Source: Desulfobacterales bacterium (GTDB lineage: Bacteria > Desulfobacterota > Desulfobacteria > Desulfobacterales > JAIPEE01). Taken from it: 64,000 nucleotides of DNA. The position numbers were made by a program, and so were the translations under genes. The notes under the pieces were generated by a model that saw only the letters and a list, made by a program, of their open reading frames with translations, was not told the DNA's origin and did no database searches. The stretch lies in the NCBI GenBank assembly GCA_021737275.1, contig JAIPEE010000010.1, positions 1-64,000 on the forward strand, read 5' to 3'. Positions 1 through 64,000 of the stretch are shown piece by piece. Position 1 is the first letter of the stretch; every line of letters starts with the position of its first letter.

Positions 1-133
1 GACCTCAAGGGCAACTTACCCTGACGATGAGCGCAAATAAAGCAGTTCGAAAAGATCTTCTTCATTTTCTCGACGTGTTGCAAAAAGCAGCATGATATAC
101 TGAGAAAAAAGTTAAAATTTTATGCAACATTAG
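1..133. other. left edge, short remnant reading frames
   Basis: No complete gene is visible. One frame is open from the window edge to a TGA at 93-95 and would give the last about 30 residues of a protein ending LLHFLDVLQKAA. Another frame, 96-172, gives a short piece containing KFYATLGFTE, which resembles the start of a glyoxalase-fold or GNAT-like protein but stops at once. The short overlapping pieces suggest worn gene ends rather than a functional gene. No product is assigned. Confidence 0.25.
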
Positions 134-631
134 GGTTTACTGAAAGCGGGACCGGCCAATATTGGATTTTATGAATATGGCAGCATATCAAATAATATTG
201 ATATTGAAAAAATTAAAAAAGAAATTCATGATACGTCAAGGTTAAGATGCTGCTTTGATGATAAAAAAAAGCTAAAAAAAGTTCTTAAAAATATCAAATC
301 AAAAGATTTCGGTCTTTCCATAACTATTAGCGGTAACATAAGTGAAATATTAAAAATGACAGAGGAGTTAGATATAAAGCCTCATACAATTAACCTGTCA
401 TGTGGTATTTTTGGTAAAACGGACAAGTTGCCTGATACCAATCATTTGGAAATTTCAACAATGTGTGGCCATGGTATGATTGGTCATCGAATGACGAGTA
501 TGATCATAAAAAGATTAAAAAAAGATGAAATAAACCTTGACCAGGCAATCCGTACGATGAGTCGATTATGTACATGCGGTATTTTCAATCCCACTAGAGC
601 TCGCAAAATTCTGATAAGAGCTATTAAATAG
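134..631 (+). pseudogene. 5'-truncated gene for a Cys-motif protein of unknown function
   Basis: The frame is open from 134 (just after a TAG) to the stop at 631. The first ATG, at 356, lies well inside what looks like continuous coding sequence: the part before it contains AGPANIGFYEYGS and DIEKIKKEI. The C-terminal part has a distinctive pattern, STMCGHGMIGHRM followed about 30 residues later by LCTCGIFNPTRA. Three closely set cysteines and a histidine suggest a metal or Fe-S site. I have an impression of similar C-termini in anaerobes but cannot name the family. No good start codon or ribosome binding site was found, so it is probably a decayed or 5'-truncated gene. A short functional protein starting at 356 is possible but less likely. 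Confidence 0.45.
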
Positions 632-642
632 CCTGATATGGT

Positions 643-942
643 CTAATCTTCATTTCTGAACCCGCTCAAATACTGCTCCCATTCCATCGGCAGTAATTGC
701 TTCTTTTTATTATTGCATTCCTTACAGCAGGGCACGACATTTCCTTTCGTACTTCTGCCGCCACGGGCAATAGGCACAATGTGATCCATGGTCAGCTCTT
801 TTGCCGGGGTGCTCTGTCCACAGTAGTGGCATTCACCTTTGGCGCATTTTCGTTTCCACCACTGGGATGTACGAAGATCGCGGGCTTTGTTACGCTCTTT
901 TTTTATCTGTTTTTCATCAAGGTCAAGTGCGAATGGTTTCAT
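643..942 (-). CDS. small HNH endonuclease
   Basis: This 99-residue protein contains the HNH nuclease core. A CHYC pair (residues about 38-41) is followed by MDHIVPIARGG with the catalytic DH, then the second half CCKECNNKKK. The two Cys pairs are the usual structural zinc site, and the Asn of ECNNKKK is the N of HNH. Such stand-alone HNH proteins cut DNA, but their cellular role is usually unknown. It starts at an ATG 17 bp after the ATP-grasp gene and is probably the last gene of the engB-era transcript. The length is normal for the small-HNH group, and it appears intact. The assignment to HNH is firm; the biological role is not. Confidence 0.85.
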   Translation of the reverse strand: MKPFALDLDEKQIKKERNKARDLRTSQWWKRKCAKGECHYCGQSTPAKELTMDHIVPIARGGRSTKGNVVPCCKECNNKKKQLLPMEWEQYLSGFRNED

Positions 943-959
943 AAATTAAAAGTAATTCC

Positions 960-1796
960 TTACTGGCGCGCAGCAAGCCATTTGTAAATTTCTTCTACCA
1001 GAATTTCATAGTATTTTTCAGAACCGCCCAAACCTTTTCTCCCAAAAAAGTAATTGATTTCCAAAAACAGGGGCGTTTTTTTCGGGTCATCTTCTGAAAA
1101 AATAAAATCAAAACCGGCCAGATTAATGCCCGTTTTTTTACAGAAATCTTTTACGGATTCAATGGCCGCTTTTTGAAAATCCGGTTCACTGTCTCTGTCA
1201 ATTCTTGCACCGGTTCTTAGGTTTGCCGTAAAGATGTCATCTTTCGAATCGACTACGCGCCAGTATGAAAAAAACTGGTCACCAACAATGGTTACACGAA
1301 GATTTTTGTTGGAACAGGGAATATATTCCTGAATTATGAATCCCCTGTGGCCGGAGGCTTCAAATTGTCGCGCAACGGCCAGCATTTTACGAAACTTTAT
1401 TTCGGTGGGAACAAGAAATACACCTTCACCTTCACCGCCCCAGTCAAATTTGAAAACAAAAGGCAGGTCAAAGGGGATTTTCAAAGAGGTACGACCGGAT
1501 TCCGTTTGGGGGGCATCAACTGAAGAAAATGGGATTGTTCGGGGGTGTGGAACGCCCATTTCTTCAAACAGATGTGCCTGCCCGATTTTCCAGGGATACT
1601 TGTATCGGGCATCATAATTGGGAAAAACATGCTCGCAGTTTTCACGGGCCATTTCATAAAGATCCTGCCTGCATCCCTGGGGGAGGATAACCGCATCGGC
1701 CTTTCTTATAGCTTCGAGATCATCTGCATTGGGCTCCCGGCCCGCACAGATAATATTTTGATCTGCTTCAAAGCAAGTATGAAATGATAAAACCAT
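960..1796 (-). CDS. ATP-grasp (RimK-like) ligase
   Basis: The protein is about 278 residues long and has ATP-grasp architecture. An N-terminal pre-ATP-grasp domain (about 1-75) is followed by the nucleotide-binding region LPFVFKFDWGGEGEGVFLV (about 110-130). The C-terminal part has FIIQEYIP and the metal-binding segment GFDFIFSEDD...FLEINYFFG. Enzymes of this family join a carboxylate to an amine or thiol using ATP; RimK members add glutamate to peptides or cofactors. The substrate cannot be read from the sequence. The ATG at 1796 shares its A with the era stop codon (TGATG), so it is translationally coupled to era. A TTG one codon upstream is also possible. Confidence 0.75.
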   Translation of the reverse strand: MVLSFHTCFEADQNIICAGREPNADDLEAIRKADAVILPQGCRQDLYEMARENCEHVFPNYDARYKYPWKIGQAHLFEEMGVPHPRTIPFSSVDAPQTESGRTSLKIPFDLPFVFKFDWGGEGEGVFLVPTEIKFRKMLAVARQFEASGHRGFIIQEYIPCSNKNLRVTIVGDQFFSYWRVVDSKDDIFTANLRTGARIDRDSEPDFQKAAIESVKDFCKKTGINLAGFDFIFSEDDPKKTPLFLEINYFFGRKGLGGSEKYYEILVEEIYKWLAARQ

Positions 1797-2701
1797 CAAT
1801 ATCCGAACCTTGTTAGAGCTTTAGTATCCTTACTCCAATTTTTCTGGACATGAACAAATAGTTTTAAGCATACCTTGTTGCCCAGCATCCGCTCAATTTC
1901 CATACGGGCATTTTGTCCGATCTGCTTCAACTTGGATCCCTTTTTGCCGATGATAATTCCCTTTTGAGAATCACGCTCAACATGAATGGTGGCCTGAATA
2001 TGAATGATGCCTTTTTTCGGTTTGTTTGAAAATGATTCTATACTGACCGCAACGGAATAGGGAATCTCCTGGCCTGTAAGTCGAAAAACCTTTTCCCTGA
2101 TCATCTCAGCCGCAATAAATTTTGCCGGTACATCTGTCATTGTATCATCCGGATAATATTGTGGTCCTTCGGAAAGTTCTTTTTCCATTTCTACAAGAAG
2201 CGTTTCAACACCATCGCCATGCTTTGCAGAAATCGGGACAATAGCTTTGAATGGATAAGCATCTTTCCACTTATTAATGATCTTAATGACTTCCGGTTTT
2301 TTTACAGCATCAATTTTATTGAGTGCCAGCACTACAGAGGGATTGTTTTTTTTCAATTCACTAATCATGTACTGCTCAGCTTCAGGTTCCGGGTTTGCAA
2401 TGTCGATGAGAATCAGTACCAGATCAACTTCGGTTAACGTGGAAAGGGCGACATTAACAATTCGGATATTGAGAGGTTGTGATGCCTTATGAACACCGGG
2501 CGTATCAATAAAAATAATTTGAGATGCCGGGCGGTGAACGACGCCTAAAATACGGTTTCTTGTGGTTTGAGGCTTTCTGGATGTAATGGAGATTTTCTCT
2601 CCAAGCATTCTGTTCAGCAGTGTCGATTTTCCGGCATTTGGTGCACCGGTTATGGCAACAAATCCGGATTTATATTCCGGGCTACTCTTTTTCGGCGTCA
2701 T
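1796..2701 (-). CDS. era: GTPase Era
   Basis: Era is an essential GTPase that binds 16S rRNA and helps assemble the 30S subunit. The protein has the G1 loop GAPNAGKST, the switch region [16 protein letters not shown]3 DTPGVHKA, G4 ALNKID and G5 [10 protein letters not shown]-terminal KH domain follows, with [18 protein letters not shown] chose the ATG at 2701, which gives 301 residues, the same as the E. coli protein. A TTG at 2728 would add nine residues and overlap engB further. The gene overlaps the end of engB by 20 bases and runs into the ATP-grasp gene through a TGATG junction. This is a tightly packed operon of two ribosome-assembly GTPases. Confidence 0.95.
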
Positions 2702-3290
2702 TTTGATTAATGTCCAATGTGGTTTCAATTTTATTCCAAACCTGATTTAGTCCCAGTCTGGATTTTGATGAAAAGATCAGAAGCTCGTTTTTATCAATGA
2801 GCAGGGTTTCTGCAATTTTTGTTATCTGTTTTTTCTGTTTCATTTTTGAAAGCTTGTCGGCTTTGGTGACCACCAGAATACAGGGGATCTTGTATATTTT
2901 CAGCCAGTTTATAAAACTTAGCTCTTCCTCTTTCGGGGTCCGTCGGATATCCAGAATAAGAATTACACCCGTGAGCGTTTCCCGTTTTGACAGATACGTT
3001 TCTATCATCGGGCCCCACTCTTTTCGAACTTTCTCCGGCACTTTGGCATAACCATAACCCGGCAGATCAACAAAAGAAAAGGTTTTATTGATATCAAAAA
3101 AATTAACCAGCTGGGTTCGACCTGGCGTATTACTGGTTTTTACCAGTCGTTTCCGGTTAACAAGTGTATTAATCAGTGATGATTTTCCCACATTGGAGCG
3201 TCCGGCAAATGCAATTTCAGGAAGTTCGGCCGGGGGATATTGGGATGGCTTTGTCGCACTTGTTACAAATTCAGCAGATTTTACAATCAT
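2682..3290 (-). CDS. engB: ribosome biogenesis GTPase EngB/YsxC
   Basis: This 202-residue TRAFAC GTPase is required for 50S subunit assembly. Visible motifs are G1 GRSNVGKSS, the switch segment [16 protein letters not shown] typical of YsxC/EngB, G3 [10 protein letters not shown] and G4 VTKADK. Length and motif spacing are normal for the family. The ATG at 3290 overlaps the stop of the preceding aminotransferase gene by four bases, and the 3' end overlaps era. Together with era this makes a compact ribosome-assembly unit. Confidence 0.95.
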
Positions 3291-4447
3291 AAAAGTTCTC
3301 GATTAATTATTTCTTTGTTCGCCAGATAGGCTTCGAGCCGGTTCATGCCTTCTTTAATATTTTCCAGGGAGTTGGCATATGAAAAGCGTATATAGCCTTC
3401 GGAATTCTGTCCGAAATCAATGCCGGGTGTAACCCCTACGCCGGCTTTTTCAAGAATATCAAATGCAAGATGGTATGAATCTTTTGAAATATGGCTCATA
3501 TTTACAAAAACATACATAGCGCCGGTTGGTTCCACTGTAATACTGAACCCCATGTCTCTTAAACGGCTGATCAGATATTTACGGCGTTCATTATAGATGC
3601 GGTTCATTTTCGCCACATCCTCACCGGCTTTTTTCAGAGCAGCAATACCGGCTAACTGCGATGCGGCATTTGCAGATATAAAAAAGTTTTGCTGCAGAAT
3701 CTGCATGGGCCGAATATATGCTTCCGGTGCAATGACGTATCCCAGTCTGAATCCGGTCATGGCATAAAGTTTTGAAAATCCGTTAAAAACGAATGCGTTA
3801 TCAGTATATTCCAGAATGGAATGAGCCATACCCTCATATACAAGCCCGTGATAAATTTCATCGGAAACAATCATCGGAGAAAGCCGTGCAATCTTTTTCA
3901 TTCTCTCTTCAGAAAGCAGGGTGCCTGTCGGGTTAGATGGTGAATTGATTAAAATGGCACGCGTTTTTTCTGTTATCTTTTCCTGTATGGCAGCCGTACG
4001 GTATTGAAAACCATCATCTTCAAAAACCGGAACCATCACCGGTATGGCGTCCAGATATTTTATAAAATTGGGATAGCAGGCATAGTGCGGATCGGAAATG
4101 ATCACCTCATCGCTTTTTTCAAGCAGGGCGGAAAAGGCCAGCAGCATGGCCGGAGATGTGCCGGATGTGACGAGCACCTGTCCGGGAGAAATACTGACAT
4201 TGTAAGTATTTTTATAAAACTCGCAGATCGCTTCCCGAAGTTCAATAATCCCCAGGCTGTGTGTGTAGTGCGTGTAGCCATCCTTTAATGCCTTGTCTGC
4301 TGCATCCGTGATGCATGACGGTGTATCAAAGTCCGGTTCGCCAACTTCAAGGTGTATAATATGACGCCCCTGGCGCTCCAGTTCATGCGCTTTTTCAAGG
4401 ATATCCATTACCAGAAATGAGGAAAGATCTTTTATACGAGTGGTCAT
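3287..4447 (-). CDS. class I/II PLP-dependent aminotransferase
   Basis: A fold-type I aminotransferase of about 386 residues. The Schiff-base lysine lies in [15 protein letters not shown] (about residue 233), followed by the conserved Arg-Gly pair. INSPSNPTG and [10 protein letters not shown] carry the PLP-contacting Asn, Asp and Tyr, and IRFSYANS holds the substrate-carboxylate Arg. It resembles the AspC/alanine-type group that transfers amino groups between 2-oxo acids such as 2-oxoglutarate and pyruvate or oxaloacetate. The exact substrate is not clear. I chose the ATG at 4447; a TTG two codons upstream is an alternative. It is separated from hisG by a hairpin at 4471-4512, so it may start its own transcript. 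It overlaps engB by four bases. Confidence 0.85.
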
Positions 4448-4470
4448 TATCAAAATCTTTTAAATAAGAA

Positions 4471-4512
4471 GGCCTTTAAAAAATGGAAAATTTATTCAAT
4501 TTTTCAAAGGCC
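4471..4512 (-). terminator. hairpin downstream of hisG
   Basis: GGCCTTT at 4471-4477 pairs with AAAGGCC at 4506-4512. The stem continues inward for six more pairs after one mismatch. Read on the minus strand it follows the hisG stop and precedes TTCTTATTT, a weak U-rich tail, so it probably ends or attenuates hisI-hisG transcription before the aminotransferase gene. Confidence 0.5.
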
Positions 4513-4550
4513 CCGATGCTTTAATTAAAAAAAATATTTCGTTTTTATAA

Positions 4551-5426
4551 TTAAATAACTTTATTCAGCGGATATTCAATTATACCTTCTGCGCCATTTT
4601 TAAGCAACTCAGGAATTAAATCCCTTGTAGCATTGCCGTTGGCAACTGTTTCAACAGAAAACCATGTTGACTGATACAGTGGTGCCACGGTTGGTGCATT
4701 CAGGCTCGGGAGCAGTTTAACAATATTCTCCAGTTTGTCTTCGGGTACATTCATCTTGAGGCCAACCAGCTTGTCACCACGGAGTGCACCTTTGAGCAGC
4801 AAGGCAATCTGTTCAATTTTTTCACGTTTGGCGGGGTTATTCCATGCATCTTTGTTTGCAATAAGCTGGGTGTTGGTCTGCATCAGTTCATGAATAATCC
4901 GGAGACCGTGGGCCTTGATGGTGCTGCCTGTTTCAGTAACCTCAACAATGGCATCAGCCAGACCTGAAACAACCTTTGCTTCAGTGGCACCCCAGGAAAA
5001 TTCAACACTGATATCGATGTTTTTTTCTGCAAAATACCGTTTTGTAAACCCAACAAGTTCTGTTGCAATTTTTTTGCCCTGAAGATCTTCAAGACTTTTT
5101 ATGTCAGAATCGTAAGCGACAGCCAGCACCCACTTGGCCGGTCTGGCACTGACCTTGGAGTATACAAGGTTGGTTACAACATGAATATCCGATTCATTTT
5201 CTGCAATCCAGTCTTTGCCCGTCAGGCCGGCATCCAGGGTGCCGTTTTCAACATAACGGGACATCTCCTGGGCACGGCAGACCGCACAATCAATTTCCTC
5301 ATCATCAATTTCAGGGAAATAGCTTCGGCCGTTAACATTAATTTTCCACCCGGATTTTGCAAAAAGGGCAATGGTAGCGTTCTGAAGGCTGCCCTTTGGA
5401 ACACCGAGCTTTAACTGATCAATCAT
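4551..5426 (-). CDS. hisG: ATP phosphoribosyltransferase, long form
   Basis: HisG performs the first step of histidine synthesis, joining ATP and PRPP to give phosphoribosyl-ATP. At 291 residues this is the long (HisG-L) form with its own C-terminal regulatory domain, so no HisZ is needed. The N-terminal [10 protein letters not shown] is the family signature. The PRPP-binding segment is [16 protein letters not shown] (about 165-180). The C-terminal ACT-like region about 215-291 includes [13 protein letters not shown], which normally binds histidine for feedback inhibition. The ATG overlaps the end of hisI by four bases. Only these two histidine genes are present here; the rest of the pathway must lie elsewhere. 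Confidence 0.95.
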
Positions 5427-5800
5427 TTTTTATATACCTCCTTGGGGTCAAACAACGGTTTGCCCACAATCTTAACTTCACCATCTTCTATACACTTGTA
5501 AAAACAGCTTTTATGTCCGGTATGGCAGGCTGCGCCACCGATCTGTTCAATTTTCAGCAGTATGGTGTCATCGTCACAATCTATACGAATTTCCTTAACA
5601 ATCTGAACATTTCCGGATGTTTCACCTTTAATCCATAACGTTTGTCTGGACCTGCTGAAATATGTGGCTTTGCCGCTTGAAAGGGTATGTTCCCAAGCTT
5701 CCTTGTTCATATAGGCCAGCATCAAGACTTCGCCGGTTTCGAAATCCTGTGCGATAGTCGGAATAAGCCCGCCTGCTTTTTCAAAATCAATATTTACCAT
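5423..5800 (-). CDS. hisI: phosphoribosyl-AMP cyclohydrolase
   Basis: HisI opens the purine ring of phosphoribosyl-AMP, the third step of histidine synthesis. The 125-residue protein is the single-domain cyclohydrolase without a fused HisE. Visible landmarks are [11 protein letters not shown], the signature [22 protein letters not shown] with the Mg-binding Asp cluster, and [12 protein letters not shown] with the zinc-ligand cysteines. It overlaps hisG by four bases and is the first gene of this pair. A candidate promoter lies about 115 bases upstream. Confidence 0.95.
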
Positions 5801-6164
5801 AATACGTACCTGTCACCTGATATTATTTGTAATAATGGGCCTGCCGGATAAACTTGACAAAATTTTTACATACATTGTAAACACGCCATATTACAACAAG
5901 AAAATTTTTCTGTTTATATGATAAGTTGCACTTTGTCAAATTTTAATCTTTTAAAGGCATCCCCAAGTTTAACTCACTGAAGGCAGATCATCAGCCATAT
6001 TTCCTGATTGAAAAACACCGTCGTTGAAAAGGCAAGGCTTATCTTGCAGAATCAGGATATATTTGATAATTATTAAAAATTTGATATTGATAAAATATTT
6101 ATCAGGTATATGACCGAACCGGAAAACACCTTTTAAATAAACATGAAACAATCGGGAAAACTTA
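5801..6164. other. divergent intergenic region hisI / pbp1A
   Basis: This 364-base AT-rich spacer separates two divergent genes. It holds a candidate minus-strand promoter (5913-5939). A nested inverted repeat lies on the side of the penicillin-binding protein gene: CCTGATT and AATCAGG flank GCAAG-GCTTAT-CTTGC, roughly 6002-6054. A TTACA-N5-TGTAA dyad lies at 5866-5880. No convincing gene is seen; the open frame on the minus strand here has no homology I recognise. Confidence 0.5.
5913..5939 (-). promoter_or_regulatory. candidate sigma70 promoter for hisI-hisG
   Basis: On the minus strand TTGACA (5939-5934) is followed after 15 bases by TATAAA (5918-5913). The spacing is shorter than the usual 17. 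A weaker TAAACA sits at the right distance. The site lies about 115 bases upstream of the hisI ATG. Confidence 0.3.
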
Positions 6165-8573
6165 ATGGCAAACCAAAAAAAAAGTAAATCCGAAATAATG
6201 GAAAGCAGGGCCAAACAAAAGAAAAGAGGCCTTTTCAGCCGCCTTTTCAAAATATTCAGAATACTTTTATTGCTGATGATCCTCGTAGGCATTGTTGCAG
6301 GTGCGGGCCTTTATTATTATATCAGTGAAGATCTTCCGCTAATATCCTCCCTGAATGATTACCGCCCGCCGATTATTACAACCGTTTATTCAAGTGATAA
6401 CCGTAAGATTGCGGAATTTTATAAGGAGCGCCGCGTTGTTGTGGCGCTTTCAAAGATGCCCAAAATGCTTCTGGATGCATTTGTTTCCGCGGAAGATGCC
6501 CGTTTTTATGAGCATGGGGGTATTGATGTCTATAGTATCATACGTGCCTTTTTCAAAAACCTTGAGGCCGGAACAATTGTCCAGGGCGGCAGTACCATTA
6601 CACAGCAGGTTACAAAATCCTTTTTTTTGACTCCTGAAAGAAATTATTCCAGAAAAATCAAGGAGGCCATTCTTGCCTACAGAATTGATAAGACTTTTGC
6701 TAAAGATGAAATTCTATACCTTTATCTGAACCAGATTTATCTGGGGCATGGTGCATATGGCGTTCAGGCTGCCGCCCAAAATTATTTTGGAAAAGATATA
6801 GAGGATCTCAATCTGGCCGAGTGTGCAATGCTGGCCGGATTGCCGCAGGCGCCCAGCAATTATTCACCCTTCCGGTTTCCTGAACGGGCCAAGACCCGGC
6901 AGATTTATGTGTTAAACAGAATGGTCGCAGAAGGTCATATTACCAACACCCAGGCTACTGAAGCCATCGACATGAAGCTGGATATCAAACCAAGGAAAAA
7001 CTGGTATATTGAAAAAGTACCCTATTATACCGAACATATCCGGCGCTATCTTGAAAAGACATATGGTTCAAACATTCTTTATAAAGAGGGCCTGAAAGTT
7101 TATGCCGCAGTTGATATTGAAATGCAGCGGGCAGCACGGGAAGAGATTCAGACCGGGCTCTACAATCTGGATAAAAGGCAGGGATATCGGGGACCGTTAG
7201 AACACCTTGCACCGGAATCAATCGAAGCGTTTGTTCAAAAAGTACAAGAAGAGATTGAAATGCAGCCACTGGAAACAGGTCGGCGGATATCCGGTGTGGT
7301 TATCGGTGTAAATGATGAAGATAAAAAAGTTGATGTTCGTATAGGTAATGAACACGGTATTATTGATATTAAGGATATGAGATGGGCCAGAAAACCGAAT
7401 CCTGAGGTGGCCTATAACCAGATCAGGATAGAGCGCCCCGGACAGGTGCTTAAGGTTGGGGATGTTATTGAGGTTCTGGTGAAGAAAAAATTTGAAGCAT
7501 CAGACTCATGGCACCTTGCTCTGGAACAGACACCAAAGGTAGAATCGGCACTGCTCTGTATAGAATCTGAGACAGGCCAGGTAAAAGCCATGGTAGGTGG
7601 CCGGGATTTTATGACCAGTCAGTTCAACAGGGCCTATCAGTCAAGGCGCCAGCCTGGTTCAGCGTTCAAGCCCATTGTATATTCAGCGGCACTTGATAAA
7701 GGATATACACCGGCTACGGTGATAATTGATTCACCCATTGTTTTTCAAAACAGCAGTATGGATTTTACCTGGAAGCCGAAAAACTATGAAATGAAGTTTT
7801 ATGGCCCAACTCTTCTCCGCGAAGCACTGACAAAGTCACGCAATGTTGTTACTATTAAGATACTTCAGGATATCGGTATTGATTATGTTCTGGATTATTC
7901 AAAGAAAATGGGCATAAATTCTCCTTTAAGCCGCGATCTTTCAATTGCGCTCGGCTCATCAGGTATTTCGCTTCTGGAAATTGTCAACGCCTATTCGGTT
8001 TTTGCAAATTACGGCTATATGATTGAACCGGTATTTATTACAAGAATTGAAGATCGGGATGGAAATATAATTGAAGAGACCAATCCGGTCAGAAAAAAGG
8101 TGATTGATCAAAGTACGGCTTATATCATGACCAGTATGCTGGAAAGTGTTGTACAGAACGGGACAGGCCGTCGGGTCAAAGCGCTCAACCGTCCGGTGGC
8201 CGGTAAAACCGGAACAACAAACAATCTTTTTGATGCATGGTTTGTAGGCTACACACCAAGATATATTACCGGAACATGGGTTGGCTTTGATAATGAGGCA
8301 CCTCTCGGAAAATTTGAAACCGGTTCCCGTGCAGCCAGTCCGATCTGGCTGGGATTTATGAAACGGGTACTTGAAGATAAGCCGGTTCGTGTGTTCAAGG
8401 TGCCTGAAGGCGTTGTGTTTTCAAGAATCGATGCGGAAACAGGTCTGTTGCCCATCCCTGAATCTAAAAAGACTATTTTTGAGTGCTTTAAAGAGGGTAC
8501 TGTTCCCACAGAATATACGAAAAGCCCTGATGAGGTTACAGATTCGGATGATTTTTTTAAGAATGGACTTTAG
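6165..8573 (+). CDS. mrcA: class A penicillin-binding protein (PBP1A type)
   Basis: A bifunctional peptidoglycan synthase of 802 residues that polymerises glycan strands and cross-links peptides on the outer face of the inner membrane. A cytoplasmic basic tail is followed by one membrane segment (about 30-53). The GT51 transglycosylase domain shows EDARFYEHGG with the catalytic Glu, GGSTITQQVTK and AECAMLAGLPQAPS. After an inserted OB-like domain (about 330-445) the transpeptidase carries the active-site PGSAFKPI, the SRN motif in TKSRNVVT and the third motif GKTGTTN. All catalytic motifs are present and the length fits PBP1A. It stands alone on the plus strand. Confidence 0.93.
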   Translation: MANQKKSKSEIMESRAKQKKRGLFSRLFKIFRILLLLMILVGIVAGAGLYYYISEDLPLISSLNDYRPPIITTVYSSDNRKIAEFYKERRVVVALSKMPKMLLDAFVSAEDARFYEHGGIDVYSIIRAFFKNLEAGTIVQGGSTITQQVTKSFFLTPERNYSRKIKEAILAYRIDKTFAKDEILYLYLNQIYLGHGAYGVQAAAQNYFGKDIEDLNLAECAMLAGLPQAPSNYSPFRFPERAKTRQIYVLNRMVAEGHITNTQATEAIDMKLDIKPRKNWYIEKVPYYTEHIRRYLEKTYGSNILYKEGLKVYAAVDIEMQRAAREEIQTGLYNLDKRQGYRGPLEHLAPESIEAFVQKVQEEIEMQPLETGRRISGVVIGVNDEDKKVDVRIGNEHGIIDIKDMRWARKPNPEVAYNQIRIERPGQVLKVGDVIEVLVKKKFEASDSWHLALEQTPKVESALLCIESETGQVKAMVGGRDFMTSQFNRAYQSRRQPGSAFKPIVYSAALDKGYTPATVIIDSPIVFQNSSMDFTWKPKNYEMKFYGPTLLREALTKSRNVVTIKILQDIGIDYVLDYSKKMGINSPLSRDLSIALGSSGISLLEIVNAYSVFANYGYMIEPVFITRIEDRDGNIIEETNPVRKKVIDQSTAYIMTSMLESVVQNGTGRRVKALNRPVAGKTGTTNNLFDAWFVGYTPRYITGTWVGFDNEAPLGKFETGSRAASPIWLGFMKRVLEDKPVRVFKVPEGVVFSRIDAETGLLPIPESKKTIFECFKEGTVPTEYTKSPDEVTDSDDFFKNGL

Positions 8574-8869
8574 AAAGAGTTCAGCTTAAGCGTATTCAAA
8601 AGTGCAAAAGTGAATATATGGTTTGTCAATAAAACTCTCCCTGCAAGCGGAGGGGGAGGCCATTGTATACCCTCAGGCCACTTAAGTGTATAGCCTTATT
8701 ATAATCTTCAAGGATTGGGAGACTATTTCCTACGGCCTTGCCCATCTTGGCATCACCCCATAACAGTCAAAAATTCAAATAAACTTTTATTTCACGAAAG
8801 ATGTTATGAACATCATCTTTCAAGAGACTTAAACTGATATAAAGCTTTAGAGGTTTGTTGTAATCATAG
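8574..8869. other. intergenic region with an unrecognised minus-strand fragment
   Basis: No complete gene is seen between the penicillin-binding protein and the transposase remnant. The minus strand has an open stretch of about 46 codons (about 8768 down to 8629), including GDAKMGKAVGNSLPILED and ending at a TGA. It has a coding look but no start, and I do not recognise it. A small GAAAGATG/CATCTTTC hairpin lies near 8795-8822. The area reads as worn mobile-element debris. Confidence 0.35.
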
Positions 8870-9046
8870 GGTCGATTTGAAGCAAAATATCTCCAGAACT
8901 ATCTGGACGAATATGTCTTTAGTTTTAATCGACGTAAATCCTAAAATGTTGGAATGAAGTTTATGCGCATTGTTCAGCTGGCGGTAAAGGCCACCACAAT
9001 AAACTGGAAAAAGATACAATGGGATATCGATGTCCCATTGTATTAA
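8870..9046 (+). pseudogene. IS1595-like transposase C-terminal remnant
   Basis: The frame starting near 8873 encodes LQNYLDEYVFSFNRRKS. This closely matches the conserved C-terminal LxxYLDEFxxRFNRR segment of IS1595-family (ISXO2-like) transposases. A TAA follows at 8942-8944. The same frame then continues with MKFMRIVQLAVKATTI, corresponding to the usual last stretch after the FNRR motif, and ends at 9046. The N-terminal DDE part is missing, so this is a dead fragment. The family assignment rests on a short motif from memory. Confidence 0.55.
9006..9043 (-). terminator. rho-independent terminator of the M20 peptidase gene
   Basis: A perfect 11-bp inverted repeat (ATACAATGGGA ... TCCCATTGTAT, 9014-9043) with an 8-base loop lies just after the M20 stop. 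On the minus strand it is followed by CTTTTTCC. It overlaps the end of the transposase remnant read on the other strand. Confidence 0.75.
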
Positions 9047-9074
9047 TTTTAAATTCATAATTGTAAAGCTAAAT

Positions 9075-10367
9075 TCAACCGATACCACACCACCTCATAA
9101 TCGTCAAAGCAAGAATTTTTGTTGTTTTGATCAGACTATCCACGGTAATAAACTCATTTGCCTCATGGGCTGTTTTTGATTCCGGTCCGATTGAAATTGT
9201 CGGAATTTTGGAATAGTTGATCAGATGTATGGCATCACTCAAAGTCCCCCAGCCGATAAATTCAGGTTTCTTATGGAGTTCTGATATTGTGTCAAAAGCG
9301 CATTTGACAATGGGTTCATTTTCATCGGTTTCTGCACCGTACATCAGGCCGGTTTCAAGCTCAGGGGGATGCATTCTCATCCATGAGTCAGTATTGGCAA
9401 GGCTGGAAATTTTTTCTTCAATTTCTGCCTGGAGTTTATCATATCCGGGCAGAAAGTCTGAAGAGAACTGAATTTCTACTTTTTCAGGTACTGAAACAGA
9501 CCATAAACCACCATTTATTATTGTAGGTGTTATAATAGACGGGTCCAGATATTTATGCTTCATGTCCGGCCTGTCCCGCCATTCCCTGTTCAGCTCCTCC
9601 ATGGCCATAATTACTTTGACTGCCTTCGTGATTGCATTCACTGCACCACCTTCCTGCCAGTGAGGCTGATTTACATCTGCATGCCCTGCACGACCAAAAA
9701 TCGTAATGAGGCCGCCGATATTGCCCCGAACTGCAAGAAGAATATCCATGTTTGTCGGTTCGGTTACAATAGCCGCATCAGCCATATAACCTCTCTGACA
9801 ACAGGATAGTGTGCCCATACTGGTTTTTTCTTCTTCCGGCACCACCTGAATAATAATGTCACCGGCAACCTTTATATCGGCTTTACGGATAAATTTTACA
9901 GCCTGAATCATAGCTGCAATTCCACCTTTCATGTCACAGGCGCCCCTGCCGAATATTTTATTTTCTGAAACCTCACCGCCAAATGGATCATGAATCCAGT
10001 TTTCCAATAACCCCTCGGGAACAACATCATAGTGCCCATTCAAAATCAGAGATTTTCCGTTTCCATTTCCCTTAAGCGTTCCAACAACAACCGGCATCCG
10101 GCTAAGATCACGGTCTGGATCAATATATGCGCCCGGGAAAGGTTTAAGATCTTTGGGGTTAACATCCCAGGACTCAATGCTGCATCCGGCTTCATTAAGG
10201 GTTTGTTGAATCAGCTCCTGATGATTTATAAAATCATCAGATTCAGCTCTTTCCCCATCAGAAGGCGAGACGGTTTTATAACTGATCATCGACTGGAGAT
10301 ACTTTACAATATTTTCACGATTATCATCGATGATATCCAGGACTTTTTTTTCTGCATCAGAAAACAT
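9075..10367 (-). CDS. M20-family metallopeptidase / deacylase (ArgE/DapE-like)
   Basis: A 430-residue cocatalytic zinc hydrolase of the ArgE/DapE/ACY1/CPG2 family. Motifs in order are GHYDVVP (first metal ligands, about 113-119), GRGACDMKGG (bridging Asp), VPEEEKTS (catalytic Glu and metal ligand) and, near the C-terminus, SKTAHEANEF with the last His. The dimerisation insert lies between about 215 and 330. Members remove acyl groups or cleave terminal amino acids; the substrate here is not clear. A strong AGGAGG lies five bases before the ATG. It shares strand and region with a nitrilase, a binding protein, an M24 peptidase and a sigma54 activator. A role in using an N-acyl or amide nitrogen compound is an inference. 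Confidence 0.85.
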   Translation of the reverse strand: MFSDAEKKVLDIIDDNRENIVKYLQSMISYKTVSPSDGERAESDDFINHQELIQQTLNEAGCSIESWDVNPKDLKPFPGAYIDPDRDLSRMPVVVGTLKGNGNGKSLILNGHYDVVPEGLLENWIHDPFGGEVSENKIFGRGACDMKGGIAAMIQAVKFIRKADIKVAGDIIIQVVPEEEKTSMGTLSCCQRGYMADAAIVTEPTNMDILLAVRGNIGGLITIFGRAGHADVNQPHWQEGGAVNAITKAVKVIMAMEELNREWRDRPDMKHKYLDPSIITPTIINGGLWSVSVPEKVEIQFSSDFLPGYDKLQAEIEEKISSLANTDSWMRMHPPELETGLMYGAETDENEPIVKCAFDTISELHKKPEFIGWGTLSDAIHLINYSKIPTISIGPESKTAHEANEFITVDSLIKTTKILALTIMRWCGIG

Positions 10368-10521
10368 AAACCCTCCTAAATTAATTTATGCTTATTCTCA
10401 GTCCTGCCGGACATCGTGAATAAGCTATTTATCTCATAGCAGCAGGATGCTGCCGCATGACTTTACCTTCCATCGAGATACCAAATGAGATATTTATAAA
10501 AATAGATTCCTCCTTTATAGG

Positions 10522-10537
10522 AGCGTAACCTGTCCCA
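10522..10537 (-). promoter_or_regulatory. weak sigma54-like site upstream of the M20 gene
   Basis: The minus strand reads TGGGACAGGTTACGCT, with GG and GC ten bases apart as in -24/-12 promoters. There are three mismatches to TGGCAC-N5-TTGCT. It points toward the M20 gene about 155 bases away. It is only suggestive. Confidence 0.22.
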
Positions 10538-10645
10538 CAGTTGTTTGGTTAGACAAATGGGCTCATAAGGTTCATTCATTATACCTATTGTTATTATATC
10601 TTAAATCAGACTTGTTAGATATTAGGATAATCCATTCGTTTAAGG

Positions 10646-11686
10646 CTAATCAGACACTTCAACTTTTGATGTCGCGGATACATCCTCCGCCTCGAAAGAC
10701 CTAAGCTTAGCACCTTTACTCATCCAACCGACAGCTGGTTTTGGCCGGTCGTCAATAACCAGGTTGAATATGTCAGGTCGGTTATAATGGCCTGTGGTAT
10801 CAAGAAGCAACTTTTCTTCAATGGTTTTTCGGAGATTGATTTCCCCATAGATAATTTCTTCTCTGCCGAAAACCGGACCAACGACCCATTCTCCATCTGG
10901 GCCAATGATACCTGATCCACCTGGAAAAATTTCGTTCGTTTCGCCACCAAGGTCACCCATATCTGCAATTGTATCGTAAAGTTCAAAATCTTTCGAAATA
11001 TGATCCGTTGTCATGTAAAATCCTACACAAATTACATAACATTTACCCTCGAACGCATAATGACGACTTGCTAAATGATGTGCTTCTGGTAACTCCGGCC
11101 AAGAAGCAATATGCACGTGTTCATTTTGATCATGCATTGCAAGTCGAGCCATTGGCATCCAATGTTCCCAACAAATCAGGCCGCCTACCCTGCCTGCCGG
11201 ACCATCGAATACAGGCATCGTACTACCATCACCATAGGCCCAAATGTTTCTTTCTGTGTAAGTTGGCATCACCTTGCGATGGACACCCAAAAATTTTCCT
11301 TCATCACTTATGTAAAATAACGAATTAAAAAGAGAACCGGAATCCTCGGACAGCTTTTCGTTAGCACCCATAACTACAAATGCTTTGGCTTCACGTGCAG
11401 CTGTGCAGAGCTTGTCAAGATGTGGAGATCCGATATATAATGAGTTATCATGCAGTTGAGCGTAAGCTCTATGTGCTGCCGGATCACCCCATCCAGCAGC
11501 TCCAAATATCCAAGTTGGGTAAGTGGGAATCCAGGTTTCAGGAAAAGCAATTAATTTTGCACCTGCCTTGCCCGCCTCGTTGATCAAATCGACTGCCTTA
11601 TCAACAGTGTGGTCTATGTTAAGGAATACAGGTGCAGCTTGAACTGCCGCAGCTATATACTTATCTATCCTTTCTACCTTTCCCAT
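10646..11686 (-). CDS. nitrilase (carbon-nitrogen hydrolase)
   Basis: Nitrilases hydrolyse nitriles to carboxylic acid and ammonia. The 346-residue protein shows the full catalytic triad: Glu in LIAFPETWIPTYP, Lys in GVHRKVMPTYTER and Cys in GGLICWEHWMPMARLAMH. The CWEHWMPxAR form is typical of true nitrilases and cyanide-degrading relatives rather than amidases or NAD synthetase domains. The length is normal for bacterial nitrilases. It starts at an ATG with AAGGAGG a few bases upstream. It lies between the M20 gene and the binding-protein gene on the same strand, but with spacers of 278 and 875 bases, so co-transcription is uncertain. The natural substrate is unknown. Confidence 0.92.
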   Translation of the reverse strand: MGKVERIDKYIAAAVQAAPVFLNIDHTVDKAVDLINEAGKAGAKLIAFPETWIPTYPTWIFGAAGWGDPAAHRAYAQLHDNSLYIGSPHLDKLCTAAREAKAFVVMGANEKLSEDSGSLFNSLFYISDEGKFLGVHRKVMPTYTERNIWAYGDGSTMPVFDGPAGRVGGLICWEHWMPMARLAMHDQNEHVHIASWPELPEAHHLASRHYAFEGKCYVICVGFYMTTDHISKDFELYDTIADMGDLGGETNEIFPGGSGIIGPDGEWVVGPVFGREEIIYGEINLRKTIEEKLLLDTTGHYNRPDIFNLVIDDRPKPAVGWMSKGAKLRSFEAEDVSATSKVEVSD

Positions 11687-12216
11687 TTTTCTTCCTCCTT
11701 GGTTTCTCAGTAATTGGGTTTTATTTCAGTTTATATACTAATCAATCCTTTCTATAGGATAGAGATGACTGGTAACAGAGGATGCAACCCCGGCCTATAC
11801 TAATATGTTTATGAGTTGTATCTTATTCATGGAGGTAGTTATTCTTTAAAATTTCCTATAGATAATGTGATAAATACTCCTGGATCAGTTTATAACCGAT
11901 TGGCTCCCACTTGTCCATTATAGCTTAATGGCAACAGAGATAAACATGTTATAGGTTAAAATAATAAAAAGGTGAATATATAGATATAAAATTCATTTTA
12001 TTAACTCGACATGTTTGCACCCAAACGTTTAATTTGTTGGGCAAGTTTATTTTATAATAGAATAGATTAATCCTGTGATCCTTTGAGTTATAAAAATTTC
12101 CAGCAGTATCACAATGCCGTCAAAAACATAATTACGCAATCTCTCCATTCATTGTCCAAACATTATTCTGTCTGGCGACATTTACAATCATTCGATTCCA
12201 TATAAGGGCGAACCTT
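11687..12216. other. AT-rich spacer with no recognisable gene
   Basis: I see no convincing coding sequence here. The stretch is AT-rich and lies between the nitrilase gene and the broken livG-like gene, probably where the rest of the branched-chain ABC transporter was lost. One copy of GGCGACATTT lies at 12174-12183, matching the arms of the inverted repeat at 12217-12248. Confidence 0.4.
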
Positions 12217-12248
12217 GGCGACATTTTTTTCCTGAAAAAAATGTCGCC
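12217..12248. repeat. perfect 14-bp inverted repeat at the livG breakpoint
   Basis: GGCGACATTTTTTT (12217-12230) and its exact reverse complement (12235-12248) are separated by four bases. On the minus strand the right arm also encodes the GDIFF of the LivG-like fragment. Homology to LivG stops at this palindrome, so it may mark a fold-back rearrangement or the end of an inserted element. A third copy of the arm lies at 12174. Confidence 0.8.
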
Positions 12249-12422
12249 CTGATTTCTCTCTTTACCGGCAATAACATTAAAAAAAATGCTTTTTCCGGCG
12301 CCGTTAGGACCGACAATACCAAATATTTCATTGGCCTGAACTTCAAATTACACATCTATCTGGGCCTTTAAACCACTAAAGTCTTTAATTGTCTTTTCAA
12401 CCCGTAAGAATTGTTTTTCCAT
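12234..12422 (-). pseudogene. truncated ABC transporter ATPase (LivG-like)
   Basis: Translation from 12422 gives the beginning of a branched-chain amino acid type ABC ATPase: FLRVEKTIKDFSGLKAQIDV, an in-frame TAA, then [20 protein letters not shown] with the Walker A motif, and [15 protein letters not shown]. The signature, Walker B and all later parts are missing, and the reading is broken at a palindrome. The fragment lies directly downstream of the binding-protein gene, where livG-type genes commonly sit. The original transporter operon has evidently been destroyed. An alternative start near 12470 is in a different frame and would need a frameshift. Confidence 0.8.
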
Positions 12423-12498
12423 CTGGAGATAATATTTTACCTGCTTGTTTAATCTCTTCATGTTTCTCCATATTCAATTATCCTTCTAAGCTGTTGAA

Positions 12499-12531
12499 CC
12501 GGGCGGACACTTTAAAAAAGTGCCCGCCCGG
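12499..12531 (-). terminator. strong GC hairpin after the binding-protein gene
   Basis: CCGGGCGGACACTTT pairs with AAGTGCCCGCCCGG, with one mismatch, around an A-rich loop. It lies about 30 bases after the binding-protein stop on the minus strand. There is no clear U-tail after the stem, so it may be an mRNA-stabilising or attenuating hairpin, as often found after binding-protein genes. Confidence 0.6.
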
Positions 12532-12561
12532 CTTATATCAATTTTTTGTAAGTGGATATTA

Positions 12562-13800
12562 TTACTTAATCCATGATGGAATCTGAAATTTAGTACCCTT
12601 GATTAAATCAACGCCTTCATCAGACACAGTTGTCAAAATAACCCTCTTACCGTTTTGATACTGGTAAATGGCATAAGGCATTTCCGAAGTTACCGGAACA
12701 ATGTTATATTCATTAAAAATATATGTGCCAGCAACGCCCTCGTACTTACTTTCTTTGATTGCCTTTGCAACAGCACGATAATCGTCGACTTTGCCAACTT
12801 TTTCGACTGCCGCCGCCCACAGCATAAGCTCGTCATAAGTTATCAACGGCATATGGCCACTTTGTTTTTTCTTGTACATTTTCTGATAATGTTCTTTCCA
12901 GGCCGCTCCCTCCGGAGTGAAGGGCGTCATTTTATAAGTTTCATCTAAAACACCGTCGGCTTGTTTACCCATCATTTCCAAATATTCGGGATTAGTTGTA
13001 CTATGATTATGTATAATAATCGAATTCATAGGGTCTTTTTTAAATTGCTGCAAAAATGTTGCCTGTGGCACAGATCCCCAGATACCGACGAAAATAATAG
13101 CGGGTTCTTCTTTCTTTATTTTAGAGAGAATAGAACTCCATTCTTTCGTTTCGTAGCCACATTCGATATCCATGACAACTTCCCATCCCTTTTCCTTACC
13201 TGCTTTTGCAAAAGAGCTGGCAAATTTTTCATCCCAATCCCATCCTCCCCAAATCAGCGCCATTTTCTTGTTTGGAAAAGTGTAATTGGCATCTTTTGCA
13301 AGTGCGTCCAGTGCTTTAAAGGATAGACGACCATACGTTAGTGACGTATCACAGGTCATAAATACATTCCAATATTCTTCCGCATTTTTTTTATGAATCT
13401 CCAGACACCCTTGCGAACCTTCGTTATAGAGGAATGGAACATCATATTTTCCAAATACATCTGGACCGGCCTCACCGCAATATCCGGATACAATGACATC
13501 CACTTTCTCTTTTACAATAAGTTTTTCTGCAGCGGCTGCAAAAGTCTCTGACAACAGCTCTTCGGTATCAAAATTAACCAGTTCCAGTTTACGACCAAGC
13601 ACTCCGCCAGCTTCGTTTATTTCCTTAATGGCCATTTTAAGCCCTTCAGTCATTTCAAGACCATCGGAAGCCATATAGCCGGTCAGTGGAGATGCACCAC
13701 CAACTTTGATAGGCTTGCTGGAATCAGCCCAACAGTTCATGCTCAATGCTTGTGTCACTATCAAGATAATCAAACTAAAATGTAAAGCAATCTTTTTCAT
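12562..13800 (-). CDS. ABC transporter substrate-binding protein, branched-chain amino acid type
   Basis: A 412-residue periplasmic binding protein of the LivJ/AmiC type (Peripla_BP_6). The first 25 residues form a signal peptide ending near NCWA. The mature part opens with PIKVGGASPLTGYMASDG, the usual ligand-binding start, followed by LKMAIKEINEAGGVLGRKLELV. In this family such proteins carry branched-chain amino acids, amides, urea or aromatic acids. The neighbouring nitrilase and peptidases suggest an amide-like or peptide-like solute, but this is inference. The downstream ATPase gene is broken and no permease is present, so the protein may work with a transporter encoded elsewhere or be an orphan. 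A 209-base gap separates it from the M24 gene. Confidence 0.88.
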   Translation of the reverse strand: MKKIALHFSLIILIVTQALSMNCWADSSKPIKVGGASPLTGYMASDGLEMTEGLKMAIKEINEAGGVLGRKLELVNFDTEELLSETFAAAAEKLIVKEKVDVIVSGYCGEAGPDVFGKYDVPFLYNEGSQGCLEIHKKNAEEYWNVFMTCDTSLTYGRLSFKALDALAKDANYTFPNKKMALIWGGWDWDEKFASSFAKAGKEKGWEVVMDIECGYETKEWSSILSKIKKEEPAIIFVGIWGSVPQATFLQQFKKDPMNSIIIHNHSTTNPEYLEMMGKQADGVLDETYKMTPFTPEGAAWKEHYQKMYKKKQSGHMPLITYDELMLWAAAVEKVGKVDDYRAVAKAIKESKYEGVAGTYIFNEYNIVPVTSEMPYAIYQYQNGKRVILTTVSDEGVDLIKGTKFQIPSWIK

Positions 13801-14009
13801 TTTTTTTCTCCCTTGTTTTATGTTTACTATAACCTAAAAAGTAAATTGTTCCTCGTAATTTTTAATTTCCTGTTCGATTGTCATCGTATACCTTCTCCTT
13901 ATTACTTTTTACCGTATTTCATACAGAACAATTCAAAATCCAAGAGTTCAGCACTTAAACCATTTACCTAAATATCGTTAAAATTTTGTATGAAATGCAC
14001 TTATTGTTT

Positions 14010-15200
14010 TTATGAGCATTCTATAATTTTTTGAGGTATATTATTTAATCTTTCTAAACCTTTAATAGTCACTAAAAATTGATCCTCTAATTGTTGCATT
14101 CCTATGTCAGGATAATACAGAGCTACTTCCAACGAAATAACCATATTTTCTTTCAGGGTACTATCCTTATATGCATTATCATGAGTAGTCCCATGATATC
14201 CAATAAAGGGCCATTCATGAGCTTCAAGGCCTACCCCATGGCCTAATGGTACACTCAAATCATCTACCCCTAACGCCTCTTTCATAACATTACAGGAAGC
14301 CTTATTAAGATCTGATGTTAAAACTCCAGCTTTAGCAACATTTTTTGCTGCTTCCTGTGTTTGCCTCAACAACTCAAACGTATCTATTTGCTTCTGTGAA
14401 GGAGGCCCCAAATTAAAAGGCCTTGAAATATCACAACAATAGTTATTATACATTATTCCAAAATCGATCATCCAAGGATCTTTATCCTTTAATTTCCTAA
14501 TTCCACCCTGCAACCACCAATCAAGATGGCTTTGACTCTTTCCTGATAGCACCATGGTATAGTGGGGGAAGGATTGTGCCCCTTCAATTCTGCATACTCT
14601 TTCAATCTCTCCTTTTAGCCCTGCCTCAAGTACTCCAGGTTTAGCATATTTCGCAGCTGCTTCTATTCCTTTATAAGCAATTTTGGCTGCCTCACGTATA
14701 CACTCGACTTCATATTCCGATTTTATGACTCTTTCTTCCTCAAGAATATCCGAGGCTAATTCAAAATGAGCAAATCTTAACTCCTCTCGAAAACGAGCAT
14801 ATAATGACGGGCTCATTGAGTATTCCCCCACTATACCAATTTTCGGCTTTTCCAATTTGTTTTCAAGCAAATATTCCTTTAAAGTATTGACATGATCTAT
14901 GGAGCTTTTAACGTTTTCAATCCAAGTGCATCCTTGAGGAAAATGGTGTGGTTCATCCACCTCTAGAAGGGATTCCATATTGTCGCTTTGGGGGAGGATT
15001 ACCATTGTGTCGCCAAAGTATGGTTCATAGCCTGAGACATACATTACATGCCCCCTTTGACCAAATCGAAGGCTTCCAGGACCTGAGTAAATAACTAATA
15101 GATCAATATTTCTTTTCGCCATCCTGCTTCGAATATTTTTTAAACGCTTAGAAAACTCACTTTTTGGTGGTACTCCATACTGGTCTATACTTGTTTCCAT
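14010..15200 (-). CDS. M24-family (prolidase/creatinase-like) peptidase
   Basis: A 396-residue pita-bread-fold metallohydrolase. The N-terminal creatinase-like domain spans about 1-150. The catalytic domain carries the five metal ligands: the two Asp in MIDFGIMYNNYCCDISRPF (about 250-268), His in LGHGVGLEAHEWPF, Glu in ISLEVALYYPDIG and Glu in QQLEDQFLVT. Members cleave X-Pro bonds or small substrates such as creatine. The actual substrate is unknown. AGGAGG precedes the ATG closely. A good sigma54 promoter lies about 207 bases upstream and paired dyads lie further upstream, next to the PAS-sigma54 activator gene. It is therefore very likely the direct target of that regulator. Confidence 0.88.
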   Translation of the reverse strand: METSIDQYGVPPKSEFSKRLKNIRSRMAKRNIDLLVIYSGPGSLRFGQRGHVMYVSGYEPYFGDTMVILPQSDNMESLLEVDEPHHFPQGCTWIENVKSSIDHVNTLKEYLLENKLEKPKIGIVGEYSMSPSLYARFREELRFAHFELASDILEEERVIKSEYEVECIREAAKIAYKGIEAAAKYAKPGVLEAGLKGEIERVCRIEGAQSFPHYTMVLSGKSQSHLDWWLQGGIRKLKDKDPWMIDFGIMYNNYCCDISRPFNLGPPSQKQIDTFELLRQTQEAAKNVAKAGVLTSDLNKASCNVMKEALGVDDLSVPLGHGVGLEAHEWPFIGYHGTTHDNAYKDSTLKENMVISLEVALYYPDIGMQQLEDQFLVTIKGLERLNNIPQKIIECS

Positions 15201-15406
15201 ATTTCCTCCTTACCGGTTTTTAACCTTTCACTTCGTGTTTTTAAGTTGGTTCAAATATAACAGGATAAATATTTATTAATTTTTTCGCTGTATGCAAAAG
15301 ATGACTCGACTGTTAGTTACAACTTATTTGAATTTCTCATTTTTTTGACTGTTATGATTAAATCATGTTGCTGAAGAAATTTGTTGGATATATAACCAAA
15401 AGTGTA

Positions 15407-15422
15407 AGCAAAGACTGCACCA
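15407..15422 (-). promoter_or_regulatory. sigma54 (-24/-12) promoter upstream of the M24 gene
   Basis: The minus strand reads TGGTGCAGTCTTTGCT. GG and GC are exactly ten bases apart, the -12 half TTGCT is perfect and the -24 half TGGTGC fits TGGYRC. It points toward the M24 gene, with a predicted leader near 195 bases. The adjacent upstream gene encodes a sigma54 activator. Confidence 0.7.
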
Positions 15423-15529
15423 ACATCATGGTTACGAAATATAATTAGTATCCATAGTTATATATTATACGTTTTTATGAAATGTTTTGTTTGTGATTTA
15501 TAATTATTGAAACGAAAGAGCATTGAAAA

Positions 15530-15566
15530 GTGCCATAACGGCACAATAAAAGTGACAATTTGGCAT
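15530..15566. promoter_or_regulatory. tandem 15-bp dyads, putative enhancer sites of the PAS-sigma54 activator
   Basis: Two similar dyads stand in tandem: GTGCCATAACGGCAC (15530-15544, perfect half-sites) and GTGACAATTTGGCAT (15552-15566, near match). Their centres are 22 bases apart, about two helical turns. They lie about 110-160 bases upstream of the sigma54 promoter, the usual distance for an upstream activating sequence. They begin 64 bases downstream of the activator stop codon. Confidence 0.6.
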
Positions 15567-15629
15567 AGATATAGGCGTTAATTAAGATAAACTTCTAAAA
15601 TAACATAAAATATAAATATACCAAGTGTG

Positions 15630-17384
15630 TCACAAAATATTTTGGTAGATATTGTATCGTTTAATCTTTCGTAAAAGTGTTCTGTAGCTTATGCCGAGTT
15701 CTGATGCAGCTCGTCCCCGATGCCAGCCATTTTTCTGTAGACAATTGAAGATTAAATTCTTTTCATAATACTTTATATTTGTGATTCTTGTTTTATTTTC
15801 AACGGGAACCGCCAGGCTATTTTTTGACCCTTGAGAAGACAACAAAGATAGTTCCGTAAAGTCTATTTTTTTTGTGGCAATATAATTTTGAATAACATTT
15901 TGAAGCTCACGGATATTACCAGGCCAGTTGTGGTTATAAATTTTTTTTTTAAAAATTTCAGGCAACTCCGTGTTGCTTTCAATACCGTATTCTCTTAGGA
16001 AAAGATCCACTAAAAGCGGAATATCCTCTTTATGTTCTCTCAGAGGAGGAATATGAATTGGCACAACATGAACTCGATAAAAGAAGTCTTCACGGATAAT
16101 GCCTTTCTTGACAAGATTTTTCAGGTTTTTATTCGTGGCTGAAATTATGCGTAGGTGAGGCCTTTTTGTCTGGTTGCCTCCAACAGGGATGTACCCGCCT
16201 CCTTCGATTGCACGCAATAGTTTTACCTGAAAATTCAGGCTGATATCTCCAATTTCGTCTAGAAATAGCGTGCCCCCATCAGAAAGATCTAAATATCCCG
16301 GCTTATCCCTGTGTGCACCACTGAATGCGCCCTTCTTATATCCAAAGAATTCACTTTCAATTAAATTTTCAGGAATGGCACCACAATTAACAGGTACAAA
16401 ATTCATACCGGTCCGATTGCTCATTTCATGAATAGTGTTTGCAACCAGTTCTTTACCCGTACCTGACTCCCCATAAAGAACGACGTTACTATCGGTAATG
16501 GCAGCCTGCAATATCTGCTCAAAGAGGCTTAACATTACTTTACTCTTCCCGACTATCTTTCCGAAATGAAAAGACGAGGATCTTAACAACCGATTTTCTT
16601 TTCGTAACTTAAGTTCTGTTTCTTTCAGGTCCGTGGCATCAGTAACAAAACCTTCGTGAGCAAGTATATCTCCATTTTCGGAAAATACCCCCACACCTTG
16701 TTCCCACACCCATTTTTCTTTTCCATCTTTTGGAATCAACCGATATGTTAAATTCCATGGTTTGTTCTCTTTTAAGGCAGATTGCACTATCTCCCAGATA
16801 ACATTTTCATCTTCGGGGTGTATCAATGTATCCCAGGTGATGTCGGCGTTATCTCCAGTTAGTTGTTCCGGTGTATATCCGGTCAATGCGTAACAACCGT
16901 CGCTAACAAACTCAACGGGATAAGTTCTTTCATTTTTACAGCGATATGCCATTCCGGGAAGGTTACTAATGAGTGTCGATAGTTTACGTTCGCTTTCACG
17001 TAAGGCATTTTCTGTAATTTTTCTAAGAAAAAGATCTTTGGCATTACAAATAATGATATTTTTTTTCCCAAATTTTCCAAGGGAAAAAGAAATATCAACA
17101 GGAATTTGCCGCTCTGATTTTGTAATAAAGGAAGCTGAATACGAATAACGCTTCTTTTTCAGAATTTCATTGAAAATATTTAAAATTATTTTTTTATGGG
17201 TTTGGGGGATAATTTTTGTAAAGTTGAGATTTGATATTTCGCGACAGGAATAATTCAAAGTTTCATATAGCTTTGAATTAGCATAATAAATGTCTCCACT
17301 GAATGAACATATTGCCACTAAATCACTGGAATTATCGAAAATTTTTTTAAATATGTCTAAATCATCCCTAAATATTTCGTTCAT
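15630..17384 (-). CDS. PAS-domain sigma54-dependent transcriptional activator
   Basis: A 584-residue enhancer-binding protein. The N-terminal part has two PAS-type sensor domains (about 10-120 and 140-265). The AAA+ domain (about 285-510) shows Walker A GESGTGKE, Walker B GGTLFLDEIGD and the arginine-finger region. The C-terminal helix-turn-helix is about 545-580 (GRAASELGISYRTLLRKIKR). The sigma54-contact loop reads GAFSGA rather than GAFTGA, a conservative Thr to Ser change. There is no receiver domain, so it probably senses a ligand directly through PAS. Position just upstream of the M24 peptidase, with a sigma54 promoter and paired dyads between them, makes that gene and perhaps the binding-protein gene its targets. 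Confidence 0.9.
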   Translation of the reverse strand: MNEIFRDDLDIFKKIFDNSSDLVAICSFSGDIYYANSKLYETLNYSCREISNLNFTKIIPQTHKKIILNIFNEILKKKRYSYSASFITKSERQIPVDISFSLGKFGKKNIIICNAKDLFLRKITENALRESERKLSTLISNLPGMAYRCKNERTYPVEFVSDGCYALTGYTPEQLTGDNADITWDTLIHPEDENVIWEIVQSALKENKPWNLTYRLIPKDGKEKWVWEQGVGVFSENGDILAHEGFVTDATDLKETELKLRKENRLLRSSSFHFGKIVGKSKVMLSLFEQILQAAITDSNVVLYGESGTGKELVANTIHEMSNRTGMNFVPVNCGAIPENLIESEFFGYKKGAFSGAHRDKPGYLDLSDGGTLFLDEIGDISLNFQVKLLRAIEGGGYIPVGGNQTKRPHLRIISATNKNLKNLVKKGIIREDFFYRVHVVPIHIPPLREHKEDIPLLVDLFLREYGIESNTELPEIFKKKIYNHNWPGNIRELQNVIQNYIATKKIDFTELSLLSSQGSKNSLAVPVENKTRITNIKYYEKNLIFNCLQKNGWHRGRAASELGISYRTLLRKIKRYNIYQNIL

Positions 17385-17972
17385 AAGCTTTAAATTGCCT
17401 TCTGCAGTTTAAGTTTAAGATTATAATACTTTGATCCAATCATATCAGTACCTTTTTATATCAAAAAATATGGGTACATATTTAATCAACATTTCGATAT
17501 AATTCTCTCTTATACACCAATTGAGTTTTATTGCCAAGCTGGGAACACATATGGATTGTGTGCATTTAACTGTATAATCCAATACTTCAGCAATGGCCCC
17601 GTGATGCATTGAAAACCTATTTGAAACTTCGTTCCGGCAATCGGCTTAAAAGAGTCTTCCTATAGGAGAAAGGAACTGCATGGGGTAGGCTATCTCGGTA
17701 CGCGGCATTCAAAAGCGGATAGGGTGTTATGCAAAGAAAATCCGGATAGACGTTTAATGTCAACGGCGAAGACATACGATGGCCACACAGCTATTATCGG
17801 GCTGGTTGTTATCTCACCACAGATTGAATTATCAAATAACCGTTTTGAGCCATGTTTTAGGCTATGTTTTAGACGTTTTTAAGGGTTGTGTGTTGAGGGC
17901 AAGAAATCTATTAACTGTAAGGGTTAAAATAGAATCCGGTCTACCTGTACCCTCTTCAATGAAATGTTATAA
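17385..17972. other. 588-base spacer between activator and insertion sequence
   Basis: No intact gene is seen. A 31-codon open stretch on the plus strand (about 17570-17662) with QQWPRDALKTYLKLRSGNR looks like a coding remnant, but I do not recognise it. A frame from 17779 runs into the insertion sequence and has no homology I can name. The stretch is probably accessory debris. Confidence 0.35.
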
Positions 17973-18809
17973 GAAGCCATCTCAAAAAAACCTTAACAGT
18001 ATGATGGCGCAACCAAGTTGAACCATAGATAGAAAATTTTGTGCATGATATTCATATCTTACAACCAAACGCCTAAAATTTTGGAGCCAGGCAAAGAGTC
18101 GCTCAATCTTCCATCTGCGACGGTATGGCCGCAACTTTCTGCCATCCTGGGTTTTTGCTTTTTTCCGGTTCGCTTTATGTGGCGCAACCAGCTCTATACA
18201 ACGATCTTCCATCAATTTTTTATCAAGTGGATCACTGTCATAAGCCTTATCACCAATGATTTTTTCAGGTGCATAGGGAGTAAAGCTGCTGTCGATCGTT
18301 TTTTCAACAAGTTTTACTTCATGAGGGGAGGCGCTTTCCACACAAGCGGCGACAGGAAAACCAGAAGCGTCTGCGATTGCCATGATCTTGGTGCCTTTGC
18401 CGCGCTTTGTCTTGCCGACAGCAAGACCCCTTTTTTTGCCGGTGCAAAGCTCCCATCTATGAACGTCTCTCGTATATCGATCTTCCCGCGTTCGTAAAGG
18501 TCTTTGGCCAGCTCGTATAAAATTTCCTGGAAAGTTCCTCGTTCTGTCCATTCCTGGAAACGCCGATGGCAGGTCTGGTATGGTGGATACCTCGAAGGCA
18601 TATCCTTCCAAGGTGCTCCGGTTCGTAATATCCATAATATCCCGTTTAATAAGTCCCTTGGGGGTTTTGGCTTTCGACCTCGAGGATCTTTTTCGGGAGT
18701 TGTTTTTAATATTATGGGCTCTATCCGTGTCCATTGTTCGTTTGTAAGTTCCATCCTAATTTTATTACATAATCAGGATATTATGTCTAGTTTATTTTGA
18801 GATGGCTTC
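17973..18809 (-). mobile_element. IS5-family (IS427-like) insertion sequence, intact
   Basis: An 837-bp element bounded by inverted repeats that begin GAAGCCATCTCAAAA on both ends (17973 onward and the reverse complement ending at 18809), with 15 matching bases and partial matching beyond. It contains one transposase in two overlapping frames, the layout of the IS427 subgroup. Flanking bases (TAA on the left, AAA on the right) do not show a clear target duplication, which in this group is only 2-4 bases. No stop codons or deletions are seen in either frame, so it may still be active. Confidence 0.85.
17982..18754 (-). CDS. IS5/IS427-type transposase with programmed -1 frameshift
   Basis: The first frame starts at the ATG at 18754 (MELTNEQW...) and gives the N-terminal helix-turn-helix and the first catalytic Asp in [12 protein letters not shown]. 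At a run of seven A followed by four G (minus strand, 18437-18427) a -1 shift joins it to the second frame. That frame continues [15 protein letters not shown] and has the second Asp in GDKAYDSD and the Glu in [13 protein letters not shown]. The joined protein would be about 257 residues, normal for IS427-like transposases. The heptamer A AAA AAA followed by G is a classic slippery site. Without slippage a 146-residue protein is made that may act as a regulator. Confidence 0.85.
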
Positions 18810-18975
18810 AAATAATCATACGTGTAATCTCTATCTTCTTAATCATCATCAGAAATCTGAGGTTTTCTTAGGTTTTCAATGTTCAGTTTTGTAAGGTTTT
18901 TAACGTAGGATTTTGTTATGTTTTGATTTTCTATTTTCTCAAATTATTTAAAGTGGTTTAATTTCATCAAAAGCT

Positions 18976-19500
18976 TTATTGATAAGCATCTACAGTATTT
19001 ATTTTTCCAAGTGAACCACTTTTTGTAGTCAATAACTGGGCGTCTTTTGTGTGTTGTCCCGCCGTATACTTATCGAAAAAGGAAGGGCCCATAAACAATC
19101 CTTGGCCAAACATCCCTGTTTTTGTCTGAAATACATTATATAGGCACTATCTCTCAGGACAAAAGAGAAAGTGAGGTGGTATGGTTTTAACGCTTTACTG
19201 GTGGAAAACAACCATTCATTATTTTTTATTTTCCTATAGGGCAGACCGGTTGAAAGTTTTAGTTTTATTTTCATTGGCTGCCAATATCTCGATCGTATTA
19301 TTGATTTCAGAAAAATAACCATCCATGAAAAAATTAACGGAATAATTTCTTTGTTTGATGATATCATATGCTTTGGACATTCCTGAGCGGTAAAGGATAT
19401 TTGACAAAAAAAGACTGAATATAACCAGGATTATCGTTGAAAAGACCATGCTGCTACGGAATATTTCTTTTCGGATTGATGATTTTCCTATTTTACTCAT
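18976..19500 (-). pseudogene. decayed sensor (dCache-type chemoreceptor or kinase) N-terminal fragment
   Basis: The start at 19500 gives a basic N-terminus, one membrane helix (about 20-36) and the beginning of an extracellular sensor domain with SVNFFMDGYFSEINNTIEIL. The frame stops at 19234 but homologous sequence continues in other frames. Downstream, another frame reads GMFGQGLFMGPSFFDKY and GQHTKDAQLL, typical of a Cache sensor domain, and ends near 18976. At least two frame breaks are present and the signalling part is absent. This is the relic of a methyl-accepting protein or histidine kinase, adjacent to the insertion sequence. Confidence 0.7.
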
Positions 19501-19785
19501 AAAACCTACCCATTATTGTTGAGCCTCTTTAACCGTAACTATATTTTCAAATCAACGTCTGATTTACTTATTAATTTCCAGCTTTTGGGGCTGGTCAGTA
19601 TTTTTGCCTTTCCGGTAAATGTAGATCAAAATGATTCGAAGGTCAAAGACGGAATGGTTTCCGGTATTGTTAGCTTATAGCCATGACGATTGTGCGACAT
19701 TCTGTTTTTATGATTTTATCAAAAGTTCTCTTTTGGAATCTCCATTTAAAGAATACATAGCAAACGGAATGTATGTGGTTCGGGA

Positions 19786-20790
19786 TCAGGCTGGTGTGAT
19801 TTCTTCTTTTAAAAGGCAGCAAGCCACCTTGCATAAAGGTGTGCCGTCTTCTTTATATATGATATTGTCCGGCTGGATAATTTTATTCATCACACACCCT
19901 TCGGGGATATCCAGCCTGAAGAGATCCATTTCATTAATCTTTTTTCTTTCAACAAGTTTATTGCCCCTGAGTTCCATGTTGTGGATAGGGAAATCTTCGC
20001 ATAATGGACAGCGGTAAACCCTGCTATTTGGGAAGATAAAGTAATTATCTGCTACAAGCCCTGCACATTCGAATTTTTCATCGTCAGGCAGATAAACCTT
20101 TGGATATGTGACGGTGATGCCTATTTGGGCGGCAGCCTCAGCCACTTTAGGAACGGTTTCAAGCCATTCATCTTTTGTAACCTGCCACGAATCAGCACCG
20201 GTTTTGGCCGGGTTACCCCGGATACCGATAATCTGGATAAAAAATCTTTTTATTCCCAGCTTATTCAAAAGGAGCGGCATATTCATTAGATCATGGATAT
20301 TTTCACGGCTGACCGTGAAAATCATGCTGGCATCAAATCCTTTTGAAACTGCTGTTCTGACACCTTTAGTACAGGCGTCATAAGAGCCAACACCCCGGAG
20401 TGGATCATTTACTTCAGGTGTTGCGCCATCGAGGCTGAAGCTAAAATAATCAACGTCATCAGGTGTGACGTTGTCAATGATATCATGAAACAGGTAACCG
20501 TTTGTATCTACAGTGATAGAGCTGTACCCAAGTTGCCTCGCCTCTTTTATGGCCGGTGCCAGATCCGGGTGCAGAGTTGGTTCGCCGCCCAGAAAGATGA
20601 CATTGGCATTTTTATTTTTTTTGGCAAAAATAGCAAGCCATTCACGAATGGTTTGCAGGGTTAGCTTTTGATTACCATGCTGTTCCGGATTGATATAGCA
20701 GTGGCGGCACTTCAGATTGCACTGTGTGAGAATATGGAAAAAAATATTGGTGGCATTACTGGAAAATGTGACAGTTCGTTTACGCTGCAT
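19786..20790 (-). CDS. radical SAM protein with C-terminal Cys-rich domain
   Basis: A 334-residue radical SAM enzyme. The canonical CNLKCRHC motif (about residues 24-31) binds the SAM-cleaving [4Fe-4S] cluster, followed by FLGGEPTLHPDL and FSFSLDGATPEVND. The C-terminal 90 residues contain further cysteines (YRCPLCED, EGCVMN, PLCKVACCLL) that could hold an auxiliary cluster, as in SPASM/twitch proteins. The substrate cannot be told; such proteins modify peptides, cofactors or tRNA. It starts two bases after the purF stop and is almost certainly co-transcribed with carA-carB-purF. No precursor peptide gene is visible nearby. Confidence 0.85.
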   Translation of the reverse strand: MQRKRTVTFSSNATNIFFHILTQCNLKCRHCYINPEQHGNQKLTLQTIREWLAIFAKKNKNANVIFLGGEPTLHPDLAPAIKEARQLGYSSITVDTNGYLFHDIIDNVTPDDVDYFSFSLDGATPEVNDPLRGVGSYDACTKGVRTAVSKGFDASMIFTVSRENIHDLMNMPLLLNKLGIKRFFIQIIGIRGNPAKTGADSWQVTKDEWLETVPKVAEAAAQIGITVTYPKVYLPDDEKFECAGLVADNYFIFPNSRVYRCPLCEDFPIHNMELRGNKLVERKKINEMDLFRLDIPEGCVMNKIIQPDNIIYKEDGTPLCKVACCLLKEEITPA

Positions 20791-20792
20791 TA

Positions 20793-22191
20793 TTATTCAA
20801 GACAATCCTTTGTAAGGCTTTCATCAAATGATACCGGGTAACATCCGTCAAAACAGGCTTTGCAGAAATTGTTTTCTGGATCCGGCACATTGGTTGACGA
20901 GAGAAGTCCGTCAATACTGAGATAGGCCAGTGTGTCCAGTCCGAGAAACGTTCTTAACTCCTCAACTGACTTTCTGGCGGCAATCAATTCACCTTTTGTT
21001 GAAAAATCAATACCATAATGACAGGGGAAGCGATGCGCCGGTCCACTGACACGCATATGAACCTTATTAACGCCAAGTTCCCGGAGAGTCTTGACCCTGG
21101 TTTTGGCGGTCGTACCCCTGATGATGGAGTCTTCGATAATGATAATATCCTTACCTTTTAAAAGCTCTTTGACCGGGTTCAGTTTGATGCGTACGGCAAA
21201 GTCCCGCATGCTCTGGGATGGCTGGATAAAGGTGCGGCCCACATAATGATTCCGGATCATACCCATTTCAAAAGGGATACCGGATTCCTCTGAGTATCCG
21301 ATGGCAGCATACATGCCTGAATCCGGAAACGGCATGACAAGGTCGGCATCAACATGGGACTCTCTGGCCAGCTGCCGGCCATGGTCCTTTCGGGTCAGAT
21401 AAACATTCTTGCCATGGAACGTACTATCCGGCCTGGCAAAATAAATATATTCAAAAATACAAAAAGAGCGTTTTCGGGGTTTATGCGGATTGATGCTTTT
21501 TATGCCATCATCATTAATAATGACAATCTCACCGGGATCAAGTTCACGGACAAACTCCGCCTCTACCAGATCGAGCGCACAGGTTTCGGATGCCAGCACA
21601 TAGCTGCCGCCATTAACCTTACCGAGGCACAACGGCCTGAAACCATTTGGATCTTTAATGCCGACGACTTCACCCCTGCTGGTCAGCATAATGAAGGAAT
21701 AGGCACCTTTTAGTTTTGTTGTGGTTTCAATGAGTGCTTTTTCAAGGCCGAGTTTAATGTTTTTAACAAACAGGTGTAAAAATACCTCGCTGTCCATAGT
21801 GGTCTGAAAAATTGATCCGGCCTCTTCCAGGCCGCTTTTTAAAATATGGGCATTAACCAGGTTACCGTTGTGGGCTAACGAGTAGTATTTTTTACTGTGC
21901 ATGATGGTGAAGGGCTGGGCGTTTGCCAGAATGGAGCTGCCGGTTGTGGAGTAGCGGACATGACCGATGGCTGTATCGCCATGAAGCTTATTCAGATGTT
22001 GAGGGGTAAATACATCGGAAACCAGACCCATACTCTTGTGTGCATCAATATGGCCATCTTTAAAAACAGCAATGCCGGCACTCTCCTGTCCCCTGTGCTG
22101 AAGTGCATATAAGCCAAAATAGGTCAGTCTTGCAGCTTCGGGATGGTTATAAATACCAAACAATCCGCATTCATCATGGGGCCTTTTTGAT

Positions 22192-22199
<8 letters not shown>
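20793..22199 (-). CDS. purF: amidophosphoribosyltransferase
   Basis: PurF makes 5-phosphoribosylamine from PRPP and glutamine, the first step of purine synthesis. The 468-residue protein is of the B. subtilis type. A ten-residue propeptide precedes the catalytic Cys in [17 protein letters not shown], which is exposed by cleavage. Cysteines for the structural [4Fe-4S] cluster are present in [17 protein letters not shown] and FCKACFDGC. The PRPP loop is [16 protein letters not shown]. The ATG overlaps the end of carB by eight bases, giving a carA-carB-purF-radical SAM transcript. Confidence 0.96.
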
Positions 22200-25440
<3,241 letters not shown>

Positions 25441-25453
25441 AATTTACTGTCTG

Positions 25454-26602
25454 TTACCCTTTATGTTTTTTCATCATATCGGTAAAACTGTTAAAAAGAT
25501 ATTCGGAATCATGGGGGCCTGGTGATGCTTCAGGGTGATACTGAACAGTCATCAGCGGCAGTTTCAAATGATGAAAACCTTCCAGTGTATTATCATTCAG
25601 ATTGATGTGCGTCACTTCGATGTCTTCAGAAGCGAGACTGCCTATATCGACGGCAAAGCCATGATTCTGGGAAGTGATTTCAATCCGACCGGTCAGAAGA
25701 TTTTTAACCGGTTGATTGGCGCCACGGTGACCGAATTTGAGCTTGTATGTTTTTCCACCCAGCGCCAGACCGAGAAGCTGGTTGCCAAGACAGATGCCGA
25801 ACATGGGTTTAAAGCCGATCAGTTCCCGTATCGTATCAACGGCATAGGTGACCGGTTCCGGATCGCCCGGACCATTGGAAAGGAAGACACCATCCGGTGC
25901 CATGGCCTTTACAATTTCCGGGGGGGTTGTTGCAGGCAGAACCACTATTTGACAGCCGGCATTTTCAAGGTTTCTTAAAATATTGTATTTGATGCCAAAG
26001 TCAAAGGCAGCAACGCGAAACTTGTCACCGTTTTCTTTCCATACATTCCGGTCAAGTTGGTCTAAAGTAACATCACATATTTTTTGTTGATCATTTTTCC
26101 AGTAAAAAGGCTTTTGGGTTGAAACTATCTTTACCAGGTCGCGGCCCTCCATGGAGAAGATATCGTTTGCCTTTTTGACCAGAGATTCAGGATTCAGATC
26201 TTCAGTAGATATAATGGCCCGCATGGCACCGCTTGTCCTGATATGCCGTGTTAATGCACGGGTATCAAGGCCTTCTACACCTAAAATGCTCTGTTTAATA
26301 AGGTATTTAGCTAATGTAGAGGAGGCTCTGAAGTTACTCGGATTAGACTGGTATTCCCGGATTAAAAATGCCGAAACCTGAATGCGGTCGGATTCTATAT
26401 CTTCCGGATTAATTCCATAATTGCCTATCAGCGGATAGGTCATTGTAACCATCTGGCCACAGTAAGAGGGGTCAGTTAAAACTTCCTGATATCCTGACAT
26501 GCCGGTATTGAATACAATCTCGCCACTGGTTTCCCCGGGTCCTGTAAATGAACGACACTCAAACGTACGTCCATCTTCAAGCGCAAGTAATGCTTTCATC
26601 AT
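25454..26602 (-). CDS. carA: carbamoyl-phosphate synthase, small chain
   Basis: CarA is the glutaminase subunit that passes ammonia to CarB. The 382-residue protein has the N-terminal CPSase domain starting KALLALEDGRTFECRSF and a class I glutamine amidotransferase domain. The latter shows the catalytic Cys in FGICLGNQLLGLALGG (about 267-282) and the His-Glu pair in VQYHPEASPGPHDSEYLF. Two ATG codons stand in tandem at the start. It is the first gene of the carA-carB-purF-radical SAM run, divergent from glnE. Confidence 0.97.
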   Translation of the reverse strand: MMKALLALEDGRTFECRSFTGPGETSGEIVFNTGMSGYQEVLTDPSYCGQMVTMTYPLIGNYGINPEDIESDRIQVSAFLIREYQSNPSNFRASSTLAKYLIKQSILGVEGLDTRALTRHIRTSGAMRAIISTEDLNPESLVKKANDIFSMEGRDLVKIVSTQKPFYWKNDQQKICDVTLDQLDRNVWKENGDKFRVAAFDFGIKYNILRNLENAGCQIVVLPATTPPEIVKAMAPDGVFLSNGPGDPEPVTYAVDTIRELIGFKPMFGICLGNQLLGLALGGKTYKLKFGHRGANQPVKNLLTGRIEITSQNHGFAVDIGSLASEDIEVTHINLNDNTLEGFHHLKLPLMTVQYHPEASPGPHDSEYLFNSFTDMMKKHKG

Positions 26603-26930
26603 ATGATATGCTTCAATTTTATGTTAATATCCCAACGCCGGATTCAAAAGATTTAGAAACTGAACTCGGAAAACCATCATTTTGAAACAGGCACGCCCAT
26701 ATAAATTTTGGAGATTAGTAACATATTTTTTTTCATAGAAAAATATATATGTCTAATTATTTTTATTTTATTTTGATTATTTTAACTAAATTTACAATAA
26801 ACAGACATGCGGCAACTGTTTTCATGTTGAAATCATTTTTCTTAGAAGTTATGGGTAACATGATTTCTTTAAAGTGTTAAAAAAAGTTCTTGTCTGTAAT
26901 GTCATTAAAACGAGCAATCTCAGGATAAAT
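26603..26930. other. divergent spacer carA / glnE
   Basis: This 328-base AT-rich region separates carA from the preferred glnE start. No recognisable gene, sigma54 site or strong palindrome was found. A GTG at 26874 is in frame with glnE and would extend it by 19 residues, but it lacks a good ribosome binding site. Confidence 0.4.
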
Positions 26931-29810
26931 ATGATTCAGAAGCTACCCTTACCGGAGCAACTGGTAGAAGACGGGCTTAATAAATGGAGCCGGTTTTGCG
27001 AAGCCGCTGCCCGTAATGAAATAACCATCACAGATGAGGTCTTTTTTGCTGAAGAGGCTCAGCGTGTTTTTGCGTTTAGTGATTACGTCCCCAAAAGATG
27101 TACCCAGAATCCCGGTATGCTGATCGACCTTATAGAAACAGGCGACCTTTACAGACAATATTCATCAGAAACCTATCGAGAGAAATTGTCAGCCATCACT
27201 TCGGCTGTACAGGAGGTTTCTGATCTTGGAGAGTGTCTCAAAAGATTCAGAGCTCGTGAAATGGTTCGGATTGCATGGCGGGATCTGTCCGGCCGTGCTG
27301 ATCTCGATGATGTGATGACATGTATGACCTGGTTTGCGGATGCCTGCATAGATATTTCTCTGTCAATTCTTTTCAGGCAATTCTGTGAAAGATATGGCAA
27401 GCCCTTAAATAATAATGGCGTTCTGCAGCAGCTTGTTGTTATCGGCATGGGTAAACTTGGCGGCGTAGAGTTAAATTTTTCCTCCGATATTGATCTGATT
27501 TTTGCCTATCCTGAAACCGGTGAAACTGATGGTGGTGAAAATAGCATTAATAATGAGGAGTTCTTTATCCGGCTGGGAAGGGCGCTGATTAAAACACTGG
27601 GGACGTCGACAGGTGATGGCCTGGTTTTCAGGGTGGATATGCGGCTCAGGCCTTATGGTGAAAACGGCCCTCTTGTGATGAGTTTTGACAATATGGAGCA
27701 GTATTACCAGAGCCAGGGGCGTGAGTGGGAGCGATATGCCTGGATCAAGGCCCGGGTAGTTGCCGGCGATGCTGTATCCGGTAAAAAACTTATGATGAGG
27801 CTTAAGCCTTTTATCTACAGGCGTTATCTTGATTATGGTGTGTTTGAGTCTCTGAGAAGGATGAAGCTGAAAATTGAAACCGAAGTTAAACTCCAAAACC
27901 TTAAAGATAATATAAAACTGGGTACAGGCGGTATCAGAGAGATTGAATTTTTTGGCCAGATTTTTCAACTTATCAGGGGCGGCGTAACATCTTCGCTTCA
28001 GGCCCAGCAGATTCTAAAGGTGCTGTTTTTACTGGTTGGGGAGGAGTGCATTACCGAAACGGTATTTAAAGAGCTAAGTTGCGCATATGTCTTTTTGAGA
28101 AATGTTGAACACCGGCTCCAGGAGTTTTCTGACCGGCAGATCCATGATCTGCCGGCAGGTCAACCGGACAGACAAAGAGTTGCCATATCTATGGGCTTTA
28201 AATCCTGGGATGATTTTAAAGCCGGGCTCACCGGTCATACGGATATTGTTCATAAACACTTTACAAGACTTTTGGATATCAGGCAGACTGATGAGAAAGA
28301 TAAACACTTTGATGATCTTTTATCTGGAATCTGGCTTGGAGACGCTGGTCCAGAAAGGGGGAGTGAACTGCTTTCTGCTGCCGGATTTGAGAAGCCGGAT
28401 GATCTTCTTCGCCTGCTGGCAGATCTTAAAGAAGATCCCGCAACACGTGCCCTTAGTTCAAATGGTCGGGCAAAGCTGGATCGGCTGGTTCCACATATTC
28501 TAAATCAGGCAAGCAAATCCGATGACCCGATTCTTACTTTAAATCGTATTATCGAACTTATTAAAGTTATTGAGAGAAGAACAACATATATTGATCTGTT
28601 ACTTGAAAACCCGCAGGCATTGATCATTCTTGTAAAGCTGGCCGACATAAGCCCGTGGATTATTTCATTTCTTGCAAAGCACCCGGTGCTGCTGGATGAA
28701 CTCCTTGACCCGAGGACACTTTATCGTCTGCCAACAAAATCGGAGCTTGAAGAAGAACTTGATCATCGGATAGCATCCATACCGGCTGATGATCTGGAGT
28801 ATCAGATGGAGGCGCTCCGTATTTTTAAACAGGTTAATATTTTAAGGGTTGCAGCAGCAGACGTTACTGCTGCGATGCCGCTTATGCGTGTAAGCGACCA
28901 CCTTTCAAATATTGCAATAACGGTTGTAGATAAAGCACTTGATATTGCGTGGAATCACCTTACAGGGATTCACGGTATCCCGTCCTGTCGGCATGAGGGT
29001 GAGATCAGGGGCCGGGGTTTTGCCGTTATTGCTTATGGAAAACTCGGGGGTATTGAGCTGGGTTACGGTTCGGATCTGGATCTTGTATTTCTGCATGCCG
29101 GCATTAATGCTCCGACAAAAGGCGGTAGTCGTCCAATAGACAGCCATCAGTTTTTCATGCGTCTTGGACAGCGCCTGGTGCATATTCTCACAGCGCATAC
29201 ATCTGCAGGAAGATTGTATGAGACGGATATGCGACTTCGTCCGAGCGGCAGTTCCGGTCTGCTGGTCAGCCATGTTGAAAGATTTCGTAACTACCAGCTG
29301 AAAATGGCGCGAACCTGGGAAAATCAGGCTATTATCAGGGCAAGACCAATATGTGGAGACGATAGTCTGGCCAGGTATTTTGATAAGATCCGTTCCCAGG
29401 TTCTTTCAGACAAACGGGAAGAAGTTGCGCTGAAAAATGAAGTTACAGATATGAGAGAGCGACTCAGAAGCGAAAATATAATGATTCGGCCGGGCATGTT
29501 CGATCTCAAGCAAGGGAAGGGCGGCATTGTTGATATAGAGTTTCTTGTCCAGTACCTGATTTTGCTTAACGCCTTCAAACATCCCTCTCTTGTTATATGG
29601 ACCGATAATATCCGCCTGCTGGAAACGCTTGCAGCGGAAGCGGTGATTAGCAATAAAATGGTCGGTCAGCTTAAAGATGCTTATATTATATACCGTTCAG
29701 ACGTGCACAATCTTGATCTGCAGGAAAAACCGGAACTTGTTCATGAATATAAATTTCGGGCGTTACGTAAATTCGTAATTTCTGTTTGGGATGAAATTTT
29801 TAATAGCTGA
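26931..29810 (+). CDS. glnE: glutamine synthetase adenylyltransferase / deadenylylase
   Basis: GlnE attaches and removes AMP on a tyrosine of glutamine synthetase in response to glutamine and PII. The protein has two nucleotidyltransferase domains. The first carries GMGKLGGVELNFSSDIDLIF and the second AYGKLGGIELGYGSDLDLVF, each with the DxD metal pair and followed by a helical PII-uridylyltransferase-like region. I chose the ATG at 26931 because AGGA lies six bases before it, giving 959 residues, close to the 946 of E. coli. It precedes glnD, glnB and glnA. Glutamine synthetase here keeps the target Tyr, so the control circuit is complete. Confidence 0.95.
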   Translation: MIQKLPLPEQLVEDGLNKWSRFCEAAARNEITITDEVFFAEEAQRVFAFSDYVPKRCTQNPGMLIDLIETGDLYRQYSSETYREKLSAITSAVQEVSDLGECLKRFRAREMVRIAWRDLSGRADLDDVMTCMTWFADACIDISLSILFRQFCERYGKPLNNNGVLQQLVVIGMGKLGGVELNFSSDIDLIFAYPETGETDGGENSINNEEFFIRLGRALIKTLGTSTGDGLVFRVDMRLRPYGENGPLVMSFDNMEQYYQSQGREWERYAWIKARVVAGDAVSGKKLMMRLKPFIYRRYLDYGVFESLRRMKLKIETEVKLQNLKDNIKLGTGGIREIEFFGQIFQLIRGGVTSSLQAQQILKVLFLLVGEECITETVFKELSCAYVFLRNVEHRLQEFSDRQIHDLPAGQPDRQRVAISMGFKSWDDFKAGLTGHTDIVHKHFTRLLDIRQTDEKDKHFDDLLSGIWLGDAGPERGSELLSAAGFEKPDDLLRLLADLKEDPATRALSSNGRAKLDRLVPHILNQASKSDDPILTLNRIIELIKVIERRTTYIDLLLENPQALIILVKLADISPWIISFLAKHPVLLDELLDPRTLYRLPTKSELEEELDHRIASIPADDLEYQMEALRIFKQVNILRVAAADVTAAMPLMRVSDHLSNIAITVVDKALDIAWNHLTGIHGIPSCRHEGEIRGRGFAVIAYGKLGGIELGYGSDLDLVFLHAGINAPTKGGSRPIDSHQFFMRLGQRLVHILTAHTSAGRLYETDMRLRPSGSSGLLVSHVERFRNYQLKMARTWENQAIIRARPICGDDSLARYFDKIRSQVLSDKREEVALKNEVTDMRERLRSENIMIRPGMFDLKQGKGGIVDIEFLVQYLILLNAFKHPSLVIWTDNIRLLETLAAEAVISNKMVGQLKDAYIIYRSDVHNLDLQEKPELVHEYKFRALRKFVISVWDEIFNS

Positions 29811-29874
29811 GTTCCAGGCTTCGGTATCCGGCCTCTATGTGGCTCTCTTTTTTTCAAGTGTTGAAATAAAGGTC

Positions 29875-29924
29875 TGATTACATTATTGTAATAAGTTAAT
29901 TTATATATTACAATAATGTAATCA
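29875..29924. promoter_or_regulatory. 19-bp inverted repeat made of two palindromic boxes, putative upstream activating sequence
   Basis: The arms 29875-29893 and 29906-29924 are perfect reverse complements around a 12-base centre. Each arm contains its own palindrome, TTACATTATTGTAA (29878-29891) and TTACAATAATGTAA (29908-29921). The pattern is thus two operator-like boxes with centres 30 bases apart. They lie 80-125 bases upstream of the sigma54 promoter at 30001, the usual enhancer position. They do not match the NtrC box. Confidence 0.7.
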
Positions 29925-30000
29925 ATGGTTGTTTTTTTGCAATAGTGTAAAAACAGCATAATTATTTGAAATAACAAAGTTAAATGCGTTTTAGCTGATG

Positions 30001-30016
30001 TGGCATGACGATTGCT
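30001..30016 (+). promoter_or_regulatory. sigma54 (-24/-12) promoter of glnD-glnB-glnA
   Basis: TGGCATGACGATTGCT has GG and GC exactly ten bases apart and differs from TGGCAC-N5-TTGCT only by C to T in the -24 box. It lies 45 bases before the glnD start codon. It would put the PII and glutamine synthetase genes under a sigma54 activator. Confidence 0.82.
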
Positions 30017-30060
30017 ATTGAAAAAGTAACATTATTTTAAATTATTACAGGAATAAGCCC

Positions 30061-32694
30061 GTGTCAGTATCGGAAAAAAATGGAAAAATATCTTTAAGCC
30101 CGGCGGCAGCTGATTTATACACTGGTAAGGCCCGGCTTATTAAACAATTTTTAAAGGGCAGTGTTTCAGATTTTTTACTGGAGCATACCCGGCTTATGGA
30201 TAATTATTTTCGTGAGCGCTATGAAAAAAGTGTTGTAGGCCCCTTTATAGATATCAGTAAAAAACCGTATGTGGTAATCGCACTTGGCGGATATGGCAGG
30301 GAAGAGCAGTGCGTTCATTCTGATGTGGATGTGCTTTTTCTTTTTGACCAGGCTGTCCCGGATGAAGCGGAACCCCTTATGCGGGAGATGATTTATCCGT
30401 TATGGGATGCAGGGCTTGATGTCGGGCATGCTACACGCTCCCTTGAAGAGACTGTTCAGGGTGCGAATGAAGATATGGATATCCTGACACCTCTTCTTGA
30501 TGCCCGGTTTGTCTGCGGCATTTCATCCCTTTATACTAAACTGGTTGATCAGCTCCATGAAAGAATACTTAAAGTACGTGCAGATGATATCATTGCATGG
30601 CTAATGGAGAGAAATAAAAAAAGGCATGACCGGTTCGGTGATTCTACAAATCTGCTGGAACCCAACCTTAAGGATGGTCAGGGCGGCTTGAGAGATTACC
30701 ACACCATGCTATGGATTGCACGGATAAAGCTTGGACTGAAAAATTTTCAGGATTTTAAATATCAGGGCTTTCTCCTACAAGATGAGTTTCACCGGTTTTC
30801 CAATTCGCTAAAATTTATCTGGAATGTCCGAAATCAACTGCATGAACTGACCGGCAGAAAATGCGATCAACTTCATTTTGAATACCAGATTCGTCTGGCC
30901 AGGGCTTTAAAATATAAAGGTATCAATGATCACGAATCTGTTGAGAAGTTTTTGGGCGATTTGCATTCAAAAATGTCCTTTGTCAAACAGCAATACCTGA
31001 TGTTTCTTTCAGAGACAGGATATTTAAGACAGGGCAGGGGACGGAAAAAAATAGTCACGTGCAAGATTGAAGGCCTGAATGTAAATCGGGGTCAGCTTGA
31101 ATTTTCAACAGCTGAAAAGATCTTGGAAGACCCGCTGCTGTTAATGCAGATTTTTGAGGAGAGCACACGCCTGAAAATCCCCCTCAGTGTTTCAGCAAAA
31201 CGATTGGTCAGGGAATTTAAGTTTTTAGTTAATGACAGATACAGAAAAGGCAAAGATGTTATTAAATCTTTTGAAAAGATCCTAATAACCCCTGACAACA
31301 CCGGATTTAATGTTCTGACTGAAATGTTGAATACCGGTTTTCTTGTACAGTTTATTCCCGAGTTATCGAGTATTATTAATAAAATTCAGTATGATGAATA
31401 CCATATCTTCCCGGTTGACAAGCATGTCCTTAGAACTGTGCAGACAATAAAATCCTTTGGTGAGCTGGATACGGTTTCCAGTGATAGCCTGCCGGTCAAG
31501 CTTTATAAAAAAATGTCAGGCAAAAAGCTGCTTTTATGGGCAGCCCTGTTGCATGATATTGGCAAAGGGAAGTCCAGCAGTGGACATGCTGAGGTAGGTG
31601 CGGAAATAACACGTAATCTTCTGGAGAGAATGGAATTCAAGCCCAAACAGATTGAGACCGTCTCTTTTCTGGTTGAAAAGCATCTCCTTTTAATAAAAAC
31701 AGCGACGCGAAGAGATCTGAACGATGAAGAGACCACTCTGGTCTGTGCCCGGAAGATTCAGAATACGAACCGGCTGACAATGCTTTATCTGTTAACGGTT
31801 GCAGACTCCATAGCGACCGGACCCAAAGCCTGGAATGAATGGACCGCCTCCCTTTTAAAAAATCTTTATTACAAGGTGATGGATATTCTGGAAAAGGGAG
31901 AACTTGCATCCTATGAAGTGGTTGAAAGCATTGAAAGGAAAAAGACCGGCGTGCTTGATTCAGCAAAGACGGAAGAACAGCGCAATGATCTTGAAAAAAA
32001 TTTTAAATTTATGTCTCCCCGTTATCTGTTGTATGCTGAAACAGATGATATCCTGCGTCATCTCAGCCTCTTCAAGAGCCTCGGAGATGATGACTTTGCC
32101 TGGGACATAGCCGGTGAACCGGATGATAACACCCGAACCGTAACCGTTTGTGCAAAGGACCGGCCCGGGCTTTTTTCAAGAATTGCAGGGGTGTTTACAC
32201 TAAACAGTATTGATATTCTGGATGTTCAGGTATTTACATGGCGTAACAAGGTTGCACTGGATATTTTTAAGGTGATGCCGCCACCGGACCGGATATTTGA
32301 AAATGAACGGTGGGCCCGTGTACGGAATCATCTTGTGGATTCTCTGGCCGGGAAAAAGGATCTCAAAAAAGCGCTTGAAAAGAAGATGAAGAGCTACAAA
32401 CCGGTTCAAAACCGTGTCAAAAGACGACCACACCGTGTAGATGTGGATAATAAGAGTTCAAGCTTTTTTACTATTATTGATGTTTTTACATATGATTTTC
32501 CGGGACTTTTATTTGCCATCACCGATGCACTTTTTAGAAGCGCTCTTGATGTGAGCGTTGCCAAAATTGCAACAAAGGTTGATCAGGTGGTTGATGTCTT
32601 TTATGTACGGGATCTTAATGGTGAGAAGGTTGATACACCTGAACAGGTTGAGGCTATAAAGTCAGCCATACTGAACGTATTACCGGAAATTTAA
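30061..32694 (+). CDS. glnD: PII uridylyltransferase / uridylyl-removing enzyme
   Basis: GlnD is the primary glutamine sensor; it adds UMP to PII when glutamine is low and removes it when glutamine is high. The 877-residue protein has the nucleotidyltransferase domain with GGYGREEQCVHSDVDVLFLF (about 78-98). An HD hydrolase domain carries LLHDIGKGKSSSGHAEVGAE (about 496-515). Two C-terminal ACT domains begin TVTVCAKDRPGLFSRIAGVF and DVFTYDFPGLLFAITDALF. It starts with GTG, preceded by AGGA at proper distance, and lies behind a sigma54 promoter. The length and all four domains are normal. Confidence 0.95.
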   Translation: MSVSEKNGKISLSPAAADLYTGKARLIKQFLKGSVSDFLLEHTRLMDNYFRERYEKSVVGPFIDISKKPYVVIALGGYGREEQCVHSDVDVLFLFDQAVPDEAEPLMREMIYPLWDAGLDVGHATRSLEETVQGANEDMDILTPLLDARFVCGISSLYTKLVDQLHERILKVRADDIIAWLMERNKKRHDRFGDSTNLLEPNLKDGQGGLRDYHTMLWIARIKLGLKNFQDFKYQGFLLQDEFHRFSNSLKFIWNVRNQLHELTGRKCDQLHFEYQIRLARALKYKGINDHESVEKFLGDLHSKMSFVKQQYLMFLSETGYLRQGRGRKKIVTCKIEGLNVNRGQLEFSTAEKILEDPLLLMQIFEESTRLKIPLSVSAKRLVREFKFLVNDRYRKGKDVIKSFEKILITPDNTGFNVLTEMLNTGFLVQFIPELSSIINKIQYDEYHIFPVDKHVLRTVQTIKSFGELDTVSSDSLPVKLYKKMSGKKLLLWAALLHDIGKGKSSSGHAEVGAEITRNLLERMEFKPKQIETVSFLVEKHLLLIKTATRRDLNDEETTLVCARKIQNTNRLTMLYLLTVADSIATGPKAWNEWTASLLKNLYYKVMDILEKGELASYEVVESIERKKTGVLDSAKTEEQRNDLEKNFKFMSPRYLLYAETDDILRHLSLFKSLGDDDFAWDIAGEPDDNTRTVTVCAKDRPGLFSRIAGVFTLNSIDILDVQVFTWRNKVALDIFKVMPPPDRIFENERWARVRNHLVDSLAGKKDLKKALEKKMKSYKPVQNRVKRRPHRVDVDNKSSSFFTIIDVFTYDFPGLLFAITDALFRSALDVSVAKIATKVDQVVDVFYVRDLNGEKVDTPEQVEAIKSAILNVLPEI

Positions 32695-32717
32695 TTATAC
32701 ATATTTTGTAACGCTAA

Positions 32718-33080
<363 letters not shown>

Positions 33081-33132
33081 GTTGTTCCTTTTTTAAAAGG
33101 GAGCACAAAAATAAAAATATAAGGAGATTGTC

Positions 33133-34548
33133 ATGAGTGCAGCAAAAAAGGTACTGGATTTGATCAAAGAGAAGGAACTTAAAGTGGTTGATATCCGGTT
33201 TATGGATTTCCCGGGTGTCTGGCAGCATTTCACAGTACCTGTCTCAGAACTTGACGAAGCAAGTTTTGAGGATGGTTATGGATTTGATGGTTCAAGTATT
33301 CGAGGCTGGCAACCCATTAATGCCAGCGATATGCTTGTCGTGCCTGATCCGGCAACAGCAAAAATGGATCCGTTTTTCAAAATTCCGACACTGGTGCTGA
33401 TAGGAAATATTGTAGATCCTATGACCAGAGAGCCCTATTCACGGGATCCACGTTTTATTGCACAGAAGGCTGAAGCCTACGTGAAAAGCAGTGGCGTTGG
33501 CGATACCGCATATTTTGGCCCGGAAGCGGAATTTTTTATTTTTGATGATGTCCGGTATCAGTCTGATAAAAATGGTGCATATTATGCCGTTGACTCCATA
33601 GAAGGTAGCTGGAATTCAGGCAGAAATGAAAATCCGAATCTCGGGTATAAACCCCGCTTTAAGGAGGGCTATTTCCCTGTACCGCCTGTGGATAAATTTC
33701 AGGATATCCGTACAGAGATGATGCTGGTTCTTGAAGCGCTCGGTATTGATGTGGAGTGTCATCATCACGAGGTGGCATCCGGCGGACAGGCAGAAATTGA
33801 CATGCGCTTTAAGCCTTTGCTCCAGATGGGTGATCAGCTGGTATGGTTTAAATATGTTTTAAAGAATGTGGCTTATCAGCATGGCCATACGGTTACGTTT
33901 ATGCCGAAACCGATTTTCGAAGATAATGGTACGGGTATGCATATCCATATCAGTATCTGGAAAGAAGGGAAACCGCTCTTTGCCGGAAATGAGTATGCCG
34001 GTGTTTCCAAGGAGGCGCTCTATGGTATCGGCGGTATTCTGAAGCATTGCGGCGCGTTGTGTGCGTTTACCAATCCGACAACCAACTCTTACAAGCGTCT
34101 TGTTCCCGGGTTTGAGGCGCCGGTAAATCTGGCTTACTCCAGCAGAAACAGAAGTGCCGCAGTAAGGATACCCATGTACTCAGCATCACCCAAGGCCAAA
34201 CGCCTTGAGTTCAGAACGCCGGACCCGTCCTGTAACGGTTACCTTGCATTTTCCGCTCTTTTGATGGCCGTACTAGATGGCATTGAAAACAAAATCGATC
34301 CGGGTGAACCGCTGGATAAAGATATTTACGGCCTGCCGCCGGAAGAGCTGGCTAATATTCCCTGTGCACCGGGATCCCTTGAAGAGGCGCTCATGGCACT
34401 AAAAGAGGATCATGATTTTTTGCTGAAAGGCGATGTCTTTACTCAGGATGTTATTGATAAGTGGATTTCATACAAGATGGAGCATGAAGTTAAACCTGTC
34501 AAACTTCGTCCGCACCCGTATGAGTTTTCACTGTATTATGATTTATAA
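33133..34548 (+). CDS. glnA: glutamine synthetase, type I
   Basis: GlnA makes glutamine from glutamate, ammonia and ATP. The 471-residue protein is type [14 protein letters not shown] near the N-terminus, DGSSIRGW latch region, GPEAEFFIF metal ligands, the ATP site around [10 protein letters not shown], and [18 protein letters not shown]. The adenylylation site is conserved as [16 protein letters not shown], with Tyr near residue 397. This fits the GlnE gene in the same block (GSI-beta type control). AAGGAG precedes the ATG. Transcription ends at a strong terminator at 34584. Confidence 0.97.
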
Positions 34549-34583
34549 TAAATAGCAGTTGTTAAATCGTTGGAAGATTGAAG

Positions 34584-34624
34584 CGGGAGGTAATATTGAT
34601 TTGCCTCCTGTTTTTTTAATCTTC
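34584..34624 (+). terminator. rho-independent terminator of glnA
   Basis: CGGGAGGT pairs with GCCTCCTG (two G-U pairs) around a 10-base loop, followed directly by seven T (34611-34617). GAAGATT at 34573 and AATCTTC at 34618 can extend the stem, so it may also work for the convergent activator gene. Confidence 0.85.
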
Positions 34625-34693
34625 AAAATTATAATCAATTTAAAAATAATATGAAAATATTGGGTATTATATGAGGCATGGTTAAAAGTGGTC

Positions 34694-34707
34694 TTACAAA
34701 ATTGTAA
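34694..34707. repeat. TTACA-N4-TGTAA palindrome like the glnD upstream boxes
   Basis: TTACAAAATTGTAA has the same half-sites and spacing as the two boxes upstream of glnD. It sits between the glnA terminator and the stop codon of the GAF-sigma54 activator. It may be a third site for the same protein or chance in AT-rich DNA. Confidence 0.4.
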
Positions 34708-34717
34708 CTTTATTTTT

Positions 34718-36229
34718 TTATCGATAGTTTCGATAATCAACACCGGATTTTTGTGCCTTATATGAAAACTTTCGTACAGTCGTTTTCAATATTTTAGCAG
34801 CCAGGGTGATGTTTCCCTTTGTATTTTTCAGGGAATCAATGATCATCTCTCTTTCAAGATTGGCAATGGCATCCTCAAGTGACAGGGCGGGCAGTGTATC
34901 CGACTCTGTTCCGGTCTGAAGTGTGGGCGGAAGATGATAACTGTGGATAACTCCGCCGTCACACAGTACTACGGCCCGTTCGATACAGTTTTCAAGCTCC
35001 CGGACATTACCGGGCCAGTGATAGTCCATCATCATGTCTATAGCCGGTGTTGAAAATCGTCTGATATCCTTGTTGTTTTCATGGGCGGTTTTTTTGAGAA
35101 AGTGTTCGGCAAGAAGAAGGATGTCGGTCTTTCTCTCTCTCAGTGGCGGCATATAAATGGGAAACACATTCAGTCGGTAATAAAGGTCTCCCCTGAATGA
35201 GCCCTCTTCAACAGCAGATTCCAGATTTTTATTGGTAGCTGCAATAATACGGACATCCGTTTTCCTGACCGTATGTCCGCCGAGTCGCTCATACTCTTTC
35301 TCCTGAAGCACTCTTAAAAGTCTGGCTTGTATATCGAGGTCAATAGTGCCGATTTCATCAAGAAAGATAGTGCCTTTGTGGGCCATCTCAAATTTGCCCT
35401 TTTTCTGTTTAATGGCACCCGTAAATGCACCTTTTTCATGACCGAAAAGCTCGCTTTCAATCAGGGTGGAAGGTATGGCCGCGCAGTTAACCTTAATAAA
35501 GGGAAATTTTGATCGAGGGCTGTTATAGTGCACCGAGTTTGCAACCAGCTCTTTACCGGTGCCGCTTTCACCACGAATCAGAACAGTGGCATTACTGCTG
35601 GAAACCTGGGAGATCATTTGAAAGACTTCCCTCATTTTATTGCTGTTTCCGATAATATTATTAATGCTGTAACGGTTTTCCAGCTCGTTTTCCAGGCGGT
35701 TTTTTTCATCTTCGAGCTGTTTTTTTTCAAGATGGATGATCTCCAGATTAATGACATGCCGGGCAATCATGGATGACACAACAAACAGGAGTTTTTCATC
35801 CCTGCTCAGGGAAAAATTCTTTTCATAAGGTTTTTCCACACTCAGCGCACCTATTACTTTTTTCCCTTTTTCAATGGGTACACAGAGAAAGGAACGCTCA
35901 GCTCTTTTTTGGTTTTTCGTAATTTTAAAAGATGAATTTTCACTTATTCTGGAGATGCTAACCGCTTTTCCTGACTGAATAACCCTGCCGGTCAAGCCTT
36001 CTCCCAGTTTGTATTTTATTTTTTTTGAAGAAATATTAGAATAATCATGGGCAACCTCAATACTGATTTCGTTTCGGAACGGATCAAGAACGGTCACAAT
36101 ACCATTATCCATATTCAGTGCACTGGAAAGAATATCCAGCACATTGTATAATGCTTTTTTAAGATCAAGCTGTTCATTTAGCGCCTTGCTGATTTCATAC
36201 AGCAGTGTGATTTCTTCAATCTTTTTCAT
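34718..36229 (-). CDS. GAF-domain sigma54-dependent activator (NifA-like architecture)
   Basis: A 503-residue enhancer-binding protein. A GAF domain covers about residues 20-165 and has no conserved phospho-acceptor. The AAA+ domain (about 190-415) shows Walker A GESGTGKE, the intact GAFTGA loop and Walker [14 protein letters not shown] Fis-type helix-turn-helix ends the protein. This is the NifA/FhlA-like layout, but no nif genes are present here. The gene converges on glnA, and the sigma54 promoter and paired palindromes before glnD make nitrogen control a reasonable inference. The signal bound by the GAF domain is unknown. Confidence 0.88.
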
Positions 36230-36412
36230 GTTGACTCAGTATGTTTTCAGGTTCTCTATTATCTGTATCATATTGATTTCGTCTGCACTAATAGCGTAAT
36301 AAAAAATAAATATCAATAATATGGGATTCATGAAATAAAAACGTTTTATAAGGAGCAAATAAAAATGTTTGCAATTCTAAAATCATTGTGTATGCTTACT
36401 TGATATGACTTT

Positions 36413-36427
36413 GGACTTTCAAAGTCC
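36413..36427. repeat. 15-bp palindrome upstream of the small hypothetical gene
   Basis: GGACTTT-C-AAAGTCC is a perfect palindrome 75 bases before the 82-residue gene and about 180 bases before the divergent activator gene. It could be an operator for either gene. Confidence 0.5.
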
Positions 36428-36502
36428 CCCATGTTTTTAGTCCTGTTATGACTTTTATAACTGTTTATATGAAAAAACTTTTAACCTGAAGAGGGCATCA
36501 AG

Positions 36503-36751
36503 ATGGGTAGCGAAAAAAAAGACAACAAATTTACAACATCATACAAACCGATAACGATCAGGACCACCGATGGTTCCACTCTGATGGGGAAGATTAATAT
36601 TGCTGATAACAGCCGTGTTTCAGATATGTTCCTCAGCCCGGAGCCGTTTGTTGTGATGATCGATGTGGCTTCCAAAGATGGTGTGCACAAGACACGGTTT
36701 GTAAACAAAGCCCATATTGTATGGGTTGAACCGGACGAAATTGAAGAGTAA
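36503..36751 (+). CDS. small conserved-looking protein, unknown function
   Basis: The product has 82 residues, no signal peptide and no membrane segment. It starts at an ATG 13 bases after GAGGG. The pattern of short strands (PITIRTTDGSTLMGKINI, PFVVMIDVASKDG, TRFVNKAHIVWVEPDE) suggests a small beta barrel, perhaps Sm-like, but this is only an impression. It has its own terminator and a palindrome upstream, so it is probably a single-gene transcript. I cannot assign a function. Confidence 0.7.
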   Translation: MGSEKKDNKFTTSYKPITIRTTDGSTLMGKINIADNSRVSDMFLSPEPFVVMIDVASKDGVHKTRFVNKAHIVWVEPDEIEE

Positions 36752-36758
36752 CTACAAT

Positions 36759-36805
36759 ACTGCCGCCTGAAGGGTTCATACAAGCGGCAGTCTGTTTATT
36801 TTTTT
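36759..36805 (+). terminator. rho-independent terminator
   Basis: ACTGCCGC (36759-36766) pairs perfectly with GCGGCAGT (36784-36791), followed by a T-rich tail to 36805. It ends the 82-residue gene and separates it from the convergent fabD. Confidence 0.85.
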
Positions 36806-36825
36806 GAATAAATTCTGCCGGAAAA

Positions 36826-37770
36826 TCAGGCAATACCAGTCAAAAACTTTTCAAGTGTTTTTAAATTATTCACATTGAAGCATTTGTAAGGGTAGTCTTT
36901 GGGCGCGATCTTTTTTAAAAGGCCCGCCAGTACTTTTCCAGGACCGGCTTCCACAAAAATCTCAACCTCTTCATCAATGAGGCGGCATATCGTGTCATAC
37001 CATCTGACCGGACTGCATAGCTGTTTTATCATGGTGGCGCGAATTTCATCCGGATCCGTAATATAATCTGCCGTTACATTAAAGATGACGGATTTGGCTT
37101 TCTCATTAAAAGTAATCCGGTTCAAAACCTCGGTAAACGGTATTTCCGCTCCCCGAATGAGCTCACTGTGCCATGCACCGCTGACCATGAGTGGTATCAC
37201 ACGAACACCTTGCTCTGAGGCAAGATCAGATGCTTTTTGTACGGCATCCGGTGAACCGGTAATAACAATCTGTGTTTCCATATTGTGGTTGGCAACAGAA
37301 ACCACACCGCCGGATTCCAAAGCCGCTTTTTTAACAATCTCACTGACGGCATCAACATTGAGCCCTATGATAGCAGCCATGGCGCCTTTAAATTTAGTTG
37401 ACTCGGCATGCATAAGTGAGCCGCGGTTAAAAACGGCCCTGGCTGTATCTTCCCGAGAAAGGATACCGGAAGCGGATAGCGCACAGTATTCGCCAAGGCT
37501 GTGGCCGGCAGAAACGTTCGGCTTAATACCTTCTTTTTCAATGGCAGCAAGGCATGCAAGGTTAACGGCTGTAACGGCCGGTTGAAGATTAACTGTTTCA
37601 GTCAACTCCTCCATCGGCCCATTAAAGCAAAGTTTGGAGATGTTAGCCTTTGCAATCTCATCAGTCATGTCAAAAATTTCCCTGATGAAATCAAACTCTT
37701 CGTACAGATCCTTTCCCATTCCTACAATTTGAGATCCCTGCCCCGGGAACATAAATGCTGTTTTTTTCAA
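36826..37770 (-). CDS. fabD: malonyl-CoA:ACP transacylase
   Basis: FabD loads malonyl groups on acyl carrier protein for fatty acid synthesis. The 314-residue protein begins TAFMFPGQGSQIVGMGKDLYE. It has the nucleophile motif GHSLGEYCAL (Ser about 92), the Arg of FNRGSLMHAE and the catalytic His in VSGAWHSEL. I accept the TTG at 37770 as start because AGGAGGAG lies just upstream. No other fab genes are present here; its operon partner, if any, is the upstream hemA, 60 bases away. Confidence 0.95.
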   Translation of the reverse strand: MKKTAFMFPGQGSQIVGMGKDLYEEFDFIREIFDMTDEIAKANISKLCFNGPMEELTETVNLQPAVTAVNLACLAAIEKEGIKPNVSAGHSLGEYCALSASGILSREDTARAVFNRGSLMHAESTKFKGAMAAIIGLNVDAVSEIVKKAALESGGVVSVANHNMETQIVITGSPDAVQKASDLASEQGVRVIPLMVSGAWHSELIRGAEIPFTEVLNRITFNEKAKSVIFNVTADYITDPDEIRATMIKQLCSPVRWYDTICRLIDEEVEIFVEAGPGKVLAGLLKKIAPKDYPYKCFNVNNLKTLEKFLTGIA

Positions 37771-37830
37771 GTTCTCCTCCTGTTGTTCTGAATCTTTTAT
37801 GTTGTTTCACAGAATAAAACAGAAATAAAG

Positions 37831-39129
37831 TTAGTCATCAAGTTTGAACAACTTGCGGGTCATATCCAGGTATATAGACTTATTGCCGCGGCATCGGTCA
37901 CTTTTTAGAAATCGGGTCGGGTGATGCATGATCTTGTTAATCAATGCATCTGACATTCTTGAAAGCGCTTCAGTATCAGAGTGCTTCAGATGAGGCAGGC
38001 CTTTTAAGGTCTTATCAATCTCCAGTTTGACAAGGTCGTCAATTTTTTCTCTCAGCGCAACAATGGTTGGAACAACATCAAGGCTTTCATACCACTGGCG
38101 AAAATGGATGACTGCTTCATCAATGATTCTTTCACCTTTCAGGGCTTCCTTGTTACGATCCTCCATATTTTCCTCGATGACACCTTTGAGATCATCAATA
38201 TCATAAACATAGGCGTTGTTGGCCTTGTTGATGTCCGGGTCGATGTCCCTCGGTACGGCAATATCAATAAAGAAGATGGGTCGGTTTTTGCGGCTTCGCA
38301 TGACACCCTTGACATCCTTACGCTCAATTACAAATCCGGGTGCGCCTGTGGAACTGATAATAATATCAGCAACCTTTAAATATTCTGAAATCTCTTCCAT
38401 GCGGATAGGTGTGCCTTTAAAGCGCTTTGCCATTGCAACACCATTTTCAAATGTCCGGTTGGCCACAAAGATATCACCGGCATGATGCCGGATCAGATGC
38501 TCAACCGCCAGCTCAGCCATTTCACCGGCACCAACCAGCATGATCTTTTTATCTTCGAGATCTCCAAAAATTTTCCGGGCCAGTTCAATGGCGGCATAAC
38601 TGATGGAAACGGCATGATCTCCGATGCCGGTTTCGGTTCGTACACGTTTGGCCACAAAAAAGGTACGGTGCAGAAGACGGTTTAATATGACCCCGGATGT
38701 TTTTTTTTCAGTTGCAGTCAGATAGGCATCTTTTATCTGTCCCAGTATCTGGGGTTCTCCAACAACAAGAGAGTCGAGGCTGGCGGCCACCCTGAAAAGA
38801 TGACGAACCGCTTCATCTTTTTCATGCACATAAAGAGAGGTGTCAAATTTATTCAGGGAAATATTTTTTGATTGAGCAATGAAATCTTTTAAACATTTGA
38901 CAGTCTGTTCAATATCGGTTGAAGCCATAAGAAATTCAACCCGATTACAGGTAGAGAGCAGAAAGGTTTCATGAATATGGTCAAAATCCTGAAGTGTTTT
39001 AAGGGTTGATATTGTCTCTTCTTTTGAAAAAGCAAGACACTCTCGGACTGATACCGGGGCCGTTTTATGGTTTAAACCCACCAGGACAATATCAAGTTTA
39101 GGCATATTATTTTGAAGAAATTGATCCAT
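37831..39129 (-). CDS. hemA: glutamyl-tRNA reductase
   Basis: HemA reduces glutamyl-tRNA to glutamate-1-semialdehyde, the first step of C5 tetrapyrrole synthesis. The 432-residue protein has LVGLNHKTAPVSVRE and the catalytic Cys in LLSTCNRVEF (about residue 60). The NADPH domain shows KIMLVGAGEMAELAVEHL, and SRKNRPIFFIDIAVPRDIDP follows. The C-terminal dimerisation helix is present. A later Met at residue 9 is a possible alternative start. It lies eight bases after the CcsA/HemX-like gene, in the usual hemX-hemA order. Confidence 0.96.
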   Translation of the reverse strand: MDQFLQNNMPKLDIVLVGLNHKTAPVSVRECLAFSKEETISTLKTLQDFDHIHETFLLSTCNRVEFLMASTDIEQTVKCLKDFIAQSKNISLNKFDTSLYVHEKDEAVRHLFRVAASLDSLVVGEPQILGQIKDAYLTATEKKTSGVILNRLLHRTFFVAKRVRTETGIGDHAVSISYAAIELARKIFGDLEDKKIMLVGAGEMAELAVEHLIRHHAGDIFVANRTFENGVAMAKRFKGTPIRMEEISEYLKVADIIISSTGAPGFVIERKDVKGVMRSRKNRPIFFIDIAVPRDIDPDINKANNAYVYDIDDLKGVIEENMEDRNKEALKGERIIDEAVIHFRQWYESLDVVPTIVALREKIDDLVKLEIDKTLKGLPHLKHSDTEALSRMSDALINKIMHHPTRFLKSDRCRGNKSIYLDMTRKLFKLDD

Positions 39130-39136
39130 ATAAATC

Positions 39137-39955
39137 TTACTTTAAAAAAGCGCCATGATGTCCTTCAAAAAGAAGGCTCACACCAAAAAATGTAAATAAA
39201 ACAACCATAAAACCAATAATAGCCAGAATAGCCGATCGCTTGCCGCGCCAGCCGACCGTGATCCGTTCATGAAGCAGTACTGCATAAATCAACCATGTAA
39301 TACCGGACCAGACCTCTTTGGGGTCCCAGGTCCAGAATCGACCCCATGCGGTTTTTGCATAAACAAGACCGGAAATCAGCCCTATTGTTAATAAGGTGAA
39401 TCCTATAACCAGGCTTGCATACCCGGTTGCATCCAGCATTTCAAGAGAGGGGAGACGTTTAAAAACAAAACCCCGGCTTTTAGATTTGATGCTGCGTTCC
39501 TGCATCAGATAAAGAATCCCGGAACCGCAGGCCAGCGCAAAGGCCGCATCACCCAGCAGTACGGGAATAACATGAATGATCAGCCAGAAATTGTTTAATG
39601 TGGACTTATCCTCAAGCATCACCCATGGCACAAAAGCAGCAATAACCATCACAAGTGATGCCAATGGCGCTGCAAAGATACCCAGAACCTTAAGTTGGTA
39701 TTTATACTGTATAATCAAAAAGATACCGGATAATGCCCACGCCATCATTGAAAGCATTTCATGAAGATTCTGCACCGGCAGCAGTCCCGTAGAAGTTGTG
39801 CTGAAGACAAGGATTACGCTATGGCAGATAAATCCGGTCAGAAGCAGAAAATAGCCCGCCTTATGGAGATACTCTTTTTGCCAAAAAAGATAAAAGGCGT
39901 ATCCTGCAGTACTCATCATATAAAGCAGTATGGTCAGGGGAAAAAATATCTCCAT
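39137..39955 (-). CDS. CcsA/HemX-like membrane protein
   Basis: A 272-residue integral membrane protein with about eight helices. It has the tryptophan-rich haem-handling segment FWTWDPKEVWSGITW of the CcsA/ResC/CcmF family. Placed directly before hemA, it corresponds to HemX, a proposed regulator of glutamyl-tRNA reductase amount, or it may take part in cytochrome c assembly. A second CcsA-type protein is encoded at 58122 next to ResB and is the better candidate for cytochrome c maturation. The start ATG directly abuts the stop of the precorrin-2 dehydrogenase gene. Confidence 0.8.
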   Translation of the reverse strand: MEIFFPLTILLYMMSTAGYAFYLFWQKEYLHKAGYFLLLTGFICHSVILVFSTTSTGLLPVQNLHEMLSMMAWALSGIFLIIQYKYQLKVLGIFAAPLASLVMVIAAFVPWVMLEDKSTLNNFWLIIHVIPVLLGDAAFALACGSGILYLMQERSIKSKSRGFVFKRLPSLEMLDATGYASLVIGFTLLTIGLISGLVYAKTAWGRFWTWDPKEVWSGITWLIYAVLLHERITVGWRGKRSAILAIIGFMVVLFTFFGVSLLFEGHHGAFLK

Positions 39956-40615
39956 TTAATTCTCCATCAGTTTGTCATAGGAAAATCCGTCACCAATTAT
40001 ATTTAAAAGAAGCTTATCTATGTCTTCTGTTCTTTTGTCCCGCACCATTTCAAGGAGTCCGCTGTATATGAGATGTTCAAACAGCGGTTTATGTGCCTCA
40101 GGGTCATGCGTTTCAGTCAGAAGCATTTTACGCAGCCGGCCCATAAATTTAAGAAAATCAACATATTCAGGACCATAAGTATTTTCAATCTCTTTTTTGA
40201 GCCTTTTGGCAAATGCCGGGCTTTTGCCGGATGTTGAGATTGCAATCACAAGATCACCACGGTTAACAATGGCCGGAAGAATAAAGTTACACTCTTCGGG
40301 GCGATCGACAATATTACAAAGCATCCGGCTTTTATCTGCATCTGACCTGATTTGCCTGTTCAACGGTTCATTGTCGGTCGCACCGATTACCAGAAATCTG
40401 TTTTCAATATCTTCGGGCCGGTAGTCCCTGATTTCAAGGGTGATCTTACCATTATCGGCAAGATCAATGAGGGCAGGTGTTGCCTTAGCAGTTACAACAG
40501 TGACATCTGCTCCACATTCCAGAAGAGTGCGAACTTTACGAGTGCCGACACTGCCGCCGCCAACCACAAGGCAGGACCTTTTTTTTATATCAAGATTTAC
40601 AGGATAATATTTCAT
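39956..40615 (-). CDS. precorrin-2 dehydrogenase / sirohydrochlorin ferrochelatase-type protein
   Basis: A 219-residue protein equal to the N-terminal (CysG-B/Met8p) part of sirohaem synthase. The NAD-binding start is CLVVGGGSVGTRKVRTLLECGADVTV. ILPAIVNRGDLVIAISTSGKSPAFAKRLKKEIE is the family core with its conserved Ser. It oxidises precorrin-2 to sirohydrochlorin; Met8p-type members also insert iron. The methyltransferase part of CysG is absent and must be encoded elsewhere. Sirohaem is needed for dissimilatory sulfite reductase and, in many sulfate reducers, as a precursor in an alternative haem route, which fits the neighbouring hemA. Confidence 0.9.
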   Translation of the reverse strand: MKYYPVNLDIKKRSCLVVGGGSVGTRKVRTLLECGADVTVVTAKATPALIDLADNGKITLEIRDYRPEDIENRFLVIGATDNEPLNRQIRSDADKSRMLCNIVDRPEECNFILPAIVNRGDLVIAISTSGKSPAFAKRLKKEIENTYGPEYVDFLKFMGRLRKMLLTETHDPEAHKPLFEHLIYSGLLEMVRDKRTEDIDKLLLNIIGDGFSYDKLMEN

Positions 40616-41424
40616 AACTCTTTTGTCAGTCTGATTCTCATCAAATCATGCGCCAGAAAAATTTTACCATTATATGTTTTCCTACACTCATTTTCAATGT
40701 CCACACGGTCACATTCCGGATAGAAATGTGTCAGTACCAATTTCTTGACACCGGCCCGGGATGCAATCTCTCCAGCCAGTGACGGCGTCAGATGACCCTT
40801 TACTTTCAGATCATTCGGCATGGCCGATTCACATATAAAAAGATCTGCACTTTCTGCCAGCTCGACCAGTTCGTCGCACACATCAGTATCCCCTGATAGC
40901 GCAATTGTCAAACCATCTGCCGTTTCAACCCTGTACCCGATACTTTCCGGGTTATGTGCCACCGGCACTGAAACAATTTTAAAACGGTCATACTGGATCG
41001 CATCCCTTGCCTTTGTGTCTAGCTCCGAAATATTGAGCATGCCCGGGGTGAGTGTTATCCAGTCGCCGTATAAATCTCTTAACTTATTGAAAAAAAGTTT
41101 AAAACCGTTTCCTGCAATAAGCGTTAGCGGAATTTGTCGCTTTTCGGTATCAGGGTATTTATTTGCAAAAAGAAAGGATGCCAGCTCGCCGGTATGGTCA
41201 GGATGAAAATGGGTATAACATATAAAAGGTATATCATAGATTTCTGTTCCGGCCTCCAGGAGTCTGTTCATGGTACCGGGTCCGGAATCAAACAAAATTT
41301 TGGTTTTACCCGTGGAGATTAATATTGACGAGGCTCTTCGTTCAAGGGACGGGACACAAGTGCCGGAGCCGAGGATTGTAACTTCTGAGGTCGTCGGTAT
41401 TGCCTCTTTTTCATCTGGCATCAT
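40612..41424 (-). CDS. metallo-beta-lactamase fold hydrolase (RNase Z-like)
   Basis: The protein has about 270 residues and the MBL zinc motif YTHFHPDHTGEL (about 63-75). Further metal ligands lie in PVAHNPESIGYRV, ALSGDTDVCDEL and VLTHFYPECDRV. The early VTILGSGTCVPSLERRASS and the overall order resemble RNase Z and its relatives acting on phosphodiesters. True tRNA 3' processing cannot be claimed. I chose the ATG at 41424; the longer frame upstream uses TTG and overlaps the DHH gene heavily. It overlaps the DHH gene by 14 bases and the next gene by four, so all are coupled. Confidence 0.82.
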   Translation of the reverse strand: MMPDEKEAIPTTSEVTILGSGTCVPSLERRASSILISTGKTKILFDSGPGTMNRLLEAGTEIYDIPFICYTHFHPDHTGELASFLFANKYPDTEKRQIPLTLIAGNGFKLFFNKLRDLYGDWITLTPGMLNISELDTKARDAIQYDRFKIVSVPVAHNPESIGYRVETADGLTIALSGDTDVCDELVELAESADLFICESAMPNDLKVKGHLTPSLAGEIASRAGVKKLVLTHFYPECDRVDIENECRKTYNGKIFLAHDLMRIRLTKEL

Positions 41425-42424
41425 TTTCAGGTCTTTTCGATTTACCCCTTTTTTCAATCCGGTTTCGAATCCAAAGATATAAGGTTTTATAGTCTGTATA
41501 ACTAACAAAATCCTTTACAACATGGAGATCAATCTCGGCACGAGCCATACTTTTGTGACCACCGGCCGAACCGATCTGGCCAAAGCTGTCTTTTGCCAGT
41601 TTCCCGGCATTTTTTTTAAGGCCGTCATTCCGGAATATAATGATAAGTTTATCTTCGTAAACGCCTGACACAATACTCCACTTTACAAGGTTGACCCTCA
41701 TGAAAAAATCAGCAATCATTACGCATATATCAGGGCTTAGAACCGGGCCGACATCAACATACATTCTTCCGTTTACAAAATGCATGTGGCGCATTGCGCG
41801 CCTGAAATATTTTAACATATCAAATCTGAGTTCGGCCTGTTCAATTTTTTTTGCAAGCTGGTGGTTTGCGTGTTTGAACAAAAACTGGAAAGCCACCACG
41901 TCTTCATTCAGGGCATGGCGTCCAAAATTATTGGTATCTGTTTTTATGCCCAGAAAAAGTGCGGTGGCCAGTTTTGCAGAGGGCTTAATGCGGGCAGCAT
42001 TCAGATATTCTGTCATGATTGTCGCAGTTGCACCATACTGGGGTCTAATATCTTTGAATGATGCTTTTGAATTACAGGTCACAGGATGATGATCTATAAT
42101 AATATCCGGAGAAAACTTATTAAACGCTTCATTATGATCCTGCTGGGAATCGACAATTATAAATTTACTAAAACAGCTTAAATCAATTTTTTCAAAATGG
42201 ATAAGTTTTACACTGAGGAGCCTCACCATTGCAAGGTTATCAGGCCGGGTTATAATATTGACATTAGATATGGTGACTCCGGCCACCTTTCGCCAGAGAA
42301 GTCTCTTAACTGCCATGGCACTGGATATGGCATCAGGGTCGGCATTGATAACAATGATCACCTGATCTTCACCGGAAAATCGGCTGTAAAATTTTTTTAA
42401 TTTGTCATTCTTCGGGGCGTTCAT
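41411..42424 (-). CDS. DHH-family phosphoesterase
   Basis: A 337-residue protein of the DHH/DHHA1 superfamily. Metal-binding motifs are INADPDAISSA, IIVDSQ, IIIDHHPVT (the DHH signature, about 111-120) and LGIKTDTNNFG. The C-terminal DHHA1 domain has GSAGGHKSMARAEI with the GGGH-like substrate loop. Relatives include NrnA, which degrades nanoRNA or pAp, and cyclic dinucleotide phosphodiesterases. The precise substrate is not visible. It appears to be the first gene of the run to hemA. Confidence 0.85.
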   Translation of the reverse strand: MNAPKNDKLKKFYSRFSGEDQVIIVINADPDAISSAMAVKRLLWRKVAGVTISNVNIITRPDNLAMVRLLSVKLIHFEKIDLSCFSKFIIVDSQQDHNEAFNKFSPDIIIDHHPVTCNSKASFKDIRPQYGATATIMTEYLNAARIKPSAKLATALFLGIKTDTNNFGRHALNEDVVAFQFLFKHANHQLAKKIEQAELRFDMLKYFRRAMRHMHFVNGRMYVDVGPVLSPDICVMIADFFMRVNLVKWSIVSGVYEDKLIIIFRNDGLKKNAGKLAKDSFGQIGSAGGHKSMARAEIDLHVVKDFVSYTDYKTLYLWIRNRIEKRGKSKRPENDAR

Positions 42425-42600
42425 TCAAAAGCTCTCTTATTTTAATCATTTATCATACGCAATTTGTCCTGATATTACAAATATTTTTTAGCTGCAGTGA
42501 ACAACCTTTGAAAAAAGGTTATATATAGGCATTTGAACCGGAACTGAAATAGTGAAAATGTACAGATTCTTCTTAATAGCATAATTTTTGCTTTTATCTG

Positions 42601-42629
42601 TTGACATTCATATTTAACAGGAGTAAACA
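42601..42629 (+). promoter_or_regulatory. candidate sigma70 promoter of the Fo operon
   Basis: TTGACA (42601-42606) is followed after 17 bases by TAAACA (42624-42629), a poor -10 box. It lies 80 bases before the first atp gene. An AACCTTT hairpin lies further upstream near 42507-42524. Confidence 0.35.
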
Positions 42630-42708
42630 GTCACCCAATTGGCAGAATAAATGGTTCTTGGCGAACTAAAAAACGCTGAAAATACAATGCGTTACGAGGC
42701 TTGTTAAA

Positions 42709-42993
42709 TTGCCGAAGAAAAGAAAGAATCTTTTCAGCTTTGCAAAACATAGTCCATTGGCTGAAGATCTTTCGGTGGTCATGCAGCTGGGCCTGACAAT
42801 GGTTGGCTGTATTGCTTTTTGTTTTTTTATCGGTTTTTATCTGGACAAGTGGTTGGGAACCAAAGGGGTTTTTATAACCATCTTCATTATTCTCGGTGTA
42901 GCTGGTGGTGGACACACTGTTTATCGACAGATTATGGATGTTATGAAAGACTCCGAAAGGGACAAAAAGAATCAGGACAATGGAGTCGATTAG
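42709..42993 (+). CDS. ATP synthase assembly protein AtpZ/AtpI-like, small subunit
   Basis: The product has 94 residues and two membrane helices (about 27-47 and 54-76): VVMQLGLTMVGCIAFCFFIGFYLDKWLGT and FITIFIILGVAGGGHTVYRQI. This is the AtpZ/AtpI-like (F0F1-ATPase subunit family) protein found first in many atp operons, with a suggested role in Mg2+ supply or c-ring assembly. The start is TTG at 42709 with GAGG nine bases upstream; no ATG is available in frame. Its end overlaps the next gene by 14 bases. Confidence 0.82.
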   Translation: MPKKRKNLFSFAKHSPLAEDLSVVMQLGLTMVGCIAFCFFIGFYLDKWLGTKGVFITIFIILGVAGGGHTVYRQIMDVMKDSERDKKNQDNGVD

Positions 42994-43375
42994 AGAGACT
43001 CAAAAGAAGTATGGCTCAAGGGCCTTTGCGCTGGCAATAATTGTCAGCCTGATCCTGATACTGGCCGGTTTTAAACCCGTTGGGAAGGGATTGATACTGG
43101 GTACCTTTTTCAGCATCATTAATTTTGTGCTGATGGGTGAATCTCTTCCGATGAGACTGGCGAAAACCAAGAGAAAGACGTTTGCCTTTTCACTTGGATC
43201 AATTTTCTTCCGACATGTTATTCTTGCCATTCCTGTTGTGATAGCTATAAAATTTGAGGAATATAACTTTTTTTCAGTTTTTGCCGGTCTGTTTCTTGTT
43301 CAGGTTGTTATTCTGGCTGACCATATTACAGGCCTGATCTTTTCAGCAAAAAACAAGGGTATCGGGAAGATTTAA
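42980..43375 (+). CDS. atpI: ATP synthase subunit I
   Basis: A 131-residue protein with four membrane helices of the ATP synthase I chain family, proposed to help assemble the c ring. Recognisable parts are GKGLILGTFFSIINFVLMG and FFRHVILAIPVVIAIKF. It overlaps atpZ and ends three bases before the a-subunit gene. Two AtpI-type genes in front of a mixed c ring is notable, since both families are linked to rotor ring assembly. Confidence 0.8.
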   Translation: MESIRETQKKYGSRAFALAIIVSLILILAGFKPVGKGLILGTFFSIINFVLMGESLPMRLAKTKRKTFAFSLGSIFFRHVILAIPVVIAIKFEEYNFFSVFAGLFLVQVVILADHITGLIFSAKNKGIGKI

Positions 43376-43378
43376 AAA

Positions 43379-44053
43379 ATGGGTGACTTAGGAAGGCTAC
43401 ACCAATTAATTGTTCCTTTTTTCGGTCATAACATGACCTTTAATATTGAACCCATCATCATGACATGGATTGTCATGACGATCCTAATTTTATTTGGCTT
43501 TCTGGCGAGCCGGAAAAAGAGCTTATTACCGGGGCCGCTTCAGGTTGTCGGAGAGCTTTTTGTCGCACAGCTTTACGGACTGGCAGATGATGCGCTCGAT
43601 AAAGAACTTTCAAAAAAATATGCACCGCTGATTTGTGCATTATTCATGTTCCTTGTTCTTTCGAACTGGCTGGGTATTATTCCACATCTGGAAGAACCAA
43701 CCAAAGATCTAAATACACCGCTGAGTCTGGGGCTGATGGGTTTTGTTATCGCACATGTTGCCGGTATCCGGGTAAAGGGTCTTAAAAAATATATAAGTGC
43801 ATATTTTGAGCCAATGTTTTTTATGATGCCGCTGAACCTGATTGGTGAGCTTGCAAAGGTTGTTTCCATTGCATTTCGGCTTTTTGGTAACATCATGGGC
43901 GGTTCCATTATTATTCTGGTGGTATCATATTTGACATACAGTGTAATTTTGCCGCCGTTTCTGAATGCGTTTTTCGGGCTTTTTGTCGGCACAATTCAGG
44001 CTTTTGTGTTTACCATGCTTACCGTAGTTTATATTTCAGTGCAGGTTAAATAA
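43379..44053 (+). CDS. atpB: ATP synthase Fo subunit a
   Basis: Subunit a forms the two ion half-channels beside the c ring. The 224-residue protein has about five to six helices. The essential Arg lies in KVVSIAFRLFGNIMGG (helix 4; Arg about 167 of this protein). The final helix is FVGTIQAFVFTMLTVVYISVQVK with the conserved Gln. Other landmarks are LSNWLGIIPHLEEPTKDLN and AHVAGIRVKGLKKYI. The length is short but normal for this group. The gene is flanked by atpI and the fused c-subunit gene with gaps of only three bases. Confidence 0.93.
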   Translation: MGDLGRLHQLIVPFFGHNMTFNIEPIIMTWIVMTILILFGFLASRKKSLLPGPLQVVGELFVAQLYGLADDALDKELSKKYAPLICALFMFLVLSNWLGIIPHLEEPTKDLNTPLSLGLMGFVIAHVAGIRVKGLKKYISAYFEPMFFMMPLNLIGELAKVVSIAFRLFGNIMGGSIIILVVSYLTYSVILPPFLNAFFGLFVGTIQAFVFTMLTVVYISVQVK

Positions 44054-44056
44054 CTT

Positions 44057-45031
44057 ATGGATTTCGATATTGAAACATGGGTAAAGGTGGCCGCGTTTGC
44101 AGGTGGCGGTATTGCAATGGGATTCGGTGCCATTGGCGCAGCAATCGGTGAAGGTTTTACGGCTGCTGAGGCAAATGAAGCTATTTCACGTAATCCCGGT
44201 GAGTCGGGTGATATTTTCAAAACCATGCTGGTAGGCCAGGCGATTGCCGAGTCTGCATCTATCTTTGCACTGGTTATTGCAATGATATTACTCTTTACAG
44301 ATTTTAATGCAAACTCAGTCGTTACGGTGTCTGTTCTTTTTGCTGCAGGATTATCAATGGGCCTTGGCGCTATTGGATCAGGAGTTGGTTCCGGCTTTCC
44401 GGCCGGCGCAGCATGTAAGGGTATGTCAAGGCAGCCGAAAATAAGCGGTCGTTTGACAACCAATATGCTGATCGGCTCTGCTGTTTGTCAGACACCGGCT
44501 ATATTTGCACTGGTGACATCTTTCATATTGCTGTTTACCAATTTTACAGGACGTCCGGTTTCACCGACGTGGGCCGCAATTCTGGGCGCAGGTTTGGCAT
44601 CCGGTCTGGGGGCTATCGGTTCCGGCCTTGGCGGTGGTCTGGTTGCCGGTGCCAGTTGTGATGGTATTTCAAGGCAGCCACTTGCAGCAACACCGGTTAC
44701 AAATGTTATGCTGCTGGGACAGGCCGTTACCCAGACCACAGCTATTTACGGACTTCTGGTCAGCTTTATTCTGATGTTCAAAACATTTCCGGCGACTGAT
44801 CTGCTGGCACCACCGATGGCGCTTCTTGCGGCAGGATTATGTATGGGTATCGGCGCTATCGGGCCAGGTGTAGGTGAAGGTTTCACTGCCCGAAGTGCGG
44901 TTGAAGGAATTGCAAAAAATGAAGCAGCTACTGCTGACTTGACACGCGTCATGCTGGTTGGTCAGGCGGTTGCAGAGTCAACCGGTATTTATGCGCTGGT
45001 TGTAGCGCTTGTATTAATTTTTGTCGTATAA
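44057..45031 (+). CDS. atpE: quadruple-hairpin (fourfold fused) ATP synthase c subunit
   Basis: A 324-residue membrane protein made of four consecutive c-subunit hairpins (about 10-82, 90-162, 171-243 and 252-324), eight helices in all. Each repeat has GAIGxxxGxG in helix 1. In helix 2 the ion-binding position is Glu65 in repeat 1 (GQAIAESASIF), Gln145 in repeat 2 (GSAVCQTPAIF), Gln226 in repeat 3 (GQAVTQTTAIY) and Glu307 in repeat 4 (GQAVAESTGIY). The helix-1 partner is Glu32, Ser112, Gly193 and Glu274. Repeats 1 and 4 thus keep the carboxylates and repeats 2 and 3 have lost both. Repeat 4 has the full Na+-type set (Glu, Val, Glu, Ser, Thr, Tyr). It lies between the a subunit and a normal c gene, so it is expressed with them and very likely joins the same ring. 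Confidence 0.93.
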   Translation: MDFDIETWVKVAAFAGGGIAMGFGAIGAAIGEGFTAAEANEAISRNPGESGDIFKTMLVGQAIAESASIFALVIAMILLFTDFNANSVVTVSVLFAAGLSMGLGAIGSGVGSGFPAGAACKGMSRQPKISGRLTTNMLIGSAVCQTPAIFALVTSFILLFTNFTGRPVSPTWAAILGAGLASGLGAIGSGLGGGLVAGASCDGISRQPLAATPVTNVMLLGQAVTQTTAIYGLLVSFILMFKTFPATDLLAPPMALLAAGLCMGIGAIGPGVGEGFTARSAVEGIAKNEAATADLTRVMLVGQAVAESTGIYALVVALVLIFVV

Positions 45032-45078
45032 ACAAATTTAATTTTTTAGTTTTATTATATTATTATCGGGAGGATAAA

Positions 45079-45327
45079 ATGGCAATTGAAGGTGTAGATA
45101 TTGTAAAGGCAGCCGCATTTTTAGGTGCAGGACTTTCCATGGGCCTTGGTGCTATCGGACCAGGTGTAGGTGAAGGAATGGCCGCAGCAAAAGCTTGTGA
45201 AGCAATTGGTAAAAATCCTAAAGAAGCCGGCCTTCTGACCAGAACAATGCTGGTTGGTCAGGCTGTTTCAGAGTCAACCGGTATTTACTCACTGGTTATC
45301 GCACTGCTGCTGCTTTTTGTAGTTTAA
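45079..45327 (+). CDS. atpE: ATP synthase Fo subunit c, single hairpin, Na+-type motif
   Basis: The standard 82-residue c subunit with two helices. GAIGPGVGEGMAAAKACEA carries Glu32, and GQAVSESTGIYSLVIAL carries Val63, Glu65, Ser66, Thr67 and Tyr70. These are the positions of the Na+-binding site known from Ilyobacter (Gln32, Val63, Glu65, Ser66, Thr67, Tyr70). Here Glu replaces Gln at 32, the two-carboxylate arrangement described for a Fusobacterium rotor. The polar loop has AIGKNPKEA for contact with F1. A strong GGGAGG precedes the ATG by eight bases, better than that of the fused gene, so more copies of this subunit are expected. Confidence 0.95.
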   Translation: MAIEGVDIVKAAAFLGAGLSMGLGAIGPGVGEGMAAAKACEAIGKNPKEAGLLTRTMLVGQAVSESTGIYSLVIALLLLFVV

Positions 45328-45357
45328 TAAGGAAATGCGGGTTACAGGAAAGATAAG

Positions 45358-45810
45358 ATGCAAATTATCAGCAATATAGCCCTGATCAGTATTAATGAAA
45401 CACTAATCGTTCAGCTGATTTCTTTTTTAATCTTTTTGTTCATCATGAAAAGGATCATGTTTCAACCTCTTGAGAAGGTAATGGAAGACAGGGAGAAACA
45501 TATCAATAAGGTTACGGAAGATATCGCTGATTCCAAACGCGCACTGATTGAGACGGAAAAACAGATTGATATGGAAGAAGCTGCTGCCAAAAAAGAGGCT
45601 TTCCTGATCAAGGAAGAAAGGGAATCGGCTGGAAGTGAAGAGGCCGACAAAATTTTTGCCGTTGTGCGTGATGATATAGCTGCCATGAAAATGGAAGCCG
45701 ATAAAAAAGTTGCTGATCAGCTTTCTGAAGCGAGAAAATTTATTCAAAAGGAATCCGAGACTTTGTCCGTTGCTATTATGGAACGGATACTGGACCGGAA
45801 GCTGGTGTAA
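45358..45810 (+). CDS. atpF': ATP synthase Fo subunit b'
   Basis: The product has 150 residues, with one N-terminal membrane helix (LIVQLISFLIFLFIMKRIMFQPLEKV, about 11-36) and a long charged helix forming the peripheral stalk. PLEKVMEDREKHINKVTEDI is typical of the stalk base. It lacks a signal peptide and is followed one base later by the b subunit gene, the b'-b order of many bacteria with heterodimeric stalks. It completes the stator of Fo. Confidence 0.88.
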   Translation: MQIISNIALISINETLIVQLISFLIFLFIMKRIMFQPLEKVMEDREKHINKVTEDIADSKRALIETEKQIDMEEAAAKKEAFLIKEERESAGSEEADKIFAVVRDDIAAMKMEADKKVADQLSEARKFIQKESETLSVAIMERILDRKLV

Positions 45811-45811
45811 T

Positions 45812-46402
45812 ATGGACAATTTTAACAAGCGCTTTATGGTGCTGGTATTAATTATTGCCGGAGTTATGGTGCTTTGCTGCCCGGGTGCACAAGCGTTTGC
45901 TGCTGAAGCAGAGGGGCCTTCATGGCGCCCCACTTATGATCTTGTGATGAAGTGGTTAAACTTTCTGATTCTGGTGTTTATTGCCGTCAAATTTGGCAGG
46001 AAGCCTATTATGAATTTTTTGTGTGGCCGTAAAGCCGAACTGGCTGATGAGATCCGGATTCTGGAAGATGAACGGGATAAAACATCGAAAGAGGTTCAAA
46101 AAGCACAGCAGGCATTACAGGATAGCAGCGGGCTTGTTGAAAAAATCCGTTCACGTATTATTATGATGGGTGAAAAGAACAGGCAGGCTATTATTGAAGA
46201 GGCAAAAGAGCAGAGCCAGGCCATGCTTGAAGAATCCAAACGCAAGGTCGGGAGCCAGATTAATCAGGCAAAGGAGACCTTCCGCTCTGAGATGATTGAT
46301 GCGGCTATGGACATTGCCGTTAAAAAGCTTCCATCCGCAATAACAGAGAAAGATAACGATGCCCTTTCAGAACGGTTTCTGGAGAGCGCCGCAGCTAAAT
46401 AA
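45812..46402 (+). CDS. atpF: ATP synthase Fo subunit b
   Basis: The protein has 196 residues from the ATG at 45812, one base after the b' stop; a longer frame upstream overlaps b' and is not used. It starts with a hydrophobic leader (FMVLVLIIAGVMVLCCPGAQAFAAEA) that looks like a cleavable signal. The membrane anchor follows (VMKWLNFLILVFIAVKFGRKPIMNFL, about 49-74), then a long coiled stalk with AKEQSQAMLEESKRKVGSQI. The hydrophobic leader before the anchor is common in Desulfobacterota b subunits. It is the last gene of the operon; no delta, alpha, gamma, beta or epsilon gene follows. Confidence 0.88.
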   Translation: MDNFNKRFMVLVLIIAGVMVLCCPGAQAFAAEAEGPSWRPTYDLVMKWLNFLILVFIAVKFGRKPIMNFLCGRKAELADEIRILEDERDKTSKEVQKAQQALQDSSGLVEKIRSRIIMMGEKNRQAIIEEAKEQSQAMLEESKRKVGSQINQAKETFRSEMIDAAMDIAVKKLPSAITEKDNDALSERFLESAAAK

Positions 46403-46431
46403 TATAACTGCTGGTTATAAAATTTTAAAAG

Positions 46432-46464
46432 CCCGGTACATTTTAATTGGTACCGGGTTTTTTT
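46432..46464 (+). terminator. strong rho-independent terminator after atpF
   Basis: CCCGGTAC (46432-46439) pairs with GTACCGGG (46450-46457) around a 10-base loop, followed by seven T. It closes the Fo operon 30 bases after atpF. Confidence 0.92.
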
Positions 46465-46535
46465 ATAAGCGGGTTTATCAGAAGAAATTAAGAGTAAGAT
46501 TACGATTATGAGTAAGAAAACACTTTTCAGTTTCT

Positions 46536-47591
46536 CTATCCATATAGCTTAACCGCCTCAAGAAACGCAGCAATGTTTGTCCATGGAATATCCGGTTCAT
46601 CAATATCATAGGCCGGACAGATAATCAGGCCAGCAGTACCGAGTGTTTCTATTCGCAACTTAACTTCTTTTTTTATCTCTTCAGGTGTATTAAATGAAAA
46701 AGCCGATTGAGTACCTACCGTACCCCAGAATGCCAGTTTGGGGCCAAACCTTTTTCTTATTCTTAAAGCATCCATATGATCCGGCTGGACCGGATTAATA
46801 GCCTGAAAACCGATATCCATGAGGTCACCGATAACAGGTTCAAAATATCCATCACTGTGATAGATAAAGTGAAGGTCCGGTTTAACAGCACGTGCGGCGG
46901 AAATAATTTCTGCCATACGGGGTTTGAAAAATTTGCGCCATATATCCGGGCTGATAATCATGGTTTTAGGCATGCCGATATCATCATCCAGCGCGATTAC
47001 ATCAACGCCGGCTTTCGCCAGGGCTATGGATGCTCGTTTTGCCATTATGGTAAGCTGGTTCAGCAGATATTCAACCCAGTCCGGGCGTTTAATGAGATCA
47101 ATGAGAAAATTTTCCAAGCCGCGAAGCCGCCATGCGGTTTCAAACAACTCCCCGCCCAAGTGAGGCATATTACCGCCCGCTGCCATTCCTTTTTTGTGAA
47201 GCGCTTTTACCTGATCAGAAAGATAATCAATATTGTATGTCAGGAGCTCTTCCGGCAAAGAAAAACTTTTTAGGTCCTCCAGTGATGTAGCCATTGAAAG
47301 CGGATTTCGGGTATCAGGCTTTTCAATATCATAGTTCCATCGCTGATAATTTGCTATTTGATATTTTGTTCCAAGACGTGTATCCGCATCATAAGGTTCC
47401 AGTTTATCAAAAAGAGCCTCTTCTTCCGGTAAAGCGGGCAAATCAATAAACTGGATATCTACCATCTCTTCATGAAACTGATTTGGTTTTAAGAGATCTT
47501 CCGGCTCAATGCGGTAAAAATTCATAGCACAAGCGACACGGTCGGGTTCTTTTCCATTCAGGGCACATAAAATACGTTCACGTGATGTCAT
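46536..47591 (-). CDS. uroporphyrinogen decarboxylase-family (methyltransferase-like) protein
   Basis: A 351-residue TIM-barrel protein of the URO-D superfamily. The start MTSRERILCALNGKEPDRV and the later FWGTVGTQSAFSFNTPEEIKKEV are typical of the MtaA/CmuA-like branch, which moves methyl groups to or from corrinoid proteins, rather than HemE. HSDGYFEPVIGDLMDIGFQAINPVQ holds the usual metal-ligand region. No corrinoid protein gene is adjacent. However, a MetH-type activation domain protein is encoded 700 bases away on the opposite strand, which supports a corrinoid-linked role. CGGAG lies before the ATG. The substrate is unknown. Confidence 0.8.
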   Translation of the reverse strand: MTSRERILCALNGKEPDRVACAMNFYRIEPEDLLKPNQFHEEMVDIQFIDLPALPEEEALFDKLEPYDADTRLGTKYQIANYQRWNYDIEKPDTRNPLSMATSLEDLKSFSLPEELLTYNIDYLSDQVKALHKKGMAAGGNMPHLGGELFETAWRLRGLENFLIDLIKRPDWVEYLLNQLTIMAKRASIALAKAGVDVIALDDDIGMPKTMIISPDIWRKFFKPRMAEIISAARAVKPDLHFIYHSDGYFEPVIGDLMDIGFQAINPVQPDHMDALRIRKRFGPKLAFWGTVGTQSAFSFNTPEEIKKEVKLRIETLGTAGLIICPAYDIDEPDIPWTNIAAFLEAVKLYG

Positions 47592-47725
47592 AAGATTCTC
47601 CGGGTGAGAATTGAAGTGTTAAGAAATATCCGTTTTATATATCTTATTTTGAAGTTTCTGTAAATAAATTGAAAACCATAAAGCTTTTAGGGGTGGATTT
47701 TTCCTTGTCAAAAAATTGATTTTAT

Positions 47726-47755
47726 TTGACAAAAACATAACGGTTAGCCGATAAT
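47726..47755 (+). promoter_or_regulatory. candidate sigma70 promoter
   Basis: TTGACA (47726-47731) and GATAAT (47750-47755) are separated by 18 bases. It lies 72 bases before the small secreted protein gene and points toward it. Confidence 0.55.
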
Positions 47756-47826
47756 AATAAATTAATTTCTTCGTTTTAATTAAATTATTGATCCAATCAA
47801 TAATATTAATTGAGAGAATTTTTATT

Positions 47827-48222
47827 ATGAAAAAAATATTTCCCATAATTTCAGCTTTAATCTTATTGTTATCCGTTTCTGCATTTACTCAGGATTATCC
47901 AAGAGATCAAGTGGTTATTCCCTCGGGTGAAACTTATACAACATCAGTTTCATACTCAATATATTCTCAGAAGCTTGAACCAAAATCTGCCGGTGAGAAC
48001 AGGTGGGAGCTGATTAATGAAAATGGTGATATTGCAGGTATCCTTGAAGAAACCAAGGAGGGAAATTTTAACCTGAGAGACAGAAATGGAAACTACGGCG
48101 GACTGATTCTTTCTAGTGGTGTATGGATGCCAAGAGGCGCTACAACAACACGTGCACGTGTAACAGCAGCATCCGCCCAATTATTTCTGGATGCGCTGGC
48201 TGCAATTGAGAAAATTAAGTAA
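47827..48222 (+). CDS. small secreted protein of unknown function
   Basis: The product has 131 residues from the ATG at 47827. It opens with a clear signal peptide (MKKIFPIISALILLLSVSAF, cleavage near residue 22), so it is exported. The mature part is polar, with a short beta-rich pattern (ENRWELINENGDIAGILEE, RDRNGNYGGLILSSG) and no cysteines. I do not recognise the family. A sigma70-like promoter lies upstream, and the next gene on the same strand is 87 bases further on. Confidence 0.75.
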   Translation: MKKIFPIISALILLLSVSAFTQDYPRDQVVIPSGETYTTSVSYSIYSQKLEPKSAGENRWELINENGDIAGILEETKEGNFNLRDRNGNYGGLILSSGVWMPRGATTTRARVTAASAQLFLDALAAIEKIK

Positions 48223-48309
48223 TTTACCGGAGATATTATTTATATAACAGATGCTCTCATGAATAGTAAGAATTTCTGCTTTTAACAGATTTGCCCGAAA
48301 GGAAAAGAT

Positions 48310-48990
48310 ATGGATCTAAAAGTTCTTGATAATATAAAATTTGAAGTAAATATGCCGGCACTCATGGAAAAGCTTCATGTGAAACCGGATAGTGATAATG
48401 CAAACCGCCTTGAAGCGCTGGTAGAAGAGGCAAGCGGTATCGCTAAACCCAAAGCCGTTTATAGGCTTGGATTTATTGAGAATAGATCAGGTGACGATTT
48501 AACTGTAAATGGGGTTACCCTGAGCAGTCATATCCTCAGTGTAAACCTGAAAGATGTAAATCGTGTTTTTGCCTATGTTGCTACCTGTGGGACAGAGCTT
48601 GAAACGTGGGCCTTATCTCTTGATGATCTTCTGAATGAGTTCTGGGCGGCTTATATAATGGATTTTGCACTGGATATGGCTATTGAAGCTGTATGTAAAG
48701 ATATTAATGAACAATATCAGCCGGGAGAAGTCGGATTTATGAGTCCCGGTTCATTGGAGGATTGGCCGCTTGAACAGCAAAAGCCATTTTTTGAGATTAT
48801 CGGTGATACAAAAGAGTTCATTGGCGTTGAGCTTCAGGAAACCATGCTGATGCGTCCGACCAAAACTGTTTCTGAAATTATGTTTGAAAATGAGGAGGGT
48901 TTTAAAAGCTGTCAGCTTTGCCCGCGGGAGGCTTGCACATCCCGGCAAGCACCTTATGATCGTTCACTTTATGATAAAAAATATAGCTAA
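48310..48990 (+). CDS. MetH-type reactivation (B12-dependent methionine synthase activation) domain protein
   Basis: A stand-alone 226-residue protein with the C-terminal pattern of the cobalamin-dependent methionine synthase activation domain. It has MLMRPTKTVSEIMF, followed by CQLCPREACTSRQAPYD, a conserved Cys/Arg-APYD ending seen in many anaerobe homologues. The earlier YVATCGTELETWA and MSPGSLEDWPLEQQ also fit. In methionine synthase this domain binds SAM and helps reduce and remethylate inactive cob(II)alamin. The separate protein probably does so for a partner corrinoid enzyme. Its proximity to the URO-D-family protein suggests a shared pathway, which is inference. Confidence 0.82.
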   Translation: MDLKVLDNIKFEVNMPALMEKLHVKPDSDNANRLEALVEEASGIAKPKAVYRLGFIENRSGDDLTVNGVTLSSHILSVNLKDVNRVFAYVATCGTELETWALSLDDLLNEFWAAYIMDFALDMAIEAVCKDINEQYQPGEVGFMSPGSLEDWPLEQQKPFFEIIGDTKEFIGVELQETMLMRPTKTVSEIMFENEEGFKSCQLCPREACTSRQAPYDRSLYDKKYS

Positions 48991-49287
48991 CGTTTATAAA
49001 AATATAGTTTAACATCCTTTTTCCCAAAAGTTCTCCTTGTGATGCGTCATAAGACCACAGGCTATTATTTTGCCGTCCATTCTACCTGTAAAATAATATT
49101 TATATAATCAGATAAGTTATTTTGAACGCTATTGTTGTTATCTATAGTAGTCTATAGTCACTTTTAGAATATTATTTAATGCTAAAAGGAATGGTATTGA
49201 CATATAATAACAATTCAGGATAGGTGAATTTTCACTGGAATGGAATCACCCGTCACCACAGACCAAGCCTGCTGAAAAGGAAGAACA

Positions 49288-50208
49288 ATGGCTCAACTGT
49301 TTACTACAAAAGAAGTTGCCCGGTTTCTGGGCGTAAATGAAAAGATGGTCTATTCACTTGTCGCCGAAAAGGGCCTTCCTGCAACAAAAGTTACCGGGAA
49401 GTGGATTTTTCCGAGAGACCTGGTAGAGCAGTGGATAGAAACCAATACCGTTAATTATCCGGAAGCGGCAGATCACCTTCCCCCTTACCAGGGACTTCTG
49501 ATTATTACAGGAAGCAACGATATCTTACTGGACCGGGCAATCTCTCTTTTTAATTCACAATATCCCGGGCAGGTTGCCGTATTTGGTAATCTTGGCAGTA
49601 TGGGTGGGCTCAGGGCGCTCAGACAAAACCTGTGTCATGTTGCAACCAGCCATCTGCTTCAGGAAAATGAAAAAGAGTATAATTTTGATTTTGCCACAAA
49701 GGAACTGGACAGGATGCCGGCTATTGTCAATTTTTGTCACAGAGAGCAGGGTATAATGATTCAGAAGGGTAATCCTAAAAATATTATCGGTATTTCAGAT
49801 TTTGCCAAACCGGGTGTTACAATTGTAAACCGCCCATTAAGCACCGGTACGCGCCTTCTTCTTGATCGTGAACTGTCCAAGGCCGGTATCAATACAGATA
49901 AAATCAAAGGTTATCAGAGAGAACTTTCAAAACATATGGATGCCGGAATTGAAGTGCTTTCAGGGCGGGCTGATGCCGCACCCGGTGTTCGTTCTATTGC
50001 CGGTATCCTGGGGCTTGATTTTATTTCACTCCGGTGGGAGCGCTTTGATCTGATGATTTCCAAGGACCGGTTTTTTGACGAAGGTGTTCAGCGGTTTATC
50101 GGCCTGCTGATTGAAGATGAGTTTAAAAAAATTGCAATGGAATATGACGGTTATGATCTTAAAACGGCGGGAAAAATGGTGTACCCGGGTGCTGACAATA
50201 ACATTTAA
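49288..50208 (+). CDS. HTH regulator with periplasmic-binding-protein-like ligand domain
   Basis: A 306-residue protein with an N-terminal excisionase/MerR-type helix-turn-helix (LFTTKEVARFLGVNEKMVYS, about 4-52). It is fused to a type 2 periplasmic-binding-protein fold (about 65-300) with no signal peptide. GLLIITGSNDILLDRAI, NRPLSTGTRLLLD and SGRADAAPGVRSIAG are typical of the molybdate/tungstate-like PBP domain. It lies 34 bases before tupA on the same strand. It is therefore probably the local sensor that binds tungstate or molybdate and controls the tup genes and itself. The ligand is inferred from context. Confidence 0.87.
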   Translation: MAQLFTTKEVARFLGVNEKMVYSLVAEKGLPATKVTGKWIFPRDLVEQWIETNTVNYPEAADHLPPYQGLLIITGSNDILLDRAISLFNSQYPGQVAVFGNLGSMGGLRALRQNLCHVATSHLLQENEKEYNFDFATKELDRMPAIVNFCHREQGIMIQKGNPKNIIGISDFAKPGVTIVNRPLSTGTRLLLDRELSKAGINTDKIKGYQRELSKHMDAGIEVLSGRADAAPGVRSIAGILGLDFISLRWERFDLMISKDRFFDEGVQRFIGLLIEDEFKKIAMEYDGYDLKTAGKMVYPGADNNI

Positions 50209-50242
50209 AATAAAAACGGACAAAACTTAAGGAGGTGTGGTT

Positions 50243-51139
50243 GTGAAAAATTATTTGAAACCTGTCATTTTGGTTATACTGGTTTTTGGCTTGCTTGCAG
50301 GGGGGGCTTCTGCAGAAGAAAAGCTGATAAAAATGTCCACAACAACAAGCACACAGGCCTCCGGTCTTTTAGATATACTGCTGCCTGAACTGGAAAAAGA
50401 TACCGGTATTCAGGTAAAGGTTTTAGCCAAAGGTACCGGTGCGGCTATTCGTGACGGTGTTGATGGTAATGTAGATGTTATTTTTGTCCATGCAAAGGCT
50501 CGTGAGGAGCAGTTTGTGGCAGATGGATATGGTACAAAACGCTATGCGGTTATGCACAATGACTTTATTATAATTGGTCCCAAAGATGATCCGGCCGGCA
50601 TAAAGGGAATGACGAATGCGGCGGCGGCCCTGAAAAAAATTGCAGAATCCGGATCCATGTTTGTATCCCGTGGTGACGATAGTGGTACACATACAAAAGA
50701 GCAGGCTTTGTGGAAAGAGTCAGGTCTGGAACTGGCAAGCAAAACAACGACTATTATTAAAACGGGTACGGAAGCCGAGATTACATTTATTTCACCTGAA
50801 AAGATGGGTGGTAAATACCTTTCCATTGGTCAGGGCATGGGTAAAGTTATGATCTTTGCCGATGAAAAACAGATATACACCCTTGCAGACAGGGGGACCT
50901 ATATTAAATATAAATTTGGGAATGAAACACCTGTCGATCTTGAAATTATGTGTGAAGGCGATCCCCGCTTGAGTAATCCATATGGCGTAATTCCGATTAA
51001 CCCGGAAAAACATCCGCATGTGAATATTAAACTGGCTGATCAATTTGCCCAGTGGCTGGTATCTGAAAGAGGACAGAAAGTGATTGGGGATTACAAGCTT
51101 TTGGGCAAACAGCTTTTTTATCCTGACGCAGTGAAATAA
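50243..51139 (+). CDS. tupA: tungstate ABC transporter, substrate-binding protein
   Basis: The periplasmic tungstate-binding protein has 298 residues from the GTG at 50243, which has GGAGGT six bases before it. The signal peptide ends near GGASAEE. The mature N-terminus KMSTTTSTQASGLLDILLP contains the TTTS motif of TupA-type proteins. FVSRGDDSGTHTKE (about 145-158) is the second oxyanion-contact segment. The family is distinct from ModA. Tungstate is needed for tungsten formate dehydrogenases and aldehyde oxidoreductases in sulfate reducers. The regulator is upstream and tupBC downstream. Confidence 0.92.
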   Translation: MKNYLKPVILVILVFGLLAGGASAEEKLIKMSTTTSTQASGLLDILLPELEKDTGIQVKVLAKGTGAAIRDGVDGNVDVIFVHAKAREEQFVADGYGTKRYAVMHNDFIIIGPKDDPAGIKGMTNAAAALKKIAESGSMFVSRGDDSGTHTKEQALWKESGLELASKTTTIIKTGTEAEITFISPEKMGGKYLSIGQGMGKVMIFADEKQIYTLADRGTYIKYKFGNETPVDLEIMCEGDPRLSNPYGVIPINPEKHPHVNIKLADQFAQWLVSERGQKVIGDYKLLGKQLFYPDAVK

Positions 51140-51271
51140 TTATTCTGATATGAAGTTTTGCCCGATATTAACCGGATGATTGTTTATATCATCTGAAAAA
51201 AAGCAAATTTTTATCTCTGAACAGCTTTTTGTGTAATGCTTCAGTATCGCTGCTTGACTGTTCCTGTGTTT

Positions 51272-51364
51272 TGCTTTAAAGCGCCAAGCCTGGATAGCAT
51301 TTTGTAATCCTCCTTCTCCGGGTGATTGCTAAACCAACCCTCCCTTGTTTGGCGCTTTAAAGCA
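51272..51364 (+). ncRNA. large stem-loop between tupA and tupB, candidate structured RNA
   Basis: A perfect 16-bp inverted repeat, TGCTTTAAAGCGCCAA at 51272-51287 and its complement at 51349-51364, encloses 61 bases that can fold further. TGG-TAGCA pairs with TGCTA-CCA, and AATC pairs with GATT inside that. No U-tail follows, so it is not a simple terminator. It lies 133 bases after tupA and 52 bases before tupB. It may control the ratio or ligand-dependent expression of the permease, or it may be a small inverted-repeat element. It matches no riboswitch class I can recall. Confidence 0.55.
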
Positions 51365-51416
51365 GCATGCATGGAAAGTCATCTGGCGGTACTGAAGTTT
51401 TACTATTTATTTAACA

Positions 51417-52112
51417 ATGGACTATTTATTAGACAGTTTATATTCGGCCATCCTGCTGGCAGTTTCGATTGATGCGGAACTGCTGACGGTTGTAAGTGTT
51501 TCGCTTAAAGTGAGCAGCAGCTCAACCATTTTGGCCAGTGTTATCGGTGTTCCGCTGGGTGTTTTTATTGCCTTTAAAACATTCCGTGGTAAACGTCTGG
51601 TGATCACGGTGCTTAACACTCTTCTGGCGCTTCCTACGGTTGTAATCGGCCTGCTGGTCTATTCATTTATCTCAAGGCGCGGCCTTCTGGGCGCTTTTGA
51701 TCTTCTTTACACACAAAAAGCCATTATTATCGGCCAGACGATATTGATTGTTCCGGTGGTGGCTACGTTTACCATTGCTGCCATCAGCAGGATTGATATC
51801 CGCTATCGTAAAACAGCCCTGACGCTTGGTGCAAGCTGGTTTCAGGCGGCATGTGTCGTTATTCGTGAGGCGCGTTTTGGAATATTTGCTGCCATTATTG
51901 CTGCATTCGGGCGGGTTATTTCCGAAGTCGGCATCAGCATGATGTTGGGCGGCAATGCAAAGGGCTTTACCCGAACAATTACGACAGCCATGGCACTTGA
52001 ATATGACAAGGGGGAGTTTACCCTTGCCATTGCACTCGGTATTATTCTTCTTTCATTAAGTTTCGGCATTAACCTGCTGTTTCATTTTTTTCAGGGGAGG
52101 ACCGAGGCCTGA
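51417..52112 (+). CDS. tupB: tungstate ABC transporter, permease
   Basis: A 231-residue inner-membrane permease with about five to six helices. The cytoplasmic coupling (EAA) loop reads RKTALTLGASWFQAACVVIRE. FGRVISEVGISMMLGGN is the conserved tail of the tungstate/molybdate-type permeases. It lies 277 bases after tupA, an unusually large gap filled by a stem-loop, and its stop overlaps the ATG of tupC (TGATG). Confidence 0.92.
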   Translation: MDYLLDSLYSAILLAVSIDAELLTVVSVSLKVSSSSTILASVIGVPLGVFIAFKTFRGKRLVITVLNTLLALPTVVIGLLVYSFISRRGLLGAFDLLYTQKAIIIGQTILIVPVVATFTIAAISRIDIRYRKTALTLGASWFQAACVVIREARFGIFAAIIAAFGRVISEVGISMMLGGNAKGFTRTITTAMALEYDKGEFTLAIALGIILLSLSFGINLLFHFFQGRTEA

Positions 52113-53131
52113 TGGCATTCTCCTTATCAGATTTGAAAAAGGTTTACGGCAGTCGAACCGTGCTGGATATTCCATCCCTGGAGATTGAATCCGGCAAGAT
52201 TTATACGCTGACCGGACCCAACGGGTCAGGAAAGACAACCCTTCTTAATATTCTTGCACTTCTGGAAAAACCCTCTTCCGGCAGAATGTTTTACAAGGGG
52301 AGGCAGATTCAGTTTTCCGAATCCGTGCTGCAGGATTTGAGGCGGTCCATCGTGATGGTAGCGCAGCATCCGATTCTGTTTACCACCACAGTTTATAAAA
52401 ATATTGAATTCGGACTCAAGATTCGAAAAATATCCAGGTTAAAAAGAAAATATACAATTGAAAAAGCACTGGATCTGGTTGGCATGCGTGATTTTGAAAA
52501 TGCCCAGGCGCATAGGCTCTCAGGTGGTGAAACGCAGCGGGTTGCCTTTGCCCAGGCCCTTGCTGTCGCTCCGGATGTTCTTTTCTGTGATGAGCCGACG
52601 GCAAGTATTGATGTGGAGAACCAGGCGGCAATAATTAACATTCTCCGGCAGGCCAATGAATCGGAGAAGACAACCATCATTTTTACGACCCATGACCGGG
52701 CTCAGGCAGGCGCGTTGGCTCACGAGACACTAAGCCTTGAAAACGGGCGGCTGACCGGACAGAGCCGGGAAAATATTTTCAATGCAAGCTTTTCCGGTAT
52801 AGAAGGGAATATGGCAAAATGTACTATCCGGAGCGGCTTGGATATCATGCTTCCTGAAGAGCTGGTTGTTAATAGAGAAAAGGTTTTCCGCCTGCTTATT
52901 AACCCTGAAGAGATGGATTTTGGTGATGGCAAATCCGATACCGCCTCCGGCAGAAGTTATAAAGGAACGGTTAAACAGATATCTGAAGAAAACAGCAGCA
53001 TTTATATCAATGTTGATATCGGCATTCCTTTAAGCTTGATAATGAAAAGAGAAAAATATCTCCAGAACCCCCCTTTTGTTGGTCTATCTGTTAACGTTGT
53101 TATTCCTCCGGAAGCTGTTTCCATAATTTAG
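52112..53131 (+). CDS. tupC: tungstate ABC transporter, ATP-binding protein
   Basis: The ATPase has 339 residues: Walker A GPNGSGKTT (about 36-44), signature LSGGETQRVAFAQAL, Walker B DVLFCDEPTASID and the switch His in TTHD. The C-terminal 100 residues form an extra regulatory part ending GLSVNVVIPPEAVSII, similar to TOBE/MOP-type oxyanion-binding domains. This suggests feedback by tungstate or molybdate. It is coupled to tupB through a TGATG overlap and is the last gene of the transporter. Confidence 0.92.
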   Translation: MAFSLSDLKKVYGSRTVLDIPSLEIESGKIYTLTGPNGSGKTTLLNILALLEKPSSGRMFYKGRQIQFSESVLQDLRRSIVMVAQHPILFTTTVYKNIEFGLKIRKISRLKRKYTIEKALDLVGMRDFENAQAHRLSGGETQRVAFAQALAVAPDVLFCDEPTASIDVENQAAIINILRQANESEKTTIIFTTHDRAQAGALAHETLSLENGRLTGQSRENIFNASFSGIEGNMAKCTIRSGLDIMLPEELVVNREKVFRLLINPEEMDFGDGKSDTASGRSYKGTVKQISEENSSIYINVDIGIPLSLIMKREKYLQNPPFVGLSVNVVIPPEAVSII

Positions 53132-53321
53132 TCCTTTCGTTTCATCCTGAACTGAAATCAAAACATATTACGATTAGGATAAAAATATTGTTCGAATGAT
53201 CTCACCCCAACTGTACCAGCGGTAAAAAAAATCTTGAAACAAAGACCCGAATCCTGCATACTGAAAAATCAGTCTGAATATTCTATGAAAATCGCCAAGA
53301 GGAATTCAACCTTAATCTGAT

Positions 53322-55091
53322 ATGCCGCGAAAACAAAAAGACAAACAGTTCTGGACCGGTGTGCCGCCATGGCTTTTTATTGGCGCTGTTCTGATACTTT
53401 TTCCGATCTTTGCATATATGACCATGGAAAATATCAACAGCCAGAAAAAAAATGCCGCCCGTTTATTACTTGAAAAAGGTGCGGCGCTCATCAGGTCTTT
53501 TGAGGCCGGAACCCGGACAGGTGTGGGTGCCCAATGGGCCGGTTTCAAACTTCAGCGTTTGCTTGTAGAAACTGCACAGCAGCCCGATATTGCCTACATT
53601 GTCGTTACCGATGGCAGGGGGGTGGTTTTTGCGCACAGTAAACCATCCCAGATAGGCAAACGGCATGGAGAGAATATCTCATTTACGGAAGTCATTAACG
53701 GCTCAACATTGAACTGGCAGGTCGTAAGAAGGCCCGACGGGAAAAATATTTTTGAAGTTTACAGGCGCTTTATGCCGGCACTTGGTGGAGAAGCCGATAT
53801 GCTGCAGCATCACATGATGCAGCGCTGGTTTGAAGAACAGAGAGGTAACCTTGTCCGGCAGGCACCTGAAGACCTTGTTATCTTCATCGGCCTGAACATG
53901 CACTCCATTGAGATGGCCCGCAAGGCAGATTCACGCCATACGGTTATAATGGCTGCTATCCTTCTGCTCATCGGTTTTTCAGGAATAATTCTGTTGTTTC
54001 TGACACACCGCTATCGTGCCACACGGGCATCTCTTTCCAGGATAAAAGCATTTTCAGATATTCTTGTTGAAAATATGCCCATCGGCCTTATTGCGGTTGA
54101 TTCTGAAAAGAGGATAGTTTCCATTAACCAGGTGGCCGAAGAGGTTCTTGATATATCTCCTGATGACATCATGGTGGGTCAGCATGGCGCGGATGTGCTG
54201 CCTGAGCGGTTGTGGATGTTTTTTAACCGGTTGGGACGAAAGGAAGATTATATCGAAAAGCAGATAGAGTGTGAACTTGCAAATGGAGACAGTGTTCCGC
54301 TTGAGATCACTGCAACCATATTAAGAGATGAGGAAGATTTTATTTCCGGTGGACTGATGCTTTTCAAGGACATCAGCGAGGTAAAATCCCTGAAGAGTGA
54401 AATTATCAGAAGCCAGCGGCTTGCAACAGTCGGACGTCTTGCTACCGGTATAGCCCATGAGATCAGAAACCCTTTGAGTTCAATCAAGGGCTTTGCCACC
54501 TATTTTAAAGAGCGGTATCGGGACGTTCCCGAAGATGTCCAGATCGCAACCATCATGACTCAGGAGGTGGAACGGCTCAATCGTGTTGTCAGCCAACTTC
54601 TTGAATTTTCACGACCGGTAGCCGTATCTAAAAAAGTTATTGATATCAGGGGCCTGATTGAAAACTCCCTGAAACTTATTGAGTCGCAGGCAACACAGTC
54701 AAAGATTAAGCGCAGGGTCGATCTTTCGGCTGAGGTGGAATCCGCATACCTTGATCCGGACAAGATTAGCCAAGTGCTGTTAAATCTCTACCTTAATGCA
54801 ATAGATTCTATGGGCGAGGGCGGTCGTTTGTCTGTAAGCGTTGAAAAGGATGCTGACCGGGACAGGGTCATCATAAAAATTACAGATACCGGTATTGGAA
54901 TTGATGCAGAAGATATTCCCAGAGTATTTGACCCCTACTTTACAACCAAAGCATCAGGGACAGGACTTGGCCTTGCAATTGTTCACAATATTATGGAAGC
55001 CCATGGCGGCCAGATAAATGTCGAAAGTCAGGTTGGAAAAGGAACCGAATTTGTACTCTCTTTTCCAGAAATGAAAATACGGGGAAACTGA
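53322..55091 (+). CDS. membrane sensor histidine kinase (ZraS/HydH-like)
   Basis: A 589-residue kinase. The first helix (about 16-36) and second helix (about 208-230) enclose a periplasmic PDC/Cache-type sensor domain. That domain has a Met/His-rich segment ADMLQHHMMQRWFEEQ (about 165-180), which could bind metal. A PAS domain (about 240-350) is followed by the phospho-acceptor box GRLATGIAHEIRNPLSSIKG. The ATP-binding domain has NLYLNAIDSM, DTGIGI and GTGLGLAIVHNI. It is coupled through TGATG to a sigma54 response regulator. The stimulus is unknown; the ZraS-type layout suggests envelope or metal stress. Confidence 0.9.
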   Translation: MPRKQKDKQFWTGVPPWLFIGAVLILFPIFAYMTMENINSQKKNAARLLLEKGAALIRSFEAGTRTGVGAQWAGFKLQRLLVETAQQPDIAYIVVTDGRGVVFAHSKPSQIGKRHGENISFTEVINGSTLNWQVVRRPDGKNIFEVYRRFMPALGGEADMLQHHMMQRWFEEQRGNLVRQAPEDLVIFIGLNMHSIEMARKADSRHTVIMAAILLLIGFSGIILLFLTHRYRATRASLSRIKAFSDILVENMPIGLIAVDSEKRIVSINQVAEEVLDISPDDIMVGQHGADVLPERLWMFFNRLGRKEDYIEKQIECELANGDSVPLEITATILRDEEDFISGGLMLFKDISEVKSLKSEIIRSQRLATVGRLATGIAHEIRNPLSSIKGFATYFKERYRDVPEDVQIATIMTQEVERLNRVVSQLLEFSRPVAVSKKVIDIRGLIENSLKLIESQATQSKIKRRVDLSAEVESAYLDPDKISQVLLNLYLNAIDSMGEGGRLSVSVEKDADRDRVIIKITDTGIGIDAEDIPRVFDPYFTTKASGTGLGLAIVHNIMEAHGGQINVESQVGKGTEFVLSFPEMKIRGN

Positions 55092-56458
55092 TGCCCGATA
55101 AAGCCAAAATTCTTGTAGTTGATGATGACAATGCCCACCGGACCATGCTCAAATTGCTCATAGGTGGCTGGGGATATGAAATCGTTGAGGCTGATGATGG
55201 AGAAGCGGCGATCAATGCTGTGAAAACAGCGCCGTTTGATCTGGTATTAATGGATATCAGGATGCTTAAGGTGTCCGGAATCAAAGCGCTTGAGGAGATC
55301 CGAAAACTTAATCCGTCCATACCGGTGATCATCATGACTGCTTTTTCATCTGTGGAAACTGCTGTGGATGCGCTTAAAAAAGGAGCGTATGATTACCTGG
55401 TCAAACCGTTGGATTTTGAAAAGCTGAAAATAATTATCGAGCGTGCCGTAGAACATATCCGGCTCAGGGAAGAAAATCGCATCCTTAAAGAGAGGCTGGG
55501 TAAAAATTTTGATCGACAGGAAATAATCGGCCAGAGCAGTGCTATTATCAGACTGCTTGAAACAGTTGAACAGGTAGCGCCTTCCGAAGCAACGATTCTG
55601 ATTTCAGGGGAATCCGGAACAGGTAAAGAGCTGATTGCAGGCGCTATTCATTATAACAGTACCCGAAAAGAGGGACCGTTCATTAAGCTCAACTGTGCCG
55701 CCATTACGGAAACACTTCTGGAGTCTGAACTTTTTGGCCACGAAAAGGGCGCGTTTACCGGTGCTGAACGGATGAAGGAGGGCCGGTTTATCCAGGCAGA
55801 CGGCGGGAGTCTGTTTTTAGACGAAGTCAGTGAAATGTCACTCCAGATGCAGGTTAAACTATTAAGGGTATTGCAGGAGAGAGAGGTCACGCGGGTTGGC
55901 GGTGAAAAAGTTCTAACCGTGGATGTTCGGGTTATTGCTGCATCCAACCGAAACCTGACGGGTCTTATTTCAGAAGGCGTTTTCCGGGAAGATCTTTATT
56001 ACCGGTTGAATGTTGTTGAGCTTATGCTGCCGGCCTTAAGGGAACGGCGCTCAGATGTTCCTCTTCTGGCACAGCACTTTATGGAACTTTTTTCAAAGCG
56101 CAACAAAAAGGCGATAAAGGGATTTACCCCGAAAGCCATGGACAGCCTGGTTCGGTATAGCTGGCCCGGTAATGTCAGAGAGCTGATGAATGCCATTGAA
56201 AGGTCGGTGGTGCTTTCCCGGTCTGAGTATCTCGATATTGATGATTTCCCGGTAATTCATTCATCTGGTGAGAAAGAGGAGTTGCTGCCACTTTTCCCGG
56301 ATGAAGTGGTCTCTCTTGAGGAAACTGAAAAGGCGGCTGTGCTGAAGGCGCTTGAAATTACCGACGGGAATAAGAGTGAGGCAGCCCGGCGCTTGGGGGT
56401 TACCCGCAAAACACTGCATCAGAAATTAAAAAAGTATGCCGATAGTGATGGCGTCTAA
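55091..56458 (+). CDS. sigma54-dependent response regulator (ZraR/NtrC family)
   Basis: A 455-residue regulator. The receiver domain (about 1-120) has acidic residues DDDN, phospho-acceptor Asp in LVLMDIRM (about 56) and the Lys of YLVKPLD. The AAA+ domain (about 140-370) has Walker A GESGTGKE, an intact GAFTGA loop and Walker B GGSLFLDEVSEM. A Fis-type helix-turn-helix follows (SEAARRLGVTRKTLHQKLKK). It is the partner of the kinase encoded just upstream. No sigma54 promoter was found in the next spacer, so its targets are probably elsewhere. Confidence 0.92.
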   Translation: MPDKAKILVVDDDNAHRTMLKLLIGGWGYEIVEADDGEAAINAVKTAPFDLVLMDIRMLKVSGIKALEEIRKLNPSIPVIIMTAFSSVETAVDALKKGAYDYLVKPLDFEKLKIIIERAVEHIRLREENRILKERLGKNFDRQEIIGQSSAIIRLLETVEQVAPSEATILISGESGTGKELIAGAIHYNSTRKEGPFIKLNCAAITETLLESELFGHEKGAFTGAERMKEGRFIQADGGSLFLDEVSEMSLQMQVKLLRVLQEREVTRVGGEKVLTVDVRVIAASNRNLTGLISEGVFREDLYYRLNVVELMLPALRERRSDVPLLAQHFMELFSKRNKKAIKGFTPKAMDSLVRYSWPGNVRELMNAIERSVVLSRSEYLDIDDFPVIHSSGEKEELLPLFPDEVVSLEETEKAAVLKALEITDGNKSEAARRLGVTRKTLHQKLKKYADSDGV

Positions 56459-56655
56459 ATTTATAAGTATCTAAAATATCGAACATTTCAGTCCTGTTTG
56501 AAATGCATGGTGTTGATGTTAATAAATAAACTCTTTAATTTAAATGCCTTAGACAGTATTGACGTTAACCGTTTTTTTACAGGTTACTGTTGCTACACAT
56601 AAAAACATCTGATATTGGGCTATGGTTCAATTTCTTTATGGGAGACATATAATAT

Positions 56656-58023
56656 ATGACTAAAGATTCATCCGGTTTTCTTGATGCAGTCTGGACGCTT
56701 TTTGCATCCCTCAAGTTAACCATTATTTTATTGATAATACTGGCCATCACCTCCATCATCGGTACGGTCATTCCACAGAATGCAACCCAGGCCGATTATG
56801 TTATGGCATTCGGAGAGTTCCTTTACCAGGTTTTTGATCTTCTGGACTTTTTTGACATGTACCACTCCTGGTGGTTTCAGCTTATGCTGGTGATGCTGAC
56901 TATTAATATCACTGTCTGCTCTATTGAAAGGTTATCTGTTACCGGAAAGACAATTTTCAAAAAGAATCCGGATCCGAACCTTGCCCGATTTCAGCGGCTT
57001 TCAAAAAAGCATGAATTCAGTACCGGACTTGATTCGGATACGATCAAGAAGAAATTCAGATCGGCTGTAAAAAGATCACTGGGCTATATTCGTACAGGGG
57101 ATACGGATAACGGTTTCTATATATATGGTGAAACGGGACGCTGGACCCGACTGGGTGTTTATGTTGTCCATACCAGTGTTGTGATGCTGCTGGTCGGCGG
57201 GATCATCGGCTCCATCTTTGGATTTGACGGATTTGTCACGATTCCCGAAGGTGAAAAGGAAAACCGGATCAGGCTCATGAATAATGCCGGTTTCCAGGAG
57301 CTGGAATTTGAAATCCGCTGTGATAATTTTGAAGTAAGCTTTTATGATACGGGTATGGCCAAAGAGTTTCGTTCAAGCCTTGTTATTATCGAAGATGGTC
57401 AGGAGACTGTTAAAAAGGATATCATTGTAAATGATCCTCTCCGGTACAAGGGGATCAATATTTTCCAATCCAGTTACGGATCCGTGCCATCGGATATTGC
57501 GCATTTCAGTTTTACAAACAAGGATTCTGAGCTGGGCTATGATTATAAACTCAAAGTAGGTGATACTGTAGATCTTCCTGAGGCAATGGGCACGTTTACA
57601 TTGACCGGATTTACAAGGGATGGGGCTTTTCAGGGACACTCTGTTGGTGAAGCGTTTACTGGTACTCTGGAAAAAGAGGGTGAAGAGACCATAAATCTTC
57701 TTCTTCCCTTAAAATTCCCTACTTTCGACAGGATGAGAGGCGGAAATGAGGTTGTTGCGGTAACCCATTTTGAAGAAAAATTTTATACCGGCCTGCAGGT
57801 AACAAAAGATCCGGGTATATGGGTTGTTTATACCGGATTTCTTTTCATGATTTTTGGCTGCTATATTACTTTTTTTATGTCTCACCAAAGGTTGTGTGTA
57901 GAAGTAATTAAGGAAAAGGATAGTCATAAAATTATTGTGGCAGGTTTTTCAGATAAAAACAAACCGGGGATGCAGCTTAAAGTACAAAAGATAGCCGAGC
58001 GCCTGGAGAAGATAAAAGATTAA
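56656..58023 (+). CDS. resB: cytochrome c biogenesis protein ResB/CcsB
   Basis: A 455-residue membrane protein of system II cytochrome c maturation. Helices at about 14-36, 70-93 and 166-190 and one near 395-417 enclose a large periplasmic domain. FASLKLTIILLIILAITSIIGTVIPQN and RYKGINIFQSSYG are typical of ResB. With CcsA it moves haem across the membrane and attaches it to CXXCH motifs. It sits directly before ccsA and the multihaem cytochrome of the Qrc complex, which needs this system. It lies 197 bases after the response regulator gene. Confidence 0.92.
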   Translation: MTKDSSGFLDAVWTLFASLKLTIILLIILAITSIIGTVIPQNATQADYVMAFGEFLYQVFDLLDFFDMYHSWWFQLMLVMLTINITVCSIERLSVTGKTIFKKNPDPNLARFQRLSKKHEFSTGLDSDTIKKKFRSAVKRSLGYIRTGDTDNGFYIYGETGRWTRLGVYVVHTSVVMLLVGGIIGSIFGFDGFVTIPEGEKENRIRLMNNAGFQELEFEIRCDNFEVSFYDTGMAKEFRSSLVIIEDGQETVKKDIIVNDPLRYKGINIFQSSYGSVPSDIAHFSFTNKDSELGYDYKLKVGDTVDLPEAMGTFTLTGFTRDGAFQGHSVGEAFTGTLEKEGEETINLLLPLKFPTFDRMRGGNEVVAVTHFEEKFYTGLQVTKDPGIWVVYTGFLFMIFGCYITFFMSHQRLCVEVIKEKDSHKIIVAGFSDKNKPGMQLKVQKIAERLEKIKD

Positions 58024-58121
58024 AGTTTAGGCGCGGAATAGATATTTAAATCCATTTTATGTTTTACGGGTAAACTAAAGACAGTCCTCATGGCTATGAT
58101 CTTTAATAAGGATAATATCGT

Positions 58122-58949
58122 ATGAACAGTTCAATCATTTTATCAGTCATCACATTCGTATACGGCCTGGCGGCATTTTTGTATGTGGCGGCCTGGGTAT
58201 TTAAGAAAGAGAAATTCGGCAAAATAGCGACATGGGTCGTATATATTTCAGTCGTGGGAAATACCGCCGGTATAGCCCTGAGGTGGGTAGAGACTTATCA
58301 GCAGGGGTTTGGGCACGCACCACTTTCAAACCTTTATGAATCACTGGTGTTTTTTGCACTGGTTATAGGCGTACTCTATCTTTTTATCGAGAAAAAATAT
58401 AAACTGCCTGTTATTGGTGTGGTGGCAATGCCGCTGGCATTTCTATCCATTGCATATGCATCTATGGGGCAGAGCAGTAATATCCAGCCGCTGATGCCGG
58501 CGTTGAAAAGTAACTGGCTCATCGCTCATGTTGTTGCCTGTTTTATCGGGTATTCAGCTTTTGCCATCGCTTTTGGCATCAGCTGCCTTTACCTTATGAA
58601 AAGAGTTAATCCTGATCGTAAGGGTTTTCTTTTTACCAGTACGCCCACACTTTCCATTCTTGATGATCTGACACATCAGATGGTCAAGTTCGGATTTCTA
58701 TTCCTCACCGTTGGCATCATTACCGGGGCAGCCTGGGCCAACTCAGCATGGGGACGATACTGGGGGTGGGATCCCAAGGAGACCTGGTCTCTGATTACCT
58801 GGTTTGTCTACGCAGCAATGCTTCATGCCAGACTGGTCAGAGGCTGGCAGGGGAAGCGGATTGCCTATATGTCCATTATCGGGTTTGCAGCAGTTCTGTT
58901 TACCTATTTCGGTGTTAATCTTTTACCCGGGCTGCACAGTTATCAGTAA
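58122..58949 (+). CDS. ccsA: cytochrome c biogenesis protein CcsA/ResC
   Basis: A 275-residue protein with about eight membrane helices. It carries the haem-binding WWD-type segment WGRYWGWDPKETWSLITWF (about 206-224) and conserved His residues in helices on either side. It forms the cytochrome c synthase with ResB. The gene starts at an ATG after AGGA, 98 bases downstream of resB. It is similar in layout to the HemX-like protein at 39137, but its ResB neighbour marks it as the maturation enzyme. Confidence 0.93.
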   Translation: MNSSIILSVITFVYGLAAFLYVAAWVFKKEKFGKIATWVVYISVVGNTAGIALRWVETYQQGFGHAPLSNLYESLVFFALVIGVLYLFIEKKYKLPVIGVVAMPLAFLSIAYASMGQSSNIQPLMPALKSNWLIAHVVACFIGYSAFAIAFGISCLYLMKRVNPDRKGFLFTSTPTLSILDDLTHQMVKFGFLFLTVGIITGAAWANSAWGRYWGWDPKETWSLITWFVYAAMLHARLVRGWQGKRIAYMSIIGFAAVLFTYFGVNLLPGLHSYQ

Positions 58950-59136
58950 ATGATTTCTCCTTGACAAAAAACGTGTCACAAGATAAACAGGCAAATTTAA
59001 GGAATGGCGTTATAAAACCCATTATGATCATTTGAATATTTGGCATGCCTGTAACTAAAGGATGTCAAATTTTTTGATCGGATTCGGGAAATAACTTAGA
59101 TATTGTTATAAATCAAAAAAGCGTGACGGAGTGTCC

Positions 59137-59892
59137 ATGACAACATCAGATGACGCAACCAAAAACGGTTCGGAGGAGAGTGCCGATCAGGCTGAAGCTA
59201 TAGAAGCAGTGGAAAATGTTGAAGGAACAGCTGCTGAAACAACTCCTGAAACCGAGGAAAAGAAAGAGACGGCAAAATGTACTGGCGGCGGCCTCATTAT
59301 TTTTACTTTCATTGCCGGGCTTGTAATCAGCCTTATTGTCGGCTGGATTATTTTTCCCAAGCTACTCTACTCCAAGAAAGACCAGCCCATAAATTTCAAC
59401 CATAAACTCCACCTTGAAGAAGTCGATAACAGTTGTGAAAGCTGTCATTTTTTCCGTGAAGACGGCACATACGCCGGCGTTCCGACACTGGCCCAGTGTA
59501 TTGATTGTCACGAGGAAGTTGAGGGCGACAGCCCGGATGAGGAACGCTTTGTAAACGAATATGTTGCAAAGAATAAAGAAGTTCCATGGTTGATTTATTC
59601 ACGACAGCCGGATTGTGTTTTCTTTTCCCATGCGGCCCATGTTAAGGGCGCCGGGATGGATTGTCAAACATGCCATGGTGAAATTGGTGAATCTGAAAGT
59701 CTGAAACCCTACGAAGAGAATCGTGTAACCGGTTACAGCAGGGATATCTGGGGTAAGAATATTTCCGGCATTACAACACATACCTGGGAAAGCATGAAGA
59801 TGGACGACTGTGCCAAATGTCATGCAGAGGCAAAAGTCGAAGCATCAAGCGTTCAGACCAAAAAAGATGCCTGCTTCGTATGCCATAAATAA
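59137..59892 (+). CDS. qrcA: multihaem cytochrome c, Qrc complex subunit A
   Basis: The protein has 251 residues from the ATG at 59137, which has GGAG five bases before it; an upstream GTG is less suitable. The first 45 residues are acidic and cytoplasmic. A single membrane anchor follows (LIIFTFIAGLVISLIVGWIIF), then a periplasmic domain with five CXXCH motifs: CESCH, CIDCH, CQTCH, CAKCH and CFVCH. Additional His residues (NHKLH, SHAAH, THTW) can be distal ligands. By gene order it is QrcA, which receives electrons from periplasmic hydrogenases and formate dehydrogenases through cytochrome c3. I recall Qrc being described with six haems, so one motif may be non-canonical here. Confidence 0.88.
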   Translation: MTTSDDATKNGSEESADQAEAIEAVENVEGTAAETTPETEEKKETAKCTGGGLIIFTFIAGLVISLIVGWIIFPKLLYSKKDQPINFNHKLHLEEVDNSCESCHFFREDGTYAGVPTLAQCIDCHEEVEGDSPDEERFVNEYVAKNKEVPWLIYSRQPDCVFFSHAAHVKGAGMDCQTCHGEIGESESLKPYEENRVTGYSRDIWGKNISGITTHTWESMKMDDCAKCHAEAKVEASSVQTKKDACFVCHK

Positions 59893-59949
59893 TAAAGGTT
59901 ATTAACTACTTTTAAGATAAATTATTAAGTTTGCTAAGGGGTAGCACCT

Positions 59950-62160
59950 ATGAAAATAGACAGAAGATGTTTCTTGTCACTTGGAATCGGCGCCGCAGCA
60001 GGAACAGCATTATCGCCTTTACCCTGGAAATTGATGGACGATTCTTCCATCTGGTCCCAGATGTGGCCATGGACACCGGTCCCCGAAGATGGTGAATATA
60101 CATATGTTGACTCTGTCTGCTCACTCTGTCCCGGTGGTTGCGGTATATCTGTTCGCAAGGTAAATGACCGGGCTGTCAAGATAGAAGGTACAAAGGATCA
60201 TCCTGTAAATGACGGTGGAATCTGCGGTCTCGGCGTATCCGGTCTGCAGCTTCTTTATGGGCCAACCCGTGTTAAGTCACCGATGAAGCGAATCGGTGAA
60301 AGGGGTGAGGGGCGATGGGAAAAGGTTTCATGGGAAATCGCTATTTCGGCAATTACCAGAGAGTTGAAAGAGCTGAGAGCTGCCGGTAAAGCCAATACGG
60401 TTGGCGCCATTACCGGTTCCGGTCGGGGCACGGTGCCACAGATGCTCAAACGATTTCTTACTGCATACGGATCATCCAATTTTTTCACTACTCCGACAAT
60501 CCAGGACGTTTATGCCGAAGCATTTAAACTGATGCACGGTAAAGATGCCGTTCCGGGATTCGATTTTGAAAAGTCCACATTTGTACTGAGTTTCGGAAGC
60601 GGTCTCATTGACGGTTGGGGTTCTCCGGTTCGTATGATCAGAGCCAACAGTACATGGAAAGATAATGGTACAACTGTTGTTCAGGTAGAGCCCAGACTTT
60701 CGAATACAGCTGCCAAGTCCGACAAATGGATTACAATTAAACCCGGCACAGAAGGTGACCTGGCCTTGGGTATTGCCCATGTTATTATCAGAGAATCTCT
60801 CAACAGCAAGAAGTTTGTTGATAATCATGCCAACGGTTATTTAGGAGCCATTGATGCATCCGGTGTTTTCACACAGGGTTTCAAAGAACTTATCATGAGC
60901 AGCTACGGCCCTGATGCCGTTGAAATGAGAACCGGTGTGGCCGGTTCAGATATCGTCGCACTGGCAAAGGAATTTGCTACAGCCCGACGTGCAGTTGCTG
61001 TGTGCGGTCGTGGTCAGGGGGATAATCCGGCCGATATTAAAGAGGTGATGGCCGTTCATGCACTGAATGCACTGGTTGACAGCATTAACCAGCCCGGCGG
61101 TGTTTATACTGTCAAAGCACCTGACTATATCAAATGGGCCGATGCTGAAATGGATAGTGTTGCCGGAGAGGGGTTCGCACAGGAGCGTTTTTCCGGTATT
61201 ACCGATGGCCTGAACGCACTTTTCATTTCAGGTGCCAATCCTTATTACACAATGACAGATACAACTGCTGTAAAAAAAGTACTGGATCAGATTCCTATGA
61301 TCGTCAGCTTTTCATCTTTTATGGATGAATCTGCAGCCCAGTCTGACTATATTCTGCCGGATCATACTTATCTTGAAGGTTACAGGGATGTTGTCGCTGT
61401 AAACGGCCTGATGCGGCCGGTGGTTAGTCTGGCCCAGCCTGTTGTTAAACCGCAGTTTAAATCCCAGTCTACCGGTGATGTTATCATTGCGCTGGCGAAC
61501 AGCCTTGAAGGCACTGTTGCCAAATCTTTCCCTTGGCTTAATTATCAGCAATGTCTCAAAGAGACACTGGATAGTATGGGGCCGGAGATACAAAAAAATG
61601 GATTCTGGGTAGACAAAAAGGCTGCCGCTGAGACCGGAGATAAAAACTTCGGCACCGCATCCGGTAAATTTGAATTTACAGCCATTACAGATAATACAAC
61701 GCCTGCAGAAAGCGGTGGAATCCCGAAACTGAGTTCTATTGAGCTTGCCGGAGATAAAGCATCCTATCCATTGCTGCTGATTCCGAGTGATTCACTCAGG
61801 TTGGCCAATGATACGATTGGTAACCCGCCCTTTATGGTTAAAATTGTTGAAGATATGATACTTAAGGGTAAATCATCCTTTGTTGAAATCAATCCGGATA
61901 CAGCCAGAAAATATGATCTGAAAGAGTGTTCCGAGGCGGTTATTACAACACCGGTCGGCAAAGCAACGGTCATGGTACATATTTCCGAAAGTATTATGAA
62001 AGATGTTGTTGCCATGGCCACCGGTCTTGGTCACACCGCACATGACAAGTACCTTGCAGGTAAAGGCATAAATGTAAAATCTCTGATTGCTACCGTACAG
62101 GATCCACTGACAGGTTATGATGTGGCATGGGGTGCACGGGCAAAACTGACAAAAGCCTGA
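59950..62160 (+). CDS. qrcB: molybdopterin-oxidoreductase-like subunit, Qrc complex subunit B
   Basis: A 736-residue protein of the molybdopterin oxidoreductase family. The N-terminus MKIDRRCFLSLGIG is a Tat-type twin-arginine signal, so it is exported folded. One [4Fe-4S] site is seen in VCSLCPGGCGISVRK with a fourth Cys in GGICGLG. Typical fold landmarks include GAITGSGRG, VVQVEPRLSNTAAKSDKWI and the C-terminal dinucleotide-binding domain. In Qrc this subunit is known to lack molybdenum and acts as a structural electron-transfer part. It lies between the cytochrome and ferredoxin subunits, the order of qrcABCD. Confidence 0.88.
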   Translation: MKIDRRCFLSLGIGAAAGTALSPLPWKLMDDSSIWSQMWPWTPVPEDGEYTYVDSVCSLCPGGCGISVRKVNDRAVKIEGTKDHPVNDGGICGLGVSGLQLLYGPTRVKSPMKRIGERGEGRWEKVSWEIAISAITRELKELRAAGKANTVGAITGSGRGTVPQMLKRFLTAYGSSNFFTTPTIQDVYAEAFKLMHGKDAVPGFDFEKSTFVLSFGSGLIDGWGSPVRMIRANSTWKDNGTTVVQVEPRLSNTAAKSDKWITIKPGTEGDLALGIAHVIIRESLNSKKFVDNHANGYLGAIDASGVFTQGFKELIMSSYGPDAVEMRTGVAGSDIVALAKEFATARRAVAVCGRGQGDNPADIKEVMAVHALNALVDSINQPGGVYTVKAPDYIKWADAEMDSVAGEGFAQERFSGITDGLNALFISGANPYYTMTDTTAVKKVLDQIPMIVSFSSFMDESAAQSDYILPDHTYLEGYRDVVAVNGLMRPVVSLAQPVVKPQFKSQSTGDVIIALANSLEGTVAKSFPWLNYQQCLKETLDSMGPEIQKNGFWVDKKAAAETGDKNFGTASGKFEFTAITDNTTPAESGGIPKLSSIELAGDKASYPLLLIPSDSLRLANDTIGNPPFMVKIVEDMILKGKSSFVEINPDTARKYDLKECSEAVITTPVGKATVMVHISESIMKDVVAMATGLGHTAHDKYLAGKGINVKSLIATVQDPLTGYDVAWGARAKLTKA

Positions 62161-62232
62161 TTATAAAAGATTAAAGTATATAGATAGCTATAAAGTTATT
62201 GCTGGATGCTAATTAAATAGTATGAGGTTCTG

Positions 62233-63072
62233 ATGAAAGAAGAAGGCAAACACGGTAAAGCCAACAAGTTCGGGATGGTCATTGACCTCGATAAATGCAC
62301 GGGATGCGGTTCCTGTATGGTTGCCTGCATGTCCGAAAATAACGTGTCGTTCAAGGAAGATGAATCAGACAAGCGGCTCAGTATTACATGGATGAAGGTT
62401 TACAGAATTACCAACGGTAAAAAATTCCCGGATGCTGAGGAATGTTTTCTGCCGCGTCCCTGTATGCATTGTGAAGGTGAGCACAGCGGACATTCACCAT
62501 GTGTTTCAGTTTGCCCTGCAACGGCAACTGATTACAGTACTCAGACCGGTATTGTAAGCCAGATTTATACACGCTGTTTTGGTTGCCGTTACTGTATGGC
62601 GGCCTGCCCTTACCATGCCCGCCATTTCAACTGGTGGGATCCGGTATGGCCCGAAGGTATGGAAAAATTCCTGAGCCCCAATGTATCTCCGCGTATGCGA
62701 GGTGTTGTTGAAAAATGCAGTTTCTGTTTTCACCGCTATCAGCTTGCAAAAGACAAGGCTTATATGGATGGCCGACGCGAGATCAGAGAAGAGGAATATC
62801 AGACAGCCTGCACACAGGCTTGCCCTGCCGGCGCCATTACCTTTGGTGATCTGAACAATAAAAATCATAAGGTATATAAACTGGTCAAACCGGATAATAA
62901 ACATCATGGCAAACCCAGGAACCCGCATGCATTCAGACTGCTTGAAAGACTCAAAACAAATCCCAAAGTTTATTATTTATCAAGCAGGGATTGGGTCAGG
63001 GCAGCCGGTGATAATTATACCGTTGAAGAAAAACGTAAAGGAATCACTTCCGGCTCCGGCTCAGGCCATTAA
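62233..63072 (+). CDS. qrcC: ferredoxin-like iron-sulfur subunit, Qrc complex subunit C
   Basis: A 279-residue protein with 16 cluster-ligand cysteines in four groups: CTGCGSCMVAC, CMHCEGEHSGHSPCVSVC, CFGCRYCMAACPYHARHF, and CSFC with CTQACPAGAITFG. This is the pattern of the NrfC/DmsB-like subunits with four Fe-S clusters, one of which may be [3Fe-4S]. It has no signal of its own and is probably carried across the membrane with the Tat-targeted QrcB. It passes electrons toward the membrane subunit QrcD. Confidence 0.9.
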   Translation: MKEEGKHGKANKFGMVIDLDKCTGCGSCMVACMSENNVSFKEDESDKRLSITWMKVYRITNGKKFPDAEECFLPRPCMHCEGEHSGHSPCVSVCPATATDYSTQTGIVSQIYTRCFGCRYCMAACPYHARHFNWWDPVWPEGMEKFLSPNVSPRMRGVVEKCSFCFHRYQLAKDKAYMDGRREIREEEYQTACTQACPAGAITFGDLNNKNHKVYKLVKPDNKHHGKPRNPHAFRLLERLKTNPKVYYLSSRDWVRAAGDNYTVEEKRKGITSGSGSGH

Positions 63073-63127
63073 TTCCGGAATTTATTAGATAAACTGATAC
63101 ATGCAAAGTGTAAGGAGCATTTAACTT

Positions 63128-64000
63128 ATGGATTCTGCATTAATACCCAAGGGCGTTAAGCGCTGTCCCCTACCAAAATTTGCAATCGGCATTAGCGCAG
63201 TCGGTGCGGTGCTGCTATGGGGTGTTTTCGCCATGTTGCTGTGCTGGTTCAAAGGTCTGAATCAGACCAATATGAACGATTATTACGGGTTTGCACTTTG
63301 GATTTGGGCGGACCTTGCCGTTATCGCACTTGGTGGAGGTGCTTTTTTTACCGGTTTTCTGAAATATGTGGTCGGTAAAGATGAGCTTAAAAATATTATC
63401 AACTACGCCGTACTGATCGGTTTTGTCTGCTACAGTTCAGCATTGTTGATTCTTGCCATTGATATTGGACAACCGTTGCGCGGATGGTTCATTTTCTGGC
63501 ATGCCAATGTCCACTCCATGCTGACAGAAGTTGCTTTCTGTCTATCATGTTACTTTGGTGTTCTGACCATAGAATATCTGCCACTTATTTTTGAAAACCG
63601 TCAGGTTGACAAAGTTCCGTTCTTTCATAATCTGTCACATAACATGCATGAAATTATGGCTGTTTTTGCTGCAACCGGCGCATTCCTGTCATTCTTCCAT
63701 CAGGGTTCTTTGGGTGGTGTCGCAGGTGTTCTGTTCGGCAGACCCTTTGCTGAACGCAGCGGTCTTTTTATCTGGCCGTGGACATTCTTTCTGTTTACAT
63801 GGTCCGCCGCCGCATGCGGCCCCTGTTTTACGCTGTTGATAACCAAGATGACCGAAGCCATTACAAAGAAAAAACTGGTTAAAGATAATGTGGTAGATCT
63901 GCTGGCCAAGATTGCCGGCTGGATGCTTTTTACCTATATGGTTGCCAAAATTGCCGATACCGTATACTGGGCCATGGTTACAACACCGGAAAACGGTTTT
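63128..64000 (+). CDS. qrcD: NrfD-like quinone-interacting membrane subunit, Qrc complex subunit D (partial)
   Basis: The gene runs off the window; 291 residues are present from the ATG at 63128, which follows AAGGAG at 63111-63116. At least seven membrane helices can be seen, beginning ISAVGAVLLWGVFAMLLCW. Family landmarks include GFALWIWADLAVIALGGGAFF, AIDIGQPLRGWFIFWHANVHSMLTE and a Ser/His-rich turn FLSFFHQGSLGG. NrfD/PsrC-type subunits reduce menaquinone near the periplasmic face. This fits the last step of Qrc, moving electrons from hydrogen or formate into the quinone pool for sulfate respiration. Confidence 0.88.
   Translation, partial: MDSALIPKGVKRCPLPKFAIGISAVGAVLLWGVFAMLLCWFKGLNQTNMNDYYGFALWIWADLAVIALGGGAFFTGFLKYVVGKDELKNIINYAVLIGFVCYSSALLILAIDIGQPLRGWFIFWHANVHSMLTEVAFCLSCYFGVLTIEYLPLIFENRQVDKVPFFHNLSHNMHEIMAVFAATGAFLSFFHQGSLGGVAGVLFGRPFAERSGLFIWPWTFFLFTWSAAACGPCFTLLITKMTEAITKKKLVKDNVVDLLAKIAGWMLFTYMVAKIADTVYWAMVTTPENGF

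Follow-up and report, generated by a model that had tools for sequence, protein, structure and literature searches.

The glnD, glnB and glnA genes of this Desulfobacterales bacterium lie downstream of a sigma54 promoter and of palindromic boxes of the type TTACA-N4-TGTAA, and the question that this locus raises is which regulatory protein acts through these boxes. The sequence-only reading had proposed that PII and glutamine synthetase are here controlled not by NtrC but by another enhancer-binding protein, perhaps by the GAF-type activator encoded convergently at 34718. We analysed the window, i.e., the whole stretch of 64,000 nucleotides to which the positions in Table 1 refer, together with its genome and a comparison set of 242 genomes of the order; the latter are mostly draft assemblies, so the absence of a gene from any of them is soft evidence.

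Table 1. Position of the features of the glnE-glnD-glnB-glnA region in the window
Feature	Coordinates	Strand	Remarks
glnE, glutamine synthetase adenylyltransferase	26874..29810	+	stops 65 bp upstream of the array
19-bp perfect inverted repeat, 12-nt loop	29875..29924	.	not conserved
Box 1, palindromic putative operator TTACATTATTGTAA	29878..29891	.	pattern match; conserved in relatives
Box 2, TTACAATAATGTAA	29908..29921	.	30 bp after box 1; pattern match; kept in relatives
Box 3, TTGCAATAGTGTAA, one mismatch	29937..29950	.	29 bp after box 2
Sigma54 (-24/-12) promoter TGGCATGACGATTGCT	30001..30016	+	93 bp downstream of the box 2 start; geometry conserved
glnD, PII uridylyltransferase, GTG start	30061..32694	+	Pfam; first gene of the putative controlled operon
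glnB, PII protein	32739..33080	+	Pfam
glnA, glutamine synthetase	33133..34548	+	Pfam
Terminator-like hairpin and T run after glnA	34580..34620	+
Fourth exact box, TTACAAAATTGTAA	34694..34707	.	in the gap where glnA and the activator gene converge
NifA-family enhancer-binding protein: GAF, AAA+ with GAFTGA, Fis-type HTH	34718..36229	-	likely cognate activator

The box array and the promoter upstream of glnD

The presence of a box array before the sigma54 promoter was confirmed. The array comprises three boxes, two exact copies of TTACA-N4-TGTAA and one with a single mismatch, with start spacings of 30 and 29; the two boxes originally described are both exact, but the third one had been overlooked. 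The promoter, which had been called near-perfect, is indeed close to the consensus: it carries GG at -24 and GC at -12 with the correct spacing, and it is the top one of seven matches to the sigma54 consensus in the window, the other six having two mismatches each. As in sigma54 enhancers, the sites are repeated, lie about 80-200 bp upstream of the promoter and are kept together with it in relatives.

The 4.26-Mb genome contains 11 copies of the exact single box, versus 12 of the reversed pattern; being no commoner than this control, a single box alone carries no meaning. The other single exact boxes of the genome stand beside unrelated genes or within genes and were set aside as chance occurrences. 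The exact pair occurs once, and the array before glnD is the sole box cluster of the genome. The fourth exact box of the window sits just past the stop codon of the activator gene and has no counterpart in eight relatives with glnA near the end of the activator gene.

The hairpin and T run after glnA suggest that the glnD-glnB-glnA operon probably ends there. On the other side of the locus, carAB is divergent to glnE and lacks a box (none within two mismatches in the carA-glnE gap of the window genome); paired boxes precede carA at two loci of other genomes (L171 and L173).

Boxes 1 and 2 had also been described as the arms of a larger 19-bp inverted repeat. The boxes, their coordinates and the repeat are real (two arms of 19 nt, 29875-29893 and 29906-29924, with 100% complementarity and 12 nt between them), but the repeat is not a conserved unit: it arises from the two boxes as reverse complements of each other plus five extra matching flank bases, this perfect extension is peculiar to the pair of the window, and the flanks mismatch at the other loci. 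Any two copies of a box that is itself almost a palindrome resemble an inverted repeat, and the 19-bp repeat is best read as a by-product with no structure in its own right. It might otherwise be taken for a bidirectional terminator, or for a hairpin in the RNA or a terminator where glnE ends: the strand has a stable predicted fold (-24.8 kcal/mol, z -6.4), and a T run lies a few bases beyond the repeat. However, the stem is AT-rich, unlike the G+C-containing hairpin with an immediate T run of an intrinsic terminator, and neither a terminator-like match nor an Rfam match of note was retrieved; moreover, relatives possess the boxes without the extended repeat, yet keep their spacing and the distance to the sigma54 site, and their pairs stand before different nitrogen genes. 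The lack of a terminator match, of an RNA family and of conservation led us to reject a hairpin or terminator role, which we regard as very improbable. A mobile or repeated element that has no part in control would agree with the palindromic form of the boxes, but the single cluster in the window genome, the lack of additional copies whose flanks are conserved and the strong tie of box pairs to nitrogen genes and sigma54 sites in other genomes leave this explanation a practically negligible probability.

Paired boxes in the genomes of the order

Together with its proposal, the sequence-only reading had recommended a comparison of the regions upstream of glnD or glnA in related genomes, and this comparison revealed that the array is conserved before nitrogen genes with sigma54 sites. 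Exact pairs were found at 13 places in 12 of the 242 genomes, versus none for the reversed control, and pairs with up to two mismatches and a gap of 15-18 in 101 genomes, versus four for the same control. Of the 13 exact pairs, one is at a contig end and the other twelve lie upstream of nitrogen genes: six before glnD, counting that of the window, three before amtB or a cluster with amtB, two before glutamate synthase and one before nifH. The looser pairs added further glnD, amtB, glutamate synthase and nifH cases, as well as type III glutamine synthetase, glnA and carA. The assignment to glutamate synthase is based on the downstream Glu_synthase and GXGXG domains, the first gene of the locus having no Pfam or NCBIfam match; in L081 (8531-13938) the glutamate synthase operon is split, and its first gene, without a match in either collection, is an apparent class II amidotransferase.

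The loose pairs at L046, L057, L059, L060, L066, L170 and L172 have no link to nitrogen genes and may represent chance or other motifs. In L057 and L059, a related palindrome pair (ATACAATATTGTAA/TTACATATTTGTAT) lies between a transporter-like gene and another gene, with no sigma54 site, and is perhaps the motif of another regulator. At a further locus (L169), a box pair and a sigma54 site 90 bp on precede a gene whose product has a methyl-viologen-reducing hydrogenase delta (FlpD) domain; no activator was detected in that genome. Outgroup loci from named organisms had no paired boxes near the activator, and GlnD as a single query retrieved no matches from named genomes.

As for the geometry, 23 of 50 glnD upstream loci have a box pair and, after it, a sigma54 site in this fixed order, versus 0 of 500 shuffles. 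The start-to-start spacing is 31 in 33 of 57 instances and 30-32 in 52 of them; the distance from the start of the second box to the sigma54 site is 87-95 bp in 40 of the 57. Since 31 bases correspond to about three helical turns, the sites would face the same side of the helix. The boxes follow the consensus TTACA-WWWW-TGTAA, in which the ACA and TGT cores are strong, and three-box arrays with 30-bp steps are also present before nifH (L083) and glnK-amtB (L085). These comparisons support the interpretation of the boxes as a putative conserved sigma54 enhancer motif of nitrogen genes.

The candidate activator and the alternatives

The product of the convergent gene shows the domain order of NifA. 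Against the NifA equivalog TIGR01817 it scores 510 bits, below the curated cut-off of 528.85, with residues 7-433 matched and the C-terminal HTH outside; against NtrC (TIGR01818) it scores 357.6 bits, the cut-off being 558.6, and a GAF domain occupies the place of the receiver domain. Its best match among solved structures is 9qq6, a Nif-specific regulatory protein (NifA chain), and it is 35-40% identical to named plasmid-borne NifA proteins. In a small, midpoint-rooted tree of 35 proteins, it falls into a separate clade of 24 rows (support 98/98), which is apart from proteobacterial NifA and comprises other proteins of desulfobacterial and, in some cases, spirochaete origin. NifA-like activators with 46-54% identity to that of the window (L182-L186) occur in Spirochaetaceae, in Treponema and on a contig labelled Akkermansia, a possible case of transfer or mislabelling. 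An orthologue is present in 195 of the 242 genomes, mostly with 65-76% identity among the matches listed, and the N-terminus was found in five further genomes; the residues of the GAFTGA loop are almost invariant among the orthologues.

A box with at most one mismatch is harbored by the own promoter of 29 out of 53 activator orthologues (1.7% of shuffles; reversed pattern 4/53) and by none of 39 promoters of NtrC-type response regulators of the same order (Fisher p about 1e-9). In several orthologues (e.g., TTGCCA-N16-TAT in L085, L092 and L113), a single box occupies the spacer between the two elements of a sigma70-like promoter; this, as far as weak promoter matches indicate, suggests that the activator may repress itself. 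In the window genome, the promoter of the activator gene lacks a box, even with two mismatches allowed. Furthermore, activator orthologues adjoin glnA, glnK-amtB or glutamate synthase in several genomes, and the glnD sigma54 site is kept in one of five loci without a detected activator versus 39 of the 45 others. Genome-wide co-occurrence across the 242 genomes is weak and suggestive (strict box pairs in 89 of 200 activator genomes versus 12 of 42 others, p = 0.06), in part because degenerate boxes escape the pattern. A few box-positive genomes have no detected activator (G152, 98% complete; G190, 91%; G204, 90%; G036, 95%), which incompleteness may, although not certainly, explain. The conservation of the motif, the boxes in the activator promoters and the orthologues beside nitrogen genes thus favor the initial proposal of an enhancer-binding protein other than NtrC, and the protein binding the boxes would be the NifA-like activator.

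The boxes had been distinguished from the NtrC type, GCAC-N-GTGC, and this distinction holds. No convincing NtrC site was found upstream of glnD: the search for GCAC-type boxes there gave two matches only, with three mismatches each and inside the glnE coding sequence. None of 58 genomes reaches the curated NtrC cut-off, which is a strict one.

In principle, the boxes might instead be bound by a two-component response regulator of the NtrC type, such as DVU3220 of Desulfovibrio vulgaris or GnfM of Geobacter, controlling the NifA-like gene as a second tier. According to Rajeev and colleagues (PMC3333781), DVU3220 bound the region of the amtB-PII-glnD operon in a gel shift, was proposed as the nitrogen regulator and has conserved counterparts in sulfate reducers, Desulfobacterium autotrophicum among them; it resembles the present candidate as a proposed regulator of amtB-PII-glnD in a sulfate reducer and differs from it as a two-component response regulator with no known motif, none being given for it by Kazakov and colleagues (PMC4641369). 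Two conserved classes of response regulators are present in genomes of the order, in line with this possibility. However, the absence of boxes from the 39 promoters holds for both classes. The near-universal class is present in the near-complete genomes G022, G049, G072, G020 and G185, which have neither a detected activator nor strict pairs, and it was undetected in the near-complete, box-bearing G003, G046, G058 and G104 (the last with just a 49% paralogue), all four of which harbor the NifA-like activator; the second class is not the top NtrC match in the box-bearing G017, G001, G027, G028, G039 and G052. These data weaken the two-tier scheme, and we deem it unlikely; a DVU3220-type response regulator matches the distribution of the boxes less well than the NifA-like activator does.

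A model for nitrogen control

According to the model that we propose, the array would be the upstream enhancer of the sigma54 promoter of glnD-glnB-glnA. The one-component NifA-family activator probably binds to two or three copies of the 14-bp palindrome TTACA-WWWW-TGTAA, which follow each other at intervals of about three helical turns; the bound activator would form an AAA+ oligomer and open the promoter under nitrogen shortage, a signal probably received via the GAF domain or PII. The single box in the activator's own promoter probably permits self-repression, and in many relatives the system would also drive amtB, glutamate synthase, glutamine synthetase and nifH. Given the array, its conservation, the sigma54 geometry, the link with nitrogen genes and the boxes in the activator promoters of relatives, we consider it likely that the activator of the window acts through the box array on this promoter; beyond these observations, we infer the identity of the binding protein, the nitrogen signal and the self-repression.

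The upstream activator sequence of proteobacterial NifA is TGT-N10-ACA. The candidate shares with proteobacterial NifA the GAF, AAA+ (with GAFTGA) and Fis-type HTH domains, the sigma54 promoters and up to 40% identity (plasmid NifA), but its operator would be ACA-N4-TGT, its putative regulon is mainly one of nitrogen assimilation, its own genome has no NifH over the cut-off, and it belongs to a separate, supported clade. The NtrC-glnA enhancer of enteric bacteria likewise consists of paired palindromic sites upstream of a sigma54 promoter of nitrogen genes, but the box is a different one, the candidate is a one-component protein with a GAF instead of a receiver domain, and no NtrC site was found. 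In D. vulgaris, another one-component activator of the Nif/Anf type, DVUA0143, was proposed for nitrogen genes in a sigma54 regulome study (PMC4641369), but its proposed targets are limited to the nitrogenase operon DVUA0015-DVUA0007 and to DVUA0016. The glnB-glnA genes of Geobacter sulfurreducens are under RpoN control, also from a sigma54 promoter, for which the accessible part of the source describes no such box (PMC2725144).

Boxes stand before nifH in L043/L083 and L058, and the window genome itself (96% complete) has no NifH over the cut-off. In the same assembly (G000), AmtB (PF00909) was not found either, all 14 control genomes being positive. Genomes with glnB and glnD do not usually lack an ammonium transporter, and an assembly gap is perhaps the reason here. 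With no AmtB, no NifH and one box cluster, the system would here serve nitrogen assimilation alone. In this genome, without detectable AmtB or NifH, the probable regulator of general nitrogen assimilation is a NifA-type activator with an operator of its own.

Nitrogen control in Desulfobacterales-like sulfate reducers is largely undescribed in the literature searched, where no earlier description of the box motif was found; this search covered few subscription papers, so one may exist. For the order as a whole, the balance tips towards a scenario in which a NifA-family activator with its own operator took over the job of NtrC, as a self-repressing, general regulator of ammonium transport, GS, GOGAT, PII modification and, where present, nitrogenase, which persists in genomes without nitrogenase. 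The predicted operator, activator and regulon represent a directly testable model and suggest that NifA-type proteins can act as general nitrogen regulators; the motif can also be used to annotate nitrogen genes in many uncultured genomes.
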